From assembly GCA_902500995.1 (NCBI GenBank), contig CABVSR010000014.1, positions 24,842 through 88,841 of the forward strand: a stretch of DNA of 64,000 nt. The letters run 5' to 3'. The first letter of the stretch is position 1; each line of letters opens with the position of its first letter. The stretch is from an uncultured Nitrospira sp. Its GTDB lineage: Bacteria; Nitrospirota; Nitrospiria; Nitrospirales; Nitrospiraceae. The notes under the pieces were generated by a model. That model was not told the DNA's origin. It was given only the letters and a program-made list of their open reading frames with translations, and ran no database searches. The position numbers and the translations under genes were made by a program. Below, one piece after another: positions 1 through 64,000 of this stretch.

Positions 1-37
1 GTTTCAATCCTCGCCCGTCTGTAAGGACGGGCGCTAT
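1..37 (-). CRISPR. Leader-proximal CRISPR repeat of a type I-C array (array continues off the left edge)
   Basis: Positions 1-10 read GTTTCAATCC, the reverse complement of the GGATTGAAAC end typical of type I-C repeats. Bases 12-19 (CGCCCGTC) pair perfectly with 26-33 (GACGGGCG) around a 6-base loop, the usual repeat hairpin. Only one copy is visible, so the exact right boundary (34 to 37) cannot be fixed. It lies downstream of cas2 on the minus strand, so this is the first repeat after the leader and the spacers lie to the left of the window. Confidence 0.8.
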
Positions 38-215
38 GGCGTTACCAAAAACCTTCGATTTTCAATGAAGTTGGCGGCATGTTCGCGCGAACTTATCGGA
101 CTCACACGGTGCCGGCGACAATCTTCTCTTGCCACCTGAAAAATTCTCCTTTCATCTCATGATCTTCCGCGCTGCGCGAACCCTCCGGGGAATCCGCAGC
201 GCTTGAGGTTCGCGT
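38..215 (-). promoter_or_regulatory. CRISPR leader between cas2 and the array
   Basis: This 178-base non-coding stretch separates cas2 from the first repeat and should hold the array promoter and the integration signals recognised by Cas1-Cas2. It contains a perfect 12-bp palindrome, GTTCGCGCGAAC, at 81-92. It also contains two interleaved 8-bp inverted repeats: 207-214 with 175-182, and 195-202 with 169-176. No convincing open frame is present. The leader role is inferred from position; no transcription start can be read directly. Confidence 0.6.
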
Positions 216-506
216 TTACAAAATCAGTGGCTCGTCAAAATCCACAGAGGTATCCACACCGAAGACCTGCACATATTTTTCTTTGGGTTCTATCAAGCGA
301 TACACTCGCAAGCTATCTTCCTTCTCGTCGATAATTTCGAGAAGACACCGCACAAGTTCTTCAAATTGCATCTCACTTACCGCACACTCGAAGACCGATT
401 TCTGCACTCGTTGTCCGAAATTCTGGCAGGCCTGCGCAACCTTGCGCAGGCGGCGGCGTCCTCCAGCCGATTCTGTCGCCACATCATATGCAACGAGGAC
501 GTTCAT
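216..506 (-). CDS. cas2: CRISPR-associated endonuclease Cas2 (type I-C)
   Basis: Cas2 dimers bridge two Cas1 dimers in the spacer-integration complex. The 96-residue product has the usual Cas2 length and opens with MNVLVAYDVAT, the first beta strand with the conserved Asp of the ferredoxin-like fold. The stretch RRRLRKVAQACQNFGQRVQ is typical of the family. A GGAAGAGGG ribosome site abuts the ATG. It is the last gene of the cas operon, 8 bases after cas1, and the CRISPR leader follows it. Confidence 0.95.
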   Translation of the reverse strand: MNVLVAYDVATESAGGRRRLRKVAQACQNFGQRVQKSVFECAVSEMQFEELVRCLLEIIDEKEDSLRVYRLIEPKEKYVQVFGVDTSVDFDEPLIL

Positions 507-514
507 CCCTCTTC

Positions 515-1546
515 CTATCGATAGAGAAATGGTGGATAGGCGGCCAGGTCTCCGCGCAGCACGCGGGCCAATAAGCGGGCCTGCACGTGGGGAACTAATC
601 CCAATGGCATCTTTTGATCGAGGGCTGGGTGAGTGATCTCTTCTTGCTTCCGCTTTTGATAGGCGACGATCACCTCTTTTCTAGCGGCATCCTCCAGATG
701 CACCGCTCCGCCCGGACGAGCATGAAACTGAGCGGCAACCACTTGGCGTCGATTGATCAAGGTGAGGGCCAGTCGATCGGCGAAGGCACTCCGCAATTCT
801 TCCATCAGATCCAATGCTAGTGCGGCTCGACCAGGACGCAGCGCATGCAGAAATCCCATTTGCGGATCGAGGCCGACTCCTTCCAGCGCCGCCACACAGT
901 CGTTCATCATCAAGGCATACAGAAACGACAGAAGCGCATTGACGGGATCGGTCGGCGGGCGCCGGTTCCGGCCATTCATGGTGAAGGTGGCGCGATCTTC
1001 TCGAACCATGCGGTCGAACGTTGAAAAGTAGTGTCGCGCCGCTTCCCCTTCAAGCCCACGCAGGTGGTCAAGGTCTTCGGAAAGCGGCACACGACCCAGC
1101 ACGTTTGCGAGGGCCTCGGCGGTCTGACGTAACGCGTTGCCGTCGTCCGGCTGATCGCTTTCTCGGGCGGCCCGCAAGACAATCTGCCGGCTGTTCTGGA
1201 TTTTTCCGCCCACGAGGTTCCGTGCGATAGCCAGGGTTGTCGCCTGGTCGCGCATTGCAGTATGTTGCGCGCACCGCAGCAGCACATTGCCTGAGGTCGG
1301 CCCTTCCACGCGAGCCTGAAAGCGGCCGTTCCGGTCGAGGAACACAATGAACCGGCCATCCTGAGCGCATCGCGCCATTGCTGCAGGACTGACTAGCACA
1401 TCGCCGAAACAGACGATGCCGCCCAAGTGGTGTATCGGCACCTGCAACTTCGTTTCCTTTTCAACCTCCACACGTAACGTATCGTGATCCAGTCGGAGAT
1501 AGGCGCCTTCGGTCGTCAGATAGAGCGTGTTGAGCAACTGATGCAT
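515..1546 (-). CDS. cas1: CRISPR-associated integrase Cas1 (type I-C)
   Basis: Cas1 is the metal-dependent integrase that inserts new spacers at the leader end of the array. The 343-residue protein has an N-terminal beta domain and a C-terminal helical domain. The conserved metal ligands are visible as the Glu in GLEGEAARHYF (about residue 166), the His in GFLHALRPGR (234) and the Asp in LALDLMEELR (246). The length matches type I-C Cas1. It sits 13 bases after cas4 and 8 bases before cas2, so the adaptation genes form one block at the end of the operon. Confidence 0.96.
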   Translation of the reverse strand: MHQLLNTLYLTTEGAYLRLDHDTLRVEVEKETKLQVPIHHLGGIVCFGDVLVSPAAMARCAQDGRFIVFLDRNGRFQARVEGPTSGNVLLRCAQHTAMRDQATTLAIARNLVGGKIQNSRQIVLRAARESDQPDDGNALRQTAEALANVLGRVPLSEDLDHLRGLEGEAARHYFSTFDRMVREDRATFTMNGRNRRPPTDPVNALLSFLYALMMNDCVAALEGVGLDPQMGFLHALRPGRAALALDLMEELRSAFADRLALTLINRRQVVAAQFHARPGGAVHLEDAARKEVIVAYQKRKQEEITHPALDQKMPLGLVPHVQARLLARVLRGDLAAYPPFLYR

Positions 1547-1559
1547 CGGAGTCTTACGA

Positions 1560-2186
1560 CTAGTCCTTTACGACAAACAAATTGCGGATCAACGCCGCTG
1601 CACGCTGCTGTTCGACGATCACCGATGGCATGCAAGCTTCACTCAGCGAGCAATGCTTACACCGTGCATCATTCACAGGGGGTGGGATCGTCTTGCTGGC
1701 AAGCATGGAGCGGATCGCTGTCACAACTTCCGCCACCCGTGTTCGTATTTCAAACGTAAGGATGACTTCGCGTCGTCTGCGGGATTTGTGGTGAAAGATG
1801 GCGCCGCGCGGAACGCTCCGGTTCAGCATTTCCTCCAGACACATGGCCTGAGCGCAAAGTTGCAGGTCATCGTGCTCCTTTTCGCGGCGAGGGCCATGTT
1901 TGTACTCGACGGGATATGGGACATCGCCATGAAACTCCACCACATCTGCTTTTCCCACCAGGCCAAGCCGTTTTGACCACAATGGCATCGCCCGTTCCAC
2001 TCGCACCCCCTCCACCACTTCGGACTCCGGCTCATCCACACGTTGATGTACTGCCTGTCCGCGCATGGTGTAGACATTTTCGTCAAACGTCTGCTCGACA
2101 TGGATCAAGGCACACTGCCGCGGGCAATAGCTGTAGTGCTCCAGAGCGGAAATCATGATGAGATCGTCTTGATCCGATGCGGCCAC
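1560..2186 (-). CDS. cas4: CRISPR-associated exonuclease Cas4
   Basis: Cas4 is a RecB-family nuclease that trims prespacers and helps select PAM-bearing ends for Cas1-Cas2. The 208-residue protein has the four cysteines expected to hold a 4Fe-4S cluster: Cys21 in SYCPRQC, and Cys176, Cys179 and Cys185 in CKHCSLSEAC. The region around VEFHGDVPYPVEYKHG carries the RecB-type Asp...Glu-x-Lys active site. The start is GTG, overlapping the cas7 stop codon by one base, with AAGGTTGG upstream. This tight coupling supports the chosen start. Confidence 0.93.
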   Translation of the reverse strand: MAASDQDDLIMISALEHYSYCPRQCALIHVEQTFDENVYTMRGQAVHQRVDEPESEVVEGVRVERAMPLWSKRLGLVGKADVVEFHGDVPYPVEYKHGPRREKEHDDLQLCAQAMCLEEMLNRSVPRGAIFHHKSRRRREVILTFEIRTRVAEVVTAIRSMLASKTIPPPVNDARCKHCSLSEACMPSVIVEQQRAAALIRNLFVVKD

Positions 2187-3124
2187 TATCCAACCTTGCT
2201 GATAAAGGTTACCCCCGGAAAGTCGTTCATTGGCCCTACTATCGGTGCTGTAACTGCATAGTCGTTAAAATTTCTGGGCGGGCCATCGCTGCCATTCGTT
2301 CGACGGATCTGGATAAGTTCAAATAGTTTGTGCGCGGGGGCGTTGCCAAGCTCCGAATCATGTTTAAAGATGTAAAGTCCTCGCGTTGTCATTTCACCCC
2401 TCGCGGCTGAACGGTCGTGCTCGAACATACTGCTGAGGGCCGTCCAAAGAAGATCAAGATCGATGTCGGAGAAATGGGTCTGCTTCGCTATGAAGGACGA
2501 AACAAAGCCATGCGCCAAATAAAGCCCATATGGAACGGTAAACTTTCGTCCCATGGTTCGTTCCTTCTCTAGATCCTTTTCATTAGTAACAGCCATACGT
2601 GTGATCGAATGTTCAAGTGTGACAATGGGATCAATCGAGCGAGCAAAAGTGAGCTGCACCGGGCCGCGTACTTGACCGGCAGTTCTCTTAAGTTTGCTCT
2701 CGCTATCCTCGTCTCCAGTTGACATGACGGCGCCAAATGTACGGACATCAAAAAAGTTATCGCACATCCACTCCCGCGCAATGTCCTCATAATGCTGCTC
2801 AGGCTTAGGATTCTTTTTCTTATCTTTTTGCCACGCTTGCCAGGCAGCAAGGGCAGCTTTGACACGCTCACTCTGTTCATAAGCAAGCTCGATTCTCTGA
2901 TTCAGAACCGCCTTTTCTTTGATAAAAATATGAAAAGATGGCTGGTCACTCTTAACCATTTCGACATAGTTGCGAATCTTTCTTTTAAGACTCACATCTG
3001 TAACTAAGCCAAGGCCCGTTTCAGCATCTAGTCGAGGCAAATTCCCAGCATCAGGGTCGCCGTTGGGGTTTCCGTCCTTCACATCAAACAACAGCACAAA
3101 GTCGTAGCGATTCTGAATGGCCAT
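2186..3124 (-). CDS. cas7: Type I-C Cascade backbone subunit Cas7 (Csd2)
   Basis: Cas7 subunits polymerise along the crRNA to form the Cascade backbone. The 312-residue product begins with an RRM-like strand, followed by [15 protein letters not shown], the hallmark Asn-Pro-x-Gly-Asp motif of Csd2/Cas7c. [18 protein letters not shown] is also typical of the family. A GGGAGAG site precedes the ATG, 2 bases after cas8c. The gene is noticeably A+T-richer than most of the window, for example around 2800-2960, which suits a horizontally acquired operon. Confidence 0.95.
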
Positions 3125-3126
3125 GG

Positions 3127-4881
3127 TTACTCTCCCTGTTGATTTGCAGTGGTTTTCGCGAACAATGCCTGGCGTTGATGGTAGTACCCGATCGCAAAGC
3201 GTCCTTGATCACCAAGGCTCATATGAGCAGGGAAGTCGTTCACTTCCTCCATAATCTGGCCGATCAGACGCTCAAAACTTACTTTCCGTCCTGGATTCTG
3301 AAGCTTTGCGAGGTGATGGTTCTTTAATTTCATGAGAGTAGGAAATACTGTCACGGGCGTGGCTGACGCTGATCCATAGAAGCGATCACGAATCGTGGCA
3401 TTGAGTCCGGGATTTGCCTCCTCCTGAGCTTTTTCAAGGACCGCAAACAGGCACCCCAGGCGATACCCTGAATTTCGGTTGCTTAGATCAAGTGCCACGG
3501 CAATCTCCTTTTCGTGTGACATTTGTATGGTACGGTTCTGACGGTTCAAATACGCCTTGAGAATGGCCGCGCGCGGATACGTTACCTCGCGTTCAGCCCG
3601 GATGCGGCGCACAGCGTTTTGCAGCAACGATGCAGGATATCGCTGCCCCGAGAGAATAGCTTGCATGAGTTCTCCGCCAAGATTAGGCGGAATATTGTCG
3701 CTCTTATTCTGTACAGCGGTAGCCACAAGAAGTCGGAATACGGAAAGGCAAGGCTTCTCGTATGGCGGGCGATCAATCTCAATGTCAACGAAATGCTGTT
3801 GAATGGTTTTCGCCAATGCTGCCACGGTGCCGACATGCCAAAAGCGAATGGCGATACGCGCAGCATTAGGGCTTAGCCCAAGTACAAAAAAGCGTGTCTG
3901 ATCATCATCGACGGGTGCCACACCATGGCGTGGCGCTTGGTATAGCGCCTTGAGGGCTCGCACCGCACGATCGGGATCATCCTTTGGCGGCTCAGCGAAA
4001 AGATCAGCGAACTGATCCTCTAATGAACTGGGTTGATCTGCCCAGAATACAGTAGATGCATCGCCCACCTGAATGCGTTGTTTGCTGTCTCTTGCCAACA
4101 GGCAATTGACCGCTGTGGTGTAGGCGAACGCGGCCTTCTCCCCAACCGGCGCATTGGAGCCTTGCTTCTTACCCCACGAAGTAAAGGAAGGCAGATTAAA
4201 GGACACGACATTGGCTCCGGATGTTTGAGCGCCCCATACGCCTTTAATGGCAGGATGCAGACGTTCAATTTGTGTCGCTTTTCCTGTGATGAGGCAGATG
4301 CCATCCCCATCTTGTGCACTCTCCGCTTCCGTCATGGCATCACTTACTGATGGGCGCTGACACACCAGTTCGAGATCACCTTGCAAACGAAACGTCATAT
4401 TTGGATTGGTACTTCTGATCTCTTCCCACACCTCACCAAACCGCTGCAGGTCGGCAGGTTTTGTGTTATCGAAGAACTTTAAAACAGCCCGCACACCTTC
4501 ATCGGCTTGAACTCTTTCCGGCAAAGCTTTCACGGCATCAACGAATGCCGCATGCATTTCTTTCAAGCGGTCCCCATAATCTCCTTCCTTGCCTTTTCCT
4601 TTCCTGTCAGCCAGCTTCTTCTCGTCGGGCAACCCGAGGACGTACTCGGCATTGCCCCACAGTATATTGGCAGCTACATTGACAGACTTTTTTGCTGCTT
4701 GCGGAAGAAGATAATTCTTTGCTCGCTTCTTTTTTCCATCGAGACTGCGAGTATCTTCGATCTGAACGACCGAGCCGGTCTTGCTCACCTCGATCACAAA
4801 TGGAATTTCCCTAGACTCGAACCCCTCTCGTGGCAGCTCGGGTTTACGTTGATAGTAGTCGTACAGTGCCTGAAGGATCAT
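3127..4881 (-). CDS. cas8c: Type I-C Cascade large subunit Cas8c (Csd1)
   Basis: Cas8c is the large subunit of type I-C Cascade and recognises the PAM during DNA targeting. The 584-residue protein begins [12 protein letters not shown], the usual start of Csd1, and contains [22 protein letters not shown] and [21 protein letters not shown], regions characteristic of the family. I chose the ATG at 4881 because GAGGAGG lies 8 bases upstream and the resulting ATGA overlaps the cas5 stop. An in-frame codon 24 bases earlier is less likely. In other type I-C systems the small Cas11 subunit is made from an internal start in this gene; I did not identify that start here. Confidence 0.94.
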
Positions 4882-5615
4882 CCCCGCACCTCCTCGCTTT
4901 CCCATGCAGGGACCATGACGGTACCATTCACCAAACGGGCCTGGAAGAAGCGCGGTTTGGGATCAGCGGGATCGCTGTAATCCATGTCGTACAGCATCCA
5001 GCCAAGATGCCGCGTTTCTTCGATAGGCGCAGGCTCAGTCTGCACGTCAGCTACTAACCTGAATGCGCAGGCAAACTCGCGGCAACCGAGATAAGGCTGA
5101 TTAACGCACTGTCCCCGTGAAGCACGTCTCTCAAACATGCTCATGAACTTCACCGCGTTGTTGTCGGGCAACGCGAGCAGATCTGCCTCGCCACTACTAA
5201 TTGGAACCTTGGAGAGATGCGGAAAGTACGGTTTATGAAAGCTTGGGTCGCTGAGTTCAAAGTGCGCATGGATGCGATAGGCCACGTCTCGCAGAAATAG
5301 TCCCGCTCGTTGTTGGCGCTCGTCTTCAACATAGATCCCTAGGTCGCCGGAGCCAATGCTCATCGCAGCTTGAACATTCCGCGTTGAAGCCACAGCCCCT
5401 ACTTCATTCCGCCGGACACTGATCCACGTGATCGGTTTCAGCACTTCGATCTTGGTCACTCGCCAACGGATGGCTGGTTTCCAGATGATCGCCTCAAAGA
5501 TCGCTCGGGCAGCCGATGGTGTCATCACGTCGTAAGAGACACGCTCGACCTTCATTTCTGGTCGCGTAAAGCAGGCAAAGTCTCCCGCCACTTCAAGACA
5601 ATAGGATTTGCGCAT
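4878..5615 (-). CDS. cas5: Type I-C crRNA endonuclease and Cascade subunit Cas5c (Cas5d)
   Basis: In type I-C systems, which lack Cas6, Cas5c cuts the pre-crRNA at the base of the repeat hairpin and caps the 5' handle. The 245-residue protein has the family's N-terminal pattern (VAGDFACFTRPEMKVERVSYDVMTPSAA in outline, with the Tyr typical of the active-site region) and LRDVAYRIHAHFEL in the middle, where the catalytic basic residues lie in homologues. I favour the ATG at 5615 because AGGAAC precedes it; an upstream ATG at 5627 overlaps the cas3 stop as ATGA and is possible. No cas6 is present, consistent with this role. Confidence 0.93.
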   Translation of the reverse strand: MRKSYCLEVAGDFACFTRPEMKVERVSYDVMTPSAARAIFEAIIWKPAIRWRVTKIEVLKPITWISVRRNEVGAVASTRNVQAAMSIGSGDLGIYVEDERQQRAGLFLRDVAYRIHAHFELSDPSFHKPYFPHLSKVPISSGEADLLALPDNNAVKFMSMFERRASRGQCVNQPYLGCREFACAFRLVADVQTEPAPIEETRHLGWMLYDMDYSDPADPKPRFFQARLVNGTVMVPAWESEEVRG

Positions 5616-5623
5616 AGCGTTCC

Positions 5624-7864
5624 TCATACAATCAGTTGAGTTACATCCAATGTGCCGCCCACAGTCACACCGATTTTGTCATCGTATAGAGTGCTAACCG
5701 CCTGACCAAAGATCCCAGGGTAAACCTCTGATACTTCTCCGTCTGCGACGAGTTTGTCGACCACACGGCGAGGAAGGTTGACGCTATATCGTTGCAACTT
5801 GCGCATGAGCCAGCGCTCAGGCCCATCCCTCTTGAGTTTTCCGAGCAGCGTTTGGCTTTCGCCATACCAGACAAGGATGGCTTGGGTCTCGACATCATCG
5901 ATGAGCCTGAACCTCTCAGCGGCGGTGCGGAATTGAATTTTAAGCTCTCTCGCATCTCTGGTCAGCAAATCGCTAATGCCATATTTATCGAGCGAGTCTG
6001 CCATTCCATAGAAATGCTCGAAATATTGGGTGAACAATCCTCTCCTCATGGGGTCAACTCCGCTGCCGCTCATGAGGCTGATCGTTGTTTGCTCTGCCTT
6101 TCGAAGCGTGCCGGGAGGCGACTGTTTTGGCGGCATGAACACAACGACTTTGCCGCGATTCAGTCGGCCCTCGCGGTTACAGCGCCCGGCAGCCTGGGCA
6201 ATTGAGTCCAAGCCGGATAGGGCGCGGTATACCACAGGGAAATCGATATCCACACCGGCCTCGACGAGCTGTGTGCTGATGACACGCGTTGGGACGTTCT
6301 TCCTTAATCGTTCTCGTATGTCTTTAATGACCAATGATCGATGTTCTCCGCACATCGCAGCCGACAGATGAAAGGTGCCGTCCGGCATGAGCCGGTGCAA
6401 TTCGCGACAGTTCGATCTGGTATTCACCACGGCCAAGACCGAATCATGCGTCGTTAGTTCAGCGGCGATTTCTTCCCATTCCTGCCGCGCATGAAAGTCT
6501 TTCGGCATCTCGACTGTCACACGTTCCAGGTCGCGGTACAGTGCATTCGGGTCTGCGATGATTTCATGCACACGATTCAGCCCTCGAAAAGTCCACCCGA
6601 GCCCTTCGCGCGAGTACAAGGCAGGTTGAGTCGCAGTAGACAGAACGAACGTGACGCCATAGTGCTGTGCCAAGAGGTTGATGATGTCTAGGATTGGCTG
6701 CATGAACTCTAGGGCCAGAAGCTGCGCCTCATCCAGAACCACAACGCTGTTCACGATGTTGTGAAGCTTGCGACAAGCAGAAGTCCTGGCCGCGAATAGC
6801 GACTCAAAAAACTGCACATTGGTTGTGACAATTACAGGTGCATCCCAGTTTTCTGAGGCCAAGCGGCTTTTGGCGGTTTCCTTCTCCGGATCCAGATTAC
6901 TGTGATGTTCAACAACGCTATCACCAAAGATGCCTCTGAACACTCCGGCCGTCTGCTCGATGATGCTGGTGTAGGGGATGACGTATATGACTCGGCGTTT
7001 CTTGTATTGAACTGCATGCATAAGGGCGAAGGTTAAACTTGACAGTGTCTTACCACCACCAGTTGGAACGGTAAGTGAGAAGATACCGGGCGAGTCTGAG
7101 GCACGTTCGCTGCACTGCCGAAGGACGTCGGCTCTCGCGCGGTTGACGACAGATGGCATAGCCCCAGCGGTCAGCATCGTCATGTGTTGATTCAGTTGAT
7201 CAAGCAGCATGCTCAAAGAAAGGAACTGCCCACGAGGCAACGCGGTCTTACCGTTCATGAAGCTCTCTGTATCAAGGAAGTCACCGTCAACCAGACAGGA
7301 AAAGAGCATCCGCAGCCAAAGTGCAAGGCCGGTTTCTCCGCCCAATGGTTTGTTGCTTGGAATAATCGCAGGATGAAGCACATCAGCAGGAACCCTCGCG
7401 CTAGAGATAGCTTTCAAGTGCTGCTTATCTTCTAGGCGGTTAGAAAGAGATGAAAGGGCATGCTCGTCCGCATGCCAATCCGGCAAGCCAGCATGATGAC
7501 CAGCGATCAGATAGGCCAGAATCCTCCCTTTCACGCCGAGCTCCTCGAGAGCATGGAGCGCGCCGGCGGAAGAGTGATTCACCCGTCCCTTCCCGCCTTC
7601 AATATGCGCTTCTGGATCAAAACCACTTTCACGAGCTATATAGCCTTGGAAGGCCGAAGAATACTTTCCGAGGTCGTGCCAGAGTCCTGCCAACTGCCCC
7701 CAATCCGAAGCCCCAAAGTCTGAGGCATACCCACCTGTGAGAGCAGCCACCGCACGCAGATGATCGTCAAGATCATGAATAACAAACGATCCATCAGCAC
7801 TCGCACGGACGTGCGCCAGATAATGCCTTTTAGATTCCTCTGAATAAAACTCAGTTGAATTCAT
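5624..7864 (-). CDS. cas3: CRISPR-associated helicase-nuclease Cas3
   Basis: Cas3 is recruited by target-bound Cascade to nick, unwind and degrade DNA. The 746-residue product carries an N-terminal HD nuclease domain (WHDLGK at 62-67; further His at GHHAG near 122) and an SF2 helicase with Walker A GGGKT (269-273), DEAQ box (378-381) and motif III STATQ (409-413). The RNVPTRVISTQLVEAGVD region is motif V-like. Nuclease and helicase are fused, as usual for type I-C. The start has an AAAGGTG site about 13 bases upstream, inside the end of the small gene before it, suggesting shared transcription. Confidence 0.96.
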   Translation of the reverse strand: MNSTEFYSEESKRHYLAHVRASADGSFVIHDLDDHLRAVAALTGGYASDFGASDWGQLAGLWHDLGKYSSAFQGYIARESGFDPEAHIEGGKGRVNHSSAGALHALEELGVKGRILAYLIAGHHAGLPDWHADEHALSSLSNRLEDKQHLKAISSARVPADVLHPAIIPSNKPLGGETGLALWLRMLFSCLVDGDFLDTESFMNGKTALPRGQFLSLSMLLDQLNQHMTMLTAGAMPSVVNRARADVLRQCSERASDSPGIFSLTVPTGGGKTLSSLTFALMHAVQYKKRRVIYVIPYTSIIEQTAGVFRGIFGDSVVEHHSNLDPEKETAKSRLASENWDAPVIVTTNVQFFESLFAARTSACRKLHNIVNSVVVLDEAQLLALEFMQPILDIINLLAQHYGVTFVLSTATQPALYSREGLGWTFRGLNRVHEIIADPNALYRDLERVTVEMPKDFHARQEWEEIAAELTTHDSVLAVVNTRSNCRELHRLMPDGTFHLSAAMCGEHRSLVIKDIRERLRKNVPTRVISTQLVEAGVDIDFPVVYRALSGLDSIAQAAGRCNREGRLNRGKVVVFMPPKQSPPGTLRKAEQTTISLMSGSGVDPMRRGLFTQYFEHFYGMADSLDKYGISDLLTRDARELKIQFRTAAERFRLIDDVETQAILVWYGESQTLLGKLKRDGPERWLMRKLQRYSVNLPRRVVDKLVADGEVSEVYPGIFGQAVSTLYDDKIGVTVGGTLDVTQLIV

Positions 7865-7883
7865 GTGCGATGGTCACACCTTT

Positions 7884-8138
7884 CTACGACATTTCTTCGA
7901 CGTTCCTGCTGCCAATCTGCCTGAAAACCGCTACGCACTCATCCTTCGGCTGGCGCCTCAGAATACACGTGAAGAACTTCTTTTCATCCTTCTGCATTCT
8001 CCTGACTGGTTCACCTTTCGAAGCCGGCGACTCCATCGGTTCAGCAGCCGTGCGTTTGGACAGGCTGAAGATTGCGCCCACCGCGAGAGCGACCATCGCT
8101 TTCCCCAACTGGCGTCGATCCAAGGTTTGCTGATTCAT
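7884..8138 (-). CDS. Small hypothetical protein with N-terminal membrane or export segment, upstream of cas3
   Basis: This 84-residue frame starts at an ATG preceded by AAAGGGTGGGACAAG, a good ribosome site, and stops 19 bases before cas3. The N-terminus reads DRRQLGKAMVALAVGAIF: two arginines followed by about 15 hydrophobic residues. This could be a Tat-like or plain signal, or one membrane span. The remainder is basic, with Cys in FFTCILRRQPKDEC. I do not recognise the family. The spacing and shared strand suggest cotranscription with the cas operon, but a chance frame is not excluded. Confidence 0.45.
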   Translation of the reverse strand: MNQQTLDRRQLGKAMVALAVGAIFSLSKRTAAEPMESPASKGEPVRRMQKDEKKFFTCILRRQPKDECVAVFRQIGSRNVEEMS

Positions 8139-8187
8139 CTTGTCCCACCCTTTCACTCGCGCATCCATCACCATCGACATCCACGAT

Positions 8188-8487
8188 TCATCTTGTTGCT
8201 TCTTCTGCATCGGTTTCTTCGCCGTACGGCGTGTCCATTCTGCCCACCATCCAAATCGTTTCGTCAGGATCAAACTGGTCATCCTCACGCGCCAGCGGCA
8301 CCGCGATGCAATGGCCATCCTTGCTATGCCGTTTCAACTCTGACTCCGTCACCGCAAGGTACACATCCCGATTGCATTGGAAACAATGCCGCACGCTTGC
8401 TTGAGCCGTCGGCTCTAGCTGCTTCCAGAGTTGCGGACAGATAAATGCGAATCGGCATCTGATCCTCGCTTCGTCATCCCAACCCAT
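8188..8487 (-). CDS. Small Cys-rich hypothetical protein, possible start of the cas transcript
   Basis: The 99-residue product starts at an ATG with GGGAGGA five bases upstream. It holds four cysteines in a zinc-site-like arrangement: C11, C17 (FICPQLW), C35 and C38 (HCFQC). Then come ELKRHSKDGHC and an acidic tail. The CPxxWxxLxxT...C..C...V...EL..H pattern resembles a widespread uncharacterised small protein, which I recall only generally and cannot name. It ends 49 bases before the 84-aa gene on the same strand. A metal-binding role is an inference from the cysteines. Confidence 0.6.
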   Translation of the reverse strand: MGWDDEARIRCRFAFICPQLWKQLEPTAQASVRHCFQCNRDVYLAVTESELKRHSKDGHCIAVPLAREDDQFDPDETIWMVGRMDTPYGEETDAEEATR

Positions 8488-8570
8488 CTCATCCTCCCAA
8501 CGGCAGCGCACTGTAGCAAACACGATGACAGCCGTCCCGCAAAAAATTTCGATTTATGCCTAGGTGAAAG

Positions 8571-8584
8571 CCTAAACCTTTAGG
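8571..8584. repeat. Short inverted repeat CCTAAA-CC-TTTAGG
   Basis: Six-base perfect arms with a two-base spacer in the divergent spacer. It resembles a small operator, though chance occurrence of arms this short is plausible. Confidence 0.35.
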
Positions 8585-8609
8585 TTCCTGCCGCGTACCG
8601 TACCATTGC

Positions 8610-8632
8610 GTTGTGACATCCGGGGTCACAAC
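8610..8632. repeat. Inverted repeat GTTGTGAC-7-GTCACAAC
   Basis: Eight-base perfect arms (8610-8617 and 8625-8632) flank the 7-base spacer ATCCGGG. The geometry resembles a dimeric regulator site. It lies 188 bases upstream of the caspase start. Confidence 0.5.
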
Positions 8633-8684
8633 TGGGGCGGATTCACAAAATATTTTTCGTAGCAAGACGGGCGACATCCCCGAG

Positions 8685-8708
8685 CAGAAAATACAGGTAT
8701 TTTCTGCG
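8685..8708. repeat. Near-continuous 24-bp palindrome, 11-bp arms with 2-base centre
   Basis: GCAGAAAATAC (8685-8695) and GTATTTTCTGC (8698-8708) are perfect reverse complements separated by AG. Eleven matched pairs with a two-base centre are unlikely by chance. There is no T-tract after it, so a terminator is unlikely; the two-base loop also disfavours an RNA hairpin. A DNA operator for the caspase gene or the cas side is the more natural reading. Confidence 0.6.
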
Positions 8709-8820
8709 CCTCCGCCGTTGACAGACGGCTTCGTTGAGACTACCGTACCGCCGTCGGCCGACCGGCCGATTTGTCTCTGTCCACTGATCGACGACGAGGC
8801 CACCAGCCAGGGAGGTACGT

Positions 8821-9732
8821 ATGGCCAAGACCACCGCATCATCCGGGGGCAAATCCAAAGCCCTGTCCTTACACATCGGTCTCAATGCCGTGAGTCCGGC
8901 CGCCTATGGAGGGTGGAGCGGCGACTTGGCCGCCTGCGAGTTCGACGCGAAGGATATGGCGGCGATCGCCAAATCGCAGGGCATGAAGCCCACGGTGCTG
9001 CTGACCAAGCAAGGCACCCGCGCCAACATGCTGGCGGCCCTGCGCAAGGCAGCGAAGCAACTCAAGAAGGGCGATTTTTTGTTTCTGACCTATTCAGGCC
9101 ACGGAGGCCAAGTGCCTGACGTGACGGGAGACGAAACCGACAAGCAGGATGAAACCTGGTGCCTCTTCGACGGGCAGCTGATCGACGACGAGTTGTATTT
9201 CGAATTGAGCCGCTTCGGGGCGGGCGTGCGCATCCTGGTGCTCTCCGACAGTTGCCACAGCGGCACGGTCACCCGCGCCAGACCGCGCACTCCGGCCGGT
9301 GCTGCCCCATCAGGCCGTTCGAAGATGATGCCGCCTGCCGTCGCCATCCGCACCTATCGCGAGCACCAGCAGTTCTACGACCGCTTGCAGCGCGAGGTGG
9401 CCAAGGCCGCGGGTAAGGCGTCGTCCGCCGATCCGGACACGGTGTTGGCGCAACTGGCTGTGAGTCCGCGCCTCACCGCCATCGCCAAGAAATTCAAGGC
9501 GTCGGTCGTGCTCATCTCCGGTTGCCAGGATAATCAAACGTCGTTGGACGGCGAACAGAACGGCGCCTTCACCGAGCAGGTGCTGAATGTTTGGAACCAC
9601 GGCAAGTATCGCGGAAACTACGCCGCGTTCCACGCGCAGGTGAGGGCGGGCCTGCCCTCCAGCCAGTCGCCGAATCTGTTTACGCTCGGCGCCGTCGCCC
9701 GCTTTCTCAAACAGCAACCGTTCACGGTGTGA
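8821..9732 (+). CDS. Caspase-family (peptidase C14, orthocaspase-like) cysteine protease
   Basis: The 303-residue protein carries the caspase catalytic dyad: His94 in YSGHGGQ and Cys145 in SDSCHSG, each after the expected beta strand (FLFLTYSG and VRILVLSDS). No signal peptide is visible, so it should act in the cytoplasm. Bacterial caspase homologues cleave after basic residues (orthocaspases) or serve as effectors of programmed death and defence. No fused sensor domain is seen here, so the trigger is unknown. It is divergent from the cas operon and followed by small secreted and membrane proteins. Gene start: GGGAGG five bases before the ATG. Confidence 0.9.
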
Positions 9733-9776
9733 GCGCGATGCGCGGGACAAGCCCCGTCCCATTGGAGAAAACGCCC

Positions 9777-10295
9777 ATGCGCCTGAACCAACTCCTCTGC
9801 ATCGCGATGGTCGTCCTGTGGTTGGGCCAGGCGGCCACACTCGCCGCGGCGGACATGGCCGGCGCATGGAAAGGCGTGTTAAGCAGCGCCGACGGCAGCC
9901 AGGCGGAGGTGCAAGTCGATTTCAGCCCGCAGGGATTTCCGCTGTATTCCTACACCAACAATCAGGGGCTCACGCGGCAGGTGGAATTGGCCCGCGCCGG
10001 GCAGACGGTGGAATACGTACCCAGGGGCGGCGGCGTCCAGCGGATGGTCGTGCAGAGCGTCGAACGGGGACCGGGGCAACTGACGGTCCGCATCGCCGGA
10101 TCATTTGAGCGCGCTAGCCAGGGGTATCTGGATCAACAGCAGGAAGCCGCGCTGTTCGAATACGCCCTCGTCCCCGGCGGCCTGAAGATGCGGGTCACCA
10201 CCCGCTCCACGTCGCATTTCGGCGACAAGGATATGATCGTCGGCGGCGAGCCGAACGCCGTCGTCGCCGAAGGTCTGCTGCAACGGCTGCATTGA
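9777..10295 (+). CDS. Secreted hypothetical protein of about 150 residues
   Basis: The 172-residue product starts at an ATG with TTGGAGAAAA upstream and a clear signal peptide ending near LAAADMAGAW. The mature part is mostly predicted beta strand, alternating short hydrophobic and polar runs, beginning GAWKGVLSSADGSQAEVQVDF. This resembles small periplasmic beta-barrel or lipocalin-like domains, but no family can be named. It lies 44 bases after the caspase gene and is probably cotranscribed with it. Confidence 0.75.
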   Translation: MRLNQLLCIAMVVLWLGQAATLAAADMAGAWKGVLSSADGSQAEVQVDFSPQGFPLYSYTNNQGLTRQVELARAGQTVEYVPRGGGVQRMVVQSVERGPGQLTVRIAGSFERASQGYLDQQQEAALFEYALVPGGLKMRVTTRSTSHFGDKDMIVGGEPNAVVAEGLLQRLH

Positions 10296-10343
10296 CGTGA
10301 CGAGGGCCGCGCGCATCCGCCTGTTGGAACAGAGGCCTGCCCG

Positions 10344-10619
10344 ATGACCGCCAAGCCCAGTCTGTCCTTCTCCGAGTCACTGACCCCCGAGCGACGCACC
10401 GCCTTCTACGAAGCCTATAAGCCCCTCGCCGTCTTGATGATCCTCATCGTGTTCCTGCTGCCCTTCGCCGGGCTGTTCACCTATGGCCTGATCGGGGTGG
10501 TCGCAAGCGTGATCATCTCCGTCTTCGGGTATTGCTGCACTCCCTATCTCGCGGAGCGCCTGGGTTTCCGCGCAGGCCGTTCAGCGCTCCGGACGTCTAC
10601 AGGGAAAACTACCGAATGA
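10344..10619 (+). CDS. Small two-helix membrane protein
   Basis: The 91-residue product has two adjoining hydrophobic segments at about 29-49 (AVLMILIVFLLPFAGLF) and 50-68 (YGLIGVVASVIISVFGYCC), with a charged N-terminus and basic C-terminus. It looks like a hairpin membrane protein. It is the third gene in the run behind the caspase. No family recognised. Confidence 0.6.
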   Translation: MTAKPSLSFSESLTPERRTAFYEAYKPLAVLMILIVFLLPFAGLFTYGLIGVVASVIISVFGYCCTPYLAERLGFRAGRSALRTSTGKTTE

Positions 10620-10711
10620 GGGCCGCGAAAATTCCAACTTTGCTGTTCTGATTTTGCCTCCTGCCCTACAATGCCTCCTGAAGCGTTGTGGTTCACTCCT
10701 GGAGGCCCTGC

Positions 10712-11179
10712 ATGTTTCTCCCCGGTCGCGTCTTCACGTCGAAAAACCGTCGCACCGCTCCACCCATTGCCCGCCGATCGACCGGTCAGTCGATCGACGA
10801 ACAGATCCGGGCGCTGCACGCGGGATGGGCCGATGTCCTGTCGCTGCCCCTCTGCCTGGGCCTGCTCGCCATGTATGAATGGTGGCGGTGGCTCTTTTCC
10901 ATGCCCGCCAATCCGCTGCTGTTGAGCATGGTCGCGGCCATCGCCGTCTACGCCACCAGGCGGCGCCGCAAGGCGTACAAGGCAGAACTCAAGCGGTTGC
11001 AGGTGGCGCGCGTCCCTGACCTGACCGTGAGTGAACTGCTCGGTCTGCTGCGCCTGGGCGGGAGACGCATTCTGCATGAGCTCACAAGGAAGTTCGACCC
11101 TGCGGTGATCCTCATCTCGGCCCGCCGCCTCGCCTCACCCGCCAATGGACTCGCCAAGCGCCTCTTCGCGCGATCCTAG
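10712..11179 (+). CDS. Hypothetical membrane protein with basic cytoplasmic tail
   Basis: The 155-residue product starts at an ATG after CTGGAGG. It has a short basic N-terminus, a hydrophobic stretch around SLPLCLGLLAMYEWWRWLF and a second around NPLLLSMVAAIAVYA, then RRRRKAYKAELKRL and an amphipathic tail. A TACAAT hexamer at 10667-10672 may be its -10 box. Neither family nor function is recognised. The gene ends just before a repetitive spacer. Confidence 0.6.
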   Translation: MFLPGRVFTSKNRRTAPPIARRSTGQSIDEQIRALHAGWADVLSLPLCLGLLAMYEWWRWLFSMPANPLLLSMVAAIAVYATRRRRKAYKAELKRLQVARVPDLTVSELLGLLRLGGRRILHELTRKFDPAVILISARRLASPANGLAKRLFARS

Positions 11180-11200
11180 CGAGGCGCGTCGTTCGTCGCT

Positions 11201-11320
11201 CGTATCTCGTTCCTCGTGAAGCGTCGTTCGTCGTTCGTTCCTCGTGAAGCGTCGTTCGTCTTACGTTTCACGAGATACGCTTCACGCTTCACGTTTCACC
11301 TTTCACGCTTCACACCGCAC
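11201..11320. repeat. Low-complexity intergenic repeat: tandem 28-bp units and self-complementary ends
   Basis: A 26-base unit beginning TCGTTCCTCGTGAAGC occurs at 11207-11232 and again at 11235-11260 (period 28). The flank CGTATCTCG (11201-11209) is the reverse complement of CGAGATACG (11271-11279). The right part is built from variants of CACGCTTCACGTTT. The whole block is mainly TTCGTC and TTCACG words on alternating strands and could fold back as RNA or DNA. It is non-coding and lies between two plus-strand genes. Confidence 0.7.
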
Positions 11321-11329
11321 CCCCTTTGC

Positions 11330-11359
11330 TTGACAGTCTGAAAGCCCATCTACGACAAT
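11330..11359 (+). promoter_or_regulatory. Candidate sigma70-type promoter for the FolB fusion gene
   Basis: TTGACA at 11330-11335 is followed after 18 bases by GACAAT at 11354-11359. The -35 is perfect and the -10 moderate. The start codon at 11366 would be almost leaderless. Confidence 0.4.
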
Positions 11360-11365
11360 GCCGCC

Positions 11366-12313
11366 ATGGCAGAGCGCATCGTCATCGAACGGCTGGAGTT
11401 CTACGGCCGTTGCGGCGTGACGGAAGACGAACGCCGGAAACCCCAGCTCATCGTGGTCGATCTCGAACTGGACGCGACGGTGGACTCCGCGGCACAGTCC
11501 GATCGCCTGCACGACACCATCGATTACGCCCGCGTGGCGGAACGGATCGTGGCGCTCAGCACGACGCTCACCTGCCACCTGCTCGAATCCTTGGCCGAGC
11601 AGCTGCTCGGGATGCTGTTCGCCGAATTTCCCGCCGATCGCATCCGCATCTGGATTCGAAAACTCCACGCGCCATTGGCCATGGTGGCCGGGTCCGTCGG
11701 CATCCGGATCGAACGCACCCGCGCCCAACAGCAGTCGAAACAGCAGCCCCTCCACCCCGCGCCGTTTCTCGTGCAACAACTCGCGCGGCTCCCGAAGGGC
11801 CAGATTCTGGATGTCGCCGCCGGACGCGGGCGCAATGCCCTGTATCTCCTGGCGCAGGGCTCGCAGGTGGAGGCCATCGATCGGGATCCGGAGGCTCTTG
11901 CCGCAGTGGAGACGGCTGCGAAAACGCAACGACTCTCCGGCCTCACGACACGGGTGCTCGATCTGGAAGCCTCCGCCGATCATCCGCCCAGCTTGGGCCG
12001 TAGTTGTTACGATGCCATCCTGGTCTTTTTTTACCTGCACCGCCCGCTGTTCCCGGTCTTGCTGGAGGCCTTGAAACCGAACGGCATCCTCCTGTACGAA
12101 ACCTTTACCATCGACAATTATTTTCGCCACCAGCATCCCCGGCGGTGGGAGTTCTGCCTGGCGCAGAACGAACTCCTCCGCCTGACCTCGCCTCTGCGCG
12201 TCCTCCATTATGATGAGGGCGAACATGACGGGGGCCATGGCAGCGGGCCATGCTTCACCGCGCGGCTGGTCGCGCAGAAAACGGGGCCGGACCATCACCA
12301 TGAGTCGCATTGA
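11366..12313 (+). CDS. folB: Fusion of dihydroneopterin aldolase (FolB) and a SAM-dependent methyltransferase
   Basis: Residues 1-118 match FolB, which converts 7,8-dihydroneopterin to 6-hydroxymethyldihydropterin and glycolaldehyde in folate synthesis: FYGRCGVTEDERRKPQ with Glu20, DYARVAERI, LLESLAEQL and the active-site Lys99 in WIRKLHAPL. A Gln-rich linker (120-128) leads to a class I methyltransferase of the TehB/UbiE type, with SAM motif ILDVAAGRGRNALYL from about residue 147, the acidic AIDRD, and the post-motif LKPNGILLYETF. Ordinary FolB is about 120 residues. The frame is open throughout, so this is a true fusion. Its last 14 bases overlap the PHP gene. The methyltransferase substrate is unknown. 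Confidence 0.85.
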   Translation: MAERIVIERLEFYGRCGVTEDERRKPQLIVVDLELDATVDSAAQSDRLHDTIDYARVAERIVALSTTLTCHLLESLAEQLLGMLFAEFPADRIRIWIRKLHAPLAMVAGSVGIRIERTRAQQQSKQQPLHPAPFLVQQLARLPKGQILDVAAGRGRNALYLLAQGSQVEAIDRDPEALAAVETAAKTQRLSGLTTRVLDLEASADHPPSLGRSCYDAILVFFYLHRPLFPVLLEALKPNGILLYETFTIDNYFRHQHPRRWEFCLAQNELLRLTSPLRVLHYDEGEHDGGHGSGPCFTARLVAQKTGPDHHHESH

Positions 12314-13148
12314 CCTCCACTTGCACACCACCCACTCGGACGGCAGCTATTCCACCCGCGAGGTCATGGCCTTTGCCAAGCAGGCCGGCCTCACGGCGCT
12401 TGCGATTACGGATCACGACATCGTCGAGGGGATTCCCGAGGCCACGGCCATCGGGGAAGAACTCGGGATCGAGGTGATTCCCGGCGTCGAGATCAGCTCG
12501 CGCCTCGGCGAGAGCGAACTGCACATCCTCGGATATTTTTTGAACTGGACCGATCCGCTGCTGGCACAGCGCCTGCAAACCCTGCGCGACAGCCGCCACC
12601 TGCGCAATCCGAAAATCGTCCAACGCCTCAACGAACTCGGCGTTCCCATTACGTACGAGGAAGTGCGGGCCCTGGCCGGTACGGAATCCGTCGGGCGGCC
12701 CCACATCGCGCGCCTACTCATGGAGAAAGGGATCGTGACCTCCGCCAAGGAAGCGTTCGACCGGTATCTGGCCAACGGGCGCCCGGCCTTTGTCGACCGC
12801 GAATTGCCCGAACCGGCGGAAGCGGTGCAATGGATTCGCGAAGCCGGCGGGGTGCCCGTGCTCGCCCACCCGACCTGGGTCAGAACCTCGGCTGACGGCT
12901 TGCGCGTGCTGGTCCGGGAACTGAAAGCGGCCGGGTTGGGGGGGATGGAAGTCCATTACAGCACCCATACGCCCAGCCAAACCACCGAATACCTCGATCT
13001 GGCCAAACAATGCGATCTCCTCGTCACCGGGGGCAGCGATTTTCACGGCGTCACCAAGCCTGACATCGAAGTCGGTATCGGGCGCGGGCACCTCAAAGTG
13101 TCCGCGAAGCTGCTCGATCCGCTCAGAAAAGCCGCCGCCGTTTCCTGA
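12300..13148 (+). CDS. PHP-domain phosphoesterase (RNase AM / nucleoside 3',5'-bisphosphate phosphatase type)
   Basis: The 282-residue protein starts IDLHLHTTHSDGS, the metal-binding PHP motif I, followed by ITDHD, PGVEISS, HILGYF, VLAHPTW and the C-terminal GSDFHG. This set fits the YciV/TrpH branch that degrades 3',5'-bisphosphates or trims RNA 5' ends. No polymerase domain is attached. The ATG lies inside the 3' end of the folB fusion (14-base overlap), so translation should be coupled. Exact substrate cannot be read from sequence. Confidence 0.85.
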   Translation: MSRIDLHLHTTHSDGSYSTREVMAFAKQAGLTALAITDHDIVEGIPEATAIGEELGIEVIPGVEISSRLGESELHILGYFLNWTDPLLAQRLQTLRDSRHLRNPKIVQRLNELGVPITYEEVRALAGTESVGRPHIARLLMEKGIVTSAKEAFDRYLANGRPAFVDRELPEPAEAVQWIREAGGVPVLAHPTWVRTSADGLRVLVRELKAAGLGGMEVHYSTHTPSQTTEYLDLAKQCDLLVTGGSDFHGVTKPDIEVGIGRGHLKVSAKLLDPLRKAAAVS

Positions 13149-13285
13149 ACTCGTTTCGTCGTTTCACGGCCTCTCGCCTTTTCATCTCGACCGCCCTCGC
13201 CCCACTCATTCCGAAAGGGGGCCTCCCCCCCGCGCGTCCGGACCGCGCTCACGCCCGCGTGGCGATGCGTGATTCCCTCGTTTCG

Positions 13286-13313
13286 TTGACAGGGTACGAC
13301 CTTCCGTTACACT
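13286..13313 (+). promoter_or_regulatory. Sigma70-type promoter for the kinase-phosphatase-FHA genes
   Basis: TTGACA (13286-13291), 16-base spacer, TACACT (13308-13313), 28 bases before the kinase start. It is the only good promoter in the 193-base gap after the PHP gene. Confidence 0.6.
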
Positions 13314-13341
13314 GAGACACAACGACAAGCCACGCCAACTC

Positions 13342-14751
13342 ATGACCACATCCTGGGGCTGGATCGGCCCATACGTCATCGTCATTGCCCTCGCGTTGCT
13401 GGTGGGACCGCTTCTCGCTTCTCTCCCGCTGTTTACCCACACCTTCATCCGCCCCCTGGGCATGAACGTCTCGCAGATCGTGCAGCTGCTCGCCGATGGC
13501 ATTTGCCTGCTGATGATCTGGTCGGCCGCGTCGCGCGCCAGACGCGACCTGAAGCATAACGGCAAGGGGCAGACCTTCCTTCGCGCCATTCTGTTTCCCT
13601 CCGCGGTGTTTCTGATCGTCCTCGCGGCCTTCCAGGCCTACGAAGCACACGGTGTTGCGGTGCTCGGCCCGCCCAAACAACCGCTCTACAATTGGTTGAT
13701 CACCGGCGGCCTCATCGGATCGGCGACCTGGCTCACGTTCGCCTGGGTCCGGCATGTCGACGCGCTGACAAGCATGTTTGCCGGCCGCACCCGCCGACGG
13801 CCGACCATGGAGGATCAGGCTAGGGGTGACAAGCCAGGCGGAGCGCGCGCGGCAGCCGACGGGGTCTCATCCGCCCCGGCGCGCCCGAGCGCCGGCCTCG
13901 CCGCCCGCAACGGCAGCGGCATCCCCGCCTCGTTGGGACGATATCAAGTGATCAAGGAGCTGGGCCGCGGCGCCATGGGCGTCGTCTACCTGGGCAAGGA
14001 TCCGACGATCCAGCGGTTTGTCGCGATCAAAACGATGCGGCTGGACGACATCGACAAGGAAGACGAACTGAAAGCCTTCCGGGACCGTTTCTTTCGCGAA
14101 GCGGAATCCACCGGTCGCCTTTCCCATCCCAATATCATCACCGTCTACGATGCAGGCGAGCAGGACGGGCTGGCCTACATCGCCATGGAGTATCTCGAGG
14201 GCGTGCTGCTCAACTGTTACTGCCAGAAATCGACGCTGGTCCCGGCCAAACAAGCCCTGCAGATTGTGACCACCGTCGCCGAGGCGCTGGACTATGCGCA
14301 CAGCCAGGGCGTGATCCACCGCGACGTGAAGCCGCCGAATATCATGATCCTGAAACAGCGCCTGGTAAAAGTGATGGACTTCGGCATCGCCAAGGTGGCT
14401 ACCGCCACGAAAACGCAGACCAGCATGATCGTCGGGACCCCGCGGTACATGTCGCCCGAACAGGCGACCGGCAAGGATGTCGACGGCCGGTCCGATGTGT
14501 TTTCGCTGGGCATCGTGCTCTTCGAACTCCTGACCGGCGAACGGCCTTTCGATGCCGAGAACATGCCGGCGCTGGTCACCCGCATCGCCAAGGCTCCGCA
14601 CCCGCCGCTCATGAAATACCGCCGCGACCTGCCCACACGCGTGCAGAGCATTCTTGACCGGGCACTGCAGAAGGAGATCCAGAATCGCTATCGTCATGCC
14701 GGCGACATGGCGCAGGATCTCCGCGACGTCTTCCAGGTCATGCCGAGATAA
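13342..14751 (+). CDS. Membrane-anchored Ser/Thr protein kinase (PknB/Hanks type)
   Basis: Residues 1-130 contain about four hydrophobic segments (near 9-30, 45-62, 80-98, 108-126). A Pro/Ala-rich linker leads to a Hanks-type kinase domain from about 198: glycine loop GRGAMGVVYLG, ATP Lys230, catalytic HRDVKPPN (326-333), DFG (346-348) and GTPRYMSPEQ. All catalytic residues are present. The order, membrane part first and kinase last with no extracellular PASTA repeats, differs from classical PknB and suggests membrane-localised sensing within the bilayer. It is followed after 8 bases by a PP2C phosphatase and then an FHA protein. Confidence 0.93.
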   Translation: MTTSWGWIGPYVIVIALALLVGPLLASLPLFTHTFIRPLGMNVSQIVQLLADGICLLMIWSAASRARRDLKHNGKGQTFLRAILFPSAVFLIVLAAFQAYEAHGVAVLGPPKQPLYNWLITGGLIGSATWLTFAWVRHVDALTSMFAGRTRRRPTMEDQARGDKPGGARAAADGVSSAPARPSAGLAARNGSGIPASLGRYQVIKELGRGAMGVVYLGKDPTIQRFVAIKTMRLDDIDKEDELKAFRDRFFREAESTGRLSHPNIITVYDAGEQDGLAYIAMEYLEGVLLNCYCQKSTLVPAKQALQIVTTVAEALDYAHSQGVIHRDVKPPNIMILKQRLVKVMDFGIAKVATATKTQTSMIVGTPRYMSPEQATGKDVDGRSDVFSLGIVLFELLTGERPFDAENMPALVTRIAKAPHPPLMKYRRDLPTRVQSILDRALQKEIQNRYRHAGDMAQDLRDVFQVMPR

Positions 14752-14759
14752 TTCCGCCC

Positions 14760-15584
14760 ATGCACCACTGGCACATCACACATGGCGCTGCGTCGGATAT
14801 TGGCCTGGTCCGCCGCCTCAACGAAGACCGTTACCATGCCGACACGGACGCCGGGCTCTTTGTCGTGTGTGATGGGATGGGCGGGCATCAAGCAGGCGAG
14901 GTGGCCAGCAGCCGCGCGATTGAGCTCATTGTTCAGCACGTGACCGAGGCGGACGCGGACCCGTCCCTCCCCTTGATCGGGATGGCCCGTCCTGAATTTA
15001 CGCCCGCCACCAACCGGCTGGCGAGCGCCGTGCGGCTCGCCAATCACCGGGTGCACGAGGAAGCGGCGCGGCGCGTGGACTATGCCGGCATGGGCACCAC
15101 GGTCGTCGCAGCCCGGCTCCACGGTGGAATTCTGTCGATCGCCCACGTCGGCGACAGCCGGCTGTACCTGATTCGTGACGGAGCGGCGCGGTTGCTGACG
15201 GTGGACCATTCGCTGGTTCAACAGCAAATCCAATCCGGACTCCTGGCCGCGGCCGACCGGGCCCGCGCCTCGCACCGGCATGTGCTCACCCGCGCGGTCG
15301 GCGTGCACCCCCTGGTCGATGTCGAGTTGGGAGAATGCCCCGTCTTGACCGGGGATATCTTTCTGCTCTGTTCCGATGGACTGACGGCCGGTGTCTCCGC
15401 CGACATGATGTTGCGTGTCACCTTAGAATCGACCGACCCTCAGGCCATCGCCCGGCGTCTCGTCGCCCTCTCGAACGCCGCCGGCGGCACCGACAATGTC
15501 ACCGTCATCGTGGCTCAGGTGACACAGCGTCACCAGGGCTTTTGGAATCGCCTGTGCTCGCACTGGTTTTCGCCCCCTGTCTAG
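14760..15584 (+). CDS. PP2C-family Ser/Thr protein phosphatase
   Basis: The 274-residue enzyme should reverse phosphorylation by the neighbouring kinase. The PP2C metal motifs are all present: NEDR near residue 20, VVCDGMGGHQAGEVAS, AGMGTTVVAA, AHVGDSRLYL, LCSDGLT and GGTDNVTVIV. The short C-terminal tail ends in an amphipathic FWNRLCSHWF stretch that may touch the membrane. Upstream spacing of 8 bases indicates cotranscription with the kinase. Confidence 0.94.
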   Translation: MHHWHITHGAASDIGLVRRLNEDRYHADTDAGLFVVCDGMGGHQAGEVASSRAIELIVQHVTEADADPSLPLIGMARPEFTPATNRLASAVRLANHRVHEEAARRVDYAGMGTTVVAARLHGGILSIAHVGDSRLYLIRDGAARLLTVDHSLVQQQIQSGLLAAADRARASHRHVLTRAVGVHPLVDVELGECPVLTGDIFLLCSDGLTAGVSADMMLRVTLESTDPQAIARRLVALSNAAGGTDNVTVIVAQVTQRHQGFWNRLCSHWFSPPV

Positions 15585-15605
15585 ACCTAATGTGAAGGAG
15601 CGCCC

Positions 15606-16331
15606 ATGTCTCAGCACCATCCAGCTTCACCCATCCTCCTCGTGAGGGCGCCCCAGGGCGGCACAAGAGAATGCGAGATCACCCGCACGCCGTTGACCAT
15701 CGGGCGCAAACCGGGCAACGATCTTTGCCTCGACGACCCCGCGGTCTCCGGCCATCATGCGCGCATCGTGCAAATCCAGGAGGTACTGTTTCTGGAGGAT
15801 CTCAAGAGCACGAACGGCAGCTTCGTGAACGAACAGAAGATCGATCGGCGGCAGCTTCAGGATGCCGATAGCCTCCGGTTTGGGGCTCACCGGGTGATCT
15901 TTCGGGACAAGCAGGCTCCGGCGGCGGAACCGGCGATCGCCGGCGAGACGCCGGTCGCCGACCGCACGATCGTGGTGTCGTCTTCCTCAGGAAGCGCGCC
16001 CTCTACGCCGGCGCGCACGGTGGGCATCGTGGAGATTCTTTCGGGCAAGACCGATCGGCCGCAGTATTCCTTGACCAAACATGTCTCGCTGATCGGCGCG
16101 CAGGACGATGCCGTCATCACCCTCACGGGCTGGTTTGCTCCGAACAGCGCCGCTGTGATCAGTCGCCGGGGCGAGGCCTACGTCATCAGCCAGACCGAAA
16201 GCGGCAAACGCATTCTGGTCAACAGCCGCCCGATTCAGAGAGAACATACGCTCCGTCAAGGAGACGTGGTGGAAGTGGCAGGGATTACGTTGCGCTTCGT
16301 GTTGCGCGACGAGCGGAGCCAGGCCGCCTGA
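15606..16331 (+). CDS. FHA-domain phosphothreonine-binding protein with a second, degenerate FHA
   Basis: Residues 8-100 form an FHA domain with the binding signature: Arg in LTIGRKPGNDLCLDD, Ser and His in VSGHHARI, and Asn in LKSTNGSFVN. A Ser/Pro-rich linker follows. Residues about 140-235 look like a second FHA-like sandwich (SLIGAQDDAVITL, AAVISRRGEAYVIS, ILVNSRPI, LRQGDVVEVAG) lacking the canonical Arg. GAAGGAG precedes the ATG. With the kinase and phosphatase it completes a phosphothreonine writer-eraser-reader set. Confidence 0.92.
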   Translation: MSQHHPASPILLVRAPQGGTRECEITRTPLTIGRKPGNDLCLDDPAVSGHHARIVQIQEVLFLEDLKSTNGSFVNEQKIDRRQLQDADSLRFGAHRVIFRDKQAPAAEPAIAGETPVADRTIVVSSSSGSAPSTPARTVGIVEILSGKTDRPQYSLTKHVSLIGAQDDAVITLTGWFAPNSAAVISRRGEAYVISQTESGKRILVNSRPIQREHTLRQGDVVEVAGITLRFVLRDERSQAA

Positions 16332-16940
16332 TCAATTGAGGAGACGGCCGCGCTTGGGAAGGAATTGAAAACACCGATCGGACACGTTCTGCGCATGCGA
16401 TTCCAGACACTGGAGCAGCAGCTCCCCGCCCGCAGACGGCACCTCGCGGCAAAACTGCCGCCGATCCGCCTCGCATGCCACCTGCAGTTGCTGCCGCTGG
16501 TCTTTCAGGCGCGCGAGTGTGTCCCGCAGCAGAGGCCGGCAAGGCTGGGACAGTTGGGCCGCCTTGCGCTGCAAACAAGCTCGCCGCTCCCCCTCCCCGT
16601 CAGGGCAGAGTGCATCCATTTCCAGATCGCATTTGACCTGGACTCCAGCCGGGAGGCCGGCGGATTCACTCACAGATGAACGGGGTGGCTCCTGGATGGC
16701 CGGCGGCGCTTCTCTGGGCGCGACGGCCGGTGACGGCGATAGATCTGGCTCTCGTTCAGCGGGGGGATTCTTGGGCGGTAGGGAAGATACGGGAGAGATC
16801 GGCGCGGCAGCCGGCACTGGTTCAGTCGGCAGGTCGCTCTGCGGCAGAAAGTAAAGGAGCAGCCCCCAGACCCCGCCCAGGACCAAACAACTCAGCAATG
16901 TGACCAGGATCACGGCGCCGATTCGGGATGAGCCGGCCAA
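16332..16940 (-). CDS. Membrane-anchored protein with C-terminal cysteine-rich (GLG1-type) repeats
   Basis: The 202-residue product starts at a TTG with GAGGG upstream, followed by one hydrophobic segment (residues 7-30), a long Pro-rich linker (about 35-90) and two cysteine-rich repeats. The repeats run CDLEMDALCP...ACLQ...PC and ACEADRRQFC...LLQCLESH...C, with the spacing of the Golgi GLG1/cysteine-rich FGF receptor repeat. This fits an inner-membrane protein projecting a disulfide-linked domain into the periplasm. Its stop abuts the FHA stop with no spacer (convergent). A related repeat is in the gene at 43399-43758. Function is unknown. Confidence 0.75.
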   Translation of the reverse strand: MAGSSRIGAVILVTLLSCLVLGGVWGLLLYFLPQSDLPTEPVPAAAPISPVSSLPPKNPPAEREPDLSPSPAVAPREAPPAIQEPPRSSVSESAGLPAGVQVKCDLEMDALCPDGEGERRACLQRKAAQLSQPCRPLLRDTLARLKDQRQQLQVACEADRRQFCREVPSAGGELLLQCLESHAQNVSDRCFQFLPKRGRLLN

Positions 16941-17065
16941 GCAAGCCCTCAGTGACAGATTCGGTGCCGGTGGATCAGCGTGGCAGCCGATGCGGCGGTT
17001 GGGCGAAGACCGTCATCGGATGAGGACGGGCGGTTCGCGATCCATGCCACGCGATCCGCGCCGGT

Positions 17066-18079
17066 CTAGTTTTCCGGCGCTTCGACGATGTGATTCTCGA
17101 AACGGGTGCAGCCCTCTGCGAGCAGACGATTCGTCAGCATCTCCCCCGGCCACTCGATCGGCAGATCGGCCGTAAAGACCCACACATCCGGCGAGGTCCA
17201 TACCGGACCATGTTCCTCCGGCAACTCCGGATCGAAGAGATCAGTCCAGACCGGCATATAGACGCCGTTTCCGCATTGCGTGTGCAGATGAACGATCGTA
17301 CGCGCCCGCACCATCGGATCGAGGTCACGCCACACGGCAGCCGTTTCGTCGGCCAGGCGATGCAGCCGCACGGCGTTCTGCGCATCGAACAGCGCATACG
17401 ACGCATAGACCGGCACTTCCAGTGTATCCGGGGCGAGCGCCAACTCGGAACACTGAGCGACGAGGCCTTCGAGCAACGCGCGCCGTTCCGGCTCTTCCAA
17501 CGAATCGGGCAATCCCGGATCGGGCATCCCGATCAGCTCAAAAAAGAGGAAGGCCGTGTTTTCGACCGGTGGATAGAGCCTCGACGCGATGGCCTGCGTG
17601 CGCTGGTTATCGGCGATACTTGCGAGATGTTCATTGAGTGTTTGGAGCGTCAGACCTTCGAGCGTCGCATCGGTCAGCAAACGGGGCTCGACACGCACCA
17701 CCACACCGGCCGGAATGTGGAGATGCCGATGCAGGAGATCGGCCGTGGCCACCGGATCGATCTTCAGGCCGAGCGGCTGTCCCAGGTTGGCCTGCAGCGG
17801 CAACTCCAGGGCGGCCATCAAAGCATAGGCGGTTTTGTCCTCATCCGGCCCGTCCATGATGACGGCGCAGGACGCCTCGGCGACGAGATCGAACATCCAT
17901 TCCGCCATCTCCTCATCGAGCGCAGCCAGCACGGTCAGGAGATCCTGCTCCCGGCCCTGTTCGATGAAGGCTTGCAGGGTATCGATCGCCGCGTCGGTGT
18001 CTCCGTGATCGTGGCGGCGGGCATTGATGAGGTGGATCAAATCTCGCGTCAGTGGATCCGGTCGTGACCAACTCAGCAT
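17066..18079 (-). CDS. Hypothetical soluble protein of 337 residues
   Basis: An unbroken acidic 337-residue product with GGGAGG seven bases before the ATG. No signal peptide or membrane segment is visible. Acidic helices dominate the first 100 residues (MAEWMFDLVAEASCAV). A Leu-rich part lies around ATLEGLTLQTLNEHL. The C-terminal third has several Trp-containing motifs (VYMPVWTDLFDPELPEEHGP in outline, then VWVFTADLPIEWPG). No conserved catalytic motif is recognised. The gene stands alone between the Cys-rich protein and YjbQ, all on the minus strand. Confidence 0.75.
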   Translation of the reverse strand: MLSWSRPDPLTRDLIHLINARRHDHGDTDAAIDTLQAFIEQGREQDLLTVLAALDEEMAEWMFDLVAEASCAVIMDGPDEDKTAYALMAALELPLQANLGQPLGLKIDPVATADLLHRHLHIPAGVVVRVEPRLLTDATLEGLTLQTLNEHLASIADNQRTQAIASRLYPPVENTAFLFFELIGMPDPGLPDSLEEPERRALLEGLVAQCSELALAPDTLEVPVYASYALFDAQNAVRLHRLADETAAVWRDLDPMVRARTIVHLHTQCGNGVYMPVWTDLFDPELPEEHGPVWTSPDVWVFTADLPIEWPGEMLTNRLLAEGCTRFENHIVEAPEN

Positions 18080-18226
18080 GGCTGGCCTCCCAGGTCGATG
18101 CGAGTCCGTGTTACGCAGTAGTCATTCATCCTGTTGTCCATGTTGCCAAACTTTCCAGAACGTGGCAAGCGCGAATGCGGTTCTCCGTCGCTCCGGCGCG
18201 CAGCGCGCCCCGATGACGATCGTCCC

Positions 18227-18649
18227 TCAGTCTCCGATCACTTTCACCAATACGCGCTTGCGCCGCCGCCCGTCAAACTCCCCGTAAAAAATTTGTTCCC
18301 AGGGACCGAAGTCCAGTTTCCCGTCCGTGATGGCGACGACGACTTCTCGCCCCATCAGCTGGCGTTTGATGTGCGCATCGCCGTTGTCTTCCCCCGTGTT
18401 GTTGTGACGGTAGGTCGCCTCGTGCGGCGCGAGCCGTTCCAGAAAGGCGTCATAATCCTGGAGCAGACCGGCTTCATCATCGTTGATGTAGACGCTGGCC
18501 GTGATGTGCATGGCGTTCACGAGGACCAGGCCTTCGCGCACGCCGCTTTTCCGCACGGCGGCCTCAACCTGCGCCGTGATATTCAGGTAGGCCCGCCTGG
18601 TCTTGGTCTCGAACCACAACTCTTCCCGATAGGATCTCATCTCATACAC
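18227..18649 (-). CDS. YjbQ / UPF0047 family protein
   Basis: The 140-residue protein matches the YjbQ family: [15 protein letters not shown] in outline near residues 44-58, then [25 protein letters not shown] and the terminal [13 protein letters not shown]. Homologues are trimeric, and some show weak thiamine-phosphate synthase activity in vivo; the true role is unsettled. All the conserved His, Asp and Glu residues I know of in the family are present. Confidence 0.92.
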
Positions 18650-18846
18650 ACTCAGGTGGTGCGGCGATTCTGCAACGACGATGTTCGAACTTGCAAGTCC
18701 TGCGCGTGTGATGCGGCGCCGGACGAACGCGCGGTCGTCATCGCCCGCACTCCCTTTCTTCTCGCGCCTTCACCCGCGCCGTAACAAGATCTCCGGCCAT
18801 GACGGGCGGCAAAGCCATCATCGCGCCGTCGCTTTGTCGAACAAAA

Positions 18847-18875
18847 TTGACAGGCCTGGGAGCGGGTGATAAGTA
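18847..18875 (+). promoter_or_regulatory. Sigma70-type promoter upstream of the SH3-domain protein
   Basis: TTGACA (18847-18852), 17-base spacer, TAAGTA (18870-18875), 50 bases before the start codon at 18926. The rest of the gap 18650-18925 holds no convincing gene. Confidence 0.55.
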
Positions 18876-18925
18876 CCTACGAAGTAACAGACCCTCGCCA
18901 TGATTCCGAATGAGGAGGTCCTCCG

Positions 18926-19750
18926 ATGGTGTCATCTACGGGCATTCCTGCGATAGGCAGTACGTGGACAGACTGGCGTCTTCTGTTCGCAAGCCAGCCC
19001 GAGCCTGATTTGGAATTCACTGATGACGATTTGAATGAGGCCGTGCCGCCTCCGGCACCGGAGATGAATTCGCCCAAGCGATCGAACAAGGGCCCGCTCC
19101 TCTGGATGCTGCTGCTCTTGCTGCTGGGAGGCATCGGGTATGTGGCCATGGATCCCGACGCGGCCATGGAACTGATCAAGCCTTATCTGGATGGCGGCGC
19201 GGAGCCTGCTCCACCGGTCGCGCAGCGACCGCACGCTCCCGCACCAAAACCCGTCGCACCCCCTGCGCCAGCCCCTGCTCCCTCTGTGGCTCCGCCTGTG
19301 ATAGTCGATAGCGCGCCACCTCCTGTGGAAGCGCCTGCACCGATGCCGACACCGGCGCCAACTGCAGCGGTTCAAGCCCCGACTCCGGCTGCTTCTGCTC
19401 CAACTGCGGCACCGGCCATCGAGGTCCCGGTTCCGGCGCGGGCTCCTGCTGCCGTCGCACCCGCTCCGGCGCGGGCCAGTAAACCGGCTCCGTCACCCGT
19501 GCGAGTCCCCGGTCCGTTGTATGCGGAACGCCAGCGCGTGATGGTTATCGCCGATCCGACTCGGCCCAAGTCGCCCCTGCCCCTCTTCGTCGATGCAGTC
19601 GGCAGCAAAACGAGCACGACCGTGCCGGCCAGCACCACACTCACCATTCTGGACGGCGAATATCAGAAGAACGGATGGGTCTACTCCGTGCGCACCCAGG
19701 ACGGGCGGAAAGGGTGGATTCCTGAACGCAGCCTCAGACTGAAACGTTAA
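18926..19750 (+). CDS. Membrane-anchored protein with Pro/Ala-rich spacer and C-terminal SH3b domain
   Basis: The 274-residue product has an N-terminal cytoplasmic part of about 55 residues (FTDDDLNEA), one membrane span (LLWMLLLLLLGGIGYVAM), a roughly 100-residue Pro/Ala/Val linker and a C-terminal bacterial SH3 domain (RVMVIADPTR...TTLTILDGEYQKNGWVYSVRTQ...GWIPERSL). This TonB-like layout suits a protein that spans the periplasm and binds peptidoglycan or a partner. AGGAGG sits near the ATG. It is followed by a strong terminator, so it is probably monocistronic. Confidence 0.8.
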   Translation: MVSSTGIPAIGSTWTDWRLLFASQPEPDLEFTDDDLNEAVPPPAPEMNSPKRSNKGPLLWMLLLLLLGGIGYVAMDPDAAMELIKPYLDGGAEPAPPVAQRPHAPAPKPVAPPAPAPAPSVAPPVIVDSAPPPVEAPAPMPTPAPTAAVQAPTPAASAPTAAPAIEVPVPARAPAAVAPAPARASKPAPSPVRVPGPLYAERQRVMVIADPTRPKSPLPLFVDAVGSKTSTTVPASTTLTILDGEYQKNGWVYSVRTQDGRKGWIPERSLRLKR

Positions 19751-19776
19751 GCGCCTCCCTGCGACCCGCGCCGCAA

Positions 19777-19818
19777 ACGACGGCCCGTTTCTCACGGAAC
19801 GGGCCGTCGTCTTTTTTT
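19777..19818 (+). terminator. Strong rho-independent terminator
   Basis: ACGACGGCCCGTT (19777-19789) pairs perfectly with AACGGGCCGTCGT (19798-19810) around an 8-base loop, and seven T residues follow at 19812-19818. It closes the SH3-domain gene. Confidence 0.92.
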
Positions 19819-19905
19819 GCCCGGCTGCCCTTGTTATAATGCCGCGCCTGCACCATCGGCACACCGTGATCCGACGATCTACGCAAAAGGGCAGACTACG
19901 ACGCC

Positions 19906-20610
19906 ATGAGTGAATTACGCGCGATCATTTTTGATTTTGACGGAGTCATCGCCGACACCGAGCCGCTGCATTTCGCCGCCCTGCGTCAGGTGCTGGCCGG
20001 CATCGACATTGCGCTGACCGAAACCGAGTACTACACCGATTATCTTGGGTTCGACGATCGCGGCTGTTTTCTCGCCGCGCTCAAGTCACACCAGCGGCAG
20101 GCCTCGGCCGACCTCCTCGCCGAATTGATGGATCGCAAGGCGCAGGCCTATCTGTCGGCCGTCAAAGAACAGCTGGCGATTTTTCCGGGCGTGCGCGAGC
20201 TGGTGCAGGAGGCTGCCGCTCGCTATCCGCTTGCCATTGCCTCCGGGGCGTTGCGGAACGAAATCGAACTGATTCTCGAAGCAGCCGGGCTCCGCAAAGC
20301 CTTTCTCCATATCACCAGCGCGGAGGATGTGACGCGGGGCAAACCCGCGCCGGAGCCGTTTCTCCGCGCCATGGCCGGCCTGAATCGGCAACCGGCACAA
20401 CCGGCCTTAACCCCGGACGACTGCCTCGTCATCGAAGATTCTCTGCCCGGCATCAGAGCGGCGCGAGCCGCCGGCATGAAAGTCCTGGCGGTCGCCAACA
20501 CACACACGGTGCAGGATCTCGGCGAGGCCGACGCCATCACGCACTCGCTGGCTGACACCAGACTTGCCGACCTTCGCGCGCGGCTCTGGGCGCCTCAAGG
20601 CCGCGCATGA
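19906..20610 (+). CDS. HAD-superfamily hydrolase (beta-phosphoglucomutase/Gph-like)
   Basis: The 234-residue product has the HAD motifs: IIFDFDGVIADTEP (nucleophile Asp at about 9 and acid Asp at about 11), the motif II Ser/Thr in LAIASGAL, the Lys in RGKPAPEPF and the acidic pair in CLVIEDSLPGI. The helical cap after motif I marks subfamily I, typical of sugar phosphatases or mutases. Substrate cannot be read. A TATAAT box lies at 19835-19840. The stop overlaps the next ATG by 4 bases (ATGA), starting a four-gene coupled operon that ends in hpnE. Confidence 0.88.
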   Translation: MSELRAIIFDFDGVIADTEPLHFAALRQVLAGIDIALTETEYYTDYLGFDDRGCFLAALKSHQRQASADLLAELMDRKAQAYLSAVKEQLAIFPGVRELVQEAAARYPLAIASGALRNEIELILEAAGLRKAFLHITSAEDVTRGKPAPEPFLRAMAGLNRQPAQPALTPDDCLVIEDSLPGIRAARAAGMKVLAVANTHTVQDLGEADAITHSLADTRLADLRARLWAPQGRA

Positions 20611-21548
20611 GAATTTGCTCGCTGGTGCCGGGAGCCACGGAAGTTGTTGCGGCGCTGGGCCTCACCGATCAGTTGGTCGGCATCAGTCACGAATGTGATT
20701 TCCCGCCGCAGCTGGGCGAGATTCCTGTCATGGTCCGCGCGCGAGTGGACAGCCGGTCGCGCTCCAGCGCCGAGATCGACGCGCAGGTGGGCACGTTCCT
20801 CTCGGCCGGTGAGAGCTTGTACGAACTGGACGAGCCGGGACTGCTCGCTGCCAAGCCCGACGTGGTCATCACCCAAGATCTGTGCGATGTCTGTGCACTG
20901 ACCCCGGCCCAACTGGCCGCAGTGCTCCGCAAGCTCGTCCCGCCGCCCCGCATCGTGACGCTGACCCCGCGACGGCTTGACGATATCCTTCGAGACACAG
21001 TCACGCTGGGGATCGCTCTGGGCAAACCAGAAGCAGGCGCGCTGCTGGCGGCACAGCTGCGCGGGCGACTGGATGCCGTGCGGCATCTGGTTTCCGCAGA
21101 ATCGGCGCGCCCGCGAGTCGCCTGCCTGGAATGGCTCTCTCCTTTCTACACGGCCGGGCATTGGGTGCCGGATATGGTGGAGGCGGCAGGCGGCATCGAT
21201 GCCCTGGCACATGCCGGAGCCGCCTCGCATACAATCGACTGGGACCGTCTCGCGGCTGCCGCGCCGGACATCATCATGCTGATGCCCTGCGGTTTTACCA
21301 TTGAGCGCACGAGGGCCGAACTCGCGACGATCACCGGCCATCCTCAATGGAACACGCTGGCTGCCGTCCAACGCGGAGCCGTCTATCTGGTGGATGCGCT
21401 CAGCTACTTCAGCCGCCCCGGACCGAGACTCATCGACGGCGTCGAACAGCTGGCGGCCATCTTTCATCCGTCCTGTTATGCCGATCGCCTTCCCGCGACC
21501 GTGGAGCGACTCACTCCGCATGAGATTCCGACCTCGATGGCACGATGA
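20607..21548 (+). CDS. BtuF-like cobalamin/metal-chelate binding protein without signal peptide
   Basis: The 313-residue protein matches the periplasmic-binding fold of BtuF/FepB proteins: MRICSLVPGATEVVAALG at the start, VGISHECDFP, KPDVVITQDLCDVC and PRVACLEWL...GHWVPDMVEAAGG. Unlike true BtuF it starts directly at the first beta strand, with neither signal peptide nor lipobox, so it is predicted cytoplasmic. No BtuC/BtuD transporter genes are near. It is coupled to the HAD gene upstream and overlaps hpnD downstream, suggesting a non-transport role. Confidence 0.82.
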   Translation: MRICSLVPGATEVVAALGLTDQLVGISHECDFPPQLGEIPVMVRARVDSRSRSSAEIDAQVGTFLSAGESLYELDEPGLLAAKPDVVITQDLCDVCALTPAQLAAVLRKLVPPPRIVTLTPRRLDDILRDTVTLGIALGKPEAGALLAAQLRGRLDAVRHLVSAESARPRVACLEWLSPFYTAGHWVPDMVEAAGGIDALAHAGAASHTIDWDRLAAAAPDIIMLMPCGFTIERTRAELATITGHPQWNTLAAVQRGAVYLVDALSYFSRPGPRLIDGVEQLAAIFHPSCYADRLPATVERLTPHEIPTSMAR

Positions 21549-22420
21549 TGACACCTACTGAAGCGCAGACCTATTGCACCACGCTGACCAAAAAAAGCGG
21601 CAGCAATTTTTACTATTCTTTTCTCTTCCTGCCGAAGGCGCGACGCGACGCCATGTATACGGTCTATGCCTTCTGCAAGGAGGTGGACAACGCCGTCGAT
21701 GAACCGCCTCCCGGAAGCCGTCCGCAAGACGAGTTGGCGCGCTGGCGCCAGGAACTGGCCGCGGCCTATGACGGGACACCGACCTTGCCGGTCACCATCA
21801 GCCTCGCTCGCCACGTGCGTGAGTTATCGATTCCCCAGGCGTACTTTGAGGAGTTGATCAAGGGCGTCGAGATGGACCTCTCCACCAAACGCTACGCCAC
21901 GTTTGAGCAACTCTCGCTCTACTGTTACCGCGTCGCGTCGGTCGTGGGCCTCATCTGCCTGCATGTGTTCGGGACGACATCGCCGCGCGCGCAGGACTAC
22001 GCCGTCAATCTCGGCATGGCGTTTCAATTGACCAATATTCTGCGCGACCTCGGGAACGACGCGGAATGCGGGCGCGTCTATTTGCCGCAGGAGGATTTCA
22101 CGCGCTTCGGGTACCGGGAAGAGGATCTCCTTCATCGCCGGTATAAACCTGAATTTACGCAGCTCATGATCTTTGAAGTGAACCGCGCAAAGGAATTTTA
22201 CGCCAAAGCCGCGCGCGCGCTGGAGTCGCTGCCGCGAGACGAGCGCCGGTCCCTGACCGTGGCCGAAATCATGCGCGGTGTCTACAGCCGGATCTTGCAA
22301 CGCATCGAGCAGTCGGGCTATCGCGTCTTGGGAGATCGCGTGACCCTGGCCCCCAGCCGCCGTCTGGCGGTAGCGGCCGGCGTCTGGCTGCGTTCCCGCC
22401 TCCCCTCGTCGGCTCCATGA
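21545..22420 (+). CDS. hpnD: Presqualene diphosphate synthase HpnD (squalene/phytoene synthase family)
   Basis: HpnD condenses two farnesyl diphosphates to presqualene diphosphate in the HpnCDE route to squalene and hopanoids. The 291-residue protein has the two Asp-rich motifs, DNAVDEPP near residue 41 and NILRDLGNDAECGRVYLP near 162, and YCYRVASVVG between them. Similarity to phytoene synthases is general, but the neighbouring hpnE supports HpnD. Tandem ATGATG codons overlap the preceding stop, and its own stop overlaps hpnE. HpnC is not in the window. Confidence 0.88.
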   Translation: MMTPTEAQTYCTTLTKKSGSNFYYSFLFLPKARRDAMYTVYAFCKEVDNAVDEPPPGSRPQDELARWRQELAAAYDGTPTLPVTISLARHVRELSIPQAYFEELIKGVEMDLSTKRYATFEQLSLYCYRVASVVGLICLHVFGTTSPRAQDYAVNLGMAFQLTNILRDLGNDAECGRVYLPQEDFTRFGYREEDLLHRRYKPEFTQLMIFEVNRAKEFYAKAARALESLPRDERRSLTVAEIMRGVYSRILQRIEQSGYRVLGDRVTLAPSRRLAVAAGVWLRSRLPSSAP

Positions 22421-23739
22421 GTCAATCGGTGCTCATTCTCGGCGGCGGCGTGGCCGGTCTCACCTCGGCGTTGCTGCTCGCCGAGAAGGGTCACGCCGTG
22501 AGGGTGCTCGAGCAGAACTCCCACCTGGGAGGCCGCCTGTGCCACGCGCCGCCGCCCGTTCTGCTCGACGCGCACGAAGCGACCTGGTCCTTGATCAACA
22601 GGCTGGGCCAGGACGCGGTGACCAGACGGCTTCGGCATACCCCGCTGGAGTTTCTTCAATCTACCGGCGCTCGTATCCAATTCCTGCATCTTCCCTTGCC
22701 CTCCCCGCTCAACACGCTGCTCGGCACCACCCTGTTCCAGGGCCTTTCCATGCGCGACCGCTGGCATCTGTTGTCGTTTCTCGAGCGAACGTGGGAGCAG
22801 GATCCGCCCTTGCCGAACGATCTGGATTCGCGCGCGGCCGACGAGTGGCTCACGAGTATCGGCCAGTCGGAGGCGGCCCGGCATGGCGTGTGGAACAGCC
22901 TCGCCAGGCTGCTGGTCGGAGCCGCGCTGCCGGAAAGTTCCGCAGGGCTCTTCATGCGCACGTTACGCCGGTGCTTCTTGACCGGGGCGCGCGCGACAAA
23001 GCTGATCGTGCCGCCGCAGGGCTTGGATGCATTTCTGCTCGCGCCGCTCAAGACCGAACTCGACCGGCTGAATGTTCAGGTGACACTCAACGCCACCGTG
23101 ACCCAGCTGCGATTTTCCCAGCATCGCGTCACAGAAGTGGAGCTGGCGGATCGCAGCACACTCACAGCCGACTGGTATCTCTCCGCGCTCCCGCCCCACC
23201 GGCTGACGCCGCTGCTGCCGGAACGGGTGATCACCCACTACGCGTATTTCCAGCAACTCAGCCGCCTGAAGGAAGCGTCTTGGGTGGCGGTTCGCCTGCA
23301 CCTTGATCAGCCGGTCAAGCAGACGCAACTCGTCCTCCTTGAAGGAAAAACCTTTCACTGGATAATTCGGCATCCCGACGAAACGCGACAGGAGCAGACC
23401 TCGGTCGTCTGGGCGCAAGCCGTCGGCGAATCCGATCTGCTGCCGCGGGCAAAGGAAGAACTCGTGCAGCGCGCCGTCGAGGATATGGCCGCTGCATTTC
23501 CCGGGGCGACCACACCACGAATTCTCGACGGTGACGTCGTTCGCCTTGCCTCCGCCATGGTGGCGAGCAGACCCGGCGCGCATCAGTATCGGCCGATCGC
23601 GACGAGCCCGTTCACCAATTTGCTGGTCGCGGGAGCCTGGACGGACACCGGCTGGCCGGCCAATCTAGAGTCCGCTATCCTCAGCGGCAGACGTTGCGCC
23701 GAGGCGCTATCAGCTTCGTCTCTCCACCAGTCCTCATAA
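22417..23739 (+). CDS. hpnE: Hydroxysqualene dehydroxylase HpnE
   Basis: HpnE is the FAD enzyme that reduces hydroxysqualene to squalene, the last step of the HpnCDE pathway. The 440-residue protein starts with the Rossmann FAD motif LGGGVAGLTSALLLAEKGH and LEQNSHLGGRL and ends with the carotenoid-desaturase-like VAGAWTDTGWPANLESAILSG (outline), with the conserved GRRCAEAL after it. It is coupled to hpnD by an ATGA overlap, consistent with sequential steps. Confidence 0.9.
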   Translation: MSQSVLILGGGVAGLTSALLLAEKGHAVRVLEQNSHLGGRLCHAPPPVLLDAHEATWSLINRLGQDAVTRRLRHTPLEFLQSTGARIQFLHLPLPSPLNTLLGTTLFQGLSMRDRWHLLSFLERTWEQDPPLPNDLDSRAADEWLTSIGQSEAARHGVWNSLARLLVGAALPESSAGLFMRTLRRCFLTGARATKLIVPPQGLDAFLLAPLKTELDRLNVQVTLNATVTQLRFSQHRVTEVELADRSTLTADWYLSALPPHRLTPLLPERVITHYAYFQQLSRLKEASWVAVRLHLDQPVKQTQLVLLEGKTFHWIIRHPDETRQEQTSVVWAQAVGESDLLPRAKEELVQRAVEDMAAAFPGATTPRILDGDVVRLASAMVASRPGAHQYRPIATSPFTNLLVAGAWTDTGWPANLESAILSGRRCAEALSASSLHQSS

Positions 23740-23773
23740 CAGTCGCGGTTCGCTCTCATCATCGTGCACTTCG

Positions 23774-23802
23774 TTGACAAGCCCCGGCGGTGCCCCTAAG
23801 AT
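23774..23802 (+). promoter_or_regulatory. Sigma70-type promoter for the uracil-DNA glycosylase gene
   Basis: TTGACA (23774-23779), 17-base spacer, TAAGAT (23797-23802). It lies 29 bases before the ATG at 23832, which supports that start over an upstream GTG inside the promoter. Confidence 0.65.
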
Positions 23803-23831
23803 TCGTCCCTCCACCTGAGAGCGCCATCTCG

Positions 23832-24500
23832 ATGTCTTCACCACAGATCGGCCTACAAGCGCTTGCGGACTCGCTCCTTAATTGCCAGCGCTGCCCGCTC
23901 GCCACGCTCGGCCGGCGCCAGGTCGTGTTCGGAGTCGGCAATCCGCAGGCTTCCGTCATGTTTGTGGGCGAAGCGCCAGGCTTTCACGAGGACCAGAAAG
24001 GCGAGCCGTTCGTCGGCGCGGCCGGACAATTGCTCAACGAGTTACTGGCATCGGTGGGGTTGTCTCGTGCGGATATCTACATTGCCAACGTGATCAAGTG
24101 CCGGCCGCCCAACAATCGCGACCCGGAACCCCCTGAAGTCGACACCTGCAAACCGTTTCTGTTGAAGCAAATCTCGCTGATTCGACCGAAACTGGTCTGC
24201 TCGCTCGGCAATTGGGCGACACAAACACTGCTGGAACGCAAGGTGGGCATTACGCGTGTGCGCGGGCAGGCCTTTTACATGAAAGAGTTTGTGCTGTTTC
24301 CCCTCCTGCATCCGGCGGCGGCCCTTCACCAAGGCAGCATGTTGCAACCCTTGCGGGAGGATTTCCAGAAGCTGAAGGATTTTCTGGACCGGCACCAGGC
24401 GCTCCCGGCGAAGGAACCGAAGAGTTCACAGACTCCACGCACGCTCGACATCGAGCGCCCGGCTTCGGCCGCAGAGCAGATGGATTTATTCGGATCTTGA
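23832..24500 (+). CDS. Family 4 uracil-DNA glycosylase (UDGa, iron-sulfur type)
   Basis: It removes uracil from DNA to start base excision repair. The 222-residue protein has the family 4 signature: Cys18 and Cys21 (CQRCPLA) plus two later Cys (VIKCRPP, VDTCKPF) for the 4Fe-4S cluster, the active-site loop GEAPGFHEDQKGEPFVG, and HPAA near the C-terminus. I chose the ATG at 23832 because the promoter overlaps the only upstream start. The C-terminal tail ends in a QMDLF motif, which resembles a sliding-clamp binding peptide; that is an inference. Confidence 0.92.
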   Translation: MSSPQIGLQALADSLLNCQRCPLATLGRRQVVFGVGNPQASVMFVGEAPGFHEDQKGEPFVGAAGQLLNELLASVGLSRADIYIANVIKCRPPNNRDPEPPEVDTCKPFLLKQISLIRPKLVCSLGNWATQTLLERKVGITRVRGQAFYMKEFVLFPLLHPAAALHQGSMLQPLREDFQKLKDFLDRHQALPAKEPKSSQTPRTLDIERPASAAEQMDLFGS

Positions 24501-24560
24501 AGAAGCCGCCGGCCCTGGCCGCCTCGCTGGAACAGCAAGGCGGCAGGACGGCGTCGTTGG

Positions 24561-25016
24561 TTAGCTACGGGCAGGATGGCTTTCGGCCGCGGTTTCGGGC
24601 GACGTATTCTGCTCCTCCGGCTCGGTCGCTTCCTCCTCTTCGGGTGCTCCGAACCAGGCGACTAACATATCTTCCCACCAGACTTCATCGATCTCAGGGC
24701 CCGGATCGACGCCGAGAAACGCAACATCGTCGGCCGTGATTCCCTGCCCGACCAGATGCGGCTGGAACTTCGCCCGATCGATGACTTCCTTAGTGGCATA
24801 GCCGCCTAAAATCCAGTCATCTGGGTCCGCCCGCCTGGACTTGTACGCCTTCAGATTCAGCTTAAGATACAGGAACATCTGCTGCTGGCGCGCATCTCCG
24901 ACACCGCTCTGCGGCAGACTGAGCGTCTTCTCGATTTTTTTGCGCCAATGCCGATCCTCGTATCGCGAGGTGATCAACTGCAGCATGATTTTTCCCAATT
25001 CGGCATCAAGAGCCAT
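24561..25016 (-). CDS. Hypothetical protein of 151 residues
   Basis: The product begins MALDAELGKIMLQLITSRYED with AAGGAA before the ATG. The N-terminal half is basic and helical (RHWRKKIEKTLSL, QQQMFLYLKLNLKAYKSRR) and the C-terminal 40 residues are strongly acidic (EEEEATEPEEQ). The middle has EIDEVWWEDMLVAWFGAPEEE. No family recognised. It lies 35 bases downstream of the PEBP gene on the same strand. Confidence 0.65.
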   Translation of the reverse strand: MALDAELGKIMLQLITSRYEDRHWRKKIEKTLSLPQSGVGDARQQQMFLYLKLNLKAYKSRRADPDDWILGGYATKEVIDRAKFQPHLVGQGITADDVAFLGVDPGPEIDEVWWEDMLVAWFGAPEEEEATEPEEQNTSPETAAESHPARS

Positions 25017-25051
25017 GGTGTGTTCCTTACTCTGTTCTAATGATTGCCCGC

Positions 25052-25606
25052 TTATCGCCCATACATGCCGGTGAAGGAGGCTTTTCCGAGCGCGTTCTGA
25101 TTGAGATAATAGCCGACCATCGCCCCGGACGCGTCCTTCTTGAGCGGCAACTGATCGACCTTCAACGCGAACACGGTGAAAATATACCGGTGCGGTTTGT
25201 CTCCCGGGGGAGGGCATGGTCCACCGAACCCCGGCTGTCCGAAATCGGTCATACTCTGAATGCTGCCCTCCGGGGCGCCCGCGCCATCCACTTTTCCCGC
25301 TCCTTCCGGCAAACCCGTGGTGCCCGGCGGAAGGTTGAAGACCAGCCAATGCCACCAACCGCTGCCGGTGGGTGCATCGGGATCGTAGACCGTCACGGCG
25401 AAACTTTTGGTGTCTTTCGGAGCATGCTCCCACCTTAGAGCTGGCGAGACATTCTGACCGGTGCAGCCGAATCCGTTAAACACGTGTTGGTTGCCGATGG
25501 TGGCGTGATCCTTGATGGTCGGACTCGTCAGCTGAAACTCCGCCGCCGGCGCGGTCACAGGCATCGCCAGCAGAACACCGAGCATGGAGCCCATTAATCG
25601 TCGCAT
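25052..25606 (-). CDS. YbhB/YbcL-family PEBP (Raf kinase inhibitor-like) protein, exported
   Basis: The 184-residue product has a signal peptide (LMGSMLGVLLAMPVTAPAAE) and then the bacterial PEBP domain: SPALRWEHAPKDTKSFAV, YDPDAPTGSGWWHWLVFNLP in outline, GGPCPPPGDKPHRYIF, and the C-terminal YYLNQNALGKASFTGMYGR. The anion-binding Asp-Pro-Asp-Ala-Pro and Gly-x-x-His motifs are intact. GGGGGA fits the ATG at 25606 rather than the one at 25612. PEBP proteins bind small ligands; the physiological role in bacteria is unclear. Confidence 0.92.
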   Translation of the reverse strand: MRRLMGSMLGVLLAMPVTAPAAEFQLTSPTIKDHATIGNQHVFNGFGCTGQNVSPALRWEHAPKDTKSFAVTVYDPDAPTGSGWWHWLVFNLPPGTTGLPEGAGKVDGAGAPEGSIQSMTDFGQPGFGGPCPPPGDKPHRYIFTVFALKVDQLPLKKDASGAMVGYYLNQNALGKASFTGMYGR

Positions 25607-25624
25607 GACCATCCCCCTTTGTCT

Positions 25625-26983
25625 CTAATTCCCCGCGACCATCATTTCGGCAATCTTCACCGTCGGACTGGCGATACGCCCGCGAAACACCAGATCCGAC
25701 CCGATGGTGTCTATGGTCGAGTACATCTCCTTCAGGTTGCTCGCGATGGTGATCTCCTCCACCGGATAGGCCAGCTCTCCGTTGACGATCCAGAACCCGC
25801 TGGCCCCCCGCGAATAATCCCCGGTGACCATGTTGATGCCGAAACCGATTAGATCCGTCACATACAACCCTTGTTTCACCGACGCCAGCATGTCCTCAGG
25901 CCTGGTCGTGCCCGGCACCATGTAAAAGTTCGTCGGCCCCGCGGAAGGGCTTTCCCCGATGCTGCGCGCCGCGTTGCCGGTCGAGGGCAATCCCAATTTC
26001 TTTCCGGAGTAGGTATCCAGCAGATAGCTGGTCAATCGCCCGCGTTCCACGACGGCTTGTTTCCTCGTCGGCAGCCCTTCGCCGTCAAAAGGGCGCGTGC
26101 CCAGGCCGCCGGGCATCCGCCCGTCGTCATAAATGGTCACAAAGTTCGGCGCGATCTGCCGGCCGAGCTGCCCGATCAGGAAAGAGGCGCCCTTGTACAG
26201 GGCGTAGCCCGAGAGGGCGCTGCAGAGATGACTCAGCAGGCTGCCCGCGACTTCCGGATCGAAAATCACCGGAACCCGGCAGGTGGCGACCTTGCGCGCG
26301 CCCAGTTTGCGGACCGTTCGCCTCGTGGCCTCCTGCCCGATGGCTTCCGGACTGTCCAATTTGGCGAAGGAGCGATTCACGCCATACCAGTAATCCCGCT
26401 GCATGCCGGCCGCGTCCGACGCAATCGGCGAGACCGACAGCGAGAAACTGCTGTTGGCGTACTGCCCGAGAAATCCGTGACTATTGGCCAAAATGATCCG
26501 GCCGGATGACGAATCGCATTCGCCGCCTTCGGAGTTGGTAATGCGGGAATCCGCCGCAAATGCTGCCCGTTCGGCCCGAAGCGCCAGGGCAATCTGCTCA
26601 TCCGTCTGCAACGTTGTCGGATCATGAATCTGCAAGTCGGGAAAGTCGGTAGCCAATTGCCCCGACTCGGGGAGACCGGACACCGGATCTTCGACCACCG
26701 CTTGCGCCAAGGCGCAGGTTTCTTCCACGAACCGACCCAGCGAATCGCGGGAAAAATCGGACGTTGATGCGCTGGCCGACCGCTGACCAAAAAAGACCCG
26801 CAGGCCCAATCGCTTTTCACGCGCTTTGGTCAATCGATCGACGGCTCCCATTCTGACTTGTACGGAGAGGGTTTCGCCGTCGGCCACCATGACATCCGCC
26901 GCCGTCGCGCCTTGTTTCGAAGCGCGCGCCAGCAGATCCTTGGCGACATTCGTATAGTCTTGTTCGCCGATCATTCGCGTCAT
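25625..26983 (-). CDS. pmbA: PmbA/TldE, metalloprotease partner subunit
   Basis: TldE (PmbA) pairs with TldD in a heterodimeric protease that degrades or matures small peptides. The 452-residue protein shows VQVRMGAVDRLTKAREKRLGLRVFFG near the start and the family's C-terminal GASGFWIVNGELAYPVEEITIASNL in outline. As usual for the E subunit it lacks HExxH. Its ATG overlaps the tldD stop by 4 bases (26980-26983), so the two subunits are translationally coupled. Confidence 0.93.
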   Translation of the reverse strand: MTRMIGEQDYTNVAKDLLARASKQGATAADVMVADGETLSVQVRMGAVDRLTKAREKRLGLRVFFGQRSASASTSDFSRDSLGRFVEETCALAQAVVEDPVSGLPESGQLATDFPDLQIHDPTTLQTDEQIALALRAERAAFAADSRITNSEGGECDSSSGRIILANSHGFLGQYANSSFSLSVSPIASDAAGMQRDYWYGVNRSFAKLDSPEAIGQEATRRTVRKLGARKVATCRVPVIFDPEVAGSLLSHLCSALSGYALYKGASFLIGQLGRQIAPNFVTIYDDGRMPGGLGTRPFDGEGLPTRKQAVVERGRLTSYLLDTYSGKKLGLPSTGNAARSIGESPSAGPTNFYMVPGTTRPEDMLASVKQGLYVTDLIGFGINMVTGDYSRGASGFWIVNGELAYPVEEITIASNLKEMYSTIDTIGSDLVFRGRIASPTVKIAEMMVAGN

Positions 26984-28422
26984 GATGATGCTTTCGTCCC
27001 GCCGACGGTGATTTCGTCGATGCGGATGGTGGGCAGGCCGACGCCCACCGGGACCGACTGCCCTTCCTTGCCACAGGTGCCGATCCCTTCGTCGAGTTTC
27101 AAATCGTGCCCCACCATGGAGACCTGCTTCAAAATATCCGGGCCGGCGCCGATCAACGTGGCGCCCTTCACGGGTCTGGTAATCTTCCCGTCCTCGATCA
27201 GGTAGGCTTCACTGGCCGAGAACACAAATTTGCCGTTGGTGATATCGACCTGCCCGCCTCCGAAGGAGACCGCGTAGAGGCCTTTTTTCACCGACTTGAT
27301 GATGTCCTGCGGGTCGGATTCGCCGGCCAGCATGAAGGTGTTGGTCATCCGCGGCAACACCACGCTTTGATAACTTTCGCGCCGCCCGTTGCCGGTCACG
27401 GGAATGCCCATCAGACGGGCATTCAGTTTGTCGGTGATATAGCCGCGCAGAATGCCCTTGTCGATCAAGACCGTACGACTGGTCGGCGTTCCTTCATCAT
27501 CCACATTCAACGAGCCGCGCCGGAACCGAAGCGTGCCGTCATCCACGATGGTGCAGACCTCGGACGCCACCTTTTTCCCCAGCAAGTTGGAGAACGCGGA
27601 GGTTTTCTTGCGATTAAAATCCGCTTCCAGCCCATGGCCGATGGCTTCGTGCAGCAAAATCCCCGGCCAACCCCCGCCAAGCACCACCGGCATGACCCCG
27701 GCCGGCGCATCGACCGCGCTCAGATTGAGGATCGCTTCCCGTGCCGCCTCCCGCGCAAAGTGCAAATAGCGCTGATCGTTCTGAAAATACTCCAGGCCGA
27801 TCCGGCCGCCGCCCCCGAATGTGCCGACCTGCCGGTTGCCGTTCTCTTCCGCGATGCAGGTCACCTGCAGCCGGGACAGCGGTTGAATATCTCCGACCAT
27901 AAGCCCGTCGGAGGTTGCGACCAGCATGACCTTATATTCGGTATTGTAGGCCGCCATGACGTTCTTGATCCGGGGATCATACCGCCTGGCTTCCGCATCG
28001 ATGGCATTGAGAAGCGTCACCCGATCGCTGGTCGCCACCTCGATCGTGGCGCGGTCGTGCGGATACAGATTCCGGACTGGAACCGGGCGATGGGTGACGG
28101 GAACCGGAGCGGTGCCCTGAGCTGAATTGGCGATGTATCGAGCCGTATCGGCGGCGATGTTCAAATCCTTGGCGGTCAACTCATCGCTGTAGGCAAACCC
28201 CGTTTTCTCACCGGCGGTTGCCCGGACACCCACGCCCTGCCCGATACTTTTTGTCGCCCGCTTGACGATCCCCTCTTCCATGGAGACCGATTCCGACTGG
28301 CAATATTCGAAATAGAGATCGGCGTAATCGACGGCGGACACCTTCACCCGTCCCAGTGCTTGCTCGATCTCCCGATCGGTGACTCCGAAACGCGCCAGCG
28401 CGCCGGACTCGTCCTTAGACAT
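26980..28422 (-). CDS. tldD: TldD metalloprotease subunit
   Basis: TldD carries the zinc site of the TldD/E protease. The 480-residue product has HEAIGHGLEADF, the HExxxH-type metal motif, plus YADLYFEYCQSESVSMEEG near the N-terminus and the C-terminal GPDILKQVSMVGHDLKLDEGIGTCGKEGQSVPV region in outline. GAGAGGAG precedes the ATG at 28422; an extension upstream would run through the promoter and is rejected. Confidence 0.95.
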   Translation of the reverse strand: MSKDESGALARFGVTDREIEQALGRVKVSAVDYADLYFEYCQSESVSMEEGIVKRATKSIGQGVGVRATAGEKTGFAYSDELTAKDLNIAADTARYIANSAQGTAPVPVTHRPVPVRNLYPHDRATIEVATSDRVTLLNAIDAEARRYDPRIKNVMAAYNTEYKVMLVATSDGLMVGDIQPLSRLQVTCIAEENGNRQVGTFGGGGRIGLEYFQNDQRYLHFAREAAREAILNLSAVDAPAGVMPVVLGGGWPGILLHEAIGHGLEADFNRKKTSAFSNLLGKKVASEVCTIVDDGTLRFRRGSLNVDDEGTPTSRTVLIDKGILRGYITDKLNARLMGIPVTGNGRRESYQSVVLPRMTNTFMLAGESDPQDIIKSVKKGLYAVSFGGGQVDITNGKFVFSASEAYLIEDGKITRPVKGATLIGAGPDILKQVSMVGHDLKLDEGIGTCGKEGQSVPVGVGLPTIRIDEITVGGTKASS

Positions 28423-28448
28423 GCATGACTCCTCTCGTACGGTGCGTG

Positions 28449-28478
28449 AGTATAACGCACTCGTTTTAAGAGGCGCAA
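28449..28478 (-). promoter_or_regulatory. Sigma70-type promoter for tldD-pmbA
   Basis: On the minus strand, TTGCGC (28473-28478), 18-base spacer and TATACT (28449-28454), 27 bases before the tldD ATG. A GTGCGT/ACGCAC inverted repeat (28442-28460) brackets the -10 box and could be a regulator site. Confidence 0.55.
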
Positions 28479-28529
28479 TGCACACACGCTCGAACCACCT
28501 GCAAATACAGCGAAATTGGGAAATATTGT

Positions 28530-28558
28530 TTGACATTCCCCTACCCCGTCGCTAGACT
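28530..28558 (+). promoter_or_regulatory. Strong sigma70-type promoter for the uppS operon
   Basis: TTGACA (28530-28535), 17-base spacer, TAGACT (28553-28558), 56 bases before uppS. Together with the leftward tldD promoter it makes this a divergent promoter region. Confidence 0.7.
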
Positions 28559-28613
28559 CGCGTTACCTGTCTGAGGATTCACATCGTACTAGAAAAGGTG
28601 CCCACGCGGTTCC

Positions 28614-29399
28614 ATGAACGATTCTCGATCCCGCGATATCGAGCCTGCCCCCGACTCCGATCTGCTCTCGCAACTCGATCCTGACCTGCTGCCGAAACAT
28701 CTGGCCGTAATTATGGACGGCAACGGCCGGTGGGCCGAATTGCGTGGACTGCCTCGTATCGCCGGTCATCAGGAAGGCATCAAGTCCGTCCGCGAGCTGA
28801 TCTCGCTCTCGCTCGAGCTGGGCATCAAGGTCCTCACCATCTACGCGTTTTCGCAGGAGAACTGGAACCGGCCGGCACAGGAAATCACTGCGCTGATGGG
28901 ACTCCTGGAACATTACTTGTCTACCGAACGATCCAGCCTGGTCGAAAAGGGCGTGCGCTTCCAGACGATCGGCCGGGTGGCCTCGCTGCCGCCCTCGGCT
29001 CTGCGCTGGGTCCGCACGACGGAGCAGGAAACGGCGCGTCTGGACAAACTCATTCTAAACGTCGCCCTCAGCTACGGCGGGCGGGCGGAACTGGTTGATG
29101 CGGCAAAAGACCTCGCGCGGGCGGTGCAGGAGGGGCGGCTTTCCCTGGACCAGATCGATGAACGCGCCATGCAGCAGGCTCTGTACACCCACGATCTCCC
29201 CGACCCGGATCTGTTGATCCGCACGAGCGGTGAAACCCGCATCAGCAATTTCCTGTTATGGCAACTGGCCTATACGGAACTCTACTTCACCCCGACTCTC
29301 TGGCCGGATTTCCGCCGGCGCGACACGTTGGTCGCGTTGATCGAATACCAGCGGCGCGAGCGCCGTTTCGGCCGAGTGTTCAGTAGCGTCTCCTCCTAG
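28614..29399 (+). CDS. uppS: Undecaprenyl diphosphate synthase (isoprenyl transferase)
   Basis: UppS elongates farnesyl diphosphate with cis isoprene units to make the C55 carrier for peptidoglycan and O-antigen. The 261-residue protein has AVIMDGNGRWA with the catalytic Asp, RIAGHQEG, LTIYAFSQENWNRP and the C-terminal PDLLIRTSGETRISNFLLWQ in outline. The N-terminus carries about 20 extra residues before the conserved HLAVIMDGN. It is the first gene of the envelope operon. Confidence 0.96.
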   Translation: MNDSRSRDIEPAPDSDLLSQLDPDLLPKHLAVIMDGNGRWAELRGLPRIAGHQEGIKSVRELISLSLELGIKVLTIYAFSQENWNRPAQEITALMGLLEHYLSTERSSLVEKGVRFQTIGRVASLPPSALRWVRTTEQETARLDKLILNVALSYGGRAELVDAAKDLARAVQEGRLSLDQIDERAMQQALYTHDLPDPDLLIRTSGETRISNFLLWQLAYTELYFTPTLWPDFRRRDTLVALIEYQRRERRFGRVFSSVSS

Positions 29400-29442
29400 T
29401 CTCCGCGTGGTGAAACCGGGAGCATGCCAGTGCGAGGAGACG

Positions 29443-30291
29443 ATGTCGCCCACGGCGGACAAGGCTCGGACACGTTCCTCTTCGGAAACGCTTCGCCGGG
29501 TCATGGCCGCGGCCGTGTTTCTGCCGATCTTTTATTACCTGGTGCACGACCTCGGGCCGATCGCATTCTTCGGGCTGGTGGTTCTCGCGGGGATGTTAGC
29601 AGCGGCCGAGTTCTACCGGCTTCATCTGGCCCAGGCCCCCTGGCCTTGGTGGAGTTGGGCGGGAGTCGCCGCGACCGGATTGGTCTTGTGCAGCTTTCAA
29701 TGGCCGACCTTCATCGCAGATCGGACCGTGTTGTTCGGTACCGTCCTGCTGGCGCTTTGCATACCGCTGCTCTCGAGCAAACCGTTGCGCGATTCCTTGA
29801 TGGACGGCATGGTCCTCGTGATGGGCGTCTTGTATATCGGACTGTCGCTTGGCCACCTGCTGCTCATTCGAGCCTTGCCCGACGGAGCCTGGCTCATTTT
29901 TTTCGTCGTGCTGGTGACTTGGGCGGCGGATACGGGCGCCTACATTGCCGGCAAGGCCATGGGGCGGCATCCGTTGGCGCCGGTGGTCAGCCCGAAAAAG
30001 ACGTATGAGGGGTTGGCGGGAGGCATGTGCCTGGCCTGTCTGGGAGCCGTCGTGGCGCGAGGCTGGTTTCTTCCTGCGATCTCATTGACCAGTTGCCTGG
30101 TGCTCGGAGTACTCCTGACCTTGGCCGGCCTCGCCGGAGACTTGGCGGAATCGGCCATGAAACGGAGCACGGGCGTCAAAGACTCCGGCGCGCTGATTCC
30201 CGGCCACGGGGGGATGCTGGATCGCCTGGATAGCCTCTTGTTCACTGGACCGGCCTTCTACTACTATGTCGCGATCGTCCCTTCGATGTAA
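29443..30291 (+). CDS. cdsA: Phosphatidate cytidylyltransferase CdsA
   Basis: CdsA makes CDP-diacylglycerol from phosphatidate and CTP in the inner membrane. The 282-residue protein has seven or eight hydrophobic segments and the family signature: VSPKKTYEGLAGG near residue 180 and VKDSGALIPGHGGMLDRLDS near 244-263. I place the start at 29443, where GCGAGGAGAC precedes the ATG; an upstream GTG has no site. It follows uppS by 43 bases. Confidence 0.94.
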   Translation: MSPTADKARTRSSSETLRRVMAAAVFLPIFYYLVHDLGPIAFFGLVVLAGMLAAAEFYRLHLAQAPWPWWSWAGVAATGLVLCSFQWPTFIADRTVLFGTVLLALCIPLLSSKPLRDSLMDGMVLVMGVLYIGLSLGHLLLIRALPDGAWLIFFVVLVTWAADTGAYIAGKAMGRHPLAPVVSPKKTYEGLAGGMCLACLGAVVARGWFLPAISLTSCLVLGVLLTLAGLAGDLAESAMKRSTGVKDSGALIPGHGGMLDRLDSLLFTGPAFYYYVAIVPSM

Positions 30292-30323
30292 CGGGTGAAC
30301 GTTCGCTTGCTCTGGAGCATGCC

Positions 30324-31484
30324 ATGAAGAATATCGTCATTCTGGGTTCAACCGGCTCAATCGGTACGAACACCCTTGATATCGTAGACCGATTTCCTCA
30401 GGAATTTCGCGTCATCGGCCTGACCGCCGGCTCAAACACCGACAAGCTCGAAGCTCAAATCCGGCGTTTCCGTCCGGCATTCGCGGCACTGGCCAACGAA
30501 GCTGCCGCAGAGACGTTACGGCAGCGCTGCGCCGACCTCCCCGTGACCATCTGCTCGGGCGACGAAGGGGTGGCGCAGGTCGCGCAATCGCCGGATGCCG
30601 AATTGGTGATTTCCGCCATTGTGGGGGGAGCCGGGCTGCTTCCTACCCTGGCGGCGATTAAGGCCGGCAAACAAATTGCGCTCGCCAACAAAGAACCGAT
30701 GGTCATGGCCGGCGCCTTGATGCAGGCGGAAGCCCACAAACATCACGTCCGCATTTTCCCCATTGATAGTGAACACAGCGCCATCTTTCAATCTCTGGAA
30801 GGGCATCGGCGCGAGGACGTCAGGCGCATCATCCTCACGGCTTCCGGGGGGCCGCTGTGGAACTTCTCCCGCGAGCAACTCCAGGACGTCAGCCCCGAGC
30901 GCGCATTGCAACACCCGAACTGGAAAATGGGCTCGAAGATCACCATCGACTCAGCCACCCTGATGAACAAGGGGCTGGAAGTGATTGAAGCGCGCTGGCT
31001 CTTCGATATTCCCGAAACTCAGATCGAAGTCTTGGTGCACCGCGAGAGCATCATCCATTCTCTGGTAGAATACAGAGATCGATCCGTGATCGCACAACTG
31101 GGGCTCCCCGACATGCGGACCCCCATTTCCTACGCCATGCGGTATCCTGAACGGATGCCCTTGGATCTTCCGTCGCTGGATCTAACCGAAATGAGCACCT
31201 TGACCTTCTTCAAGCCGGACCATGACCGCTTCCCTTGTTTACGACTCGGCTACGACGCGCTGCGGATCGGCGGAACCATGCCGGCCACGATGAATGCCGC
31301 CAATGAAGTAGCCGTGGAAGCGTTTCTTCAGAACGGCATCCGTTTTCTCGATATTCCGGAGATCATCCGCAGTACAATGGAAGCTCATGCGCCGAGACCA
31401 ATCGATGGTCTGGAAGATGCGCTGGAAGCCGACCGCTGGGCTCGGGAAAAAGCCGAGTCCCTCGTGCATGCCTTGACGCGCTAA
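30324..31484 (+). CDS. dxr: 1-deoxy-D-xylulose 5-phosphate reductoisomerase Dxr/IspC
   Basis: Dxr converts DXP to methylerythritol phosphate with NADPH, the committed step of the MEP isoprenoid pathway. The 386-residue protein has the NADPH motif LGSTGSIGTNTLDIV, the flexible-loop region LTASGGPLWNF, the metal site SEHSAIFQ and NWKMGSKITIDSATLMNKGLE in outline. It feeds isoprene units to the UppS reaction two genes upstream. Confidence 0.97.
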   Translation: MKNIVILGSTGSIGTNTLDIVDRFPQEFRVIGLTAGSNTDKLEAQIRRFRPAFAALANEAAAETLRQRCADLPVTICSGDEGVAQVAQSPDAELVISAIVGGAGLLPTLAAIKAGKQIALANKEPMVMAGALMQAEAHKHHVRIFPIDSEHSAIFQSLEGHRREDVRRIILTASGGPLWNFSREQLQDVSPERALQHPNWKMGSKITIDSATLMNKGLEVIEARWLFDIPETQIEVLVHRESIIHSLVEYRDRSVIAQLGLPDMRTPISYAMRYPERMPLDLPSLDLTEMSTLTFFKPDHDRFPCLRLGYDALRIGGTMPATMNAANEVAVEAFLQNGIRFLDIPEIIRSTMEAHAPRPIDGLEDALEADRWAREKAESLVHALTR

Positions 31485-31507
31485 TACCCTGAACCCAAGG
31501 AGTGTTT

Positions 31508-32899
31508 GTGGGAACAATGTTTGCTTGGTCCCCGGATGTGGTGTCGATGCTGACTCACTGGGCCCTCCCGTTCCTCGTGGTCCTGGGTGTCCTGGTGGCC
31601 TTCCACGAGATGGGACATTTCCTGGCCGCGCGCTGGGTCGGGGTAAAGGTCTTGAAGTTTTCGCTCGGGTTCGGGCCGAAGATTTTCGGACGGCAAATCG
31701 GTGAAACCGAATACCTCCTGTCCATCGTGCCGCTGGGCGGGTACGTCAAACTGTTCGGGGAAGACGAGCATGAGCCGCTGACGCCGGAAGACAAGAAACG
31801 CGCCTTCGTGCATCAATCCCTGTGGGGAAAGACCCTCATTGTGGCGGCGGGGCCCATCTTCAACTTCATCCTGGCTTACCTGATTTACACCGCCTATATC
31901 GGCCTCGGCTATACCCTCCCCGTGCCGAGTTTCAAGGACATCATTCCTGAAATTGAAGCCGTGCTCCCGGGCTCACCGGCCGATCAGGCAGGGTTGAAGC
32001 CGGGTGATCGGGTGATCCGCGTGAACGAGAAAGAAATCTCGACCAATGCTGAACTGCTGAAATACATCTCCCAGAGCAACGGAAAACAGCTCACCTTGGA
32101 TCTCACGCGCGGGGAGCACATCAAAACGGTCCTCGTGACTCCTAACAAAACCACCGTCCAGGACAACGGCAAGGCCACGGCGGTGTATCAACTCGGTATT
32201 GAGGAACGGGCGCCGGTCATCACCGCCGTGATTCCGGGATCGCGCGCGCAGGCTGCAGGCCTGGTTGCCGGGGACCGTGTCGTCCGCATCGACGGGCACG
32301 ACATCTTCACCTGGTCGCAGATGACGGCGCTGGTGCGGGAAAATCCGAATCGCGCCCTCCAGTTTGATGTTCAACGAGGCGGGGCCGCACAGTCGGTGTC
32401 CGTCACACCGATGGGCGAAAAGACCACGATCGACGGCAAACCGGCCGAGGTCGGAAAAATCGGCATCTCTGCGCAGAATCAGACCATTCTGCAAACCAAC
32501 GATCCGCTCAAAGCCCCGTGGCTGGGAGCCCAGGCCACTTGGGGATGGACCGAGCTGACGGTGGTCGGGATTTACAAGATCATCACCGGCGATATCTCCC
32601 GCAAGAATATCGGCGGCCCGCTCACGATCGCCAAAACCGCCGGAGATGCGGCCGAACAGGGCACGTCCAGCCTCGTATTCCTCATGGCCATGTTGAGCAT
32701 CAACCTGGGGGTCCTGAACCTGCTCCCGATCCCGATTCTCGACGGCGGCCACCTCTTATTCTTTTTTATTGAAGCCATTCGACGAAAACCACTTGAAGAT
32801 CGGCAGCGAGAACTGGCACAACAGGTGGGGCTGGTGCTGCTGGTTGGTATTATGATTTTTGCGTTTTGGAACGACATCGAGCGGTTGATTTCTCCGTAA
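31508..32899 (+). CDS. rseP: RseP site-2 membrane metalloprotease
   Basis: RseP cuts transmembrane segments of anti-sigma factors and leftover signal peptides. The protein of about 463 residues has HEMGH in the first membrane helix, two PDZ domains (GSPADQAGLKPGDRVI and GSRAQAAGLVAGDRVV) and the C-terminal metal ligand in LNLLPIPILDGGHL. AAGGAG at 31497-31502 best fits the GTG at 31508, but the ATG at 31517 cannot be excluded. It sits 23 bases after dxr, as in many bacteria. Confidence 0.96.
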   Translation: MGTMFAWSPDVVSMLTHWALPFLVVLGVLVAFHEMGHFLAARWVGVKVLKFSLGFGPKIFGRQIGETEYLLSIVPLGGYVKLFGEDEHEPLTPEDKKRAFVHQSLWGKTLIVAAGPIFNFILAYLIYTAYIGLGYTLPVPSFKDIIPEIEAVLPGSPADQAGLKPGDRVIRVNEKEISTNAELLKYISQSNGKQLTLDLTRGEHIKTVLVTPNKTTVQDNGKATAVYQLGIEERAPVITAVIPGSRAQAAGLVAGDRVVRIDGHDIFTWSQMTALVRENPNRALQFDVQRGGAAQSVSVTPMGEKTTIDGKPAEVGKIGISAQNQTILQTNDPLKAPWLGAQATWGWTELTVVGIYKIITGDISRKNIGGPLTIAKTAGDAAEQGTSSLVFLMAMLSINLGVLNLLPIPILDGGHLLFFFIEAIRRKPLEDRQRELAQQVGLVLLVGIMIFAFWNDIERLISP

Positions 32900-32904
32900 T
32901 CCCC

Positions 32905-34611
32905 ATGCGCGTCTCTGCCACTCTTATTCCCACATTACGCGAAGACCCGGGCGAGGCTGAAACGGTCAGCCATCGCCTCATGCTCCGCGCAGGACTGATC
33001 CGGAAAGTCGCCGCCGGCATCTATACCTATCTGCCGCTGGGCCTGCGCGTGCTCCGGAAAATCGAGCGCATCGTGCGCGAGGAAATGAATCGAGCCGGCG
33101 CGCAGGAAGTGCTGATGCCTGTCGCCTCTCCCGCCGAACTGTGGCGTGAAACCGGGCGGTGGGATTTCTACGGCAAAGAGTTGCTCCGCTTCAAAGACCG
33201 CCATGAACGTGACTTCTGCCTGGGTCCGACGCACGAGGAGGTCATCACCGATCTCTTCCGCCGGGAAGTCCGTTCCTATCGGCAAATGCCCCTGAACTTT
33301 TATCAAATTCAGACCAAGTTCCGTGACGAAATCCGTCCGCGTTTCGGGTTGATGCGCGGCCGCGAATTCATCATGAAGGATGCGTACAGCTTCGATCGGG
33401 ATGAAGCCGGAGCCAGGCTGAATTATCAAAAGATGTATGACGCCTATAACCGCATTTTCGCCCGCTGCGGATTGACCTTCCGCCCTGTGGAAGCGGACAC
33501 CGGATTGATCGGCGGGAGCTCTTCGCACGAATTTATGGTGCTGGCCGAAACCGGTGAAGAAACCATTGTCTATGCCGACGGCGGCAGCTACGCGGCAAAC
33601 GTCGAACGCGCCGAGGTGCTTCCGCCCGATGCCTCACCATTGCCGGTTCCTCGCCCGCTCACCGCCGTCTCGACGCCGGGCCGGCGAACGGTGGAGGAAG
33701 TCACGGCGTTCTTGAACATCGCGCCGGCTCACCTCGTCAAAACGTTGCTCTATAGCAGCGGCAAGGAAACCGTCGCCATCCTGGTGCGCGGCGATCATGA
33801 GGTCAACGAAATCAAGGTCAAGCGCCTCCTCGGCGCGACCGACATCGAACTTGTCGCGCCGGAGTTGATTCCGAAGTTGACTGGTGCGCCCGTCGGCTTT
33901 GCGGGACCGGTCGGTTTGAAGCAGATCCGGATCCTGGCCGATTGGGCCGTGAAGGCCATGGCGAACTTTGTGGTCGGAGGCAACCAGGCCGACACGCACT
34001 TCATCGATGCGAACTGGGAGCGGGATTTCTCAGTCGAACAGTTTGCCGACCTCCGCAATGCCCAGGCCGGTGACGTCTCCCCCCGCAAAGACGGTATCCT
34101 GAAGACGGCCAAAGGCATCGAGGTCGGCCACGTCTTCATGCTGGGCACAAAATATAGCCAGGCGATGAAGGCGACGTTCTTGGATGCGCAGGGCCAGGAA
34201 CAGTTGGCCGTCATGGGCTGTTACGGAATCGGTGTGAGCCGGGTTGCCGCCGCATCCGTTGAGCAAAATCACGACGCCAAGGGCATCAAGTGGCCGATTC
34301 CCATCGCCCCCTTCCACATCACGCTGCTGCCGTTGAGTCAGTCCGAGCCGGTCAGCCAACTCGCCGAGTCCCTCTATCGCTCTATGGAACAAGCCGGCAT
34401 CGAAGTCCTGTGGGACGATCGCGACGAGCGGGCGGGGGTCAAATTCAACGATGCCGATCTGATCGGCGCCCCCTTTCACCTGGTCATCGGAGAAAAAGGG
34501 TTGGCGCAAGGGCAGGTGGAGCTGAAGCTCCGCCACACCGGCGAAACCAAGAAAATCGCGCCCGACCAGGTGCTCCCGACACTCACGGCAGTTCTCCACG
34601 CCGCTTCCTAA
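32905..34611 (+). CDS. proS: Prolyl-tRNA synthetase, bacterial type with editing domain
   Basis: ProS charges tRNA-Pro and hydrolyses mischarged Ala-tRNA-Pro. The 568-residue length fits the bacterial form with an INS (YbaK-like) domain inserted between the catalytic motifs, roughly residues 225-405. Class II motifs are visible: LMLRAGLIRKVAAGIYTYLP, RFGLMRGREFIMKDAYSF (motif 2) and GCYGIGVSRVAAASVE (motif 3). It starts 5 bases after rseP and closes the uppS-cdsA-dxr-rseP-proS operon. Confidence 0.97.
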   Translation: MRVSATLIPTLREDPGEAETVSHRLMLRAGLIRKVAAGIYTYLPLGLRVLRKIERIVREEMNRAGAQEVLMPVASPAELWRETGRWDFYGKELLRFKDRHERDFCLGPTHEEVITDLFRREVRSYRQMPLNFYQIQTKFRDEIRPRFGLMRGREFIMKDAYSFDRDEAGARLNYQKMYDAYNRIFARCGLTFRPVEADTGLIGGSSSHEFMVLAETGEETIVYADGGSYAANVERAEVLPPDASPLPVPRPLTAVSTPGRRTVEEVTAFLNIAPAHLVKTLLYSSGKETVAILVRGDHEVNEIKVKRLLGATDIELVAPELIPKLTGAPVGFAGPVGLKQIRILADWAVKAMANFVVGGNQADTHFIDANWERDFSVEQFADLRNAQAGDVSPRKDGILKTAKGIEVGHVFMLGTKYSQAMKATFLDAQGQEQLAVMGCYGIGVSRVAAASVEQNHDAKGIKWPIPIAPFHITLLPLSQSEPVSQLAESLYRSMEQAGIEVLWDDRDERAGVKFNDADLIGAPFHLVIGEKGLAQGQVELKLRHTGETKKIAPDQVLPTLTAVLHAAS

Positions 34612-34712
34612 TCTCTCTTCTACCCATTCACGCCGCTCACCACCATCGCACCCGAACCCGCTCAGGCCGATAGCTCCCGCGAACCGCGCGGGTTTGAGAA
34701 AGTGCCTTTTGC

Positions 34713-34740
34713 TTGCCTTGACGAGGCGTTGCGATACACT
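34713..34740 (+). promoter_or_regulatory. Candidate promoter for the GspE/PilB-like ATPase
   Basis: TTGCCT (34713-34718), 16-base spacer, TACACT (34735-34740), 114 bases before the start. A weak hairpin CCCGCG-AACCG-CGCGGG at 34676-34692, followed by TTT, may end the proS operon. Confidence 0.4.
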
Positions 34741-34854
34741 GACTCACGGAAGAAGCACGGTCCGGCAGTCATTCACGGCGAAGAGTTTCGAGGCCGGTCT
34801 CGCGTACCCGACTCAGCGCCAGACTCCCCGTTCAGCCCGTTTGGAGACCAGTTG

Positions 34855-37164
34855 ATGCAGCCCAAAGCTCCGCTGCCTGGTGGCGATGCCGCTGTCAAAT
34901 CCGGAAACGCCGAACAGGTCAAGCGGATCAGCGCGCAGATTCTCGCCGCCGCCGACATCGACCAGATCCTCCTGGATCTCCGCCATGACATCCTGGGCTG
35001 TTTCGACGCGGAAGACCTCACGCTCTTCGTGGTCGATGCAGAAAAGAAAGAAATCTTCTCAAAGATTCCCCATCTCGACACCGTCCAGGAAGTGCGCACA
35101 CCGATCACCGAGCAAAGCCTGGCGGGGTTTTGCGCCAAGTACCTACGCCCCGTCAATGTCGGTGATGCCTACAGTCTGGTGGAACTCAGCGCGATTCACC
35201 CTGCGCTCACCCACGATGCGAGCTACGACAAGAATACGGGCTTCAAGACCAAACAGGTGCTCACCTACCCCGTCGTCGCTGAGAACAAATATCTGATGGG
35301 AGTGATTCAGCTCCTCAACAAGAAAAGCGGCGGGCGCTTCACGCGCAAAGACGAAGAGTGCGTCGCAGAAATTGCCAAGTCGCTCGGGACCGCGTTCTAT
35401 ACGCTCCGGAAGACGTCGAAAAAACCGCCGTCCAAATTCGACTACCTGCTGACCAACGGAAAGATTTCCCAGCACGATCTGGATGTGGCCCTCGCCGACG
35501 CCAAAAAAGGCACGGCGGATATCGAATCGCTGCTGATCGAGAAATACAAGATTCCAAAATCCGAGATCGGCAAATCCCTCGCGAATTTCCACAAGTGCCC
35601 ATACATCGAATACAACGAGCGCACGATCGTCGATATCGAGCTGCTCAAGAACCTCAACGTCGATTACCTGAAGAAAAATCACTGGATGCCGCTCAAGCGG
35701 GATCGCGCCGCCATTGAGATTCTGACGGACGATCCCGGCGACCTCGACCGCGTCCAGGACATCAAACGCACCTTCCCCGGGCTCAATATCCGCTTTGCCG
35801 TCAGCCTCCGGCGCGATATCTCGCTCTTCCTGGCCAGCACGACCGGAACCCCCGACGTCAGCAACAAAATGAATGAGAATGTGTCCGACATTCTCGGCGA
35901 ACTGGTCAACGAATCCCAGCTCGAAGCGCAGGAAGACGCCTCCACCGCGGGACTCGATGAAAACGACAATGCCATCGTGCGCCTGGCGAACCAAATCATT
36001 GCCGACGCGTTCCGGCAAGGCACGTCCGACATTCACATCGAACCCTACGGCGAAAAACGCGACACCCTCGTCCGGTTCCGGGTCGACGGCGACTGTTTCG
36101 AATACATGAAGATCCCGCCGAGTTATCGCCGCGCCATCGTGTCGCGCCTGAAGATCATGGCCAGCCTCGACATCGCGGAGCGACGCAAGCCGCAGGACGG
36201 CAAAATCAAATTCAAGATCGGCGAAAACAAGGAAATCGAGCTGCGCGTCGCCACCATTCCGACCGCGGGGTACAACGAAGACGTCGTCATGCGTATTCTG
36301 GCCGCCAGCGAACCGCTGCCGGTCGATAAGATGGGCTTCTCGGACCGGAATCTGCGCGAGATCAAAGCCATCGCCGAAAAACCTTACGGCATCATTCTTT
36401 GCGTAGGACCCACCGGGTCGGGAAAAACGACCACCCTGCACTCGGTGCTCGGGTATATCAACACGCCGGACATCAAGATCTGGACGGCGGAAGATCCGGT
36501 CGAAATCACGCAGTACGGACTGCGCCAGGTCCAAGTGCATGCCAAAATCGGATTTACCTTCGCGGCGGCCATGCGCGCCTTCCTCCGAGCCGACCCTGAC
36601 GTCATCATGGTCGGCGAAATGCGGGATAAAGAGACGGCGGACACCGGCATTGAAGCGTCGTTGACCGGCCACTTGGTTCTCAGCACCTTGCACACCAATA
36701 GTGCGGTGGAGACCATCACGCGACTGCTGGACATGGGCTGCGATTCATTCAGTTTCGCGGATGCCATGCTGGGAGTGCTGGCCCAACGGTTGGCCAGGCG
36801 AATCTGTAAGGATTGCAGGGAGGCGTATCAGCCTTCGAAGGAGGAATACGAGGAACTGCGCCTGGGGTATGGCCCAGAATATTGGGATGCCCTCAAAGTC
36901 CCCTTCGACGCCAACTTCCGTCTCTACCGCGGCAAAGGGTGCGATACCTGCAATCGGACGGGCCTCAAAGGCCGCGTCGCGCTGCACGAGTTGCTCCTGG
37001 GCACCGACAAAATGAAGAAGTTGATTCAGAACAAAGCCAAGACCGATGAGATGTTGAAAGCCGGAATGGAAGACGGCATGACCACCCTGGTCCAGGACGG
37101 CATTCAGAAAGTCCTGCAGGGACACACGACGTATAAGGAAGTCAAAGCCGTCGCCATCAAGTAG
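34855..37164 (+). CDS. GspE/PilB-type secretion or pilus ATPase with N-terminal GAF domain
   Basis: The 769-residue protein has a GAF sensor domain (about 20-180), a helical segment resembling the MshEN c-di-GMP-binding domain (LLTNGKISQHDLDVALADA, about 195-330), then the N2 and ATPase domains of the GspE/PilB family. Walker A GPTGSGKTTTL, the Asp box AEDPVEI, Walker B DPDVIMVGEMRD and His box LSTLHTN are intact. A tetracysteine zinc loop (CKDC...CDTC) is present. GGAG precedes the chosen ATG. No pilC, secretin or pilin gene is adjacent, so it works with a machine encoded elsewhere, perhaps tuned by small-molecule signals. Confidence 0.9.
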   Translation: MQPKAPLPGGDAAVKSGNAEQVKRISAQILAAADIDQILLDLRHDILGCFDAEDLTLFVVDAEKKEIFSKIPHLDTVQEVRTPITEQSLAGFCAKYLRPVNVGDAYSLVELSAIHPALTHDASYDKNTGFKTKQVLTYPVVAENKYLMGVIQLLNKKSGGRFTRKDEECVAEIAKSLGTAFYTLRKTSKKPPSKFDYLLTNGKISQHDLDVALADAKKGTADIESLLIEKYKIPKSEIGKSLANFHKCPYIEYNERTIVDIELLKNLNVDYLKKNHWMPLKRDRAAIEILTDDPGDLDRVQDIKRTFPGLNIRFAVSLRRDISLFLASTTGTPDVSNKMNENVSDILGELVNESQLEAQEDASTAGLDENDNAIVRLANQIIADAFRQGTSDIHIEPYGEKRDTLVRFRVDGDCFEYMKIPPSYRRAIVSRLKIMASLDIAERRKPQDGKIKFKIGENKEIELRVATIPTAGYNEDVVMRILAASEPLPVDKMGFSDRNLREIKAIAEKPYGIILCVGPTGSGKTTTLHSVLGYINTPDIKIWTAEDPVEITQYGLRQVQVHAKIGFTFAAAMRAFLRADPDVIMVGEMRDKETADTGIEASLTGHLVLSTLHTNSAVETITRLLDMGCDSFSFADAMLGVLAQRLARRICKDCREAYQPSKEEYEELRLGYGPEYWDALKVPFDANFRLYRGKGCDTCNRTGLKGRVALHELLLGTDKMKKLIQNKAKTDEMLKAGMEDGMTTLVQDGIQKVLQGHTTYKEVKAVAIK

Positions 37165-37190
37165 AAGGCGGGCATCTCTACCGGCCCCAA

Positions 37191-38147
37191 CTACCGCGCG
37201 GGATGCGCGGATGGGAGCCTGGCCAGCTCCGTTTCCAACCGCGCAAGCTCTCCAGCTCGATCCATCTTTCTCGCGGAAGCCATAGCCTGCCCCAACGCAG
37301 ACCTGGCTTCCGCAAACGCTCCCTGCGCCAAGTAACTTCGGTAGGCCCGCTCCGCATAGGCCAAGGCTCGATCGGGGAGTCCCCGCCGGTCCGTTATCCT
37401 GCCCAATCGCAACAGATCGGCCGCAATCTCCATCCGTTGTTCCGCCGCCTTATCCAGCTCCAGGGCGCGCTCATATTCCCGTTCGGCCGCCTCGTAGTCC
37501 TGGCGCGCTTCGGCAAGCATGCCGAGGTTCACATGGTTACTGGCTTCGGATTCCAGCTTCCCCATGGCCTGATTCAAAGCCATGGCTTGACGGAACAGCT
37601 CCGCAGCCTGCGCCACTTCACCCTCGGCCTGCCGTACTAGGCCAAGATTGTTCCGGAGCGTCGCTTCGGCTGAGCGATCGGCGCTCTGCTGCGCGAGCTC
37701 CAACGCCTCTGCATAGCGCCGTCCTGCCTCTTGCAGACTCCCCGCTTGATGCTCCGCCGTAGCCAAGGCGGTCAGACTGTCGAGCAGAAGACCAGGCTCG
37801 CGCAGCTGTTGCGCCAAGAGCACGGCTCGCTCGTGCGAACTGACCGCCTGAGCAATCTCCCCGCGCCGGAGGGCGACACGTCCGATCTCGTTGAGCGCGC
37901 CGATGAGGCTCTTCGTATCGTCGAGGCTTTCCGCCAGCCGGCGAGCCGCTTCATAGGCCTCCCCGGCGCGTGGCAGATCTCCTCGCATCATCGACCGATC
38001 ACCCTCGCGCCGCAAGGATTCGCCCTGCGCGGACAACGGTCCGGCTTGTGGCACGGGGACAGGCGGCGGCTGGGTTCCACATCCCGACCACAGGCACAAG
38101 ACCATGGCGCAGAATCCCGCCGCCGAACCAGGGGTGATCGCGCTCAT
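37191..38147 (-). CDS. TPR-repeat lipoprotein next to the Mla genes
   Basis: The 318-residue product has a lipoprotein signal ending LWSGC (Cys23) and a Pro-rich stretch, followed by about six tetratricopeptide repeats (GALNEIGRVALRRGEIAQAV, NNLGLVRQAEGEVAQAAELF, NLGMLAEARQDYEAAEREYE in outline). TPRs mediate protein contacts. Its ATG overlaps the mlaD stop by 4 bases, so it is the last gene of the mla operon and probably an outer-membrane or periplasmic partner of that system. Confidence 0.85.
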   Translation of the reverse strand: MSAITPGSAAGFCAMVLCLWSGCGTQPPPVPVPQAGPLSAQGESLRREGDRSMMRGDLPRAGEAYEAARRLAESLDDTKSLIGALNEIGRVALRRGEIAQAVSSHERAVLLAQQLREPGLLLDSLTALATAEHQAGSLQEAGRRYAEALELAQQSADRSAEATLRNNLGLVRQAEGEVAQAAELFRQAMALNQAMGKLESEASNHVNLGMLAEARQDYEAAEREYERALELDKAAEQRMEIAADLLRLGRITDRRGLPDRALAYAERAYRSYLAQGAFAEARSALGQAMASARKMDRAGELARLETELARLPSAHPAR

Positions 38148-39133
38148 CGACGCAGCTGATCTCCTCTCAAACTTTGCGTGCCCTCCCGGAAGGATGAGGG
38201 TGGCTCCTTCGGCGCCGGCCCCGCGTTTTGCGCAAACCGGTTAAAAGGAAAGGTGTGCTTGGCACCGCGCACCAGAATCGACATGTCGGCCAGGGTGGTC
38301 TCGGCCGTATGAATGACAGGCGCCAATTCCCGGCTCACGTCAGTGACGGAATCGGACAGGCGCTTGACGCTGGTGAGCGTGGATTCCGCGCTGTTGAGAA
38401 TCTCCGGCAGCCGGCCGGTGGTCTGTTGCACATCCGCCGTCACACGATCGACCATGCTCAACGTCCGCTTGATGGAGCCGGTCATCGCCGGCAGTGCGGT
38501 AGCCGTTTGCTCCACCGACGCGATCGTGCGCTGCACCGAGGCGACAACCGCCGGAAGATCTTGCGTGGCCAAGGCGACCTGTTCGAGCGCTTTGCCGCCG
38601 GCCTTTAACCCGCCCTGCATATCCTCGGTGATGGTTTCCACGCGCAGCAACGTTTGCTTGACGGCCATCAGCACCGGCTCGACCTCACTGAGCAGATCGC
38701 CGATATCCCTCGGCTCAACGGCCCGGATGGTGGCGCCTGCGCTCAACACCGGACTGCTGGCAGTACCCATGCCGATTTCCACCTGTGTCTGCCCGACTAC
38801 GACTCCGCTTTTGGTGATGCGCAATTCGGAATTGTCCTTCACCATGTCCTGATAACGAGCCAAGAGCTGGAGGGTCAGATCGACCGTGCCGCGATCGTTG
38901 AGGTCGACCTGTTTGACCCGCCCGATCCGGATCCCCGAGACGACGACGGGCGCGCCGGGCTCGAGGCCGTACGACTTACTGAGGCTGGCCTTGAGGAGAT
39001 ACTTCGACTCGAACAGATGTTCCGTCCTCGACATCCAAAACCCCGCCACGGCCAGAATCACCGCGGGGATCAGCACGAATGTGCCCACGATCTGCGCCAG
39101 CCGTCCGCTGGACAGACGATGCGAATAGTGCAT
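38144..39133 (-). CDS. mlaD: MlaD-like MCE-domain protein
   Basis: MlaD-type proteins form hexameric rings that carry phospholipid between the Mla inner-membrane complex and periplasmic carriers. The 329-residue protein has one N-terminal membrane helix (QIVGTFVLIPAVILAVAGFW), an MCE domain at about 43-125 (LKASLSKSYGLEPGAPVVVSGIRIGRVKQV in outline), then a long coiled-coil region rich in Thr and Val. That coil is longer than in E. coli MlaD and could bridge more of the periplasm. Confidence 0.9.
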   Translation of the reverse strand: MHYSHRLSSGRLAQIVGTFVLIPAVILAVAGFWMSRTEHLFESKYLLKASLSKSYGLEPGAPVVVSGIRIGRVKQVDLNDRGTVDLTLQLLARYQDMVKDNSELRITKSGVVVGQTQVEIGMGTASSPVLSAGATIRAVEPRDIGDLLSEVEPVLMAVKQTLLRVETITEDMQGGLKAGGKALEQVALATQDLPAVVASVQRTIASVEQTATALPAMTGSIKRTLSMVDRVTADVQQTTGRLPEILNSAESTLTSVKRLSDSVTDVSRELAPVIHTAETTLADMSILVRGAKHTFPFNRFAQNAGPAPKEPPSSFREGTQSLRGDQLRR

Positions 39134-39139
39134 GATCGA

Positions 39140-39901
39140 TCACCTTTCCATTCGGCAAGACTCCACCGGCTTGTCCACATATCGCCGCAGCGGGGCCGGA
39201 ACCATCTCCCCCACCGCATCACGGGTCCCGTCGGCAGCCACACGCCCCTCGTGAAGGACGACCAGCCGATCGGCTGCTTCGACGAACGGCGACCAGCCGC
39301 GCAACGCCGCGAGCACCGTCAGGGGGCGGCGAGCCCGCCATTCATCGACGTAGGTTGTGAGTTCCACCACCATATCGGCGTCTAATCCGGCTACCGGATC
39401 ATCGAGGAGCAGAAGATCCGGCTCCAGCATCAAGGCCCGCGCGATGGCCCCCCGGCGCGCTTCACCCTGGTTGAGCTCAGCTGGAAACCGGTCTCGCAGA
39501 GAAGCCAGACCTAGCCGCTCCAACTGGCTCATGACCATCTGCTCACGGTGGCGGTCCGGTATGGAGCCGCGATGATAACGGAGCGGCAGAAGCACGTTGT
39601 TGAAGAGCGTCATGTTGCTCAACAACCCCGGCTGTTGCAGCACCACGCCCACCCGCAGCCGGACGGACTTCGGATCATCGTCTGGAACCTGGCGCCAATC
39701 CTGCCCTAAGACCAGCACGCGCCCCGACTCCGGAACAACCAGGCCGGCGGCCAGTTCCACCATCAGACTCTTCCCGGCACGACTCGGCCCGACACAGGCG
39801 ACCCACTCACCCGAGCCAATCCGGAGATCCATCTCCAGATGAGAATCCCCGCCCAGCATGGGCGCGCGGACCTGCTCAAAGATGATGGCCGCGTCGCTCA
39901 T
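39140..39901 (-). CDS. mlaF: MlaF-like ABC ATPase with altered catalytic motifs
   Basis: The 253-residue product matches the MlaF ATPase of phospholipid transport. Walker A (GPSRAGKS, 38-45) and the Q-loop (VLQQPG) are standard. The signature reads LNQGE (143-147) instead of LSGGQ, the position after Walker B holds Asp168 instead of the catalytic Glu, and no switch His is seen at the end of the LTVLAALRGW strand. It may hydrolyse ATP slowly or in an unusual way. The ATG overlaps the mlaE stop (ATGA). A much longer in-frame extension through mlaE is an artefact. Confidence 0.88.
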   Translation of the reverse strand: MSDAAIIFEQVRAPMLGGDSHLEMDLRIGSGEWVACVGPSRAGKSLMVELAAGLVVPESGRVLVLGQDWRQVPDDDPKSVRLRVGVVLQQPGLLSNMTLFNNVLLPLRYHRGSIPDRHREQMVMSQLERLGLASLRDRFPAELNQGEARRGAIARALMLEPDLLLLDDPVAGLDADMVVELTTYVDEWRARRPLTVLAALRGWSPFVEAADRLVVLHEGRVAADGTRDAVGEMVPAPLRRYVDKPVESCRMER

Positions 39902-40677
39902 AGATACAACGGTACCGTCACCACGACATCGAACAGCAGGCAGAGCACAAAGGAATTGATCATCGCGCGGGTCGTCTGTTGCGGCACCTCCGTATAGGAC
40001 GATCGGACGGCCAGGCCATGGTAACAACAGACCGCGGCGACCGCCGATCCAAACCCCAGGCCCTTGAGCACCGTCATGAGCACATCCGTTGTGGACAAGG
40101 CCCTGACGACGCTTCCCGCGAAGGCATCGAGCGGAATGGTCAATTGCGCGTCGGCCACGAGATAGCCCCCGAAGACCGCGACCACATCGAAATAAATCGT
40201 CAGGCACAGCATCGAAAGCACCATGCCGACCATGCGGGGCATGACGACAAACCGGCCGACGGCAATGCCCATGAGCCGCAACGCGACGATCTCGCGTGTC
40301 ACCGACATATTGCCGAGTTCCGTCGCAATGGCCGACCCGGAGCGCCCGACGACGATGAACGCGGTCACCAGTGGACCAAGTTCGCGAATGACCGTCACGA
40401 CGATGATGCTGCCCACCAGCGCCCCGGCTCCGAGCCTGGGAAGTTGTGTGCCGGCCTGGGTCACAATGATGATGCCCAGTAGCAACGCCATGACCGTGGT
40501 GACCGGCAGCGCATCGACCCCCGTGAAGAGTATTTGTCTGATCAATACCCGGAAGGTTTCGCCGCGCCCCTGCCGGGCTGGCATGAGCAGATCGAGCAGG
40601 GCCTGCGCAAACAGGGTGGCCAGTGCCGCCAGATAGGTCCATCCCGCGATGGTCTTCCGCCCCACCCACGTGATCAC
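39898..40677 (-). CDS. mlaE: MlaE-like phospholipid ABC transporter permease
   Basis: The 259-residue permease has five or six membrane segments and the MlaE family core: VTVIRELGPLVTAFIVVGRSGSAIATELG in outline at about 113-140, then MSVTREIVALRLMGI (the coupling helix region) and LPLDAF-like loops. It forms the membrane dimer beneath the MlaD ring. First gene of the operon mlaE-mlaF-mlaD-lipoprotein. Confidence 0.93.
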   Translation of the reverse strand: MITWVGRKTIAGWTYLAALATLFAQALLDLLMPARQGRGETFRVLIRQILFTGVDALPVTTVMALLLGIIIVTQAGTQLPRLGAGALVGSIIVVTVIRELGPLVTAFIVVGRSGSAIATELGNMSVTREIVALRLMGIAVGRFVVMPRMVGMVLSMLCLTIYFDVVAVFGGYLVADAQLTIPLDAFAGSVVRALSTTDVLMTVLKGLGFGSAVAAVCCYHGLAVRSSYTEVPQQTTRAMINSFVLCLLFDVVVTVPLYL

Positions 40678-40740
40678 CGTCGCAACCGACTCCTTTCAGC
40701 CGGGCAGGTCAAGCGGCCTCAAACCGCGAACGACGGCGAG

Positions 40741-40769
40741 ATTGTAGGGGACCATCCAGCGTAAAGCAA
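40741..40769 (-). promoter_or_regulatory. Promoter for the mlaEFD-lipoprotein operon
   Basis: On the minus strand, TTGCTT (40764-40769), 17-base spacer, TACAAT (40741-40746), 64 bases before the mlaE ATG. Confidence 0.5.
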
Positions 40770-40870
40770 CGAGTCGACGCGGGTTGTCGCAGGATCGCAG
40801 AGGGAGGCAGGCCAAACGTTGGCAGGCTGGCACTGACGCGGAGGATGCCACTAACGAAACAGATCGCGGC

Positions 40871-41203
40871 TTATCCCGGTGGGCGGTGCTTGATCACGAA
40901 TTGCTGGATACGCTGGAGTTGCGGAGGACGCATCACCAGGAATTCGACCCCGAACTCTCCGCCTCGCGCCCACCGCACGACGGCCTCCTCCACGCGTACC
41001 GGCCACTCGTGCCCGTCGGATAAGAACACGGAGACTTTCATGCGCAGTCCCGGCGGCAGGGCCTGTTCGGATCTTGCCATGCAGCCGGTGGACGAGAGAT
41101 CCAGCAACTCGGCCTCGCCCTCAAACTCATCTTCGCCGATGTACTCCAGACGGCAATCCGCCGACACCCGGCGGGACTTGCGCAATGTTTTAGCCTGTTC
41201 CAC
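40871..41203 (-). CDS. PilZ-domain protein
   Basis: A 110-residue single PilZ domain: RKSRRVSADC supplies the N-terminal Arg cluster and LLDLSSTGC the (D/N)xSxxG motif that together clamp c-di-GMP. The C-terminal VVRWARGGEFGVEFL is typical of the family. It is one of three PilZ genes within 2.4 kb and the most downstream on the minus strand. Confidence 0.88.
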   Translation of the reverse strand: MEQAKTLRKSRRVSADCRLEYIGEDEFEGEAELLDLSSTGCMARSEQALPPGLRMKVSVFLSDGHEWPVRVEEAVVRWARGGEFGVEFLVMRPPQLQRIQQFVIKHRPPG

Positions 41204-41253
41204 CCGCTCTCCTCTCCGTCATATGCACCACCGTCACAGAGCCGGTTTCCGTC

Positions 41254-41631
41254 CTACTCCATTGCAGGGGCAGCGGCGAGGAACCGGCGTAATCGATCCT
41301 GCTCGGCAGTACCCATCGAGACGAATTCGACGCCAAAATGTCGGCCCGTCCCCCACCGCACCAGCGCCAGATCAACCGCCGTCGGACTGGTCTCCCCTGG
41401 CAGCAGAATAATCAGCGACATGGCATCCCCCACCTTCACCCCCGCCTCGCTGCCGATCATGCATCCGCCGGGCGACAGGTTGAAGATAAGCCCTTCGCCT
41501 TCCTCGTCGCCGTTAAAACTGAGCGTCGGCGCGAAAGGGGCAAAGGACAGCAGGCAGGTCTGAGACACCAGGCACCGGGGGTGCTGCCTGAGCTCGATGC
41601 GAACGGGCGAGACGTTGTTGTCGTGATCCAT
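41254..41631 (-). CDS. PilZ-domain protein
   Basis: The 125-residue protein has LRQHPRCLVS (Arg motif), FNLSPGGCMIGSE (Asn at the Asp position of the second motif, still acceptable for c-di-GMP) and ALVRWGTGRHFGVEF at the end. A roughly 15-residue insertion after the Arg motif (SFAPFAPTLSFNGDEEGEG) is longer than in its neighbours. It is 50 bases upstream of the previous PilZ gene. Confidence 0.88.
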   Translation of the reverse strand: MDHDNNVSPVRIELRQHPRCLVSQTCLLSFAPFAPTLSFNGDEEGEGLIFNLSPGGCMIGSEAGVKVGDAMSLIILLPGETSPTAVDLALVRWGTGRHFGVEFVSMGTAEQDRLRRFLAAAPAME

Positions 41632-41774
41632 GGCGGAATAATGATGCGGCCCGCGTCCGGAGCCGCCAGACCACTATACCGTAGGGAGCGGGAGACGCCG
41701 AGTACTTCCCAGGATTTTACCGGCACCCGCCGCCGTGGAGACCGGAAGCAGGCCGGCATTTGAGGCGGGCGTCC

Positions 41775-42713
41775 TTAACGACGATACAGCGGCGGCTCGC
41801 CAGGTGGGCGACTTTTGAACCGCCGATGCTGCCAGAAATATTGCTCCGGCACGCGGCGGACCGCCCCTTCGATCAACCGGTTGATGCGAGTGGCGTCTTC
41901 GATCATGTCGCCGGAAGGAAAGTGATCGAGCGCTTCACCCACTTCGATGTCATACCCTGAGCCGTCGGCCCTGCGGTAGTAAAAGCAGGGGACCAACGCC
42001 GCCCCGCTGACCTTCGCCAAGCGAGACGTGGCAGTCAGGGAAGACGCCGGCACGCCGAAAAACGGAGCAAACACGCTGCGCTTTGAGCCCGCATCGATGT
42101 CGGGGGCGTACCAGACGACTTGGTTCCTGGCCAACGCGCGCAGGATGCCCCGCATATCCCGGTGTTGAATGAGCTCGGAATAGTACCGGCTGCGGCACCG
42201 GTTCGCGACCATATCGGCCACAATATCGTTCTGCGGACGGTACACGATGGCCACCGGCTGCTCCAATGCCATGAACCGGCCGGCCAGTTCCGCCGCATGC
42301 AGATGCGCCCCGCAGAGCAGAACGCCCCGACCTCGCCTGAGCGCCTCGCGAATGTGCTCCAACCCCTTGATCGTACACTCGCAATGCGCCCGGGGGTCTT
42401 TCCCCCACCAGGCCATCGCGATCTCCAACACGCCCATCCCCATCGATTCGAACGAGTGTAACGCGACCTTATTGCGCTCTTCCGGCGACTGTTCAGGAAA
42501 ACACAGGGCCAGATTCACGCGCACGATGTCGCGGCGTTTGGTGAGCAGTCCGTGCAAGATGCGCCCGCACTGACGCCCGAACGCAAGCTGCGAGCGATAC
42601 GGAAGCCAGGACAGCAGCCGGAACAGCGCAATGCCGGCCCAGGTGGGCCAATACACCGGATGATAGAGACTACGTGGCTGGCGCCGCTTATGTTGTGTCT
42701 GGGTGCTGGACAT
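41775..42713 (-). CDS. LpxL/HtrB-family lysophospholipid or lipid A acyltransferase
   Basis: The 312-residue protein matches late lipid A acyltransferases: an N-terminal hydrophobic segment (PVYWPTWAGIALFRLLSWLP), NLALCFPEQSPEER, the HX4E catalytic motif in GAHLHAAELAG, and YRPQNDIV with the Arg typical of the family. VWYAPDIDAG is the equivalent of the usual pre-substrate loop. I set the start at the ATG 42713 (MSSTQTQ). Whether it acylates lipid A or another lipid (for example ornithine lipid) cannot be told. Flanked by PilZ genes. Confidence 0.88.
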   Translation of the reverse strand: MSSTQTQHKRRQPRSLYHPVYWPTWAGIALFRLLSWLPYRSQLAFGRQCGRILHGLLTKRRDIVRVNLALCFPEQSPEERNKVALHSFESMGMGVLEIAMAWWGKDPRAHCECTIKGLEHIREALRRGRGVLLCGAHLHAAELAGRFMALEQPVAIVYRPQNDIVADMVANRCRSRYYSELIQHRDMRGILRALARNQVVWYAPDIDAGSKRSVFAPFFGVPASSLTATSRLAKVSGAALVPCFYYRRADGSGYDIEVGEALDHFPSGDMIEDATRINRLIEGAVRRVPEQYFWQHRRFKSRPPGEPPLYRR

Positions 42714-42856
42714 GACCAAAGGGGTCAGCCATTGTAGGGAAACGGAGCGAGGAGCGCAATCTCCAAGCAAGGCGAGACAGGGGGAACGACATTGCAGCCG
42801 GGGCGTCGAAGAGCAGCCGGTGGTAGAGAGAGTTTTGGAGGGGGCCGTAGCGATCG

Positions 42857-43237
42857 TCAGGCGGCCGGTTTGGTCGCGAGCGTGATGAACTTTCGCAGCC
42901 GCATTTCAGCGACCGGCGAGAGATCGACAAACTCCAGGCCATACACCTGTTCCCGCTCCCACCGCACCGTGGCTTTCTCCACCGTCATCGGGGAAACCTG
43001 ATTGGGCAGGGACAGACTGACGGACACTCGATCGCCGCGCTGGATCCCGGCTTCGCTCATGACCTTCGCCCCTCGCATCGACACATCGAACACCACACCG
43101 ATCCCATCGCTGCCGCGACCGAGCCACTTGGCGAGGCCCAATCGCGAAAACGAACAGACGAACGGAGCCGGCACGCGCAACCGCGGGTGCTGGCGCAAAT
43201 CGACGGAAAACTGTTCCTGTCCCGTAGTGCCGCTCAT
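42857..43237 (-). CDS. PilZ-domain protein
   Basis: The 126-residue protein starts at an ATG behind GGGAGGG. It carries LRQHPRLRVPAPF (Arg motif) and VVFDVSMRGAKVMSE (DxSxxG-like motif; the fourth position is Met-Arg-Gly). ATVRWEREQVYGLEFVDLS closes the domain. Third of the PilZ trio flanking the acyltransferase. Confidence 0.87.
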   Translation of the reverse strand: MSGTTGQEQFSVDLRQHPRLRVPAPFVCSFSRLGLAKWLGRGSDGIGVVFDVSMRGAKVMSEAGIQRGDRVSVSLSLPNQVSPMTVEKATVRWEREQVYGLEFVDLSPVAEMRLRKFITLATKPAA

Positions 43238-43398
43238 ACGTACCCTCCCGTATGTATCTCGGCCACTGTATCGCACTCGTACCGCTTCGAAAAACAAAAT
43301 ATCGAATTCAACCGGCAGCAAGGAGGACCCATCGGCCGCCGCGCCGAGGGGAGGCAGCCGGGCGGCCCGTGCCTCCGCCCGGCAATGCCTCGACTCAC

Positions 43399-43758
43399 TC
43401 AGGGCCGCTGTTTTCCCCGTTGCTGCAACATGTCGGCGCAAGCCGGTGAGAGCTCTTGCGTATGCGTTCTCAGGCATTGCATGATGCGCCCTTCTCCCGC
43501 TTTCACCCCGGCGCACAGTTTCTTCACATCGTCAGCGCAGGCTTTTCTTCCTGGACGAAGCCCTCGCCCCTGCCCGTCCGATCCTTTCCCGGTACCGGCG
43601 GATGAATCGGACGACGTCGCCGGCTGTTCTTGACCGGCCGGCGCAGACGGATCCGATCCGGCCCTCGCCGGTTCGAAAGCCCCCCACAAACCAACCAGCA
43701 CACAGATCCCGAGCACCATCCAGATCGTCTTTCTTACCGGCTTGACTTCAACAGACAT
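43399..43758 (-). CDS. Exported protein with one cysteine-rich (GLG1-type) repeat
   Basis: The 119-residue product has an N-terminal signal or membrane anchor (IWMVLGICVLVGLWGAFEPARA), a Ser/Gly/Asp linker and a single cysteine-rich repeat, CADDVKKLC...MQCLRTHTQELSPAC. The spacing matches the repeats of the 202-aa protein at 16332-16940. GGGAGAGG precedes the ATG. The basic patch GRGLRPGRK adjoins the domain. Presumably periplasmic; function unknown. Confidence 0.75.
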   Translation of the reverse strand: MSVEVKPVRKTIWMVLGICVLVGLWGAFEPARAGSDPSAPAGQEQPATSSDSSAGTGKGSDGQGRGLRPGRKACADDVKKLCAGVKAGEGRIMQCLRTHTQELSPACADMLQQRGKQRP

Positions 43759-43929
43759 ACACCCTCTCCCTTCTTGTTTCTTGCCACAAGCCCGAACAGC
43801 CGGCAGCAAGGCGTGACGTTTCTCCGACCTGCAGGGTTCAACGCGCGCACCGATGAAGGGTTGACGACAAACAGCCCGCGTTGACCGGCAGAGTCCTGTT
43901 TGGCCCCTCGCAGGAGTTTGACGAGCCTC

Positions 43930-43958
43930 TTGCGAATTCCCTACCGCTTGACTATTGT
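43930..43958 (+). promoter_or_regulatory. Promoter placing the desaturase transcript start at or near its ATG
   Basis: TTGCGA (43930-43935), 17-base spacer, TATTGT (43953-43958). The expected start point, about 7 bases downstream, falls on the ATG at 43965, and no Shine-Dalgarno sequence is present. A leaderless mRNA is therefore possible. Confidence 0.4.
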
Positions 43959-43964
43959 AGCGCC

Positions 43965-44834
43965 ATGCAACAAGTTTCCCCGACCCCGGTTCCGGCGCAT
44001 GTCGTCCACCGCGTGCATCATAAGTTCTGGACCTACCTCCTCTTCTGGTCGATCGTCGCAGGCTCGGTGATTTGTGTCCCGGGTTATGGCTGGTTGTACG
44101 GTTATTCCTGGCTGGATTGGACAATGTTTGCCGTCTTGTACCTGGTAACCGGCCTGGGCATCACCGTCGGCTACCACCGGCTGTTGACGCACCGCAGCTT
44201 CGAGTGTCCCGATTGGGTGAAGGCCTGCCTGCTGGTCGCCGGCGGATGGGCGCTCCAGAATTCAGGGGCGAAATGGACGGCAGATCATTTGCGTCACCAT
44301 GCGCATTGTGACGATCCGGCCGATCCCTACAATGCCAAGCGAGGGTTCTGGTACAGCCATTGCGGCTGGCTTCTTAATCCTGTGCCTTGCAACGATGAAC
44401 GGTTTGGTTCCCGGGTGATGCAGGACCCGGTGGCGATGTGGCAACACCGCAATTATGCGGTGATCGTCCTGATCGGCCTCGCCCTCCCTTTTGTCGTGGG
44501 CTTCCTGCACAACGGCTGGCAGGGCGGCATTGGAGGGTTCATGCTGGCCGGCGTCGGACGTACCTTTGCGGTCCTGAATTCGACGTTCTGCATTAATTCA
44601 GTCTGCCACATCTGGGGCGAGCAGCCCTATGGCACGGCCGATTCGAGCCGCAACTCCTGGTTCGTCTCCCTCCTCACCTTCGGCGAGGGGTATCATAATT
44701 ACCATCACACCTACCCGAGCGATTACCGCAACGGACCGCTCTGGTACAATTTCGATCCGTCGAAGTGGCTGATCTATGTTTTATCGAAGTTAGGGCTGGC
44801 CTCCTCGCTCCGCACCGCTTCTCCCGGCGGTTGA
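43965..44834 (+). CDS. Membrane acyl-CoA/acyl-lipid delta-9-type fatty acid desaturase
   Basis: The 289-residue protein introduces a double bond into fatty acyl chains using a di-iron site. Its three His boxes are all visible: HRLLTHRSF (HX4H), HLRHHAHCDDP (HxxHH) and YHNYHH (HxxHH). Four membrane helices flank them. The start at ATG 43965 gives the usual N-terminus; a TTG 84 bases upstream would extend through the promoter and is less likely. It would adjust membrane fluidity. Confidence 0.92.
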   Translation: MQQVSPTPVPAHVVHRVHHKFWTYLLFWSIVAGSVICVPGYGWLYGYSWLDWTMFAVLYLVTGLGITVGYHRLLTHRSFECPDWVKACLLVAGGWALQNSGAKWTADHLRHHAHCDDPADPYNAKRGFWYSHCGWLLNPVPCNDERFGSRVMQDPVAMWQHRNYAVIVLIGLALPFVVGFLHNGWQGGIGGFMLAGVGRTFAVLNSTFCINSVCHIWGEQPYGTADSSRNSWFVSLLTFGEGYHNYHHTYPSDYRNGPLWYNFDPSKWLIYVLSKLGLASSLRTASPGG

Positions 44835-45128
44835 ACCATAGTTCGCTGCGGTTCCTGCGCGTCTCTCCCGCCTCAAACTATTTTCTCGAAGGGCTTGAAA
44901 CCGGTAGTAATCAGGTCTGCCATCTGTTACGATGCACACTGTTCCTATGACGGGCCGCATGGGAATCACAGTCTCGAATGGCCCTTTACCGATGTTGTTT
45001 GTTACCGAGAAGTTGATCGGAAGTCAGACCCAAGTCGCCCCTACCATCGCGCCTTCGGCCCGCTCATTCCCCTCATACCCCTGTTCTCGCGTCGCCGACA
45101 ATGTCATTTTTCAAAAGGAGAGACCCCT
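44835..45128 (+). other. Long non-coding upstream region of the RRM protein
   Basis: This 294-base stretch lies between the desaturase stop and the RRM gene. No credible frame with a ribosome site is present. It may include a long 5' untranslated leader, as is common for cold-induced RNA-binding proteins, but no promoter could be placed with confidence and no structure was established. Confidence 0.3.
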
Positions 45129-45449
45129 ATGGGTAACAAATTGTATGTCGGCGGACTGCCGTATGCTGCCACTGAATCGCAACTGAGCAACTTGTTTTCC
45201 GCTCACGGCACCGTTGAATCGGCGCGCGTGATCACGGACAAGTTCACGGGACAGTCCCGCGGCTTCGGCTTTGTGGAAATGTCTTCGGAAGAAGAAGCGA
45301 AGGCAGCCATCACGGCCTTGAACGGCTCGGATATGGATGGCCGGCAGCTCACCGTCAATGAAGCGAAGCCGCAAGAGCCTCGCTCCGGTGGCGGCGGGGG
45401 TGGACGGTTCGGCGGCGGCGAAAGCCGCGGCGGGCGCAACCGCTTCTAA
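45129..45449 (+). CDS. RRM-domain RNA-binding protein (cold-inducible, glycine-rich type)
   Basis: The 106-residue protein has one RRM: RNP2 LYVGGLPY at the start and RNP1 RGFGFVEM near residue 41, ending at LTVNEAKP. A short Gly/Arg-rich tail (GGGGGGRFGGG) follows. This matches the small bacterial and cyanobacterial Rbp proteins that bind RNA, often in the cold. AAAAGGAGAG lies 7 bases before the ATG. A terminator follows directly. Confidence 0.95.
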   Translation: MGNKLYVGGLPYAATESQLSNLFSAHGTVESARVITDKFTGQSRGFGFVEMSSEEEAKAAITALNGSDMDGRQLTVNEAKPQEPRSGGGGGGRFGGGESRGGRNRF

Positions 45450-45471
45450 GCACGACGAGATTCGTCTCGCG

Positions 45472-45504
45472 GGGGCGCTTCAACCGAAGCGCCCCTTTTT
45501 TTTT
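45472..45504 (+). terminator. Rho-independent terminator after the RRM gene
   Basis: GGGGCGCTTC (45472-45481) pairs perfectly with GAAGCGCCCC (45486-45495) around AACC, followed by nine T residues. It lies between convergent genes and could act for both. Confidence 0.93.
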
Positions 45505-45513
45505 GCGGCAACC

Positions 45514-45930
45514 TCACTGCTCATCAGGCCGGCTTCGCAAGCTCTTGAGACGGCCCCGTTTGGATTTGTCGTCCAACCGTTTTTTCTTCGACCCTGCCGT
45601 CGGTTTGGTGGGACGGCGGGATTTCCGGGGAATCGCAACCTGGCGTATCAATTCCACAAGACGCTCGAAGGCCAGCGCGCGGTTCCGCTCCTGGCTCCGC
45701 GTGTCCTGTGCTTTGATGATGACGATCCCCTCGCGAGACACTCGATGATCCCGCAACGCCAGAAGTCGCTCTTTGTACCAGGGAGGAAGAGAGGACGCCC
45801 GTATATCGAACCGCAGATGAATCGCCGACGCAACCTTGTTGACATGCTGCCCGCCGGCACCTTGCGCCCGCACGGCCGTCAACTCGATTTCCTCATCCGG
45901 AATCGAGACATGTGCCGAAATAATCAACAT
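45514..45930 (-). CDS. arfB: Alternative ribosome-rescue factor ArfB (peptidyl-tRNA hydrolase YaeJ)
   Basis: ArfB enters stalled ribosomes and hydrolyses the peptidyl-tRNA. The 138-residue protein closely follows the E. coli pattern: IELTAVRAQGAGGQHVNK with the catalytic GGQ, AIHLRFDIRASSLP, and a basic Lys/Arg tail that fills the empty mRNA channel. I chose the ATG at 45930, as MLIISAHVSIPDEE mirrors the known N-terminus; another ATG 15 bases upstream is possible. It converges on the RRM gene across the shared terminator. Confidence 0.95.
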   Translation of the reverse strand: MLIISAHVSIPDEEIELTAVRAQGAGGQHVNKVASAIHLRFDIRASSLPPWYKERLLALRDHRVSREGIVIIKAQDTRSQERNRALAFERLVELIRQVAIPRKSRRPTKPTAGSKKKRLDDKSKRGRLKSLRSRPDEQ

Positions 45931-46085
45931 ACTATTTTGTCCCATCGCGGGTCGACAAGAACCTACCCGGCCCCGCCGTGGGAGTCAATCGAGCGCCGGC
46001 GCAACCGGCAAGCCGTCTGCGACCTGGTGCATCCGCCCACCGGAACAGGTTAAACTAGTAGGGCAATACCCTCCGATCACCCGGC

Positions 46086-47873
46086 ATGTTTGCGCTCCCG
46101 ACGACGACCGTGCACACCACGGCAATTCATACCAGCAGCAAGCGGACGGAGCGGATCCTGCCCATCCTCCTCCTGCTCTGCTTCGCCATTGCGACCGCCG
46201 TGGGGTTGTATGCGCTGTCCTATTTGCGCGCCCTGCTGGTTGCTGAACGAGGAAGCGAACTCGCCGTGAATGCCGCGGCCGTCGCAGAGACGCTCGATCG
46301 AGTCCTCTTCGAGCGGTATGGCGATATTCAGTTGTTCGCCAACGACGGCGTGATCCGGGAAGGAGCTCCAGAGGAAAAGCGCGAGCGGCTCCAGCACTAC
46401 AGCCGGCTCTATTGGTATTACTCATGGTTGGGGATCACCGATGCCGACGGCACCGTCATCGCCTCCACCGACGCGCCCTCGTCACAGGGAGCACCGGCGA
46501 TCACTCCTGACACGTTCGATGCCGTGCGTCGATCAGGAACCATTCACTTCGAACCGGCAGCAGCCTTCGTCACTCCGCAACAACAGAAGGCGGTCGGCTT
46601 CATGGCGCCGATCTACGGAGCACGTGGAGAGTTTCGCGGCGTGATGGCCAGCCTCGTTCCGATCGACAATCTCCGCTCGATTTTTGAACAGGAAGGCAGA
46701 TTGCGCTACGGGCAGGATACCTATGACTGGCTGCTGCTCACCCGGGACGGAGCCCTCATTGCCGAAAAACAGGCTTCTACCGGCAGCACAAGCGGCCCGG
46801 CTATACTGGACATTCCCTCCAAAGCTAGAGCCGCCTCCGACCGGAATCAATCGGGGTACGTCGAAGAAGTCCATCATCGCCGGGGGCATTCGGTTGTCAC
46901 GGGGTATGCCTCGACCAGGGGCTATCGTGAATTTCCCGGATTCGATTGGATTGTGTTGTTCCGCCAGACCCACGACCAGGTCTATGCGCCTGTCGATCGA
47001 TTGTTGTGGACGGTCGGCGGCATCGGCATTCTCGTCATCTTGCCCTTGACGGGCTACGGCATCTTGGTTTCGTGGAAACTGGGACGCGAGCGAACCGAGC
47101 TGATCGCGACGCGGCAGGACCTTGAACGATCGGTGGCCGAGCTGGGGCGCTCCAATGCCGATCTCCAGCAATTCGCCTATGTGGCGTCGCATGATCTCCA
47201 GGAGCCCCTGCGCATGGTCGGCAGCTACACCCAGCTGCTGGCGAAGCGTTATAAAGGCCGATTGGACGCCGATGCGGACGAGTTCATCGCCTATGCCGTC
47301 GATGGCGCAACCCGCATGCAAAAGCTCATTCAGGACCTGCTCGCCTATTCCCGTGTCAGCACGGGCAGCCAACCGCTTACACCCACTCCCATGGGAGCGG
47401 TACTCTCCTACGCGCAAGATAATCTGCTGAGCGCCATCAAGGAAAGCCGGGCGGTGATCACGCACGACCGCCTGCCGACCGTCACAGGCGATGCCAAGCA
47501 GCTGGCGCAGGTGTTTCAAAATCTCCTGAGTAACGCTATCAAATTCCACGGGGATCAGCCGCCTCGTATTCACATTTCCGCTGAACGGAAACAGGACGAA
47601 TGGCTGTTTTCGGTTCGCGACGAGGGAATCGGAATCGAACCGCAATATGCCGGCCGGATTTTCGTCATTTTTCAACGGCTCCATACGCGGGCGGAATACC
47701 CGGGCACCGGCATTGGCCTGGCGATCTGCAAGAAGATTGTCGAACGTCATGGGGGGCGCGTGTGGGTGGAATCCGAGTCCGGCAAAGGCGCCACCTTCTG
47801 GTTCAGCATTCCAGACCCTCTCCACAAGAACTCCGTCACCCGCTCGCCAGGCGGAGCCACGGAGACCGTATGA
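46086..47873 (+). CDS. Membrane histidine kinase with extracytoplasmic CACHE-like sensor
   Basis: The 595-residue kinase has two membrane helices (about 24-46 and 306-330) around a 260-residue periplasmic sensor resembling a dCACHE domain (WYYSWLGITDADGTVIAST). Then come a short coiled coil and a HisKA domain with His369 in YVASHDLQEPLRMV, the form found in phytochrome-like kinases. The ATPase has NLLSNAIKFHG, DEGIGIEPQYAGRIF and GTGIGLAICKKIVERHGG. It is followed by a receiver gene 30 bases downstream, its likely phosphorylation partner. Confidence 0.92.
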   Translation: MFALPTTTVHTTAIHTSSKRTERILPILLLLCFAIATAVGLYALSYLRALLVAERGSELAVNAAAVAETLDRVLFERYGDIQLFANDGVIREGAPEEKRERLQHYSRLYWYYSWLGITDADGTVIASTDAPSSQGAPAITPDTFDAVRRSGTIHFEPAAAFVTPQQQKAVGFMAPIYGARGEFRGVMASLVPIDNLRSIFEQEGRLRYGQDTYDWLLLTRDGALIAEKQASTGSTSGPAILDIPSKARAASDRNQSGYVEEVHHRRGHSVVTGYASTRGYREFPGFDWIVLFRQTHDQVYAPVDRLLWTVGGIGILVILPLTGYGILVSWKLGRERTELIATRQDLERSVAELGRSNADLQQFAYVASHDLQEPLRMVGSYTQLLAKRYKGRLDADADEFIAYAVDGATRMQKLIQDLLAYSRVSTGSQPLTPTPMGAVLSYAQDNLLSAIKESRAVITHDRLPTVTGDAKQLAQVFQNLLSNAIKFHGDQPPRIHISAERKQDEWLFSVRDEGIGIEPQYAGRIFVIFQRLHTRAEYPGTGIGLAICKKIVERHGGRVWVESESGKGATFWFSIPDPLHKNSVTRSPGGATETV

Positions 47874-47903
47874 TTCACCCCTGCAGGCAAAGGAGCCATC
47901 GCG

Positions 47904-48368
47904 ATGGTCATTCCCGAACTGGTGAAGCCGATTGAAATTCTCTTGGTGGAAGACAATCCCGGAGATGTTCGCCTGACCATTGAGGCCTTGAAGGAGGCCA
48001 AGGTGATCAATCATCTGACCGTCGTGAAGGACGGCATCGAGGCCTTGGCCTTTCTCCGGCGGCAGGGATCGCACAGCTCGGCGCCCCGCCCGCACCTCAT
48101 CGTGCTGGATCTGAATTTGCCGAGAAAAGACGGCCGTGAAGTCCTGGCCGACATCAAGGCGGACGACAACTTGAAACGTATCCCGGTGGTTGTGCTCACC
48201 ACGTCTCAAGACGAACAGGATGTGCTGAAGAGCTACAATCTTCACGCCAACTGCTATATTACGAAGCCGGTCGATCTGGATCAGTTCGTCCGGGTGGTCC
48301 GATCGATCGAAGATTTTTGGCTCGGGATCGTCGTACTGCCGGCGCCACACCAGCACGGAGCCGCATGA
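47904..48368 (+). CDS. Single-domain response regulator (Rcp1/CheY-like)
   Basis: The 154-residue protein is a receiver domain only. [13 protein letters not shown] carries the acidic pocket, [13 protein letters not shown] the phosphoacceptor Asp, VVLTTS the Thr switch and [11 protein letters not shown] the Lys. The NPGDVRLT form and its length mark the Rcp1 type, which pairs with phytochrome-like kinases such as the one just upstream. AAGGAG precedes the ATG. Its stop overlaps the next ATG (ATGA). Confidence 0.94.
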
Positions 48369-51367
48369 ATACCCGACCCATCCATGTCTTGTTGATCGAG
48401 GATAACCCGGGCGACATTCGCCTGCTGCGCGAGCTCATCGGGGAAACCAGCGGGCAGTTCAGCCTCACGCAAGCAGGCCGGCTCGACGAGGGAATCCGCT
48501 GTCTCAGTGAGGCTTCCATCGATGTCATTCTCCTGGACCTCTCGTTGCCTGATAGCCAGGGGGTGAATACCCTGATCAGAATGCATGCCGCAGCGCATGG
48601 GATTCCGATCGTACTGATGACCGGGCTGGAGGATGAAGAGCTCGGCCTCCACCTCATCCAAGCCGGCGCGCAAGACTATCTCATCAAGGGACAGACATCC
48701 GCGCCCCTCCTGTCGCGCGCGTTGCGGTATGCCGTTGGACGGAAGCGGCTGGAGGAAGAATTGCGCGAACAGACGCGGTTCCTCCAATCCGTGCTGAACA
48801 GCATGGCGGACGGCGTGGTGATGGCCGATGAAACGGGAACCTATCGAGTCTGGAATCCCGCGGCAGAGCACATTCTGGGAAGCTGCCCGGTCAAAAGAAC
48901 CGTCGGGCAATGGTCGGAAGCCTTCAATATCTTGCACCCTGACAAGGTGACACCCTATCGATCCGAAGACATCCCGCTGGCACGAGCCATCCGTGGAGAA
49001 TCTGTCACCGGTGCGACGCTTTTTCTCAAACGCCGGAATCAGCCTGACGGGTTGTGGCTGGATGTCTCGGCCCGGCCATTGCGGGATGAGATGGGGTTGG
49101 TCAAAGGCGGCGTGGTGGTGTTTCGTGACATCAGCGAGGCCAGACGCATCGATGACGCGCTACGGGACAGCGAGGAACGCTACCGGTTGCTGATCACCAA
49201 AGCCAACGACATTATCTATAGAACGGATGCATTGGGCCGGTTTACCTTCGTGAACCCGGTCGCGATGCGCATCATGAAGTATACGGAACCAGAACTGTTG
49301 GGGCGCCGGTTCATCGAATTGATTCATCCCCAGCATCAGCCGGCGGCGGAACGATTTTATGGGCGGCAATTCATCCGGCAACAGTCCAGCACCTATTACG
49401 AATTCCTGGCCCTTGCCAAGGACGGGAGCGAAGTCTGGATCGGTCAGAACGTGCAAGTCCTACTAGAAGAAGGCACAGTGATCGGCTTTCAGGCGGTGGC
49501 CCGGGACATCACAGAACGCAAAAGGGCGGAGGAGGCGCTGCAGGAGAGTGAAGAACGGCTGCGGTCGATTGTGCAATCAACCGGCGACGCGATCATTCTG
49601 ATGGATACTCGTGGAAACGTCGCATTTTGGAACAGTGGGGCAGAAAAGATCTTCGGCTATACGGCCGGTGAAATCTTCGGTCAGCCGGTGACCCGCATCA
49701 TCCCTGAACGATTGCGCGAGGCCCACCTACGAGGCCTCGCACGGGTCGCCGCAACCGGACGATTGACCATGCAGACCGACATGTTTGAACTGGTAGGCTT
49801 GAGGAGAGACGGCACGGAGTTCCCATTGGAGCTCAGCCTGGCGACATGGACAACCAAATCAAAGCTGTTCATTACCGGCATTATCCGGGATATCAGCGAG
49901 CGCAGGCAGGCAGAGGCGGCATTACGCGAAAGCGAAGACCGCTTTCGAGCGATCATGGACAACAGCCCGGCCCTGATTTTCCTCAAAGATCTGGAAGGGC
50001 GATACCTCCAAGCGAATCGGCAATTTGAAACGGTGTCCCATTTGGCCCAGCAGGATCTTGTCGGCAAGACCGATGCAGAGATTTTTCCGCCGGCCCAGGC
50101 CGCGGCCTTTCGCGACAATGACCGGAAGGTGCTGGAAGCCGACGCCCCCATGCAGTTCGAAGAAATGGCCTTACACGACGACGGTCCCCACACCAGCGTG
50201 GTCGTCAAATTCCCCTTGCGCAATGCCGCGGGCCGCCGCTACGCCTTGTGCGGAATCGCCACCGACATTACCGAGAAGCAACGGGCGGAGGAAATCCGGC
50301 AGCAACTCGCGAAGGATCGTCTCCTCCTGCTGGAATCCACTGGTGAAGGCATCTATGGCATCGACCGGAAAGGGTGCTGCACCTTCCTCAACTCAGCGGC
50401 ATCGCGCATGTTGGGCTACCCGCCCGACGAACTGCTTGGCCAGGATATGCATGAGCGTATCCATCATGCCTCACCGGACGGCGCCTCCTATCCTCGGTCG
50501 CGTTGCCATATCCACGAAACCCTCGCGGATGGCAAAGGGCGTAAGGTCAGTGATGAAGTGTACTGGCGCAAGGACGGAACGTCGTTCCCTGTCGAATACT
50601 CATCCTTCCCGGTCATCGAGCAAGGGCTCGTCACGGCGGCCGTGGTGGTGTTTCTCGACATTACCGACCGGAAGCGGGCCGAGCAGCAACTGACCGCCTC
50701 GCATGATCAGCTCAGGAACCTGACCGCCCGCCTGGAAACCGTGCGAGAGGAAGAACGGATTCTCATCGCGCGCGAGATCCATGACGAGCTGGGCCAGGCG
50801 TTGACGGGCGTCAAACTCGAACTGTCCTTATTACGCGACCAGCTCCCCAACGCGGCGCAGGCCGTCCAGGATCGCCTCAAGTCGATTTCCGGGCTCGTCG
50901 ATAGCACGATTCAGTCGGTTCGAAGAATCGCCACGGATTTACGCCCCATTGTGTTGGATCAGCTGGGCTTGGTCCCCGCCATTGAATGGCAGACGCACGA
51001 ATTCCAGTCGCGCACAGGTATTGAATGCCGGCTCGATATCTTTCTGCGGTCCGCGTCCCTCTCGCAAGCCGCCTCGACCGCGATGTTTAGAATTTTTCAG
51101 GAGATCCTGACGAATGTGGCGCGCCATGCGGAGGCGTCGACCGTGCGGATTACCCTCCAGGAACAGAGCGGCGGGCTGGTGCTTGAAGTGCAAGATAACG
51201 GGCGTGGCATTACCGAATCGGAACTGGCCGATCCTCAGTCTCTGGGCTTGGTCGGCATGCGCGAACGCGCCTTACTGCTCGGCGGCAACATCGCCTTCGC
51301 AGGTCATGCCGGATCGGGAACCACCGTACGAGTAAGGGTTCCTCTCGAACAGCCGCCCCGGGATTGA
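48365..51367 (+). CDS. Hybrid sensor kinase: N-terminal receiver, about five PAS domains, NarL-type kinase core
   Basis: The 1000-residue soluble protein opens with a receiver domain (Asp58 in [11 protein letters not shown]), followed by PAS domains at about 145-260, 275-390, 395-515, 520-640 and 650-770, linked by the usual [16 protein letters not shown]-type connectors. It ends in a HisKA_3 domain with the His in [13 protein letters not shown] and an ATPase with [12 protein letters not shown] and DNGRG. HisKA_3 kinases pair with NarL/FixJ regulators, and one follows 58 bases downstream. The receiver at the front suggests it is fed by the upstream kinase, making a relay. Confidence 0.93.
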
Positions 51368-51425
51368 TGCCGCGAACAGGGCTGCGCGCCGCCCCCTCGG
51401 GTAGGCGCAACACAGGGAGTCTCTC

Positions 51426-52070
51426 GTGACAAAAATTCTGGTCGTGGATGATCACGCGGTCGTTCGACAGGGCGTCAAACAAATTCTCAACGAGCAGTTT
51501 CAGGGCGCCGTCATCGGGGAAGCGCGAAATGCGGATGAAATGATCGACCGGATCCGTAAGTTCACATGGGACATCGTCGTCCTCGACGTCGGCATGCCGG
51601 GAAAGAGCGGCCTCGACGCCCTGAAGGATCTCAAGCAGGTCTCTCCGAAACTCCCGGTCCTCGTGCTCAGCGCCTATCCCGAAGATCAGTTGGCGCGCCG
51701 GATGCTCAAAGCGGGAGCCGCCGGATATCTCACCAAAGACAGCGCCCCCAACGAATTGGTCCAAGCCATCAGGAAAATCCTGGGAGGGGGGAAATTTGTG
51801 AGCGCCTCCATGGCTGAATTACTCGTCGCCAACCTCAACGATCAGGCCGAGAGACCCCTCCACGAGCTGCTCTCCGACCGCGAATACCAAGTCATGTGTT
51901 TGATCGCCGTCGGGAAAAGCCTCAAAGAGATCGCGGACGATCTCTGCGTGGGCATCAGCACCATCAATACCTATCGGGCGCGCATCCTCGAAAAAATGCA
52001 ATTGAAGAACAACACCGAATTGACGCATTACGCACTCCAGAACCGTCTCGTCAACCGTCTCGTCTCCTGA
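51426..52070 (+). CDS. NarL/FixJ-family response regulator
   Basis: The 214-residue regulator has a receiver (VVDDHAVVRQGV; Asp in IVVLDVGMPGKSG; Lys in AGYLTKDSAP) and a C-terminal LuxR-type helix-turn-helix (LSDREYQVMCLIAVGKSLKEIA, then INTYRARILEKM). The start is GTG behind CAGGGAG. It is the likely output of the HisKA_3 kinase immediately upstream. Confidence 0.94.
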   Translation: MTKILVVDDHAVVRQGVKQILNEQFQGAVIGEARNADEMIDRIRKFTWDIVVLDVGMPGKSGLDALKDLKQVSPKLPVLVLSAYPEDQLARRMLKAGAAGYLTKDSAPNELVQAIRKILGGGKFVSASMAELLVANLNDQAERPLHELLSDREYQVMCLIAVGKSLKEIADDLCVGISTINTYRARILEKMQLKNNTELTHYALQNRLVNRLVS

Positions 52071-52340
52071 ATCCACCCGGTCGGCATTCATCCTCCCTCC
52101 CCCCGAATTTGTAGCACAAACGGCGACAGGCGGAACGGCGAAACGGCGACACTCAATTTGCGCAAAGGGCGATGGTGCGCATTCTCCCTAAGGGGTACAC
52201 CTAACACTGTCGCGTGTCTGGAGTTCTCGAAGCCGCCTTGGACCTCCCAAACGGAATGCAGGAGGTTGGGGCATCCGGTCAGACGCGTGAACGACGCCAG
52301 ATCCGCTGGACGATCGTGGTTTGAAAAGAGGACTCAGCAT

Positions 52341-52616
52341 ATGCACCAGCTCACCCCCATAGAGGAACTGATCACCCTGGAGCTCAAACGGCGCGGGACC
52401 TGCACGCTGGAACTCTTGGCGCAGCGTCTGCAGACCTGCACTTGGAACCAAGTATTCATGGCGGTGGACACCCTGTCGCGCCGAGGGACGATCGTGCTCC
52501 GCCCCCTGCCGCGTTTCCAATACCAGGTGTCTCTCGCACAGAGGGGATCGCATGCCTTTCGACCGGTTGCCGCCATGCCGGCCGCAGAAGGTCTCCTCGT
52601 GGATCGCTGCAGTTGA
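52341..52616 (+). CDS. Small winged-helix-like protein
   Basis: A 91-residue product with AGAGGA before the ATG. Residues 4-65 (IEELITLELKRRGTCTLELLAQRLQTCTWNQVFMAVDTLSRRG in outline, then TIVLRPLPRFQYQVSL) have the helix-helix-helix-wing layout of a small winged-helix DNA-binding domain. The tail is unstructured. No family named. It opens the run of small genes after the kinase cluster. Confidence 0.65.
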   Translation: MHQLTPIEELITLELKRRGTCTLELLAQRLQTCTWNQVFMAVDTLSRRGTIVLRPLPRFQYQVSLAQRGSHAFRPVAAMPAAEGLLVDRCS

Positions 52617-52644
52617 CCCGGTGACACAACAAGGAGAACCGCCG

Positions 52645-53073
52645 ATGAACCCCACCATGCACCCTGCCAAACAACCGGGACGATCGCGAGTGATGATTGT
52701 CGACGCCGAACTGCAGTTCGGACTCAGACTCGCCGATTGCCTGGCCACGAGCGGGTACCACGCAGTGCTCGTGCGGGACCTCGAGTCCACCTTGACTCAA
52801 CTCAGGGAAATTCAGCCGGCGGCGATTCTGCTCAGCCGGGATTCGGGAGCATCATCCCGTAGCACCCCGGAGGGTGAGGCGCTTCGTACCGTCAATGCGC
52901 TATGCCCACAAGCCTCCGTGCTGGCGCTCTCTCAACCGCGGCACCGATCCCCGCGTATGCAGTCCCCGCCCACCGGCGCAAGCCCGGCCGGGGCGAACAG
53001 CCCACGGCTTGAACAGCCGGTGGAAGAAGTGCTGTCGGCGACGCTGGGTATCCCTTGCGTACGCCTTCAATAG
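52645..53073 (+). CDS. Degenerate receiver-like protein
   Basis: The 142-residue product starts behind AAGGAG. Residues 18-75 follow the receiver fold (RVMIVDAELQFGLRLADCLATSGYHAVLVRD in outline, then LREIQPAAILLSRDSG), but the strand that should end in the phosphoacceptor Asp reads ILLSRD and only one acidic residue remains in the first loop. The C-terminal half is Pro/Ser-rich and disordered. It probably cannot be phosphorylated in the usual way. Confidence 0.6.
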   Translation: MNPTMHPAKQPGRSRVMIVDAELQFGLRLADCLATSGYHAVLVRDLESTLTQLREIQPAAILLSRDSGASSRSTPEGEALRTVNALCPQASVLALSQPRHRSPRMQSPPTGASPAGANSPRLEQPVEEVLSATLGIPCVRLQ

Positions 53074-53131
53074 GTCACATCCGTGAACAACAGATCAGCA
53101 ACCGACCGCTATCCGGCAAGGAGTCGTGATC

Positions 53132-53446
53132 ATGCCAGAACGTCTGACACCTGCAGCTGACGAACCGATACGAAACATTTCTTCCGCGAGGGGCGGCCGA
53201 TCGCTTTCCAAACGCAAGGACCAGGGGTCGCCTACCCCGGTAGGCGAGGCTCGCGCCACCGACGACGACATCCGTGCGCGAATCGAGAAGCTGGCCTATG
53301 CGCTCTATCAGCAACGAGGACAACAGGACGGGTACGACTGCCAGGACTGGTTGGAGGCTGAACGGATGGTGCAGGCCTCACCTTCCACGCCTCAGAACAA
53401 GGGTGGTTCCAGCCCCTCCGGGAGCTCGGCACTTCACAGCGCCTGA
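53132..53446 (+). CDS. DUF2934-domain protein
   Basis: The 104-residue product contains the short DUF2934 motif, IEKLAYALYQQRGQQDG followed by CQDWLEAERMV, at about 51-79. Both flanks are rich in Ser, Pro and charged residues and look disordered. AAGGAG (53118-53123) fits the ATG at 53132 better than a GTG at 53126. The domain's function is unknown; it occurs in many environmental bacteria. Confidence 0.75.
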   Translation: MPERLTPAADEPIRNISSARGGRSLSKRKDQGSPTPVGEARATDDDIRARIEKLAYALYQQRGQQDGYDCQDWLEAERMVQASPSTPQNKGGSSPSGSSALHSA

Positions 53447-53488
53447 CAGGAAGCGACGCCATGCACTGACTTCTTCAAAGGAGAATGG

Positions 53489-53896
53489 ATGATGCTGTGT
53501 CCTGCGACTCATTGCGGCCATGTGATGGAAGCCGATATTCGCGCCGGGTATGATCCCTGTACCGGGCTTGAATGTCTGCATTGCCCTCACTGCGGACATC
53601 GAGGCATGAAGGCGCGAGAAGGCGTCCAACTGCTTTTCACGGGACAACATGAATATGTGTTCAGCTACGGCCCCTCCCTCTCTCACCTGAAAGTCATCCT
53701 CTCGACGGTCGCCATCAATCTGTTCAGAACCCAGGGGATACCACCGGCCCAACTGGCCGCCCATGTGGCAGACTGGGCACTCCTCATGGGACAGGTCTGC
53801 GGCACGGTCCGCTTCTCGGGCGACCTCGTCCTCTCCAGCTGTTATGAATATTGCCAGCGCGAAGTGGCCAGAGTACCCGCCGTGTCGTCGCTGTAA
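53489..53896 (+). CDS. Hypothetical protein with Cys/His metal-binding motif
   Basis: The 135-residue product has a cluster of Cys and His in the first 40 residues (CPATHCGH, then CTGLECLHCPHCGH), consistent with one or two zinc sites. The rest is hydrophobic and helical (LKVILSTVAINLF). AAAGGAG precedes tandem ATG codons. Not recognised as a known family. It sits 26 bases before the LuxR-type gene. Confidence 0.65.
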   Translation: MMLCPATHCGHVMEADIRAGYDPCTGLECLHCPHCGHRGMKAREGVQLLFTGQHEYVFSYGPSLSHLKVILSTVAINLFRTQGIPPAQLAAHVADWALLMGQVCGTVRFSGDLVLSSCYEYCQREVARVPAVSSL

Positions 53897-53921
53897 GGCT
53901 ATCACCCCGGCGGACTCATCC

Positions 53922-54653
53922 ATGAGCGGTCTACACTTGAGCCATGCCCCCGTGACGGTGGCGATTGTCAGCAGAAACCACCTCGTCCGCATCGGCCTGC
54001 AGGCGGCACTCTCCGGGCAAGACCGCATCAGACTCACCGGTGAAGCGGCCGGCAGGCTCGAAACGGAAGCGCTGGTCGCCCGAGAGCAACCTCATGCGCT
54101 CGTCATCGAGACGGAGCCGGACCTCGACATTGCGGAACTGGTTCGCACGGTCAAAATCTCCGCCCCGGGGACCCGCATCATTCTGTTAAGCCACATGGAC
54201 GAAATGACCTCCCGTCTGGGATCCGTCTCGTCCGGGATAGACGGCATCGTCCTGACCATTCAACCGGCGGCCGTGTTGTTGGCCACCATCACCCACGTCT
54301 GCTGCCTCCCGGCCGCGACGACCGTCTACGAATTGGGCGGGGGAAGCCGCTCGGGAGGCGCGGACGCCATCCCCGCCGGCCAGCCTGTGCCGAGCCTGTC
54401 GACGACAGTACTCGATACAGCGTTAACCGGTCGCGAGCAGGAGATCATCCACCTGATCGGGCAAGCGCTGACCAACAAGGACATCGCCGAGCGCCTGTGC
54501 ATTTCCAGCGTCACCGTCCGCCATCATCTCACCACCATTTTCGGGAAATTAGACGTGAAAAGCCGCCAGCAGCTTCTTGTCCGGGCCTATAAGCGCGGGC
54601 TCTTGAAATTCGAAGAGCGTAGCCTGGCCACGCGCTCACACCATGCGATGTGA
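53922..54653 (+). CDS. LuxR-type regulator with non-canonical receiver domain
   Basis: The 243-residue protein has the NarL layout. The C-terminal helix-turn-helix is intact (LTGREQEIIHLIGQALTNKDIAERL, VRHHLTTIF). In the receiver the acidic pair VDDH is replaced by VSRNH and the phosphoacceptor Asp by Glu (ALVIETEPD). Phosphorylation is therefore unlikely; the Glu could mimic a permanently active state. It ends the signalling island. Confidence 0.82.
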   Translation: MSGLHLSHAPVTVAIVSRNHLVRIGLQAALSGQDRIRLTGEAAGRLETEALVAREQPHALVIETEPDLDIAELVRTVKISAPGTRIILLSHMDEMTSRLGSVSSGIDGIVLTIQPAAVLLATITHVCCLPAATTVYELGGGSRSGGADAIPAGQPVPSLSTTVLDTALTGREQEIIHLIGQALTNKDIAERLCISSVTVRHHLTTIFGKLDVKSRQQLLVRAYKRGLLKFEERSLATRSHHAM

Positions 54654-54782
54654 GCAGCCGGTCTGGTCTGGAATCATCAATCCCTGAAGGCGAGGAGCAC
54701 AAACGACTGAGGGCATGGGCCATTGATGAACGGGCGACGGACGGCAGGAGCATCGCAGGCAGACTGCGGCACGTGCTCCAAA

Positions 54783-55409
54783 TCAGGCGACCAGGGCTTT
54801 CTGTTTCAGGAATTCCATGAGGTCGGAGAAGGAACCCTCGCGAAGGATGCGCGAGAATTGCGCGTGATACGTCGCGACGATGCTGGCGCCGTCGATACTG
54901 AGGTCGTTGATCAGCCAGCGGCCGGACCGCTGCACCACGTCAAACTCGATTCTGGTGTCGACCTCGCGGCCCGCCGGCGCGACCAAGACCTGCGTGTCCG
55001 TCCCGGCGAGTTGTTCGGAGAGATAGGCCACCTGGGGAAGAGCATAATCGCGTAATTTATCGGCCAGATCATCACGCAGGACCTGCACGAACAGCCTGGT
55101 GAACTGCCGGCGGTCGGCCATGCTGGTCTTCTCGCCGCTTTCCCCTAATGCGCGTTCCGCCATTTCTTCATAATTGAAGGCGCGCCGCACCACCTGTTCG
55201 ACTTCCCACTGCCGTTGAGCGGACCGGCTGGTTTCTTTCAGTTCGGTCAGCAGGTAGAGCAGATCCTGCATCGTCGTCTGAACGGCCTCGGTGGGGGTCT
55301 GGGCTGCCAACGCAGGTGTCGGGGGCGGCATCAGTAGCAGGCAGAAAAGGCAGAACCAGGCCGCAACGGCCAGACGCCTCGGCTTCATCTTCACCATTCC
55401 GTAACCCAT
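54783..55409 (-). CDS. mlaC: MlaC/Ttg2D-family periplasmic phospholipid-binding protein
   Basis: MlaC ferries phospholipid between the outer membrane and the MlaD ring. The 208-residue product has a signal peptide (AVAAWFCLFCLLLMPPPTPALA) and the family's NYEEMAERALGE, FTRLFVQVLRDDLADKL and GRWLINDLSIDGASIVATYHAQFSRIL in outline. AAGGCGG precedes the ATG. It is encoded 14 kb from mlaEFD rather than in that operon, and may serve it. Confidence 0.9.
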   Translation of the reverse strand: MGYGMVKMKPRRLAVAAWFCLFCLLLMPPPTPALAAQTPTEAVQTTMQDLLYLLTELKETSRSAQRQWEVEQVVRRAFNYEEMAERALGESGEKTSMADRRQFTRLFVQVLRDDLADKLRDYALPQVAYLSEQLAGTDTQVLVAPAGREVDTRIEFDVVQRSGRWLINDLSIDGASIVATYHAQFSRILREGSFSDLMEFLKQKALVA

Positions 55410-55599
55410 GTGTCCGCCTTTCCGTCCCGGGATGCCCGGCCTTTGGACATGGTACTGACCCTCAAATCCAGGCGTCAAGCTCGTGGATGTACGTGGCCTC
55501 GACCGAGGTCTGCCTGGACCGGATCTCCTCCAGGCGTGGACTGAGAACGGTTTCGGAAAATATCTTTTCCTCTCGCCTGCACCTGGGTATACTCCCGCC

Positions 55600-56850
55600 A
55601 TGCTCCCTCGCCCCCTGTCCCTCCTGCTGTTCAGTCTCGCCCTTCCCACGTTGCTGTCCGGCTGTGAAACCACCGATAAGATGCTCGGCGCCGCAGAGCG
55701 GGCCGTGGGCAGCAGCACAGGCAGAACGGTACTCGACATCGTCGGCGGCAAGGACCCGGCCGACATCGCACGGCAACGCGTCGAGAACTACGGCCGCGAC
55801 CCGCAGGCGCTGCTGCGAGACTTGCGGGCGATTCAACGGGACTTCCAGGCGTTGATGGCGGCCCTGACGGGGGAGGTGGGCAAGAAATGGGGCACGAAGG
55901 AAGTGAAAGTGCCCGAGCAGAAAAAGTACGTGAAATATACTCAAAACTATCGGAGCCGGGCGATCGTGGACTTCGACGCCGGCAACATCCTCATCGAGAC
56001 TCTGGACGAAAAAGAGCCTCGCGCAAGTCTGAAAAATGCCGTCGTCACCACGCTCCTGACTCCCAACGATCCGCGCAGCGTGGATCTCTTTTCGGATAAG
56101 GAAATCACCCTGACAGGCGACAAGGAGCCCTACTTACTTGGCCTGGTCCTAAACCAGGCCGGCAAGCCGGTTCGCACGCCGGCGGAAGCCGAACAATTCG
56201 CGGACGCGATCCTCGCCGGCAGCGTGAAGACTCGCACGGTCGACCAAGAGAGCGGCCCCAAGACGGCCCACATGGTCAACATTCCCATGGTGACCAATTT
56301 CTCGCATAAGCAGGCTGAGAAATATCGCACCGTGGTCGGCCAGTTTGCTGAGCGCTACCAGATCAGTCCCAGCCTCATCTTCGCGATCATCCGTACGGAG
56401 AGCAATTTTAATCCCTTCGCCGTCAGCTCCGCCCCGGCGTATGGATTGATGCAATTGGTCCCCACCAGCGGAGGCCGGGATGCCTATCGCAAAGCCAAAG
56501 GCGAAGACAAGGCACCGTCTCGCGACTACCTCTTCGATCCGGACAACAATATCGAATTAGGCACGGCCTATCTCAACGTGTTGACCTATGCGCAATTGGA
56601 CGACGTCACGGACCTGGTCTCGAGGGAATACTGCGTCATCTCGGCCTATAACACCGGCGCCGGCAACGTCTTTAAAACCTTCTCCAAGGACCAGCGCGCC
56701 GCCTTGCAGCAGATTAACAGCCTTCAGCCGTCCACCCTCTATGACCGCCTTCGGAGCGGACTCCCCTACCAGGAGACCCGCGACTATCTCGCGAAAGTCG
56801 TCGGGTTCCGTAAACAATTCGTGAGCATCGCCGAAAACGGCGCCCGGTAA
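55600..56850 (+). CDS. mltC: MltC-type membrane-bound lytic transglycosylase (lipoprotein)
   Basis: MltC cleaves glycan strands of peptidoglycan to form 1,6-anhydro ends. The 416-residue protein has a lipobox LLSGC (Cys22), an N-terminal DUF3393-like domain (about 60-210; DPQALLRDLRAIQRDFQALMA), and the SLT domain with catalytic Glu in IIRTESNFNPFAVS, then AYGLMQLVPTSGG and YNTGAGNV. The length and two-domain layout match MltC rather than Slt70 or MltE. Confidence 0.92.
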   Translation: MLPRPLSLLLFSLALPTLLSGCETTDKMLGAAERAVGSSTGRTVLDIVGGKDPADIARQRVENYGRDPQALLRDLRAIQRDFQALMAALTGEVGKKWGTKEVKVPEQKKYVKYTQNYRSRAIVDFDAGNILIETLDEKEPRASLKNAVVTTLLTPNDPRSVDLFSDKEITLTGDKEPYLLGLVLNQAGKPVRTPAEAEQFADAILAGSVKTRTVDQESGPKTAHMVNIPMVTNFSHKQAEKYRTVVGQFAERYQISPSLIFAIIRTESNFNPFAVSSAPAYGLMQLVPTSGGRDAYRKAKGEDKAPSRDYLFDPDNNIELGTAYLNVLTYAQLDDVTDLVSREYCVISAYNTGAGNVFKTFSKDQRAALQQINSLQPSTLYDRLRSGLPYQETRDYLAKVVGFRKQFVSIAENGAR

Positions 56851-56937
56851 TCTAGCCCCGGTCAACCACCGCCTCTCCCAGCCTGTCCGGCATCCTTGCC
56901 TTTCCGGCGCGGCTTGGGTACAACAGGCCACGCGACG

Positions 56938-58515
56938 GTGGAAAGGGTCATCACGAGTTTATCCTCTTCTCACGGCACTGCATGGGGCACTTTCTGCGCG
57001 GCTTGTGCGCTTCTGTGCGTCGCCTTGATCCCTGTCTCGACGGTTGAAATCCCGCCGCTCGTCGATTACCCCAATCACCTGGCCCGCATGCACATCCTGG
57101 CCGACGGCGGGCAGTCCTTCTGGCTTCGCCAATACTATGAGATCCACTGGGATCTGATTCCCAACCTGTCCATGGATGTGCTGGTGCCGCCGCTTACCCG
57201 TGTCATGCCGGTTGAAATTGCGGGTAAGGTATTTATCGGGCTGACATTCGCCTTGCTGGCCGGAGGCACCATGGCCCTTCACGCCGCCCTGCACCGGCGC
57301 CGGTCTCCATGGCCGCTTCTCGCCTTCTTCTTCCTCTATAACAGCGTCTTCCTGTGGGGCTTCCTGAATTATCTCTTCGGGCTTGGGCTCGCACTTTGCG
57401 CCAGCGCGCTCTGGGTGAGACTTCGTACCGGTTCCACGCGCCTGATCGTTCCGCTGTTTGTCTTCATCGCCTGCCTGTTGTTGTTCGCCCACCTGTTTGC
57501 CTTCGCCACCTTTGCGTTGGTTCTGTCGACCTACGAACTGTCGCAATGGTGGAGCCTGCGAAACAAGGAGGTCGGGCTTGCCCGCAGCATCGGCTGGAAG
57601 GCCGCTCCGGCGCTCATCATGCCTCTGCTGCTTCTGGCAATGATGCCGACCTTCCGCGCGGCACCGGAGGACTATCCCCTGTGGCTCCGGGGGTCGTCCC
57701 CGCCCCCGCTTATTTCGTATCTTCCTCTGTCCTCAAAAATCGAGGCGTTCAAGGGGACCGTTCGTACCGAACATCGCTGGCTGGACCGCATCACTGTGGT
57801 CATGCTGGTCGGACTCGTCGGGATCGGGTTGGTGCGACGACGCGCCCTGCTCTTGCCCGAGATGGCGCTCCCGCTCGGCGCCACCGCATTGGTCTCCGCG
57901 GCGATGCCCAATACGATCGGGACGACCGCCATGGTCGATATTCGGATGCCGATCGTGTTCGTGCTCCTGGCCATTGCGAGTACGGACTGGCGCGAGGTCA
58001 GCCGAGGTTGGAGCCTTGCGGTGGCTGTGGCTCTTTGCGTGCTGTTCGCCGTGAGGATCGGCTCAACCACGCAGGATTGGCGAGAAACGGATCGGCAGTA
58101 TCAGCAGTTCAAGCAGACCCTCGATCGGTTGCCGGAAGGGACGCGCCTGCTCTCCGCCGTCAAACTGGCCGCCTACGACAACTGGTCTCCGGCAGAGGGA
58201 CAAATAGCCGAGCCGATGCCGATGGTCAATCTCGCCTGCTGGGGCATCATACGGCGCTCAGCCTTCGTCTCGAATCTCTTCGCGGCACCGGGTCAGCAGC
58301 CGGTCAGACTGGCGCCGGCAGTCCGCCCGCTGTTGACCGTCGAAGAGTTCCTGTATCGCGCGCGGCCGATTCCTTGGGAGCAGCTGGCCACGCAATACGA
58401 CTACCTGGTCGTCCGCCGCGGCCAGCGGTTCATCCCCCCCCTCCCGCCGGCCTTCATTCCTGTCGGATCCGGTGACGCATTTCAGCTGTATCGGACCGGC
58501 CGGATTCAGCCGTAA
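56938..58515 (+). CDS. Polytopic membrane protein of about 525 residues, possible glycosyltransferase-like
   Basis: The product has ten or more hydrophobic segments. Early in the protein, IPPLVDYPNHLARM places Asp in the first extracytoplasmic loop, reminiscent of GT-C (PMT/ArnT-like) membrane glycosyltransferases, but I cannot assign a family. The C-terminal 150 residues form a soluble part (TRLLSAVKLAAYDNW). The start is uncertain: neither the GTG at 56938 nor the TTG at 56896 has a clear ribosome site. Confidence 0.7.
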   Translation: MERVITSLSSSHGTAWGTFCAACALLCVALIPVSTVEIPPLVDYPNHLARMHILADGGQSFWLRQYYEIHWDLIPNLSMDVLVPPLTRVMPVEIAGKVFIGLTFALLAGGTMALHAALHRRRSPWPLLAFFFLYNSVFLWGFLNYLFGLGLALCASALWVRLRTGSTRLIVPLFVFIACLLLFAHLFAFATFALVLSTYELSQWWSLRNKEVGLARSIGWKAAPALIMPLLLLAMMPTFRAAPEDYPLWLRGSSPPPLISYLPLSSKIEAFKGTVRTEHRWLDRITVVMLVGLVGIGLVRRRALLLPEMALPLGATALVSAAMPNTIGTTAMVDIRMPIVFVLLAIASTDWREVSRGWSLAVAVALCVLFAVRIGSTTQDWRETDRQYQQFKQTLDRLPEGTRLLSAVKLAAYDNWSPAEGQIAEPMPMVNLACWGIIRRSAFVSNLFAAPGQQPVRLAPAVRPLLTVEEFLYRARPIPWEQLATQYDYLVVRRGQRFIPPLPPAFIPVGSGDAFQLYRTGRIQP

Positions 58516-58643
58516 CACATGACCGCCAGGGACCCTCGTCCGGAGCGCGAGCCGGGCTTACCGTCCGCCGGCAACCACAGCGCGCGCCGTTCGTCATGCT
58601 AAGGTCGGATGCACTCGTTTCCGATCATGATAGAGCAGCGGCA

Positions 58644-59360
58644 TTACACGCCGATCACGAGCCGCACCGGATTCACCCGCTCGCTCAGACCGAACTTCAA
58701 CTCCCCTCTCAGGTCGTCGGGATTATAGTAGGTGCCGAATACCCTATCCCAAATCGTCAACAGCGCACCCAGGTTTTTCGATTGATGCGCCGGATCGCAG
58801 CTGTGGTGAATGTGATGATAGCGGGGAGTCACGAAGACCCGTTCCAGCCAGGACGAGTTCCACGTCACATTCAGATGCATCCAATTGTTACGCAGAACAT
58901 GTTCCACCATGATCACCTGGAACGCCCATCCCGAGGCATCGTGCAGGAGCGGAAGGGCCGCGACATAGGTGAGATTGAAGAGCGCAATATGCGGAATCGT
59001 GGCGCGAATCCCGGCCAACCAGTAGAGAGACGTGGGCGAGTGATGCCACCGGTGAATGCGCCAGACCGGGCTCGTGTGCATCAGGCGGTGGACCCAGTAG
59101 AGGCCAAAGTCTTCGACGACGTAAAACAGCATCAGTTTGCCGACTGTGGGGAGTTGATCGAGGGCAGCGGGAAGGTACTGGGGAACGGGGATGCGATCCG
59201 TCACCTGGACCACGAGTAGAAACGACAGGTTGTAGAGACCCAGCGCCAAAAGGTCGCGCCAGAAGACCGAACGATACGCAATCGGTCGTGCCGGGCGGAG
59301 CCATTCGGCGGCCACACACAACAGAGCGATACTCCAAAACACCAAATAGGGATTGAGCAT
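58644..59360 (-). CDS. Sterol desaturase / fatty acid hydroxylase superfamily protein
   Basis: The 238-residue membrane protein has the superfamily's His clusters: HRLMH, HRWHH and HHIHH, all in the expected order between four helices. These ligate a di-iron centre that oxidises lipid C-H bonds. Bacterial members act on carotenoids, sterols or hopanoids and fatty acids; the substrate here is unknown. Confidence 0.88.
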   Translation of the reverse strand: MLNPYLVFWSIALLCVAAEWLRPARPIAYRSVFWRDLLALGLYNLSFLLVVQVTDRIPVPQYLPAALDQLPTVGKLMLFYVVEDFGLYWVHRLMHTSPVWRIHRWHHSPTSLYWLAGIRATIPHIALFNLTYVAALPLLHDASGWAFQVIMVEHVLRNNWMHLNVTWNSSWLERVFVTPRYHHIHHSCDPAHQSKNLGALLTIWDRVFGTYYNPDDLRGELKFGLSERVNPVRLVIGV

Positions 59361-59488
59361 GTATGCGGCAGGGCCGAGTCAGCCATGAATGGAGTGAACC
59401 CAGTCCCCTCCACCCTTCTGCGATCACATCTGGAACCAGTTTCTGTACGGTACACGACCGCGAGAATTTTGTGAAGATAATCGTGGCG

Positions 59489-59516
59489 ATTATACGCTGA
59501 GTCGGCCCGCTGACCA
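59489..59516 (-). promoter_or_regulatory. Candidate promoter for the hydroxylase gene, -10 overlapped by an inverted repeat
   Basis: On the minus strand, TGGTCA (59511-59516), 16 bases, TATAAT (59489-59494). A 7-bp inverted repeat, ATAATCG-TGG-CGATTAT (59477-59493), covers the -10. The rest of the gap between 59360 and 59565 shows no gene. Confidence 0.4.
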
Positions 59517-59565
59517 CTGCTGCGGCCATTCCAGCGGCGTGCCGCGCAAGACAGGGGCGATCACA

Positions 59566-59811
59566 TTACTGATCGTGAAGGGCATGTGACCGATCGGCTT
59601 GCGCATAACGCGGCCGACAATCACATTCAAAATAATACCGGCAGGTTTCATCGGAATGAAACACATGTCCCGCTTCGCACTCAAAATGGCACAAGGCCTG
59701 GCCGTCGTGCGTACACTTCGCCACCCGACGGCCCAGGGCCTGCTTGCCGCATCGTTCGCGTAACGACCCGTCAATCGGAACGAGGCATGCCGTCCGTAGC
59801 GCCATGGCCAT
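59566..59811 (-). CDS. Small Cys/His-rich hypothetical protein
   Basis: An 81-residue frame whose ATG at 59811 has AAAGG six bases upstream. Cys and His residues are spaced like a metal site: ERCGKQ, KCTHDGQALCHFECEAGHVFH, ETCRYYFECDC. No family recognised. It is surrounded by non-coding sequence: 205 bases to the hydroxylase on one side and 220 bases to the trehalose genes on the other. Confidence 0.5.
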   Translation of the reverse strand: MAMALRTACLVPIDGSLRERCGKQALGRRVAKCTHDGQALCHFECEAGHVFHSDETCRYYFECDCRPRYAQADRSHALHDQ

Positions 59812-60031
59812 CGTCATCCTTTCGCCTTTTCCTGCATCACTCCCCCAGCACGCCCGATTCTGAGCAGTACTATGTCGCAAAATCAGGCGGGGGCCATCTA
59901 GGTGTTTCACTAGTAAAGCTGGCGAGCTGAACCCTTTATAGTGAACCGATGCGCCGGAGCCATCGTCAGAAATGCGCGCCGGAGGACAGAGGTGTCCGTA
60001 CGACTGAATGCCAACAACAGAAGGAGGCGCA

Positions 60032-60709
60032 GTGGCGGCTCTCGTAGCAGGTGATCCGTTTGCATTCATCGGCTGCAGCGAATTGCGGGAAAGCATCGCC
60101 CGCCAAGCCGATGATGAAAAGGAATTGGCGGAGCTGATCGAAGAGGTCCCGCTGGATTCCATCCATTTCCACACGCACAGCTACTTCCTCCGCCACGGGT
60201 TGATCGAGGGCGCCTACCCGAACGACTTTGCGCAGTGGGTGGTGATGCAGATCGGGGATCATGTGCTGGGAGAGCGTCTCGCGGTCCTCGACCCCTTCGA
60301 CTACCCGGACCTGGAAAACCTGCGGGAAGAACTGATTTCCGTCATCGACGACCATCTCTCCCGCAGCCCCATTATTCCGAGGGTCGTGTTCGGCCAGCCC
60401 TTCCACTTCAAGCGCTCCAGGATCCTCGAAGTGCCCATCGGTCTGGAGGCGCGCACCCTGCAGGACTTTCGCGACATCGTGGCCGACATCGACGTGAGCA
60501 CGATCTACTACCATATGTTCGAAGCGCATTTCCGATTACGGCGCGCAGAAAACGATTTCTCGGCTTGGATCCGCACCAGTCTTGGCCTCACGACTCTCGC
60601 TGATCGCATCCGCTCGATCAATCCCTACCAAGGCAGCTTGGAGCGGCTCCGGTCCACACTCATCAGCGCCTGCGATGAATTCCTGACCGGTGAGTCGGCA
60701 AAGGGCTGA
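60032..60709 (+). CDS. DUF5752-family protein of the trehalose cluster
   Basis: The 225-residue protein begins at a GTG four bases after AAGGAGG (60021-60027), a strong ribosome site; an ATG 24 bases earlier lies upstream of that site and is rejected. FAFIGCSELRESI, HFHTHSYFLRHGLI and STIYYHMFEAHFRL are characteristic. The family has no proven activity but is found beside trehalose and glycosyltransferase genes, as here: treS starts 3 bases downstream. Confidence 0.85.
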   Translation: MAALVAGDPFAFIGCSELRESIARQADDEKELAELIEEVPLDSIHFHTHSYFLRHGLIEGAYPNDFAQWVVMQIGDHVLGERLAVLDPFDYPDLENLREELISVIDDHLSRSPIIPRVVFGQPFHFKRSRILEVPIGLEARTLQDFRDIVADIDVSTIYYHMFEAHFRLRRAENDFSAWIRTSLGLTTLADRIRSINPYQGSLERLRSTLISACDEFLTGESAKG

Positions 60710-60712
60710 TCG

Positions 60713-62392
60713 ATGCTGAATCAAGATCCACTCTGGTACAAGGACGCCGTATTTTACGAGCTCCACGTGCGCGCGTTTTATGACGGAAACGACGACGGGG
60801 TCGGCGATTTTGTCGGGCTGATCCAGAAACTGGATTATCTCGAATGGCTGGGGGTGGACTGCTTGTGGCTGCTGCCCTTCTACCCCTCGCCGTTGCGGGA
60901 CGACGGATACGATGTCGCAGACTTCCACAACATCGCCGCATCATACGGCACCATAGACGATTTCCGGCGCCTGCTGGAGGAGGCGCATCGCCGGGGCATA
61001 CGCGTCATCGTGGACCTGGTCCTGAATCATACCTCCGACCAGCACGCGTGGTTTCAGGCAGCCAGAACATCCCCGGATGCACCGACCCGGCACTATTACG
61101 TCTGGAGCGAGTCGGATCAGAAATATGGCCGCGCGCGCATCATTTTTGTCGATACGGAAAAATCCAACTGGACCTGGGACCATGGGGCGCAGGCCTATTT
61201 CTGGCACCGCTTTTTCAGCCACCAGCCGGACCTCAACTATGACAACCCCGAAGTCCGCCGGGCCATGATTGAAGTCATGGAGTATTGGCTGGACCAGGGG
61301 CTCGACGGCTTTCGATGCGATGCGGTCCCCTACCTGTTCGAGCGCGAAGACACCATTTGCGAAAACCTGCCGGAGACCCATCGCTACCTGAAAGAGATCC
61401 GCAGCAGTATCGACCAGCGATACAAAGGCCGGGTGCTGTTGGCCGAAGCCAATCAGTGGCCGAGCGATGTGCGACCCTATTTCGGAGACGGCGACGAGTT
61501 CCACATGGCCTTCCACTTTCCGTTGATGCCGCGATTGTTCATGGGAGTCCGAAGTGAGGATCGCCAGCCGATCATCGACATGTTCAAACATACCCCGGAG
61601 ATCCCTCCGGCCTGCCAGTGGTGCCTCTTTTTGCGGAACCATGATGAACTGACGCTGGAAATGTGCACCGGCGAGGAACGCGACTACATGTATTACGCCT
61701 ACGCGCGGGATCCGCAGATGCGGCGCAATATCGGGATTGCCCGCCGATTGGCTCCGCTCCTGGATAACGATCGCCGGAAGGTCGAGCTCTTGAACAGCAT
61801 CGTCTTCACCCTGCCCGGCAGCCCGATCATCTATTACGGCGATGAAATCGGAATGGGAGACAATATTCACCTGGGCGACAGAAACGGTGTGCGCACTCCA
61901 ATGCACTGGACCGCGGACAGGAACGCCGGCTTTTCCAAGACCGACCCGTCGCAACTGTTCCTCCCTGTCGTGGCCGATCCGGTGTACGGCTACCAGGCCG
62001 TCAATATCGATGCGCAGAAACAAGCCACGCACTCGTTGCTGAACTGGATGCGCCGGATGATCGCGATCCGGAAGAAACACAAGGTCTTCGGGCGCGGAAC
62101 CCTGCAGTTTCTGAGTCCGGCCAATGAAAAAATCCTCGCCTACCTCCGTGTGTATGAACAGGAAACGCTGCTGCTCGTGCACAACCTGGCGGGATCGTCC
62201 CAGGCCGTGGAACTGGACCTCGCCCCGTTCAAAGACGTGGTGCCGGAAGAATTGCTCGGTGAATCGCGTTTCCCTGCGATACACGAACGTCCCTATGTGC
62301 TGACTCTGGGACCCTATAGCTCCTATTGGTTGCATCTGCCGGCCGCGCGGCAAGCGTCGAGTGCCTACAGCATGGAATGGAGCGCGATCTGA
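60713..62392 (+). CDS. treS: Trehalose synthase TreS (maltose alpha-D-glucosyltransferase)
   Basis: TreS interconverts maltose and trehalose. The 559-residue GH13 enzyme has the usual TreS opening [15 protein letters not shown], motif [13 protein letters not shown], the nucleophile in [10 protein letters not shown], the acid Glu in [12 protein letters not shown] and [11 protein letters not shown]. The C-terminal beta domain ends near [12 protein letters not shown]. There is no fused maltokinase. Confidence 0.94.
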
Positions 62393-62438
62393 GAGGTGAC
62401 TGCATTCATGGGCCGCTCCAGGTGAGGAGAATGATCGA

Positions 62439-63638
62439 GTGAACCCGGCATTGGATGAATACCGCGAGGTGTCGCCGAAAGGGACGGTGGATTTCCTGTA
62501 CCGCTTGAGCGACCTCGTACAAGGGAAGAGTTTCCTGCATCTGAACGCGGTCCGTTATGGAGGCGGGATGTCGGAAATTTTGCGGCGGCTCGTTCCAATG
62601 ATGGTGTCCTTAGGCGTCGATGCTCGCTGGGAAGTGCTGGCCGGGTCACAAGAGTACTTCACGGTGGTGACCCGCATGCTGAACGCTTTGCAGGGCCGCG
62701 ACGAGAAACTGACCGACGACATGTATCACACCTATGCCGGCGTCATCGAACGCAATGCCAAGGCATTAAAACTCGACGCGGACATGGTGATGGTCCACGA
62801 CCATCAGCCGGCGGGGCTGGTGGACTATCGTGCCAATGGCTGCTGGCTCTGGCGTTGCCACTTGGACCTGGCCCAGCCTCAACGCCCGGCCTGGGCTTTT
62901 CTTCGCCGGTACGTGCTCAAATATGACGCGGCCATATTTTCGTTGTCCGGGTTCGCCCAACGGCTGCCGATTCCAAAATTTTTGATTTACCCATCGATCG
63001 ATCCGCTGAGCCCGAAAAACCGCGACATGACCCGCTCGGAGATTGCGCAGGTGCTCGACCGGCTCGGCATCCCGCGCGGAAAGCCGGTGCTGTTGCAGGT
63101 CGCCCGCTTCGACCGGTTTAAGGATCCCTTAGGCGCGATCCACACCTACCGGCTCGTCAAACGGCACCATGATTGCCGGCTCGTTCTGGCCGGGGCCGGG
63201 GTCATGCACGATCCGGAGGGCGAGGCCGTGCTCATGGAACTCCGGGAGGCCGCCGCCCGCGATCCCGACATTCACGTCATTCAACTCCCGCCGGAAGCGG
63301 ACTTGGAGATCAACGCCCTGCAGCGAAGCGCCACCGTGGTCCTGCAAAAATCCGTCAAGGAAGGATTCGGCCTCACCGTTTCGGAAGCGATGTGGAAAGG
63401 GAAACCCGTCGTAGGGAGCACCGCCGGTGGCATTGCCGCGCAAATCGTGGATGGCGTCACCGGCTATGTGGTCCATTCGGTGGAAGGCGCAGGGTTTCGC
63501 ATCCGCCATCTGCTCAACAATCCCGGGTTGATCAACCGGATGGGCGCGATGGCACGGGAGCATGTCCGGCGGAATTTTCTGATTACCCGGCAGCTGGGCG
63601 ACTACTTAACGTTGCTGAAACTTCTGCCGGCGGCCTGA
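62439..63638 (+). CDS. treT: Trehalose glycosyltransferring synthase TreT-like GT4 enzyme
   Basis: TreT makes trehalose from an NDP-glucose and glucose. The 399-residue protein begins behind AGGAG at a GTG and has the TreT-type N-terminus FLHLNAVRYGGGMSEIL, VHDHQPAGL and the GT4 signature: LLQVARFDRFKDPLG and KEGFGLTVSEAMWKGKPVVG. Other GT4 roles are possible, but treS next door supports this one. Confidence 0.87.
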   Translation: MNPALDEYREVSPKGTVDFLYRLSDLVQGKSFLHLNAVRYGGGMSEILRRLVPMMVSLGVDARWEVLAGSQEYFTVVTRMLNALQGRDEKLTDDMYHTYAGVIERNAKALKLDADMVMVHDHQPAGLVDYRANGCWLWRCHLDLAQPQRPAWAFLRRYVLKYDAAIFSLSGFAQRLPIPKFLIYPSIDPLSPKNRDMTRSEIAQVLDRLGIPRGKPVLLQVARFDRFKDPLGAIHTYRLVKRHHDCRLVLAGAGVMHDPEGEAVLMELREAAARDPDIHVIQLPPEADLEINALQRSATVVLQKSVKEGFGLTVSEAMWKGKPVVGSTAGGIAAQIVDGVTGYVVHSVEGAGFRIRHLLNNPGLINRMGAMAREHVRRNFLITRQLGDYLTLLKLLPAA

Positions 63639-63655
63639 ACCAAACCTGGTGACTG

Positions 63656-64000
63656 ATGACGACGGTCCTCTCCATGCCGCAAGGCGGCAACAGTGACACC
63701 GAGATGCTGGCATCCGGCCCAGAGCTGGGCCCGCCCGATGCCGGTATGGAGTGGCCGACCGGTACGGTTGATATCATGGTCGGACTCTTAACCCTCAACA
63801 ATGCCGGCTCCATCGAAGCCGTCCTGAAATCGATCCTGGAAGGCTTGCGGCAGTTCTTTCCCGACGCCTCCGCGCTGCTGGTGAACTGCGACGCAGGCTC
63901 GCAGGACGAGACAGCCGCTCTCATCACCAGGCTGGCGGCAGGCATCATCCCGGTGCGGACTGTCTCCAATGCCGCAGGCTCCTATACGAATCTCAGCAGG
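63656..64000 (+). CDS. GT2-like glycosyltransferase, N-terminal fragment cut by the window edge
   Basis: The first 115 residues are visible. They start with a 38-residue low-complexity segment, followed by VDIMVGLLTLNNAGSIEAVL and LLVNCDAGSQDET, the opening strands of a GT-A nucleotide-binding fold with an Asp in place for UDP-sugar binding. It starts 17 bases after treT and should belong to the same operon. Product unknown: a glucosylglycerate- or mannosylglycerate-type synthase would fit a compatible-solute cluster. Confidence 0.6.
   Translation, partial: MTTVLSMPQGGNSDTEMLASGPELGPPDAGMEWPTGTVDIMVGLLTLNNAGSIEAVLKSILEGLRQFFPDASALLVNCDAGSQDETAALITRLAAGIIPVRTVSNAAGSYTNLSR

Follow-up and report, generated by a model that had tools for sequence, protein, structure and literature searches.

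FolB, the dihydroneopterin aldolase, normally assembles as an octamer. Most FolB proteins are free-standing, or are fused to other folate enzymes. In the FolB-FolK(-FolP) fusions, folB shares one reading frame with the gene for another enzyme, the arrangement has been retained over deep time, and the joined enzymes catalyze consecutive steps of one pathway; the report on these folate fusions makes no mention of a methyltransferase as a FolB partner (PMC4224340). Here we analyzed a stretch of 64,000 nucleotides from an uncultured Nitrospira sp. (hereafter called the window), in which folB is likewise joined in frame to a second enzyme gene and the join is likewise ancient. In contrast to the folate fusions, the partner is a methyltransferase with a putative separate substrate.

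Results

A FolB domain and a methyltransferase on one chain

Positions 11366-12313 (+) of the window form one uninterrupted ORF of 315 codons, encoding a 315-residue protein (Table 1). This single polypeptide consists of an N-terminal FolB and a C-terminal class I SAM methyltransferase. The initial annotation had read the gene as a complete FolB in frame with a complete class I methyltransferase, and the profile matches, the invariant residues and the two-domain structural model all bear this reading out. The AlphaFold model of the whole protein, calculated with 22 homologues, contains two confident domains with a mean pLDDT of 82.8, while its pTM of 0.60 leaves the relative placement of the two domains uncertain. 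The methyltransferase domain modeled alone reached a pLDDT of 86.7 and a pTM of 0.85.

Table 1. Features of the fused gene and of its downstream neighbor (window positions)
Feature	Residues	Positions	Strand	Basis
FolB (dihydroneopterin aldolase) domain	1-117	11366..11716	+	PF02152, TIGR00525, invariant residues, fold match
Variable linker	118-130	11717..11755	+	Loose dN/dS; lower model confidence near 121-130
Class I SAM methyltransferase domain	~131-305	11756..12280	+	Pfam Methyltransf_25/_11, TehB; fold match
SAM-binding motif I (DVAAGRGRN)	149-157	11810..11836	+	Conservation among 70 fused sequences
Signature YETF...HPRR.EFCL..NELL; putative substrate side	244-271	12095..12178	+	Conservation among 70 fused sequences
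PHP-domain phosphoesterase gene, neighbor of the fusion		12300..13148	+	Pfam PHP, 7.9e-12

Several other features surround the locus. CRISPR genes for Cas5 and a Cas3-like helicase (4878-7864, -; Pfam Cas_Cas5d, 1.2e-34, and Cas3-like_C_2, 2.5e-12) lie a few kb upstream of the fusion, and a caspase-like (peptidase C14) gene (8821-9732, +; 1.6e-22) lies between them and the fusion. Short imperfect direct repeats (CGTCGTTCGT.../CGTGAAGCGTCG), together with inverted copies, occupy positions 11186-11286, immediately upstream of the fused gene. Downstream, the PHP gene is followed by a row of Ser/Thr kinase, PP2C phosphatase and FHA genes (13342-16331, +), which is conserved at related Nitrospira loci.

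The aldolase half

Residues 5-116 match the full length of the Pfam FolB model PF02152 (5.9e-28; 98.1 bits against a cut-off of 31.8), and the protein passes the folB equivalog TIGR00525 (87.1 bits; cut-off 72.15). The FolB half superimposes on solved Y. pestis and plant DHNA structures with Z scores of about 17. Four catalytic-type residues, E22, Y54, E74 and K99, do not vary in any of the 70 distinct fused sequences, and the active-site lysine named in the initial annotation is therefore present in all of them as K99 (codon at 11660-11662). We take these four residues to be the active-site equivalents, on the basis of alignment and of the S. aureus DHNA; the titles of the Y. pestis DHNA structures name Tyr53 and Lys98. 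We also considered FolX, the dihydroneopterin triphosphate epimerase, and rejected it, as the FolX model NF008418 gave 37.8 bits against a cut-off of 152.

The source genome (3.97 Mb) encodes FolE, FolK and FolP, and its only FolB is the fused one: a search of the whole genome for a second, housekeeping FolB found none. Judged from this gene content, it is very probably the fused protein that serves the cell as the aldolase of the folate pathway. Compared with the FolB family at large, it has the same full-length domain, the same four residues and the same single-copy occurrence alongside other folate genes, and differs in carrying a second enzyme at its C-terminus.

The methyltransferase half

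The C-terminal half has a Rossmann-like fold, a glycine-rich motif I and an acidic residue, D172, after the second strand, which place it in class I. Residues 144-236 score 36.6 bits with Pfam TehB, above the gathering score of 20.4, and Methyltransf_25 and Methyltransf_11 are likewise above their cut-offs. At the SAM site, D149, G155, R156 and D172 are invariant in the 70 fused sequences, and G153 is found in 69. Judging from the motif and the fold, this half would bind SAM. Within the signature, E245, T246, F247, H257, P258, F263, C264, L265, E269, L270 and L271 are conserved in 70 of 70 fused sequences, and most of the signature is shared with stand-alone homologues in Nitrospirota.

The closest solved folds are Slr1183 (Z 23.5) and TehB (Z about 22), followed by a bicyclic-heterocycle methyltransferase from M. 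tuberculosis (Rv0560c; Z about 20) and then by many small-molecule enzymes. With TehB and Slr1183 (PDB 2xvm, 3mer), the fused half has in common the fold and the SAM-binding core, at 23-26% identity. It differs from them in its own HPRR.EFCL..NELL signature, in being joined to FolB and in falling below the TehB equivalog cut-offs. An assignment as TehB proper was rejected on these scores (TIGR00477, 39.8 against 219.5 bits; NF008405, 44.3 against 218; NF008992, 42.2 against 303). The C-terminal half is best described as an uncharacterized small-molecule methyltransferase of the TehB/Slr1183-like type.

Could it be a detoxifying enzyme, TehB-like or an S-methyltransferase acting on sulfide, thiols, selenite or tellurite, that came to sit on FolB by historical accident? 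TehB and Slr1183 are its top matches in both sequence and structure, and distant plasmid relatives lie near rhodanese, DsrE-like and TusA-like genes, a hint of thiol chemistry. However, these plasmid relatives are just 31-37% identical and long-branched, the TIGR00477 score is far under its cut-off, and the signature sets the family apart. We regard a detoxifying role as improbable.

A closer homologue is a stand-alone methyltransferase of Nitrospirota (e.g., L124-L128, L129 and L132). It is about 40-56% identical to the fused half and has most of the signature in common with it, but is encoded by a separate gene, usually away from folB. This clear homologue is probably the source of the fused half.

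Distribution and origin of the fusion

Nearly every Nitrospirales genome encodes the fused protein co-linearly over its full length, with identities of 40-90%. When 146 Nitrospirales genomes were searched with Pfam FolB, FolB was detected in 142, in a single copy except in one genome with two (G393), and nearly always within an ORF of at least 300 residues, long enough for the fusion. In the two short-ORF exceptions (G250 and G418), which are fragmented assemblies, the FolB and methyltransferase halves lie on different contigs. Two further genomes that are more than 90% complete (G315 and G049) have folK, and the search detected no FolB in them; an assembly gap and a bypass enzyme are the alternatives. 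Among plasmid records, no place covered 80% of the fused protein. A literature search with most subscription journals outside its reach found no paper on Nitrospira FolB fusions.

The domain search across genomes, which the initial annotation had put forward as a check, thus recovers the same fusion throughout the order and dismisses a sequencing join. An artefact of assembly or annotation, for which nothing speaks beyond the oddness of the pairing, is barely conceivable: the identical join is present in closed chromosomes, such as that of Ca. Nitrospira defluvii (FP929003), as well as in dozens of independent assemblies.

Both halves are under strong purifying selection. When the window protein was compared with 11 congeners, dN/dS was about 0.09-0.14 for FolB and 0.06-0.15 for the methyltransferase, against about 0.2-1.3 for the 13-residue linker. 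Together with the invariant catalytic and SAM-site residues, these low values indicate that both halves are being maintained.

How did the two halves come to be joined? In related lineages outside Nitrospirales, FolB and the methyltransferase are separate genes, mostly on different contigs. In family f21, a free folB closes the row accD-folC-lptD (the last of which we presume to be lptD from a reading of its sequence), and these three genes also occur within a few genes of the fusion at L052, L059 and L063. Since they accompany both free and fused folB, the folB site is ancestral, and the methyltransferase is the addition. The FolB tree places the fused sequences on one side of a single branch in 96% of bootstraps; the methyltransferase tree requires one or two changes and is compatible with a single origin. 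The trees thus fit one single fusion event.

Gene neighbors and the substrate of the methyltransferase

The initial annotation had suggested that the fusion makes a methylated pterin or couples folate synthesis to a methylation step. The corresponding explanation is that the C-terminal half methylates the substrate or product of FolB or a related pterin, e.g., an intermediate of the molybdopterin pathway, and thereby yields a methylated pterin or tunes the split between folate and the molybdenum cofactor. The neighbors of the fused gene lend this some support. The fused gene in many genera has moaC, a MoaD-MoaE fusion and moaA as divergently oriented neighbors; in family f4 (L116-L118), it lies beside folD and the methylenetetrahydrofolate reductase gene (metF), rather than beside moa or PHP genes. 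At L121, the moa cluster next to the fused gene includes a single ORF (6604-7314, +) that comprises an N-terminal MoaD-like stretch and MoaE, of which the MoaE part alone is confirmed by profile. Some stand-alone copies point the same way. The methyltransferase gene directly precedes moeA in both f5 genomes examined; and the f21 copies follow prmA, with gcvT, encoding a THF enzyme, nearby or, in one f21 genome, with ftsH-folP downstream of the methyltransferase gene, folP being two genes away.

In contrast, the neighbors in most stand-alone families are unrelated to pterins. The copies in f7 and f10 lie beside ChaN, archease-RtcB or what we take, from a reading of the sequence, to be FluC; those in f6 and f8 lie beside ferredoxin, and those in f14 beside others. 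The prmA gene next to the f21 copies also belongs among these unrelated neighbors. Because most stand-alone copies have such neighbors, the pterin and folate neighbors are suggestive only, and gene neighbors do not settle the substrate of the methyltransferase. Moreover, family f9 has FolB but lacks a close relative of this methyltransferase. The fold likeness to the M. tuberculosis enzyme, which would favor a pterin-like substrate, is common to many class I methyltransferases, and the literature searched contained no paper on a pterin methyltransferase of this kind.

The initial annotation had also proposed that the product of the downstream PHP gene could act on a phosphorylated intermediate. 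The two genes do overlap by 14 bases, as first noted, with the PHP ATG at 12300 and the fusion stop codon at 12311-12313, and the PHP gene adjoins the fused gene in 21 of the 28 fetched loci. However, it is absent there in two of the four families, f2 and f4, and the best models of its product are a 3′,5′-nucleoside bisphosphate phosphatase and RNase RNM, with both equivalogs below cut-off (NF041577, 222.7 against 400 bits; NF047791, 190.4 against 375). The proposed role is accordingly not upheld. A pterin phosphatase was rejected on the same grounds, namely the resemblance to nucleotide and RNA phosphoesterases and the lost linkage.

One genome provides a natural case for separating the two halves. 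G393, the only Nitrospirales genome with a second FolB, has a separate folB-folK pair besides the fused gene. The pair belongs to an SDR-folB-folK set (L149 4221-5850, -), with a 4-base overlap between folB and folK; this folK occupies L149 4221-5098, and another folK is located elsewhere in the genome. In the FolB tree, the extra folB is not close to the fused FolBs, and was therefore probably acquired. The fused FolB half of G393 has a branch of 1.83, against a median of 0.28, whereas the branch of its methyltransferase half in the methyltransferase tree is 0.51, like those of its sister sequences. The methyltransferase half thus persists at a normal rate where a second folB exists, which speaks against a pterin substrate tied to FolB. 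The fast FolB half and the ordinary methyltransferase half suggest, from this one case, that selection acts on the methyltransferase separately from the aldolase. The argument is weakened by family f4, whose FolB branch is also long although no second folB is present.

Discussion

We favor, at about even odds (a probability of roughly 0.5), the explanation that the protein consists of two working enzymes on one chain, which were joined once, and that the methyltransferase has a small-molecule substrate of its own. The N-terminal half would be the only dihydroneopterin aldolase of the cell, converting 7,8-dihydroneopterin to 6-hydroxymethyl-7,8-dihydropterin and glycolaldehyde for folate synthesis; we assign this reaction from the family, the conserved residues and the single-copy status. 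For the C-terminal half, we predict SAM-dependent methyltransferase activity of the TehB/Slr1183-like, small-molecule type.

In this scenario, a methyltransferase gene that already existed on its own would have been fused to the resident folB in a single event preceding the diversification of Nitrospirales, and the two would have remained together since. Given the octameric assembly of FolB, the fused protein would form a FolB core bearing several methyltransferase domains, with the two enzymes in equal amounts. The methyltransferase most likely keeps a separate small-molecule substrate, so that the two enzymes would be linked through joint expression and assembly and not through a common reaction path. 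We infer this independence mainly from the gene neighbors and the one natural case.

Nevertheless, related substrates would more readily account for the retention of the fusion across the whole order and for the adjacent pterin genes. These two observations speak for the proposed coupling between folate synthesis and methylation, and the other neighbors, family f9 and G393 speak against it. On balance, we consider methylation of a FolB substrate or product, or of a related pterin, a tentative alternative and on the unlikely side. Slightly less likely still is its strongest form, a new pterin methyltransferase with which Nitrospirales produce a methylated pterin or alter an intermediate of the molybdopterin pathway, linking folate, the molybdenum cofactor and the SAM supply. 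If true, this link would operate in organisms whose nitrite oxidation needs a molybdenum enzyme.

That a folate enzyme present in single copy is kept fused throughout an order suggests a functional link, none having been described in the literature searched. The fusion opens a direct way toward identifying the substrate of an uncharacterized methyltransferase family, and it may reveal new pterin chemistry in nitrite-oxidizing and comammox bacteria. Even if the link is co-expression only, the protein clearly illustrates that enzymes belonging to different pathways can be stably fused.

Follow-up and report, generated by a model that had tools for sequence, protein, structure and literature searches.

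Is an Mla-type transporter still driven by ATP hydrolysis when its only ATPase lacks the residues that normally carry out that step? The question is raised by an MlaF-like gene in the window, that is, the whole 64,000-nucleotide stretch of DNA analyzed here. At positions 39140–39901, the minus strand holds an open frame of 253 amino acids, and the plus strand is interrupted by stops. This gene (F*) belongs to a module of four genes arranged head to tail on the minus strand, from 40677 to 37191, in the order E*, F*, D*, and TPR.

39898..40677, minus strand: E*, MlaE-type permease, 259 aa (Pfam MlaE, 1.9e-62; model Z 29.0 to 6xbd_G)
39140..39901, minus strand: F*, degenerate MlaF-like ABC ATPase, 253 aa (profile, alignment, ortholog motifs, and predicted fold)
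38144..39133, minus strand: D*, protein with an MCE domain and an extended C-terminal portion, 329 aa (Pfam MlaD, 2.3e-14, residues 44–121)
37191..38147, minus strand: TPR protein with a lipoprotein-like N-terminus, 318 aa (Pfam TPR)

Four-nucleotide overlaps join E* to F* and D* to TPR. The colocation of MlaE, an NBD, and an MCE domain identifies the locus as an MCE transport system. The Pfam matches of the four genes are MlaE, ABC_tran, MlaD, and TPR only, with no MlaB (STAS) or MlaC domain among them, and Pfam revealed no second NBD gene in the module. D* also matched TIGR00996 (4.2e-20), below the cut-off of that model. A lipobox-like motif was found in the TPR protein of 29 of the 35 orthologs tested; the window copy reads LWSGC at the putative lipobox. 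Two PilZ-domain genes (window 40871–41631) lie directly upstream of the module. They are kept in the loci of the genus and in G014, but for most other genera, no such pair was detected next to the module.

The predicted fold of F* is that of an NBD. The protein matched Pfam ABC_tran (PF00005) with 8.9e-25 and 88 bits against a cut-off of 25, and its model (pLDDT 91.7) superimposed on Escherichia coli MlaF (6xgz) with a Z score of 29.0 and an rmsd of 2.3 over 242 aligned residues, although many NBDs, MlaF among them, are tied at Z scores of 28–30. F* owes its MlaF label to the operon, because sequence alone does not single out MlaF: it scored 103.6 bits against the curated cut-off of 441 for the MlaF equivalog NF008809, its best NCBIfam match is another ABC family (also under its cut-off), and its best PDB match is another ABC protein. 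E* scored 211 bits against the cut-off of 22.5 for the MlaE family (PF02405), and its model (pLDDT 85.9) aligned with 6xbd_G over 253 residues at an rmsd of 2.5. MlaE and Mce1 permeases gave Z scores of 25.7–29.2 with the E* model (19.6 for one entry at 8.7 Å), and the first other transporter gave 11.4.

The source genome (G000) contains three MlaE genes. Set A (contig C12; L136, ~4731–8735) consists of MlaE, MlaF, an MCE match, and MlaC, followed directly by an Omp85-family protein; its MCE gene is visible only as a tblastn match. Set B (contig C7; L135, 3214–7439) has a STAS domain in frame upstream of MlaE, an MCE protein, and an ABC_trans_aux lipoprotein. MlaF is canonical in both sets, and F* is thus not the carrier of the only Mla-like function of the cell. 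Nor is the E*-F*-D*-TPR module the MlaC-linked Mla set of this organism, which is encoded at another place in the genome together with a canonical MlaF.

The motifs of F* were assigned by alignment with 41 canonical MlaF paralogs, 21 from set A and 20 from set B (21 set-B loci, the ATPase of one of which, in G095, was not recovered).

39767..39790, minus strand: Walker A, GPSRAGKS, residues 38–45, GxxxxGKS kept, Arg41 for the usual Gly
39572..39661, minus strand: Q-loop segment, residues 81–110, Gln89 kept, presumed permease dock (from the general ABC fold)
39461..39475, minus strand: signature LNQGE, residues 143–147, Ser144 to Asn and Gly145 to Gln
39395..39415, minus strand: Walker B, LLLLDDP, residues 163–169, Asp167 kept, Asp168 at the position of the catalytic Glu
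39299..39301, minus strand: Arg201 at the position of the switch His

The columns of the signature Ser, the first signature Gly, the catalytic residue, and the switch residue read Ser, Gly, Glu, and His in all 41 paralogs, so that the motif register of F* is secure; a mis-registered motif was rejected on the basis of this alignment. F* thus does not carry the canonical catalytic set (catalytic Glu, switch His, and LSGG) and has Asp168, Arg201, and LNQG in its place. It has the Walker A pattern GxxxxGK[S/T], the Walker B Asp, the Q-loop Gln, and the D-loop Asp, in an intact AGLD. The sequence-only reading had noted LNQGE instead of LSGGQ, Asp168 at the catalytic position, and no visible switch His, and all three observations hold. 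Two of its descriptions need adjustment. The signature is degenerate in its Ser and first Gly, but the Glu in fifth place is no defect, as E. coli MlaF carries Met there (PMC7367683). Walker A, described as intact, is so in the form GxxxxGK[S/T] but not in the ABC form GxxGxGK, which is broken by Gly41 to Arg.

Within the phylum, orthologs of F* were detected in one order. A search of the family (E ≤ 1e-50) gave matches in 35 of its 98 genomes, and a search of the phylum (E ≤ 1e-38) in 33 of 395, every one of the latter inside the order; the nearest named relatives of the window F* (79–81% identical) are in records titled Nitrospira. At E ≤ 1e-45, the order gave E* matches in 49 of its 235 genomes, which belong to three families, and all 49 places were read; the genus members G018 and G426 gave no E* match at this threshold. 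F* is present in all 49 genomes and adjoins E* in 48; in the remaining one (G083), F* is on another contig, with contig ends intervening, and is cut by a contig end. D* was found at 46 and the TPR gene at 45 of the 49 loci; the loci of G020, G380, and (for TPR) G465 stop near contig ends. Among the 38 loci examined for their surroundings, the window neighbors (proS, a GspE-like gene, the PilZ pair, an LpxL-like gene, and a desaturase) are common to the genus loci, where contigs allow, and to G014, and partly to G002 and G032, with no match in other genera within the stretch examined. The conserved unit is thus the set of four genes and not the surrounding region.

Several loci differ in arrangement. 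In G383 (L131, ~4291–5831), E* and F* are present with no recognizable D* or TPR gene in ~5 kb downstream. E* and F* are separated by ~560 bases in G015 (L122), ~240 in G029 (L124), and ~205 in G013 (L119); elsewhere in that locus table, they overlap or sit within ~50 bases of each other. Two of the three gapped loci belong to the genomes with the K44R/S45G pair described below.

The alteration of the ATP site extends throughout this group. The sequence-only reading had made its interpretation dependent on conservation of the pattern among relatives, and the 49 orthologs across the order provide that. The catalytic Glu, switch His, signature Ser, and first signature Gly occur together in none of the 49 orthologs and in 41 of the 41 paralogs, which have the consensus residue at each tabulated ATP-site position (the G018 sequence X_G018, a canonical paralog, was excluded from all counts). 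None of these four residues is kept in 37 orthologs, one is kept in 11, and two in a single ortholog. The catalytic position is occupied by Asp (40), Glu (8), or Ser (1), and the switch position by Arg (36), Ser (5), Asn (5), or His (3). At the signature Ser position, Asn (35) and Thr (8) predominate over Ser (2) and others (4); the first Gly is replaced by Gln (26), His (7), or other residues (16) and is never retained. G004 has both Glu and His, with the Walker A Ser and the signature altered. A sequencing error or an oddity of a single genome is ruled out by the 49 orthologs.

The nucleotide-binding residues are distributed differently. The P-loop is defective in 12 of the 49 orthologs, all among the 22 outside the genus and spread over six other genera, whereas the genus is fixed for Lys44 and Ser45; overall, Lys44 is kept in 47, and K44R and S45G occur together in two (G015 and G029). 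The Q-loop Gln is present in 40 orthologs, the Walker B Asp in 44 (gone in five), and the D-loop Asp in all 49. Gly41 is replaced by Arg in all 27 genus orthologs, in 42 of the 49 overall, and in none of the 41 paralogs, which all have Gly. Lys44, Ser45, Asp167, Asp168, Arg201, and the D-loop Asp are invariant in the 27 genus sequences. Nitrospira thus retains the main nucleotide-binding residues, with non-consensus residues fixed at the hydrolysis positions; elsewhere, binding residues are lost as well. In a quick tree of E* (49 rows plus six paralog rows), the 49 form one clade with an SH-aLRT support of 100. The minimum numbers of changes on this tree, the six paralog rows included, are four for the catalytic position, six for the switch, 10 for the signature Ser, 18 for the first Gly, six for Ser45, three for the Walker B Asp, and only one for Lys44. 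On this tree, the ATP site has changed several times inside the clade.

A second altered MlaF was seen in another phylum. In L053 (a record titled Acidobacteriaceae; genome G487, with one MlaE match), MlaE, MlaF, and MCE genes lie in a row, and the MlaF (L053:4923–5750) reads YDSPTAGLD, with Ser for the catalytic Glu, as in acidobacterial sequences among L220–L269. In the acidobacterial order, 126 of 150 genomes matched at 127 places, of which 50 were read, comprising the 30 top matches and 20 further ones of mostly low score. Of these 50, 49 have Ser at the catalytic position; the exception has Glu and is a second copy in G629 with 44% identity. The other motifs are mostly canonical: the signature Ser is kept in 50 of 50, the P-loop Lys in all 49 sequences that cover it, and the switch His in 45 of 50. 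The acidobacterial change concerns the same residue as in F* but is milder and arose separately.

F* evolves under purifying selection that is relaxed but still constrains the protein. In the 38 genus genome pairs with all six genes measurable, the median dN/dS was 0.185 for F*, 0.070 for E*, 0.047 for set-A MlaF, and 0.108 for set-B MlaF, these being Nei–Gojobori values at a median dS near 1 and rough in absolute terms; F* was above both canonical MlaF proteins in 38 of 38 pairs. The comparison is limited to genus pairs because outside the genus, part of set B is another paralog (31–38% identical to that of G000, in G002, G013, G020, and G032). For 82 pairs from the whole clade, the medians were 0.198 (F*), 0.056 (E*), 0.096 (D*), and 0.183 (TPR). 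F* has also diverged faster than E*, but within the genus, set A shows the same F/E distance ratio (2.46 and 2.49), so that this ratio carries no weight on its own. Among 30-residue stretches of F*, residues 81–110 are the most conserved (mean majority share 0.875, rank 1 of 224, 49 orthologs), whereas in the 41 paralogs, the top stretches begin at 140–146, from the signature to Walker B, and 81–110 ranks 28th of 224. Within this segment, Tyr109 is present in 49 of 49 F* sequences versus Glu in 41 of 41 paralogs. In ABC proteins generally, this region accommodates the coupling helix of the permease. By this sequence measure, constraint in F* has moved from the catalytic core to the presumed permease dock.

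The permease has changed as well.

40273..40296, minus strand: E* coupling-helix region, residues 128–135, paralog Glu128 to Arg and Asp131 to Val (helix 129–135 in the model)

In the 38 of 49 E* rows counted, Glu128 is missing from all and Asp131 from 37; both are present in 42 of 42 paralog rows. E* and F* resemble a specific pair with altered coupling. In the same rows, E* retains the buried MlaE charge cluster (R98, E99, and K205 in 38 of 38; D250 in 37 of 38), but this proves little about activity, because the single Ala changes described for this cluster were without effect in E. coli (PMC7790496).

Here, we propose that E*-F*-D*-TPR forms a divergent lipid-transfer complex of the MlaEFD type, the third MCE system of the cell, in which F* would be folded and docked on the permease but no longer a normal ATPase. 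We give this reading a probability of roughly 0.55. Canonical Mla needs hydrolysis, as the E. coli MlaF mutants K47A and E170Q fail to complement (PMC7367683); E170Q loses ~80% of the ATPase activity and keeps ~20%, and the Vmax of E. coli MlaFEDB is 126 per min per complex (PMC7784689). In F*, the Ser, Gly, Glu, and His are altered together on one chain, which makes normal turnover unlikely. With Lys44, Ser45, Asp167, and the D-loop Asp intact, ATP binding and slow hydrolysis would be possible in Nitrospira. The P-loop damage in 12 and the loss of the Walker B Asp in five of the 49 orthologs lean toward a lost need for hydrolysis rather than tuning. The sequence-only reading, which expected slow, regulated, or different energetics, thus pointed in the right direction, but "slow" is probably too weak. 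It also suggested help from the TPR lipoprotein; this protein belongs to the conserved module (45 of 49 loci), and an energetic role for it would be speculative. These patterns suggest lipid movement by the complex with little or no ATP hydrolysis. We advance only tentatively the wider proposal that this ABC-type MCE transporter is hydrolysis-free across the order, the pseudo-ATPase dimer serving as a clamp or ATP-binding gate for a passive, trans-envelope lipid flow. Nitrospira F*, with its P-loop Lys and Ser and Walker B Asp fixed, would still bind ATP, and binding, not turnover, may hold or gate E*. In the six other genera with P-loop defects, nucleotide binding is probably impaired too, and F* may serve chiefly as a structural clamp. 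On this view, the complex would be a facilitator through which lipids move downhill between the inner membrane, the MCE ring and tail of D*, and the TPR lipoprotein. Their direction would depend on where lipid is supplied and where it is removed, not on ATP hydrolysis. MlaD-to-MlaC lipid transfer is reported to be spontaneous (PMC7790496). An ATPase-dead D-loop mutant of TAP has been described as a passive, nucleotide-gated facilitator (PMC4242082) and, by analogy, is the nearest functional precedent.

F* could instead be a slow but working ATPase, with Asp168 acting as a weak base, turnover adjusted by the changed signature and switch, and transport still powered by ATP. The invariance of Lys44, Ser45, the Walker B Asp, and the D-loop Asp in the genus (27 of 27), with Asp168 and Arg201 fixed as well, is in its favor. 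Asp at the catalytic position of other ABC proteins supports slow hydrolysis, but this is reported to be too slow to sustain transport (PMC7756269). Four hydrolysis and clamp residues changed on the same chain in 37 orthologs, P-loop or Walker B Asp losses in sister lineages of the clade, Gly41 to Arg, and the changed coupling helix of E* make this explanation unlikely, albeit one to be taken seriously. Alternatively, E* may be driven by the canonical MlaF of another MCE set that pairs with or replaces F*, since all 35 F*-containing genomes of the family sample have at least two MlaE matches, most at least three, and one ATPase is apparently common to the mycobacterial Mce systems (PMC10517005). 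A heterodimer would still be without a consensus site, because the changes in F* affect each half of the composite site. Moreover, neither the putative docking residues of F* nor the coupling helix of E* match those of the paralogs, and F* adjoins E* in 48 of 49 loci, with the 4-nt overlap in the window. Such MceG-like sharing is improbable.

If F* were a regulatory decoy that occupies E* and keeps the permease off, some other NBD might be expected nearby, but the module in the window has none, and E* is the most constrained of the four genes (median dN/dS 0.056, 82 pairs), which would be odd for a permanently blocked permease; we consider this very improbable. Decay of a redundant MCE set to pseudogenes would account for the faster evolution of F* than of canonical MlaF and for the D* of G008, which is recognizable only from residue 117 on, with no in-frame start. 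However, the median dN/dS is well below 1 for all four genes (82 pairs), and the module has persisted in three families of the order (49 of 235 genomes). The pseudogene explanation is largely refuted by the dN/dS values, and we give it hardly any credence.

The step and the direction for which Mla and MCE systems need ATP hydrolysis are an unsettled question. If the wider proposal of hydrolysis-free operation across the order is correct, nature has removed the motor from an Mla-like machine and retained the rest. A selected, natural MCE–ABC complex with altered ATPase sites, accompanied by canonical paralogs in the same cell, makes a role of the NBD beyond hydrolysis testable, and the order offers a graded series from kept nucleotide-binding residues (Nitrospira) to a damaged P-loop. 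We found no report of a degenerate MlaF in the open-licence PMC literature, as far as the accessible texts go.

The closest known systems are the MlaFEDB complexes of E. coli, Pseudomonas, and Acinetobacter, which share with the module the MlaE and MlaF folds, the association of permease, ATPase, and MCE genes, and the charge cluster (R98, E99, K205, and D250). Unlike them, E*-F*-D*-TPR has a degenerate ATP site and an altered coupling helix, and its four genes include a TPR lipoprotein instead of a STAS (MlaB) or MlaC gene. To our knowledge, MlaC is also absent from the Mla system of Veillonella parvula. The MlaEFD-type core of that system has been proposed as a trans-envelope bridge; NBD degeneration and a TPR protein are not mentioned for it in the accessible part of the source. 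Among ATPase-free MCE systems, PqiABC and LetAB offer a comparison, and we know of no ABC motor in either. In PqiABC, PqiA is the membrane partner, in place of the MlaE permease and NBD of the module. An MCE protein and an outer-membrane lipoprotein are reported for PqiABC (PMC10897342), as in the module. With respect to the ATP site, F* resembles the degenerate-site ABC exporters TAP, CFTR, MRP1, and TM287/288, in which Asp or Ser replaces the catalytic Glu and the signature and switch His are altered. In those exporters, the changes are distributed over two distinct NBDs, and one consensus site remains. In the module described here, by contrast, a single gene carries all the changes, so that an F* homodimer would have two altered sites.
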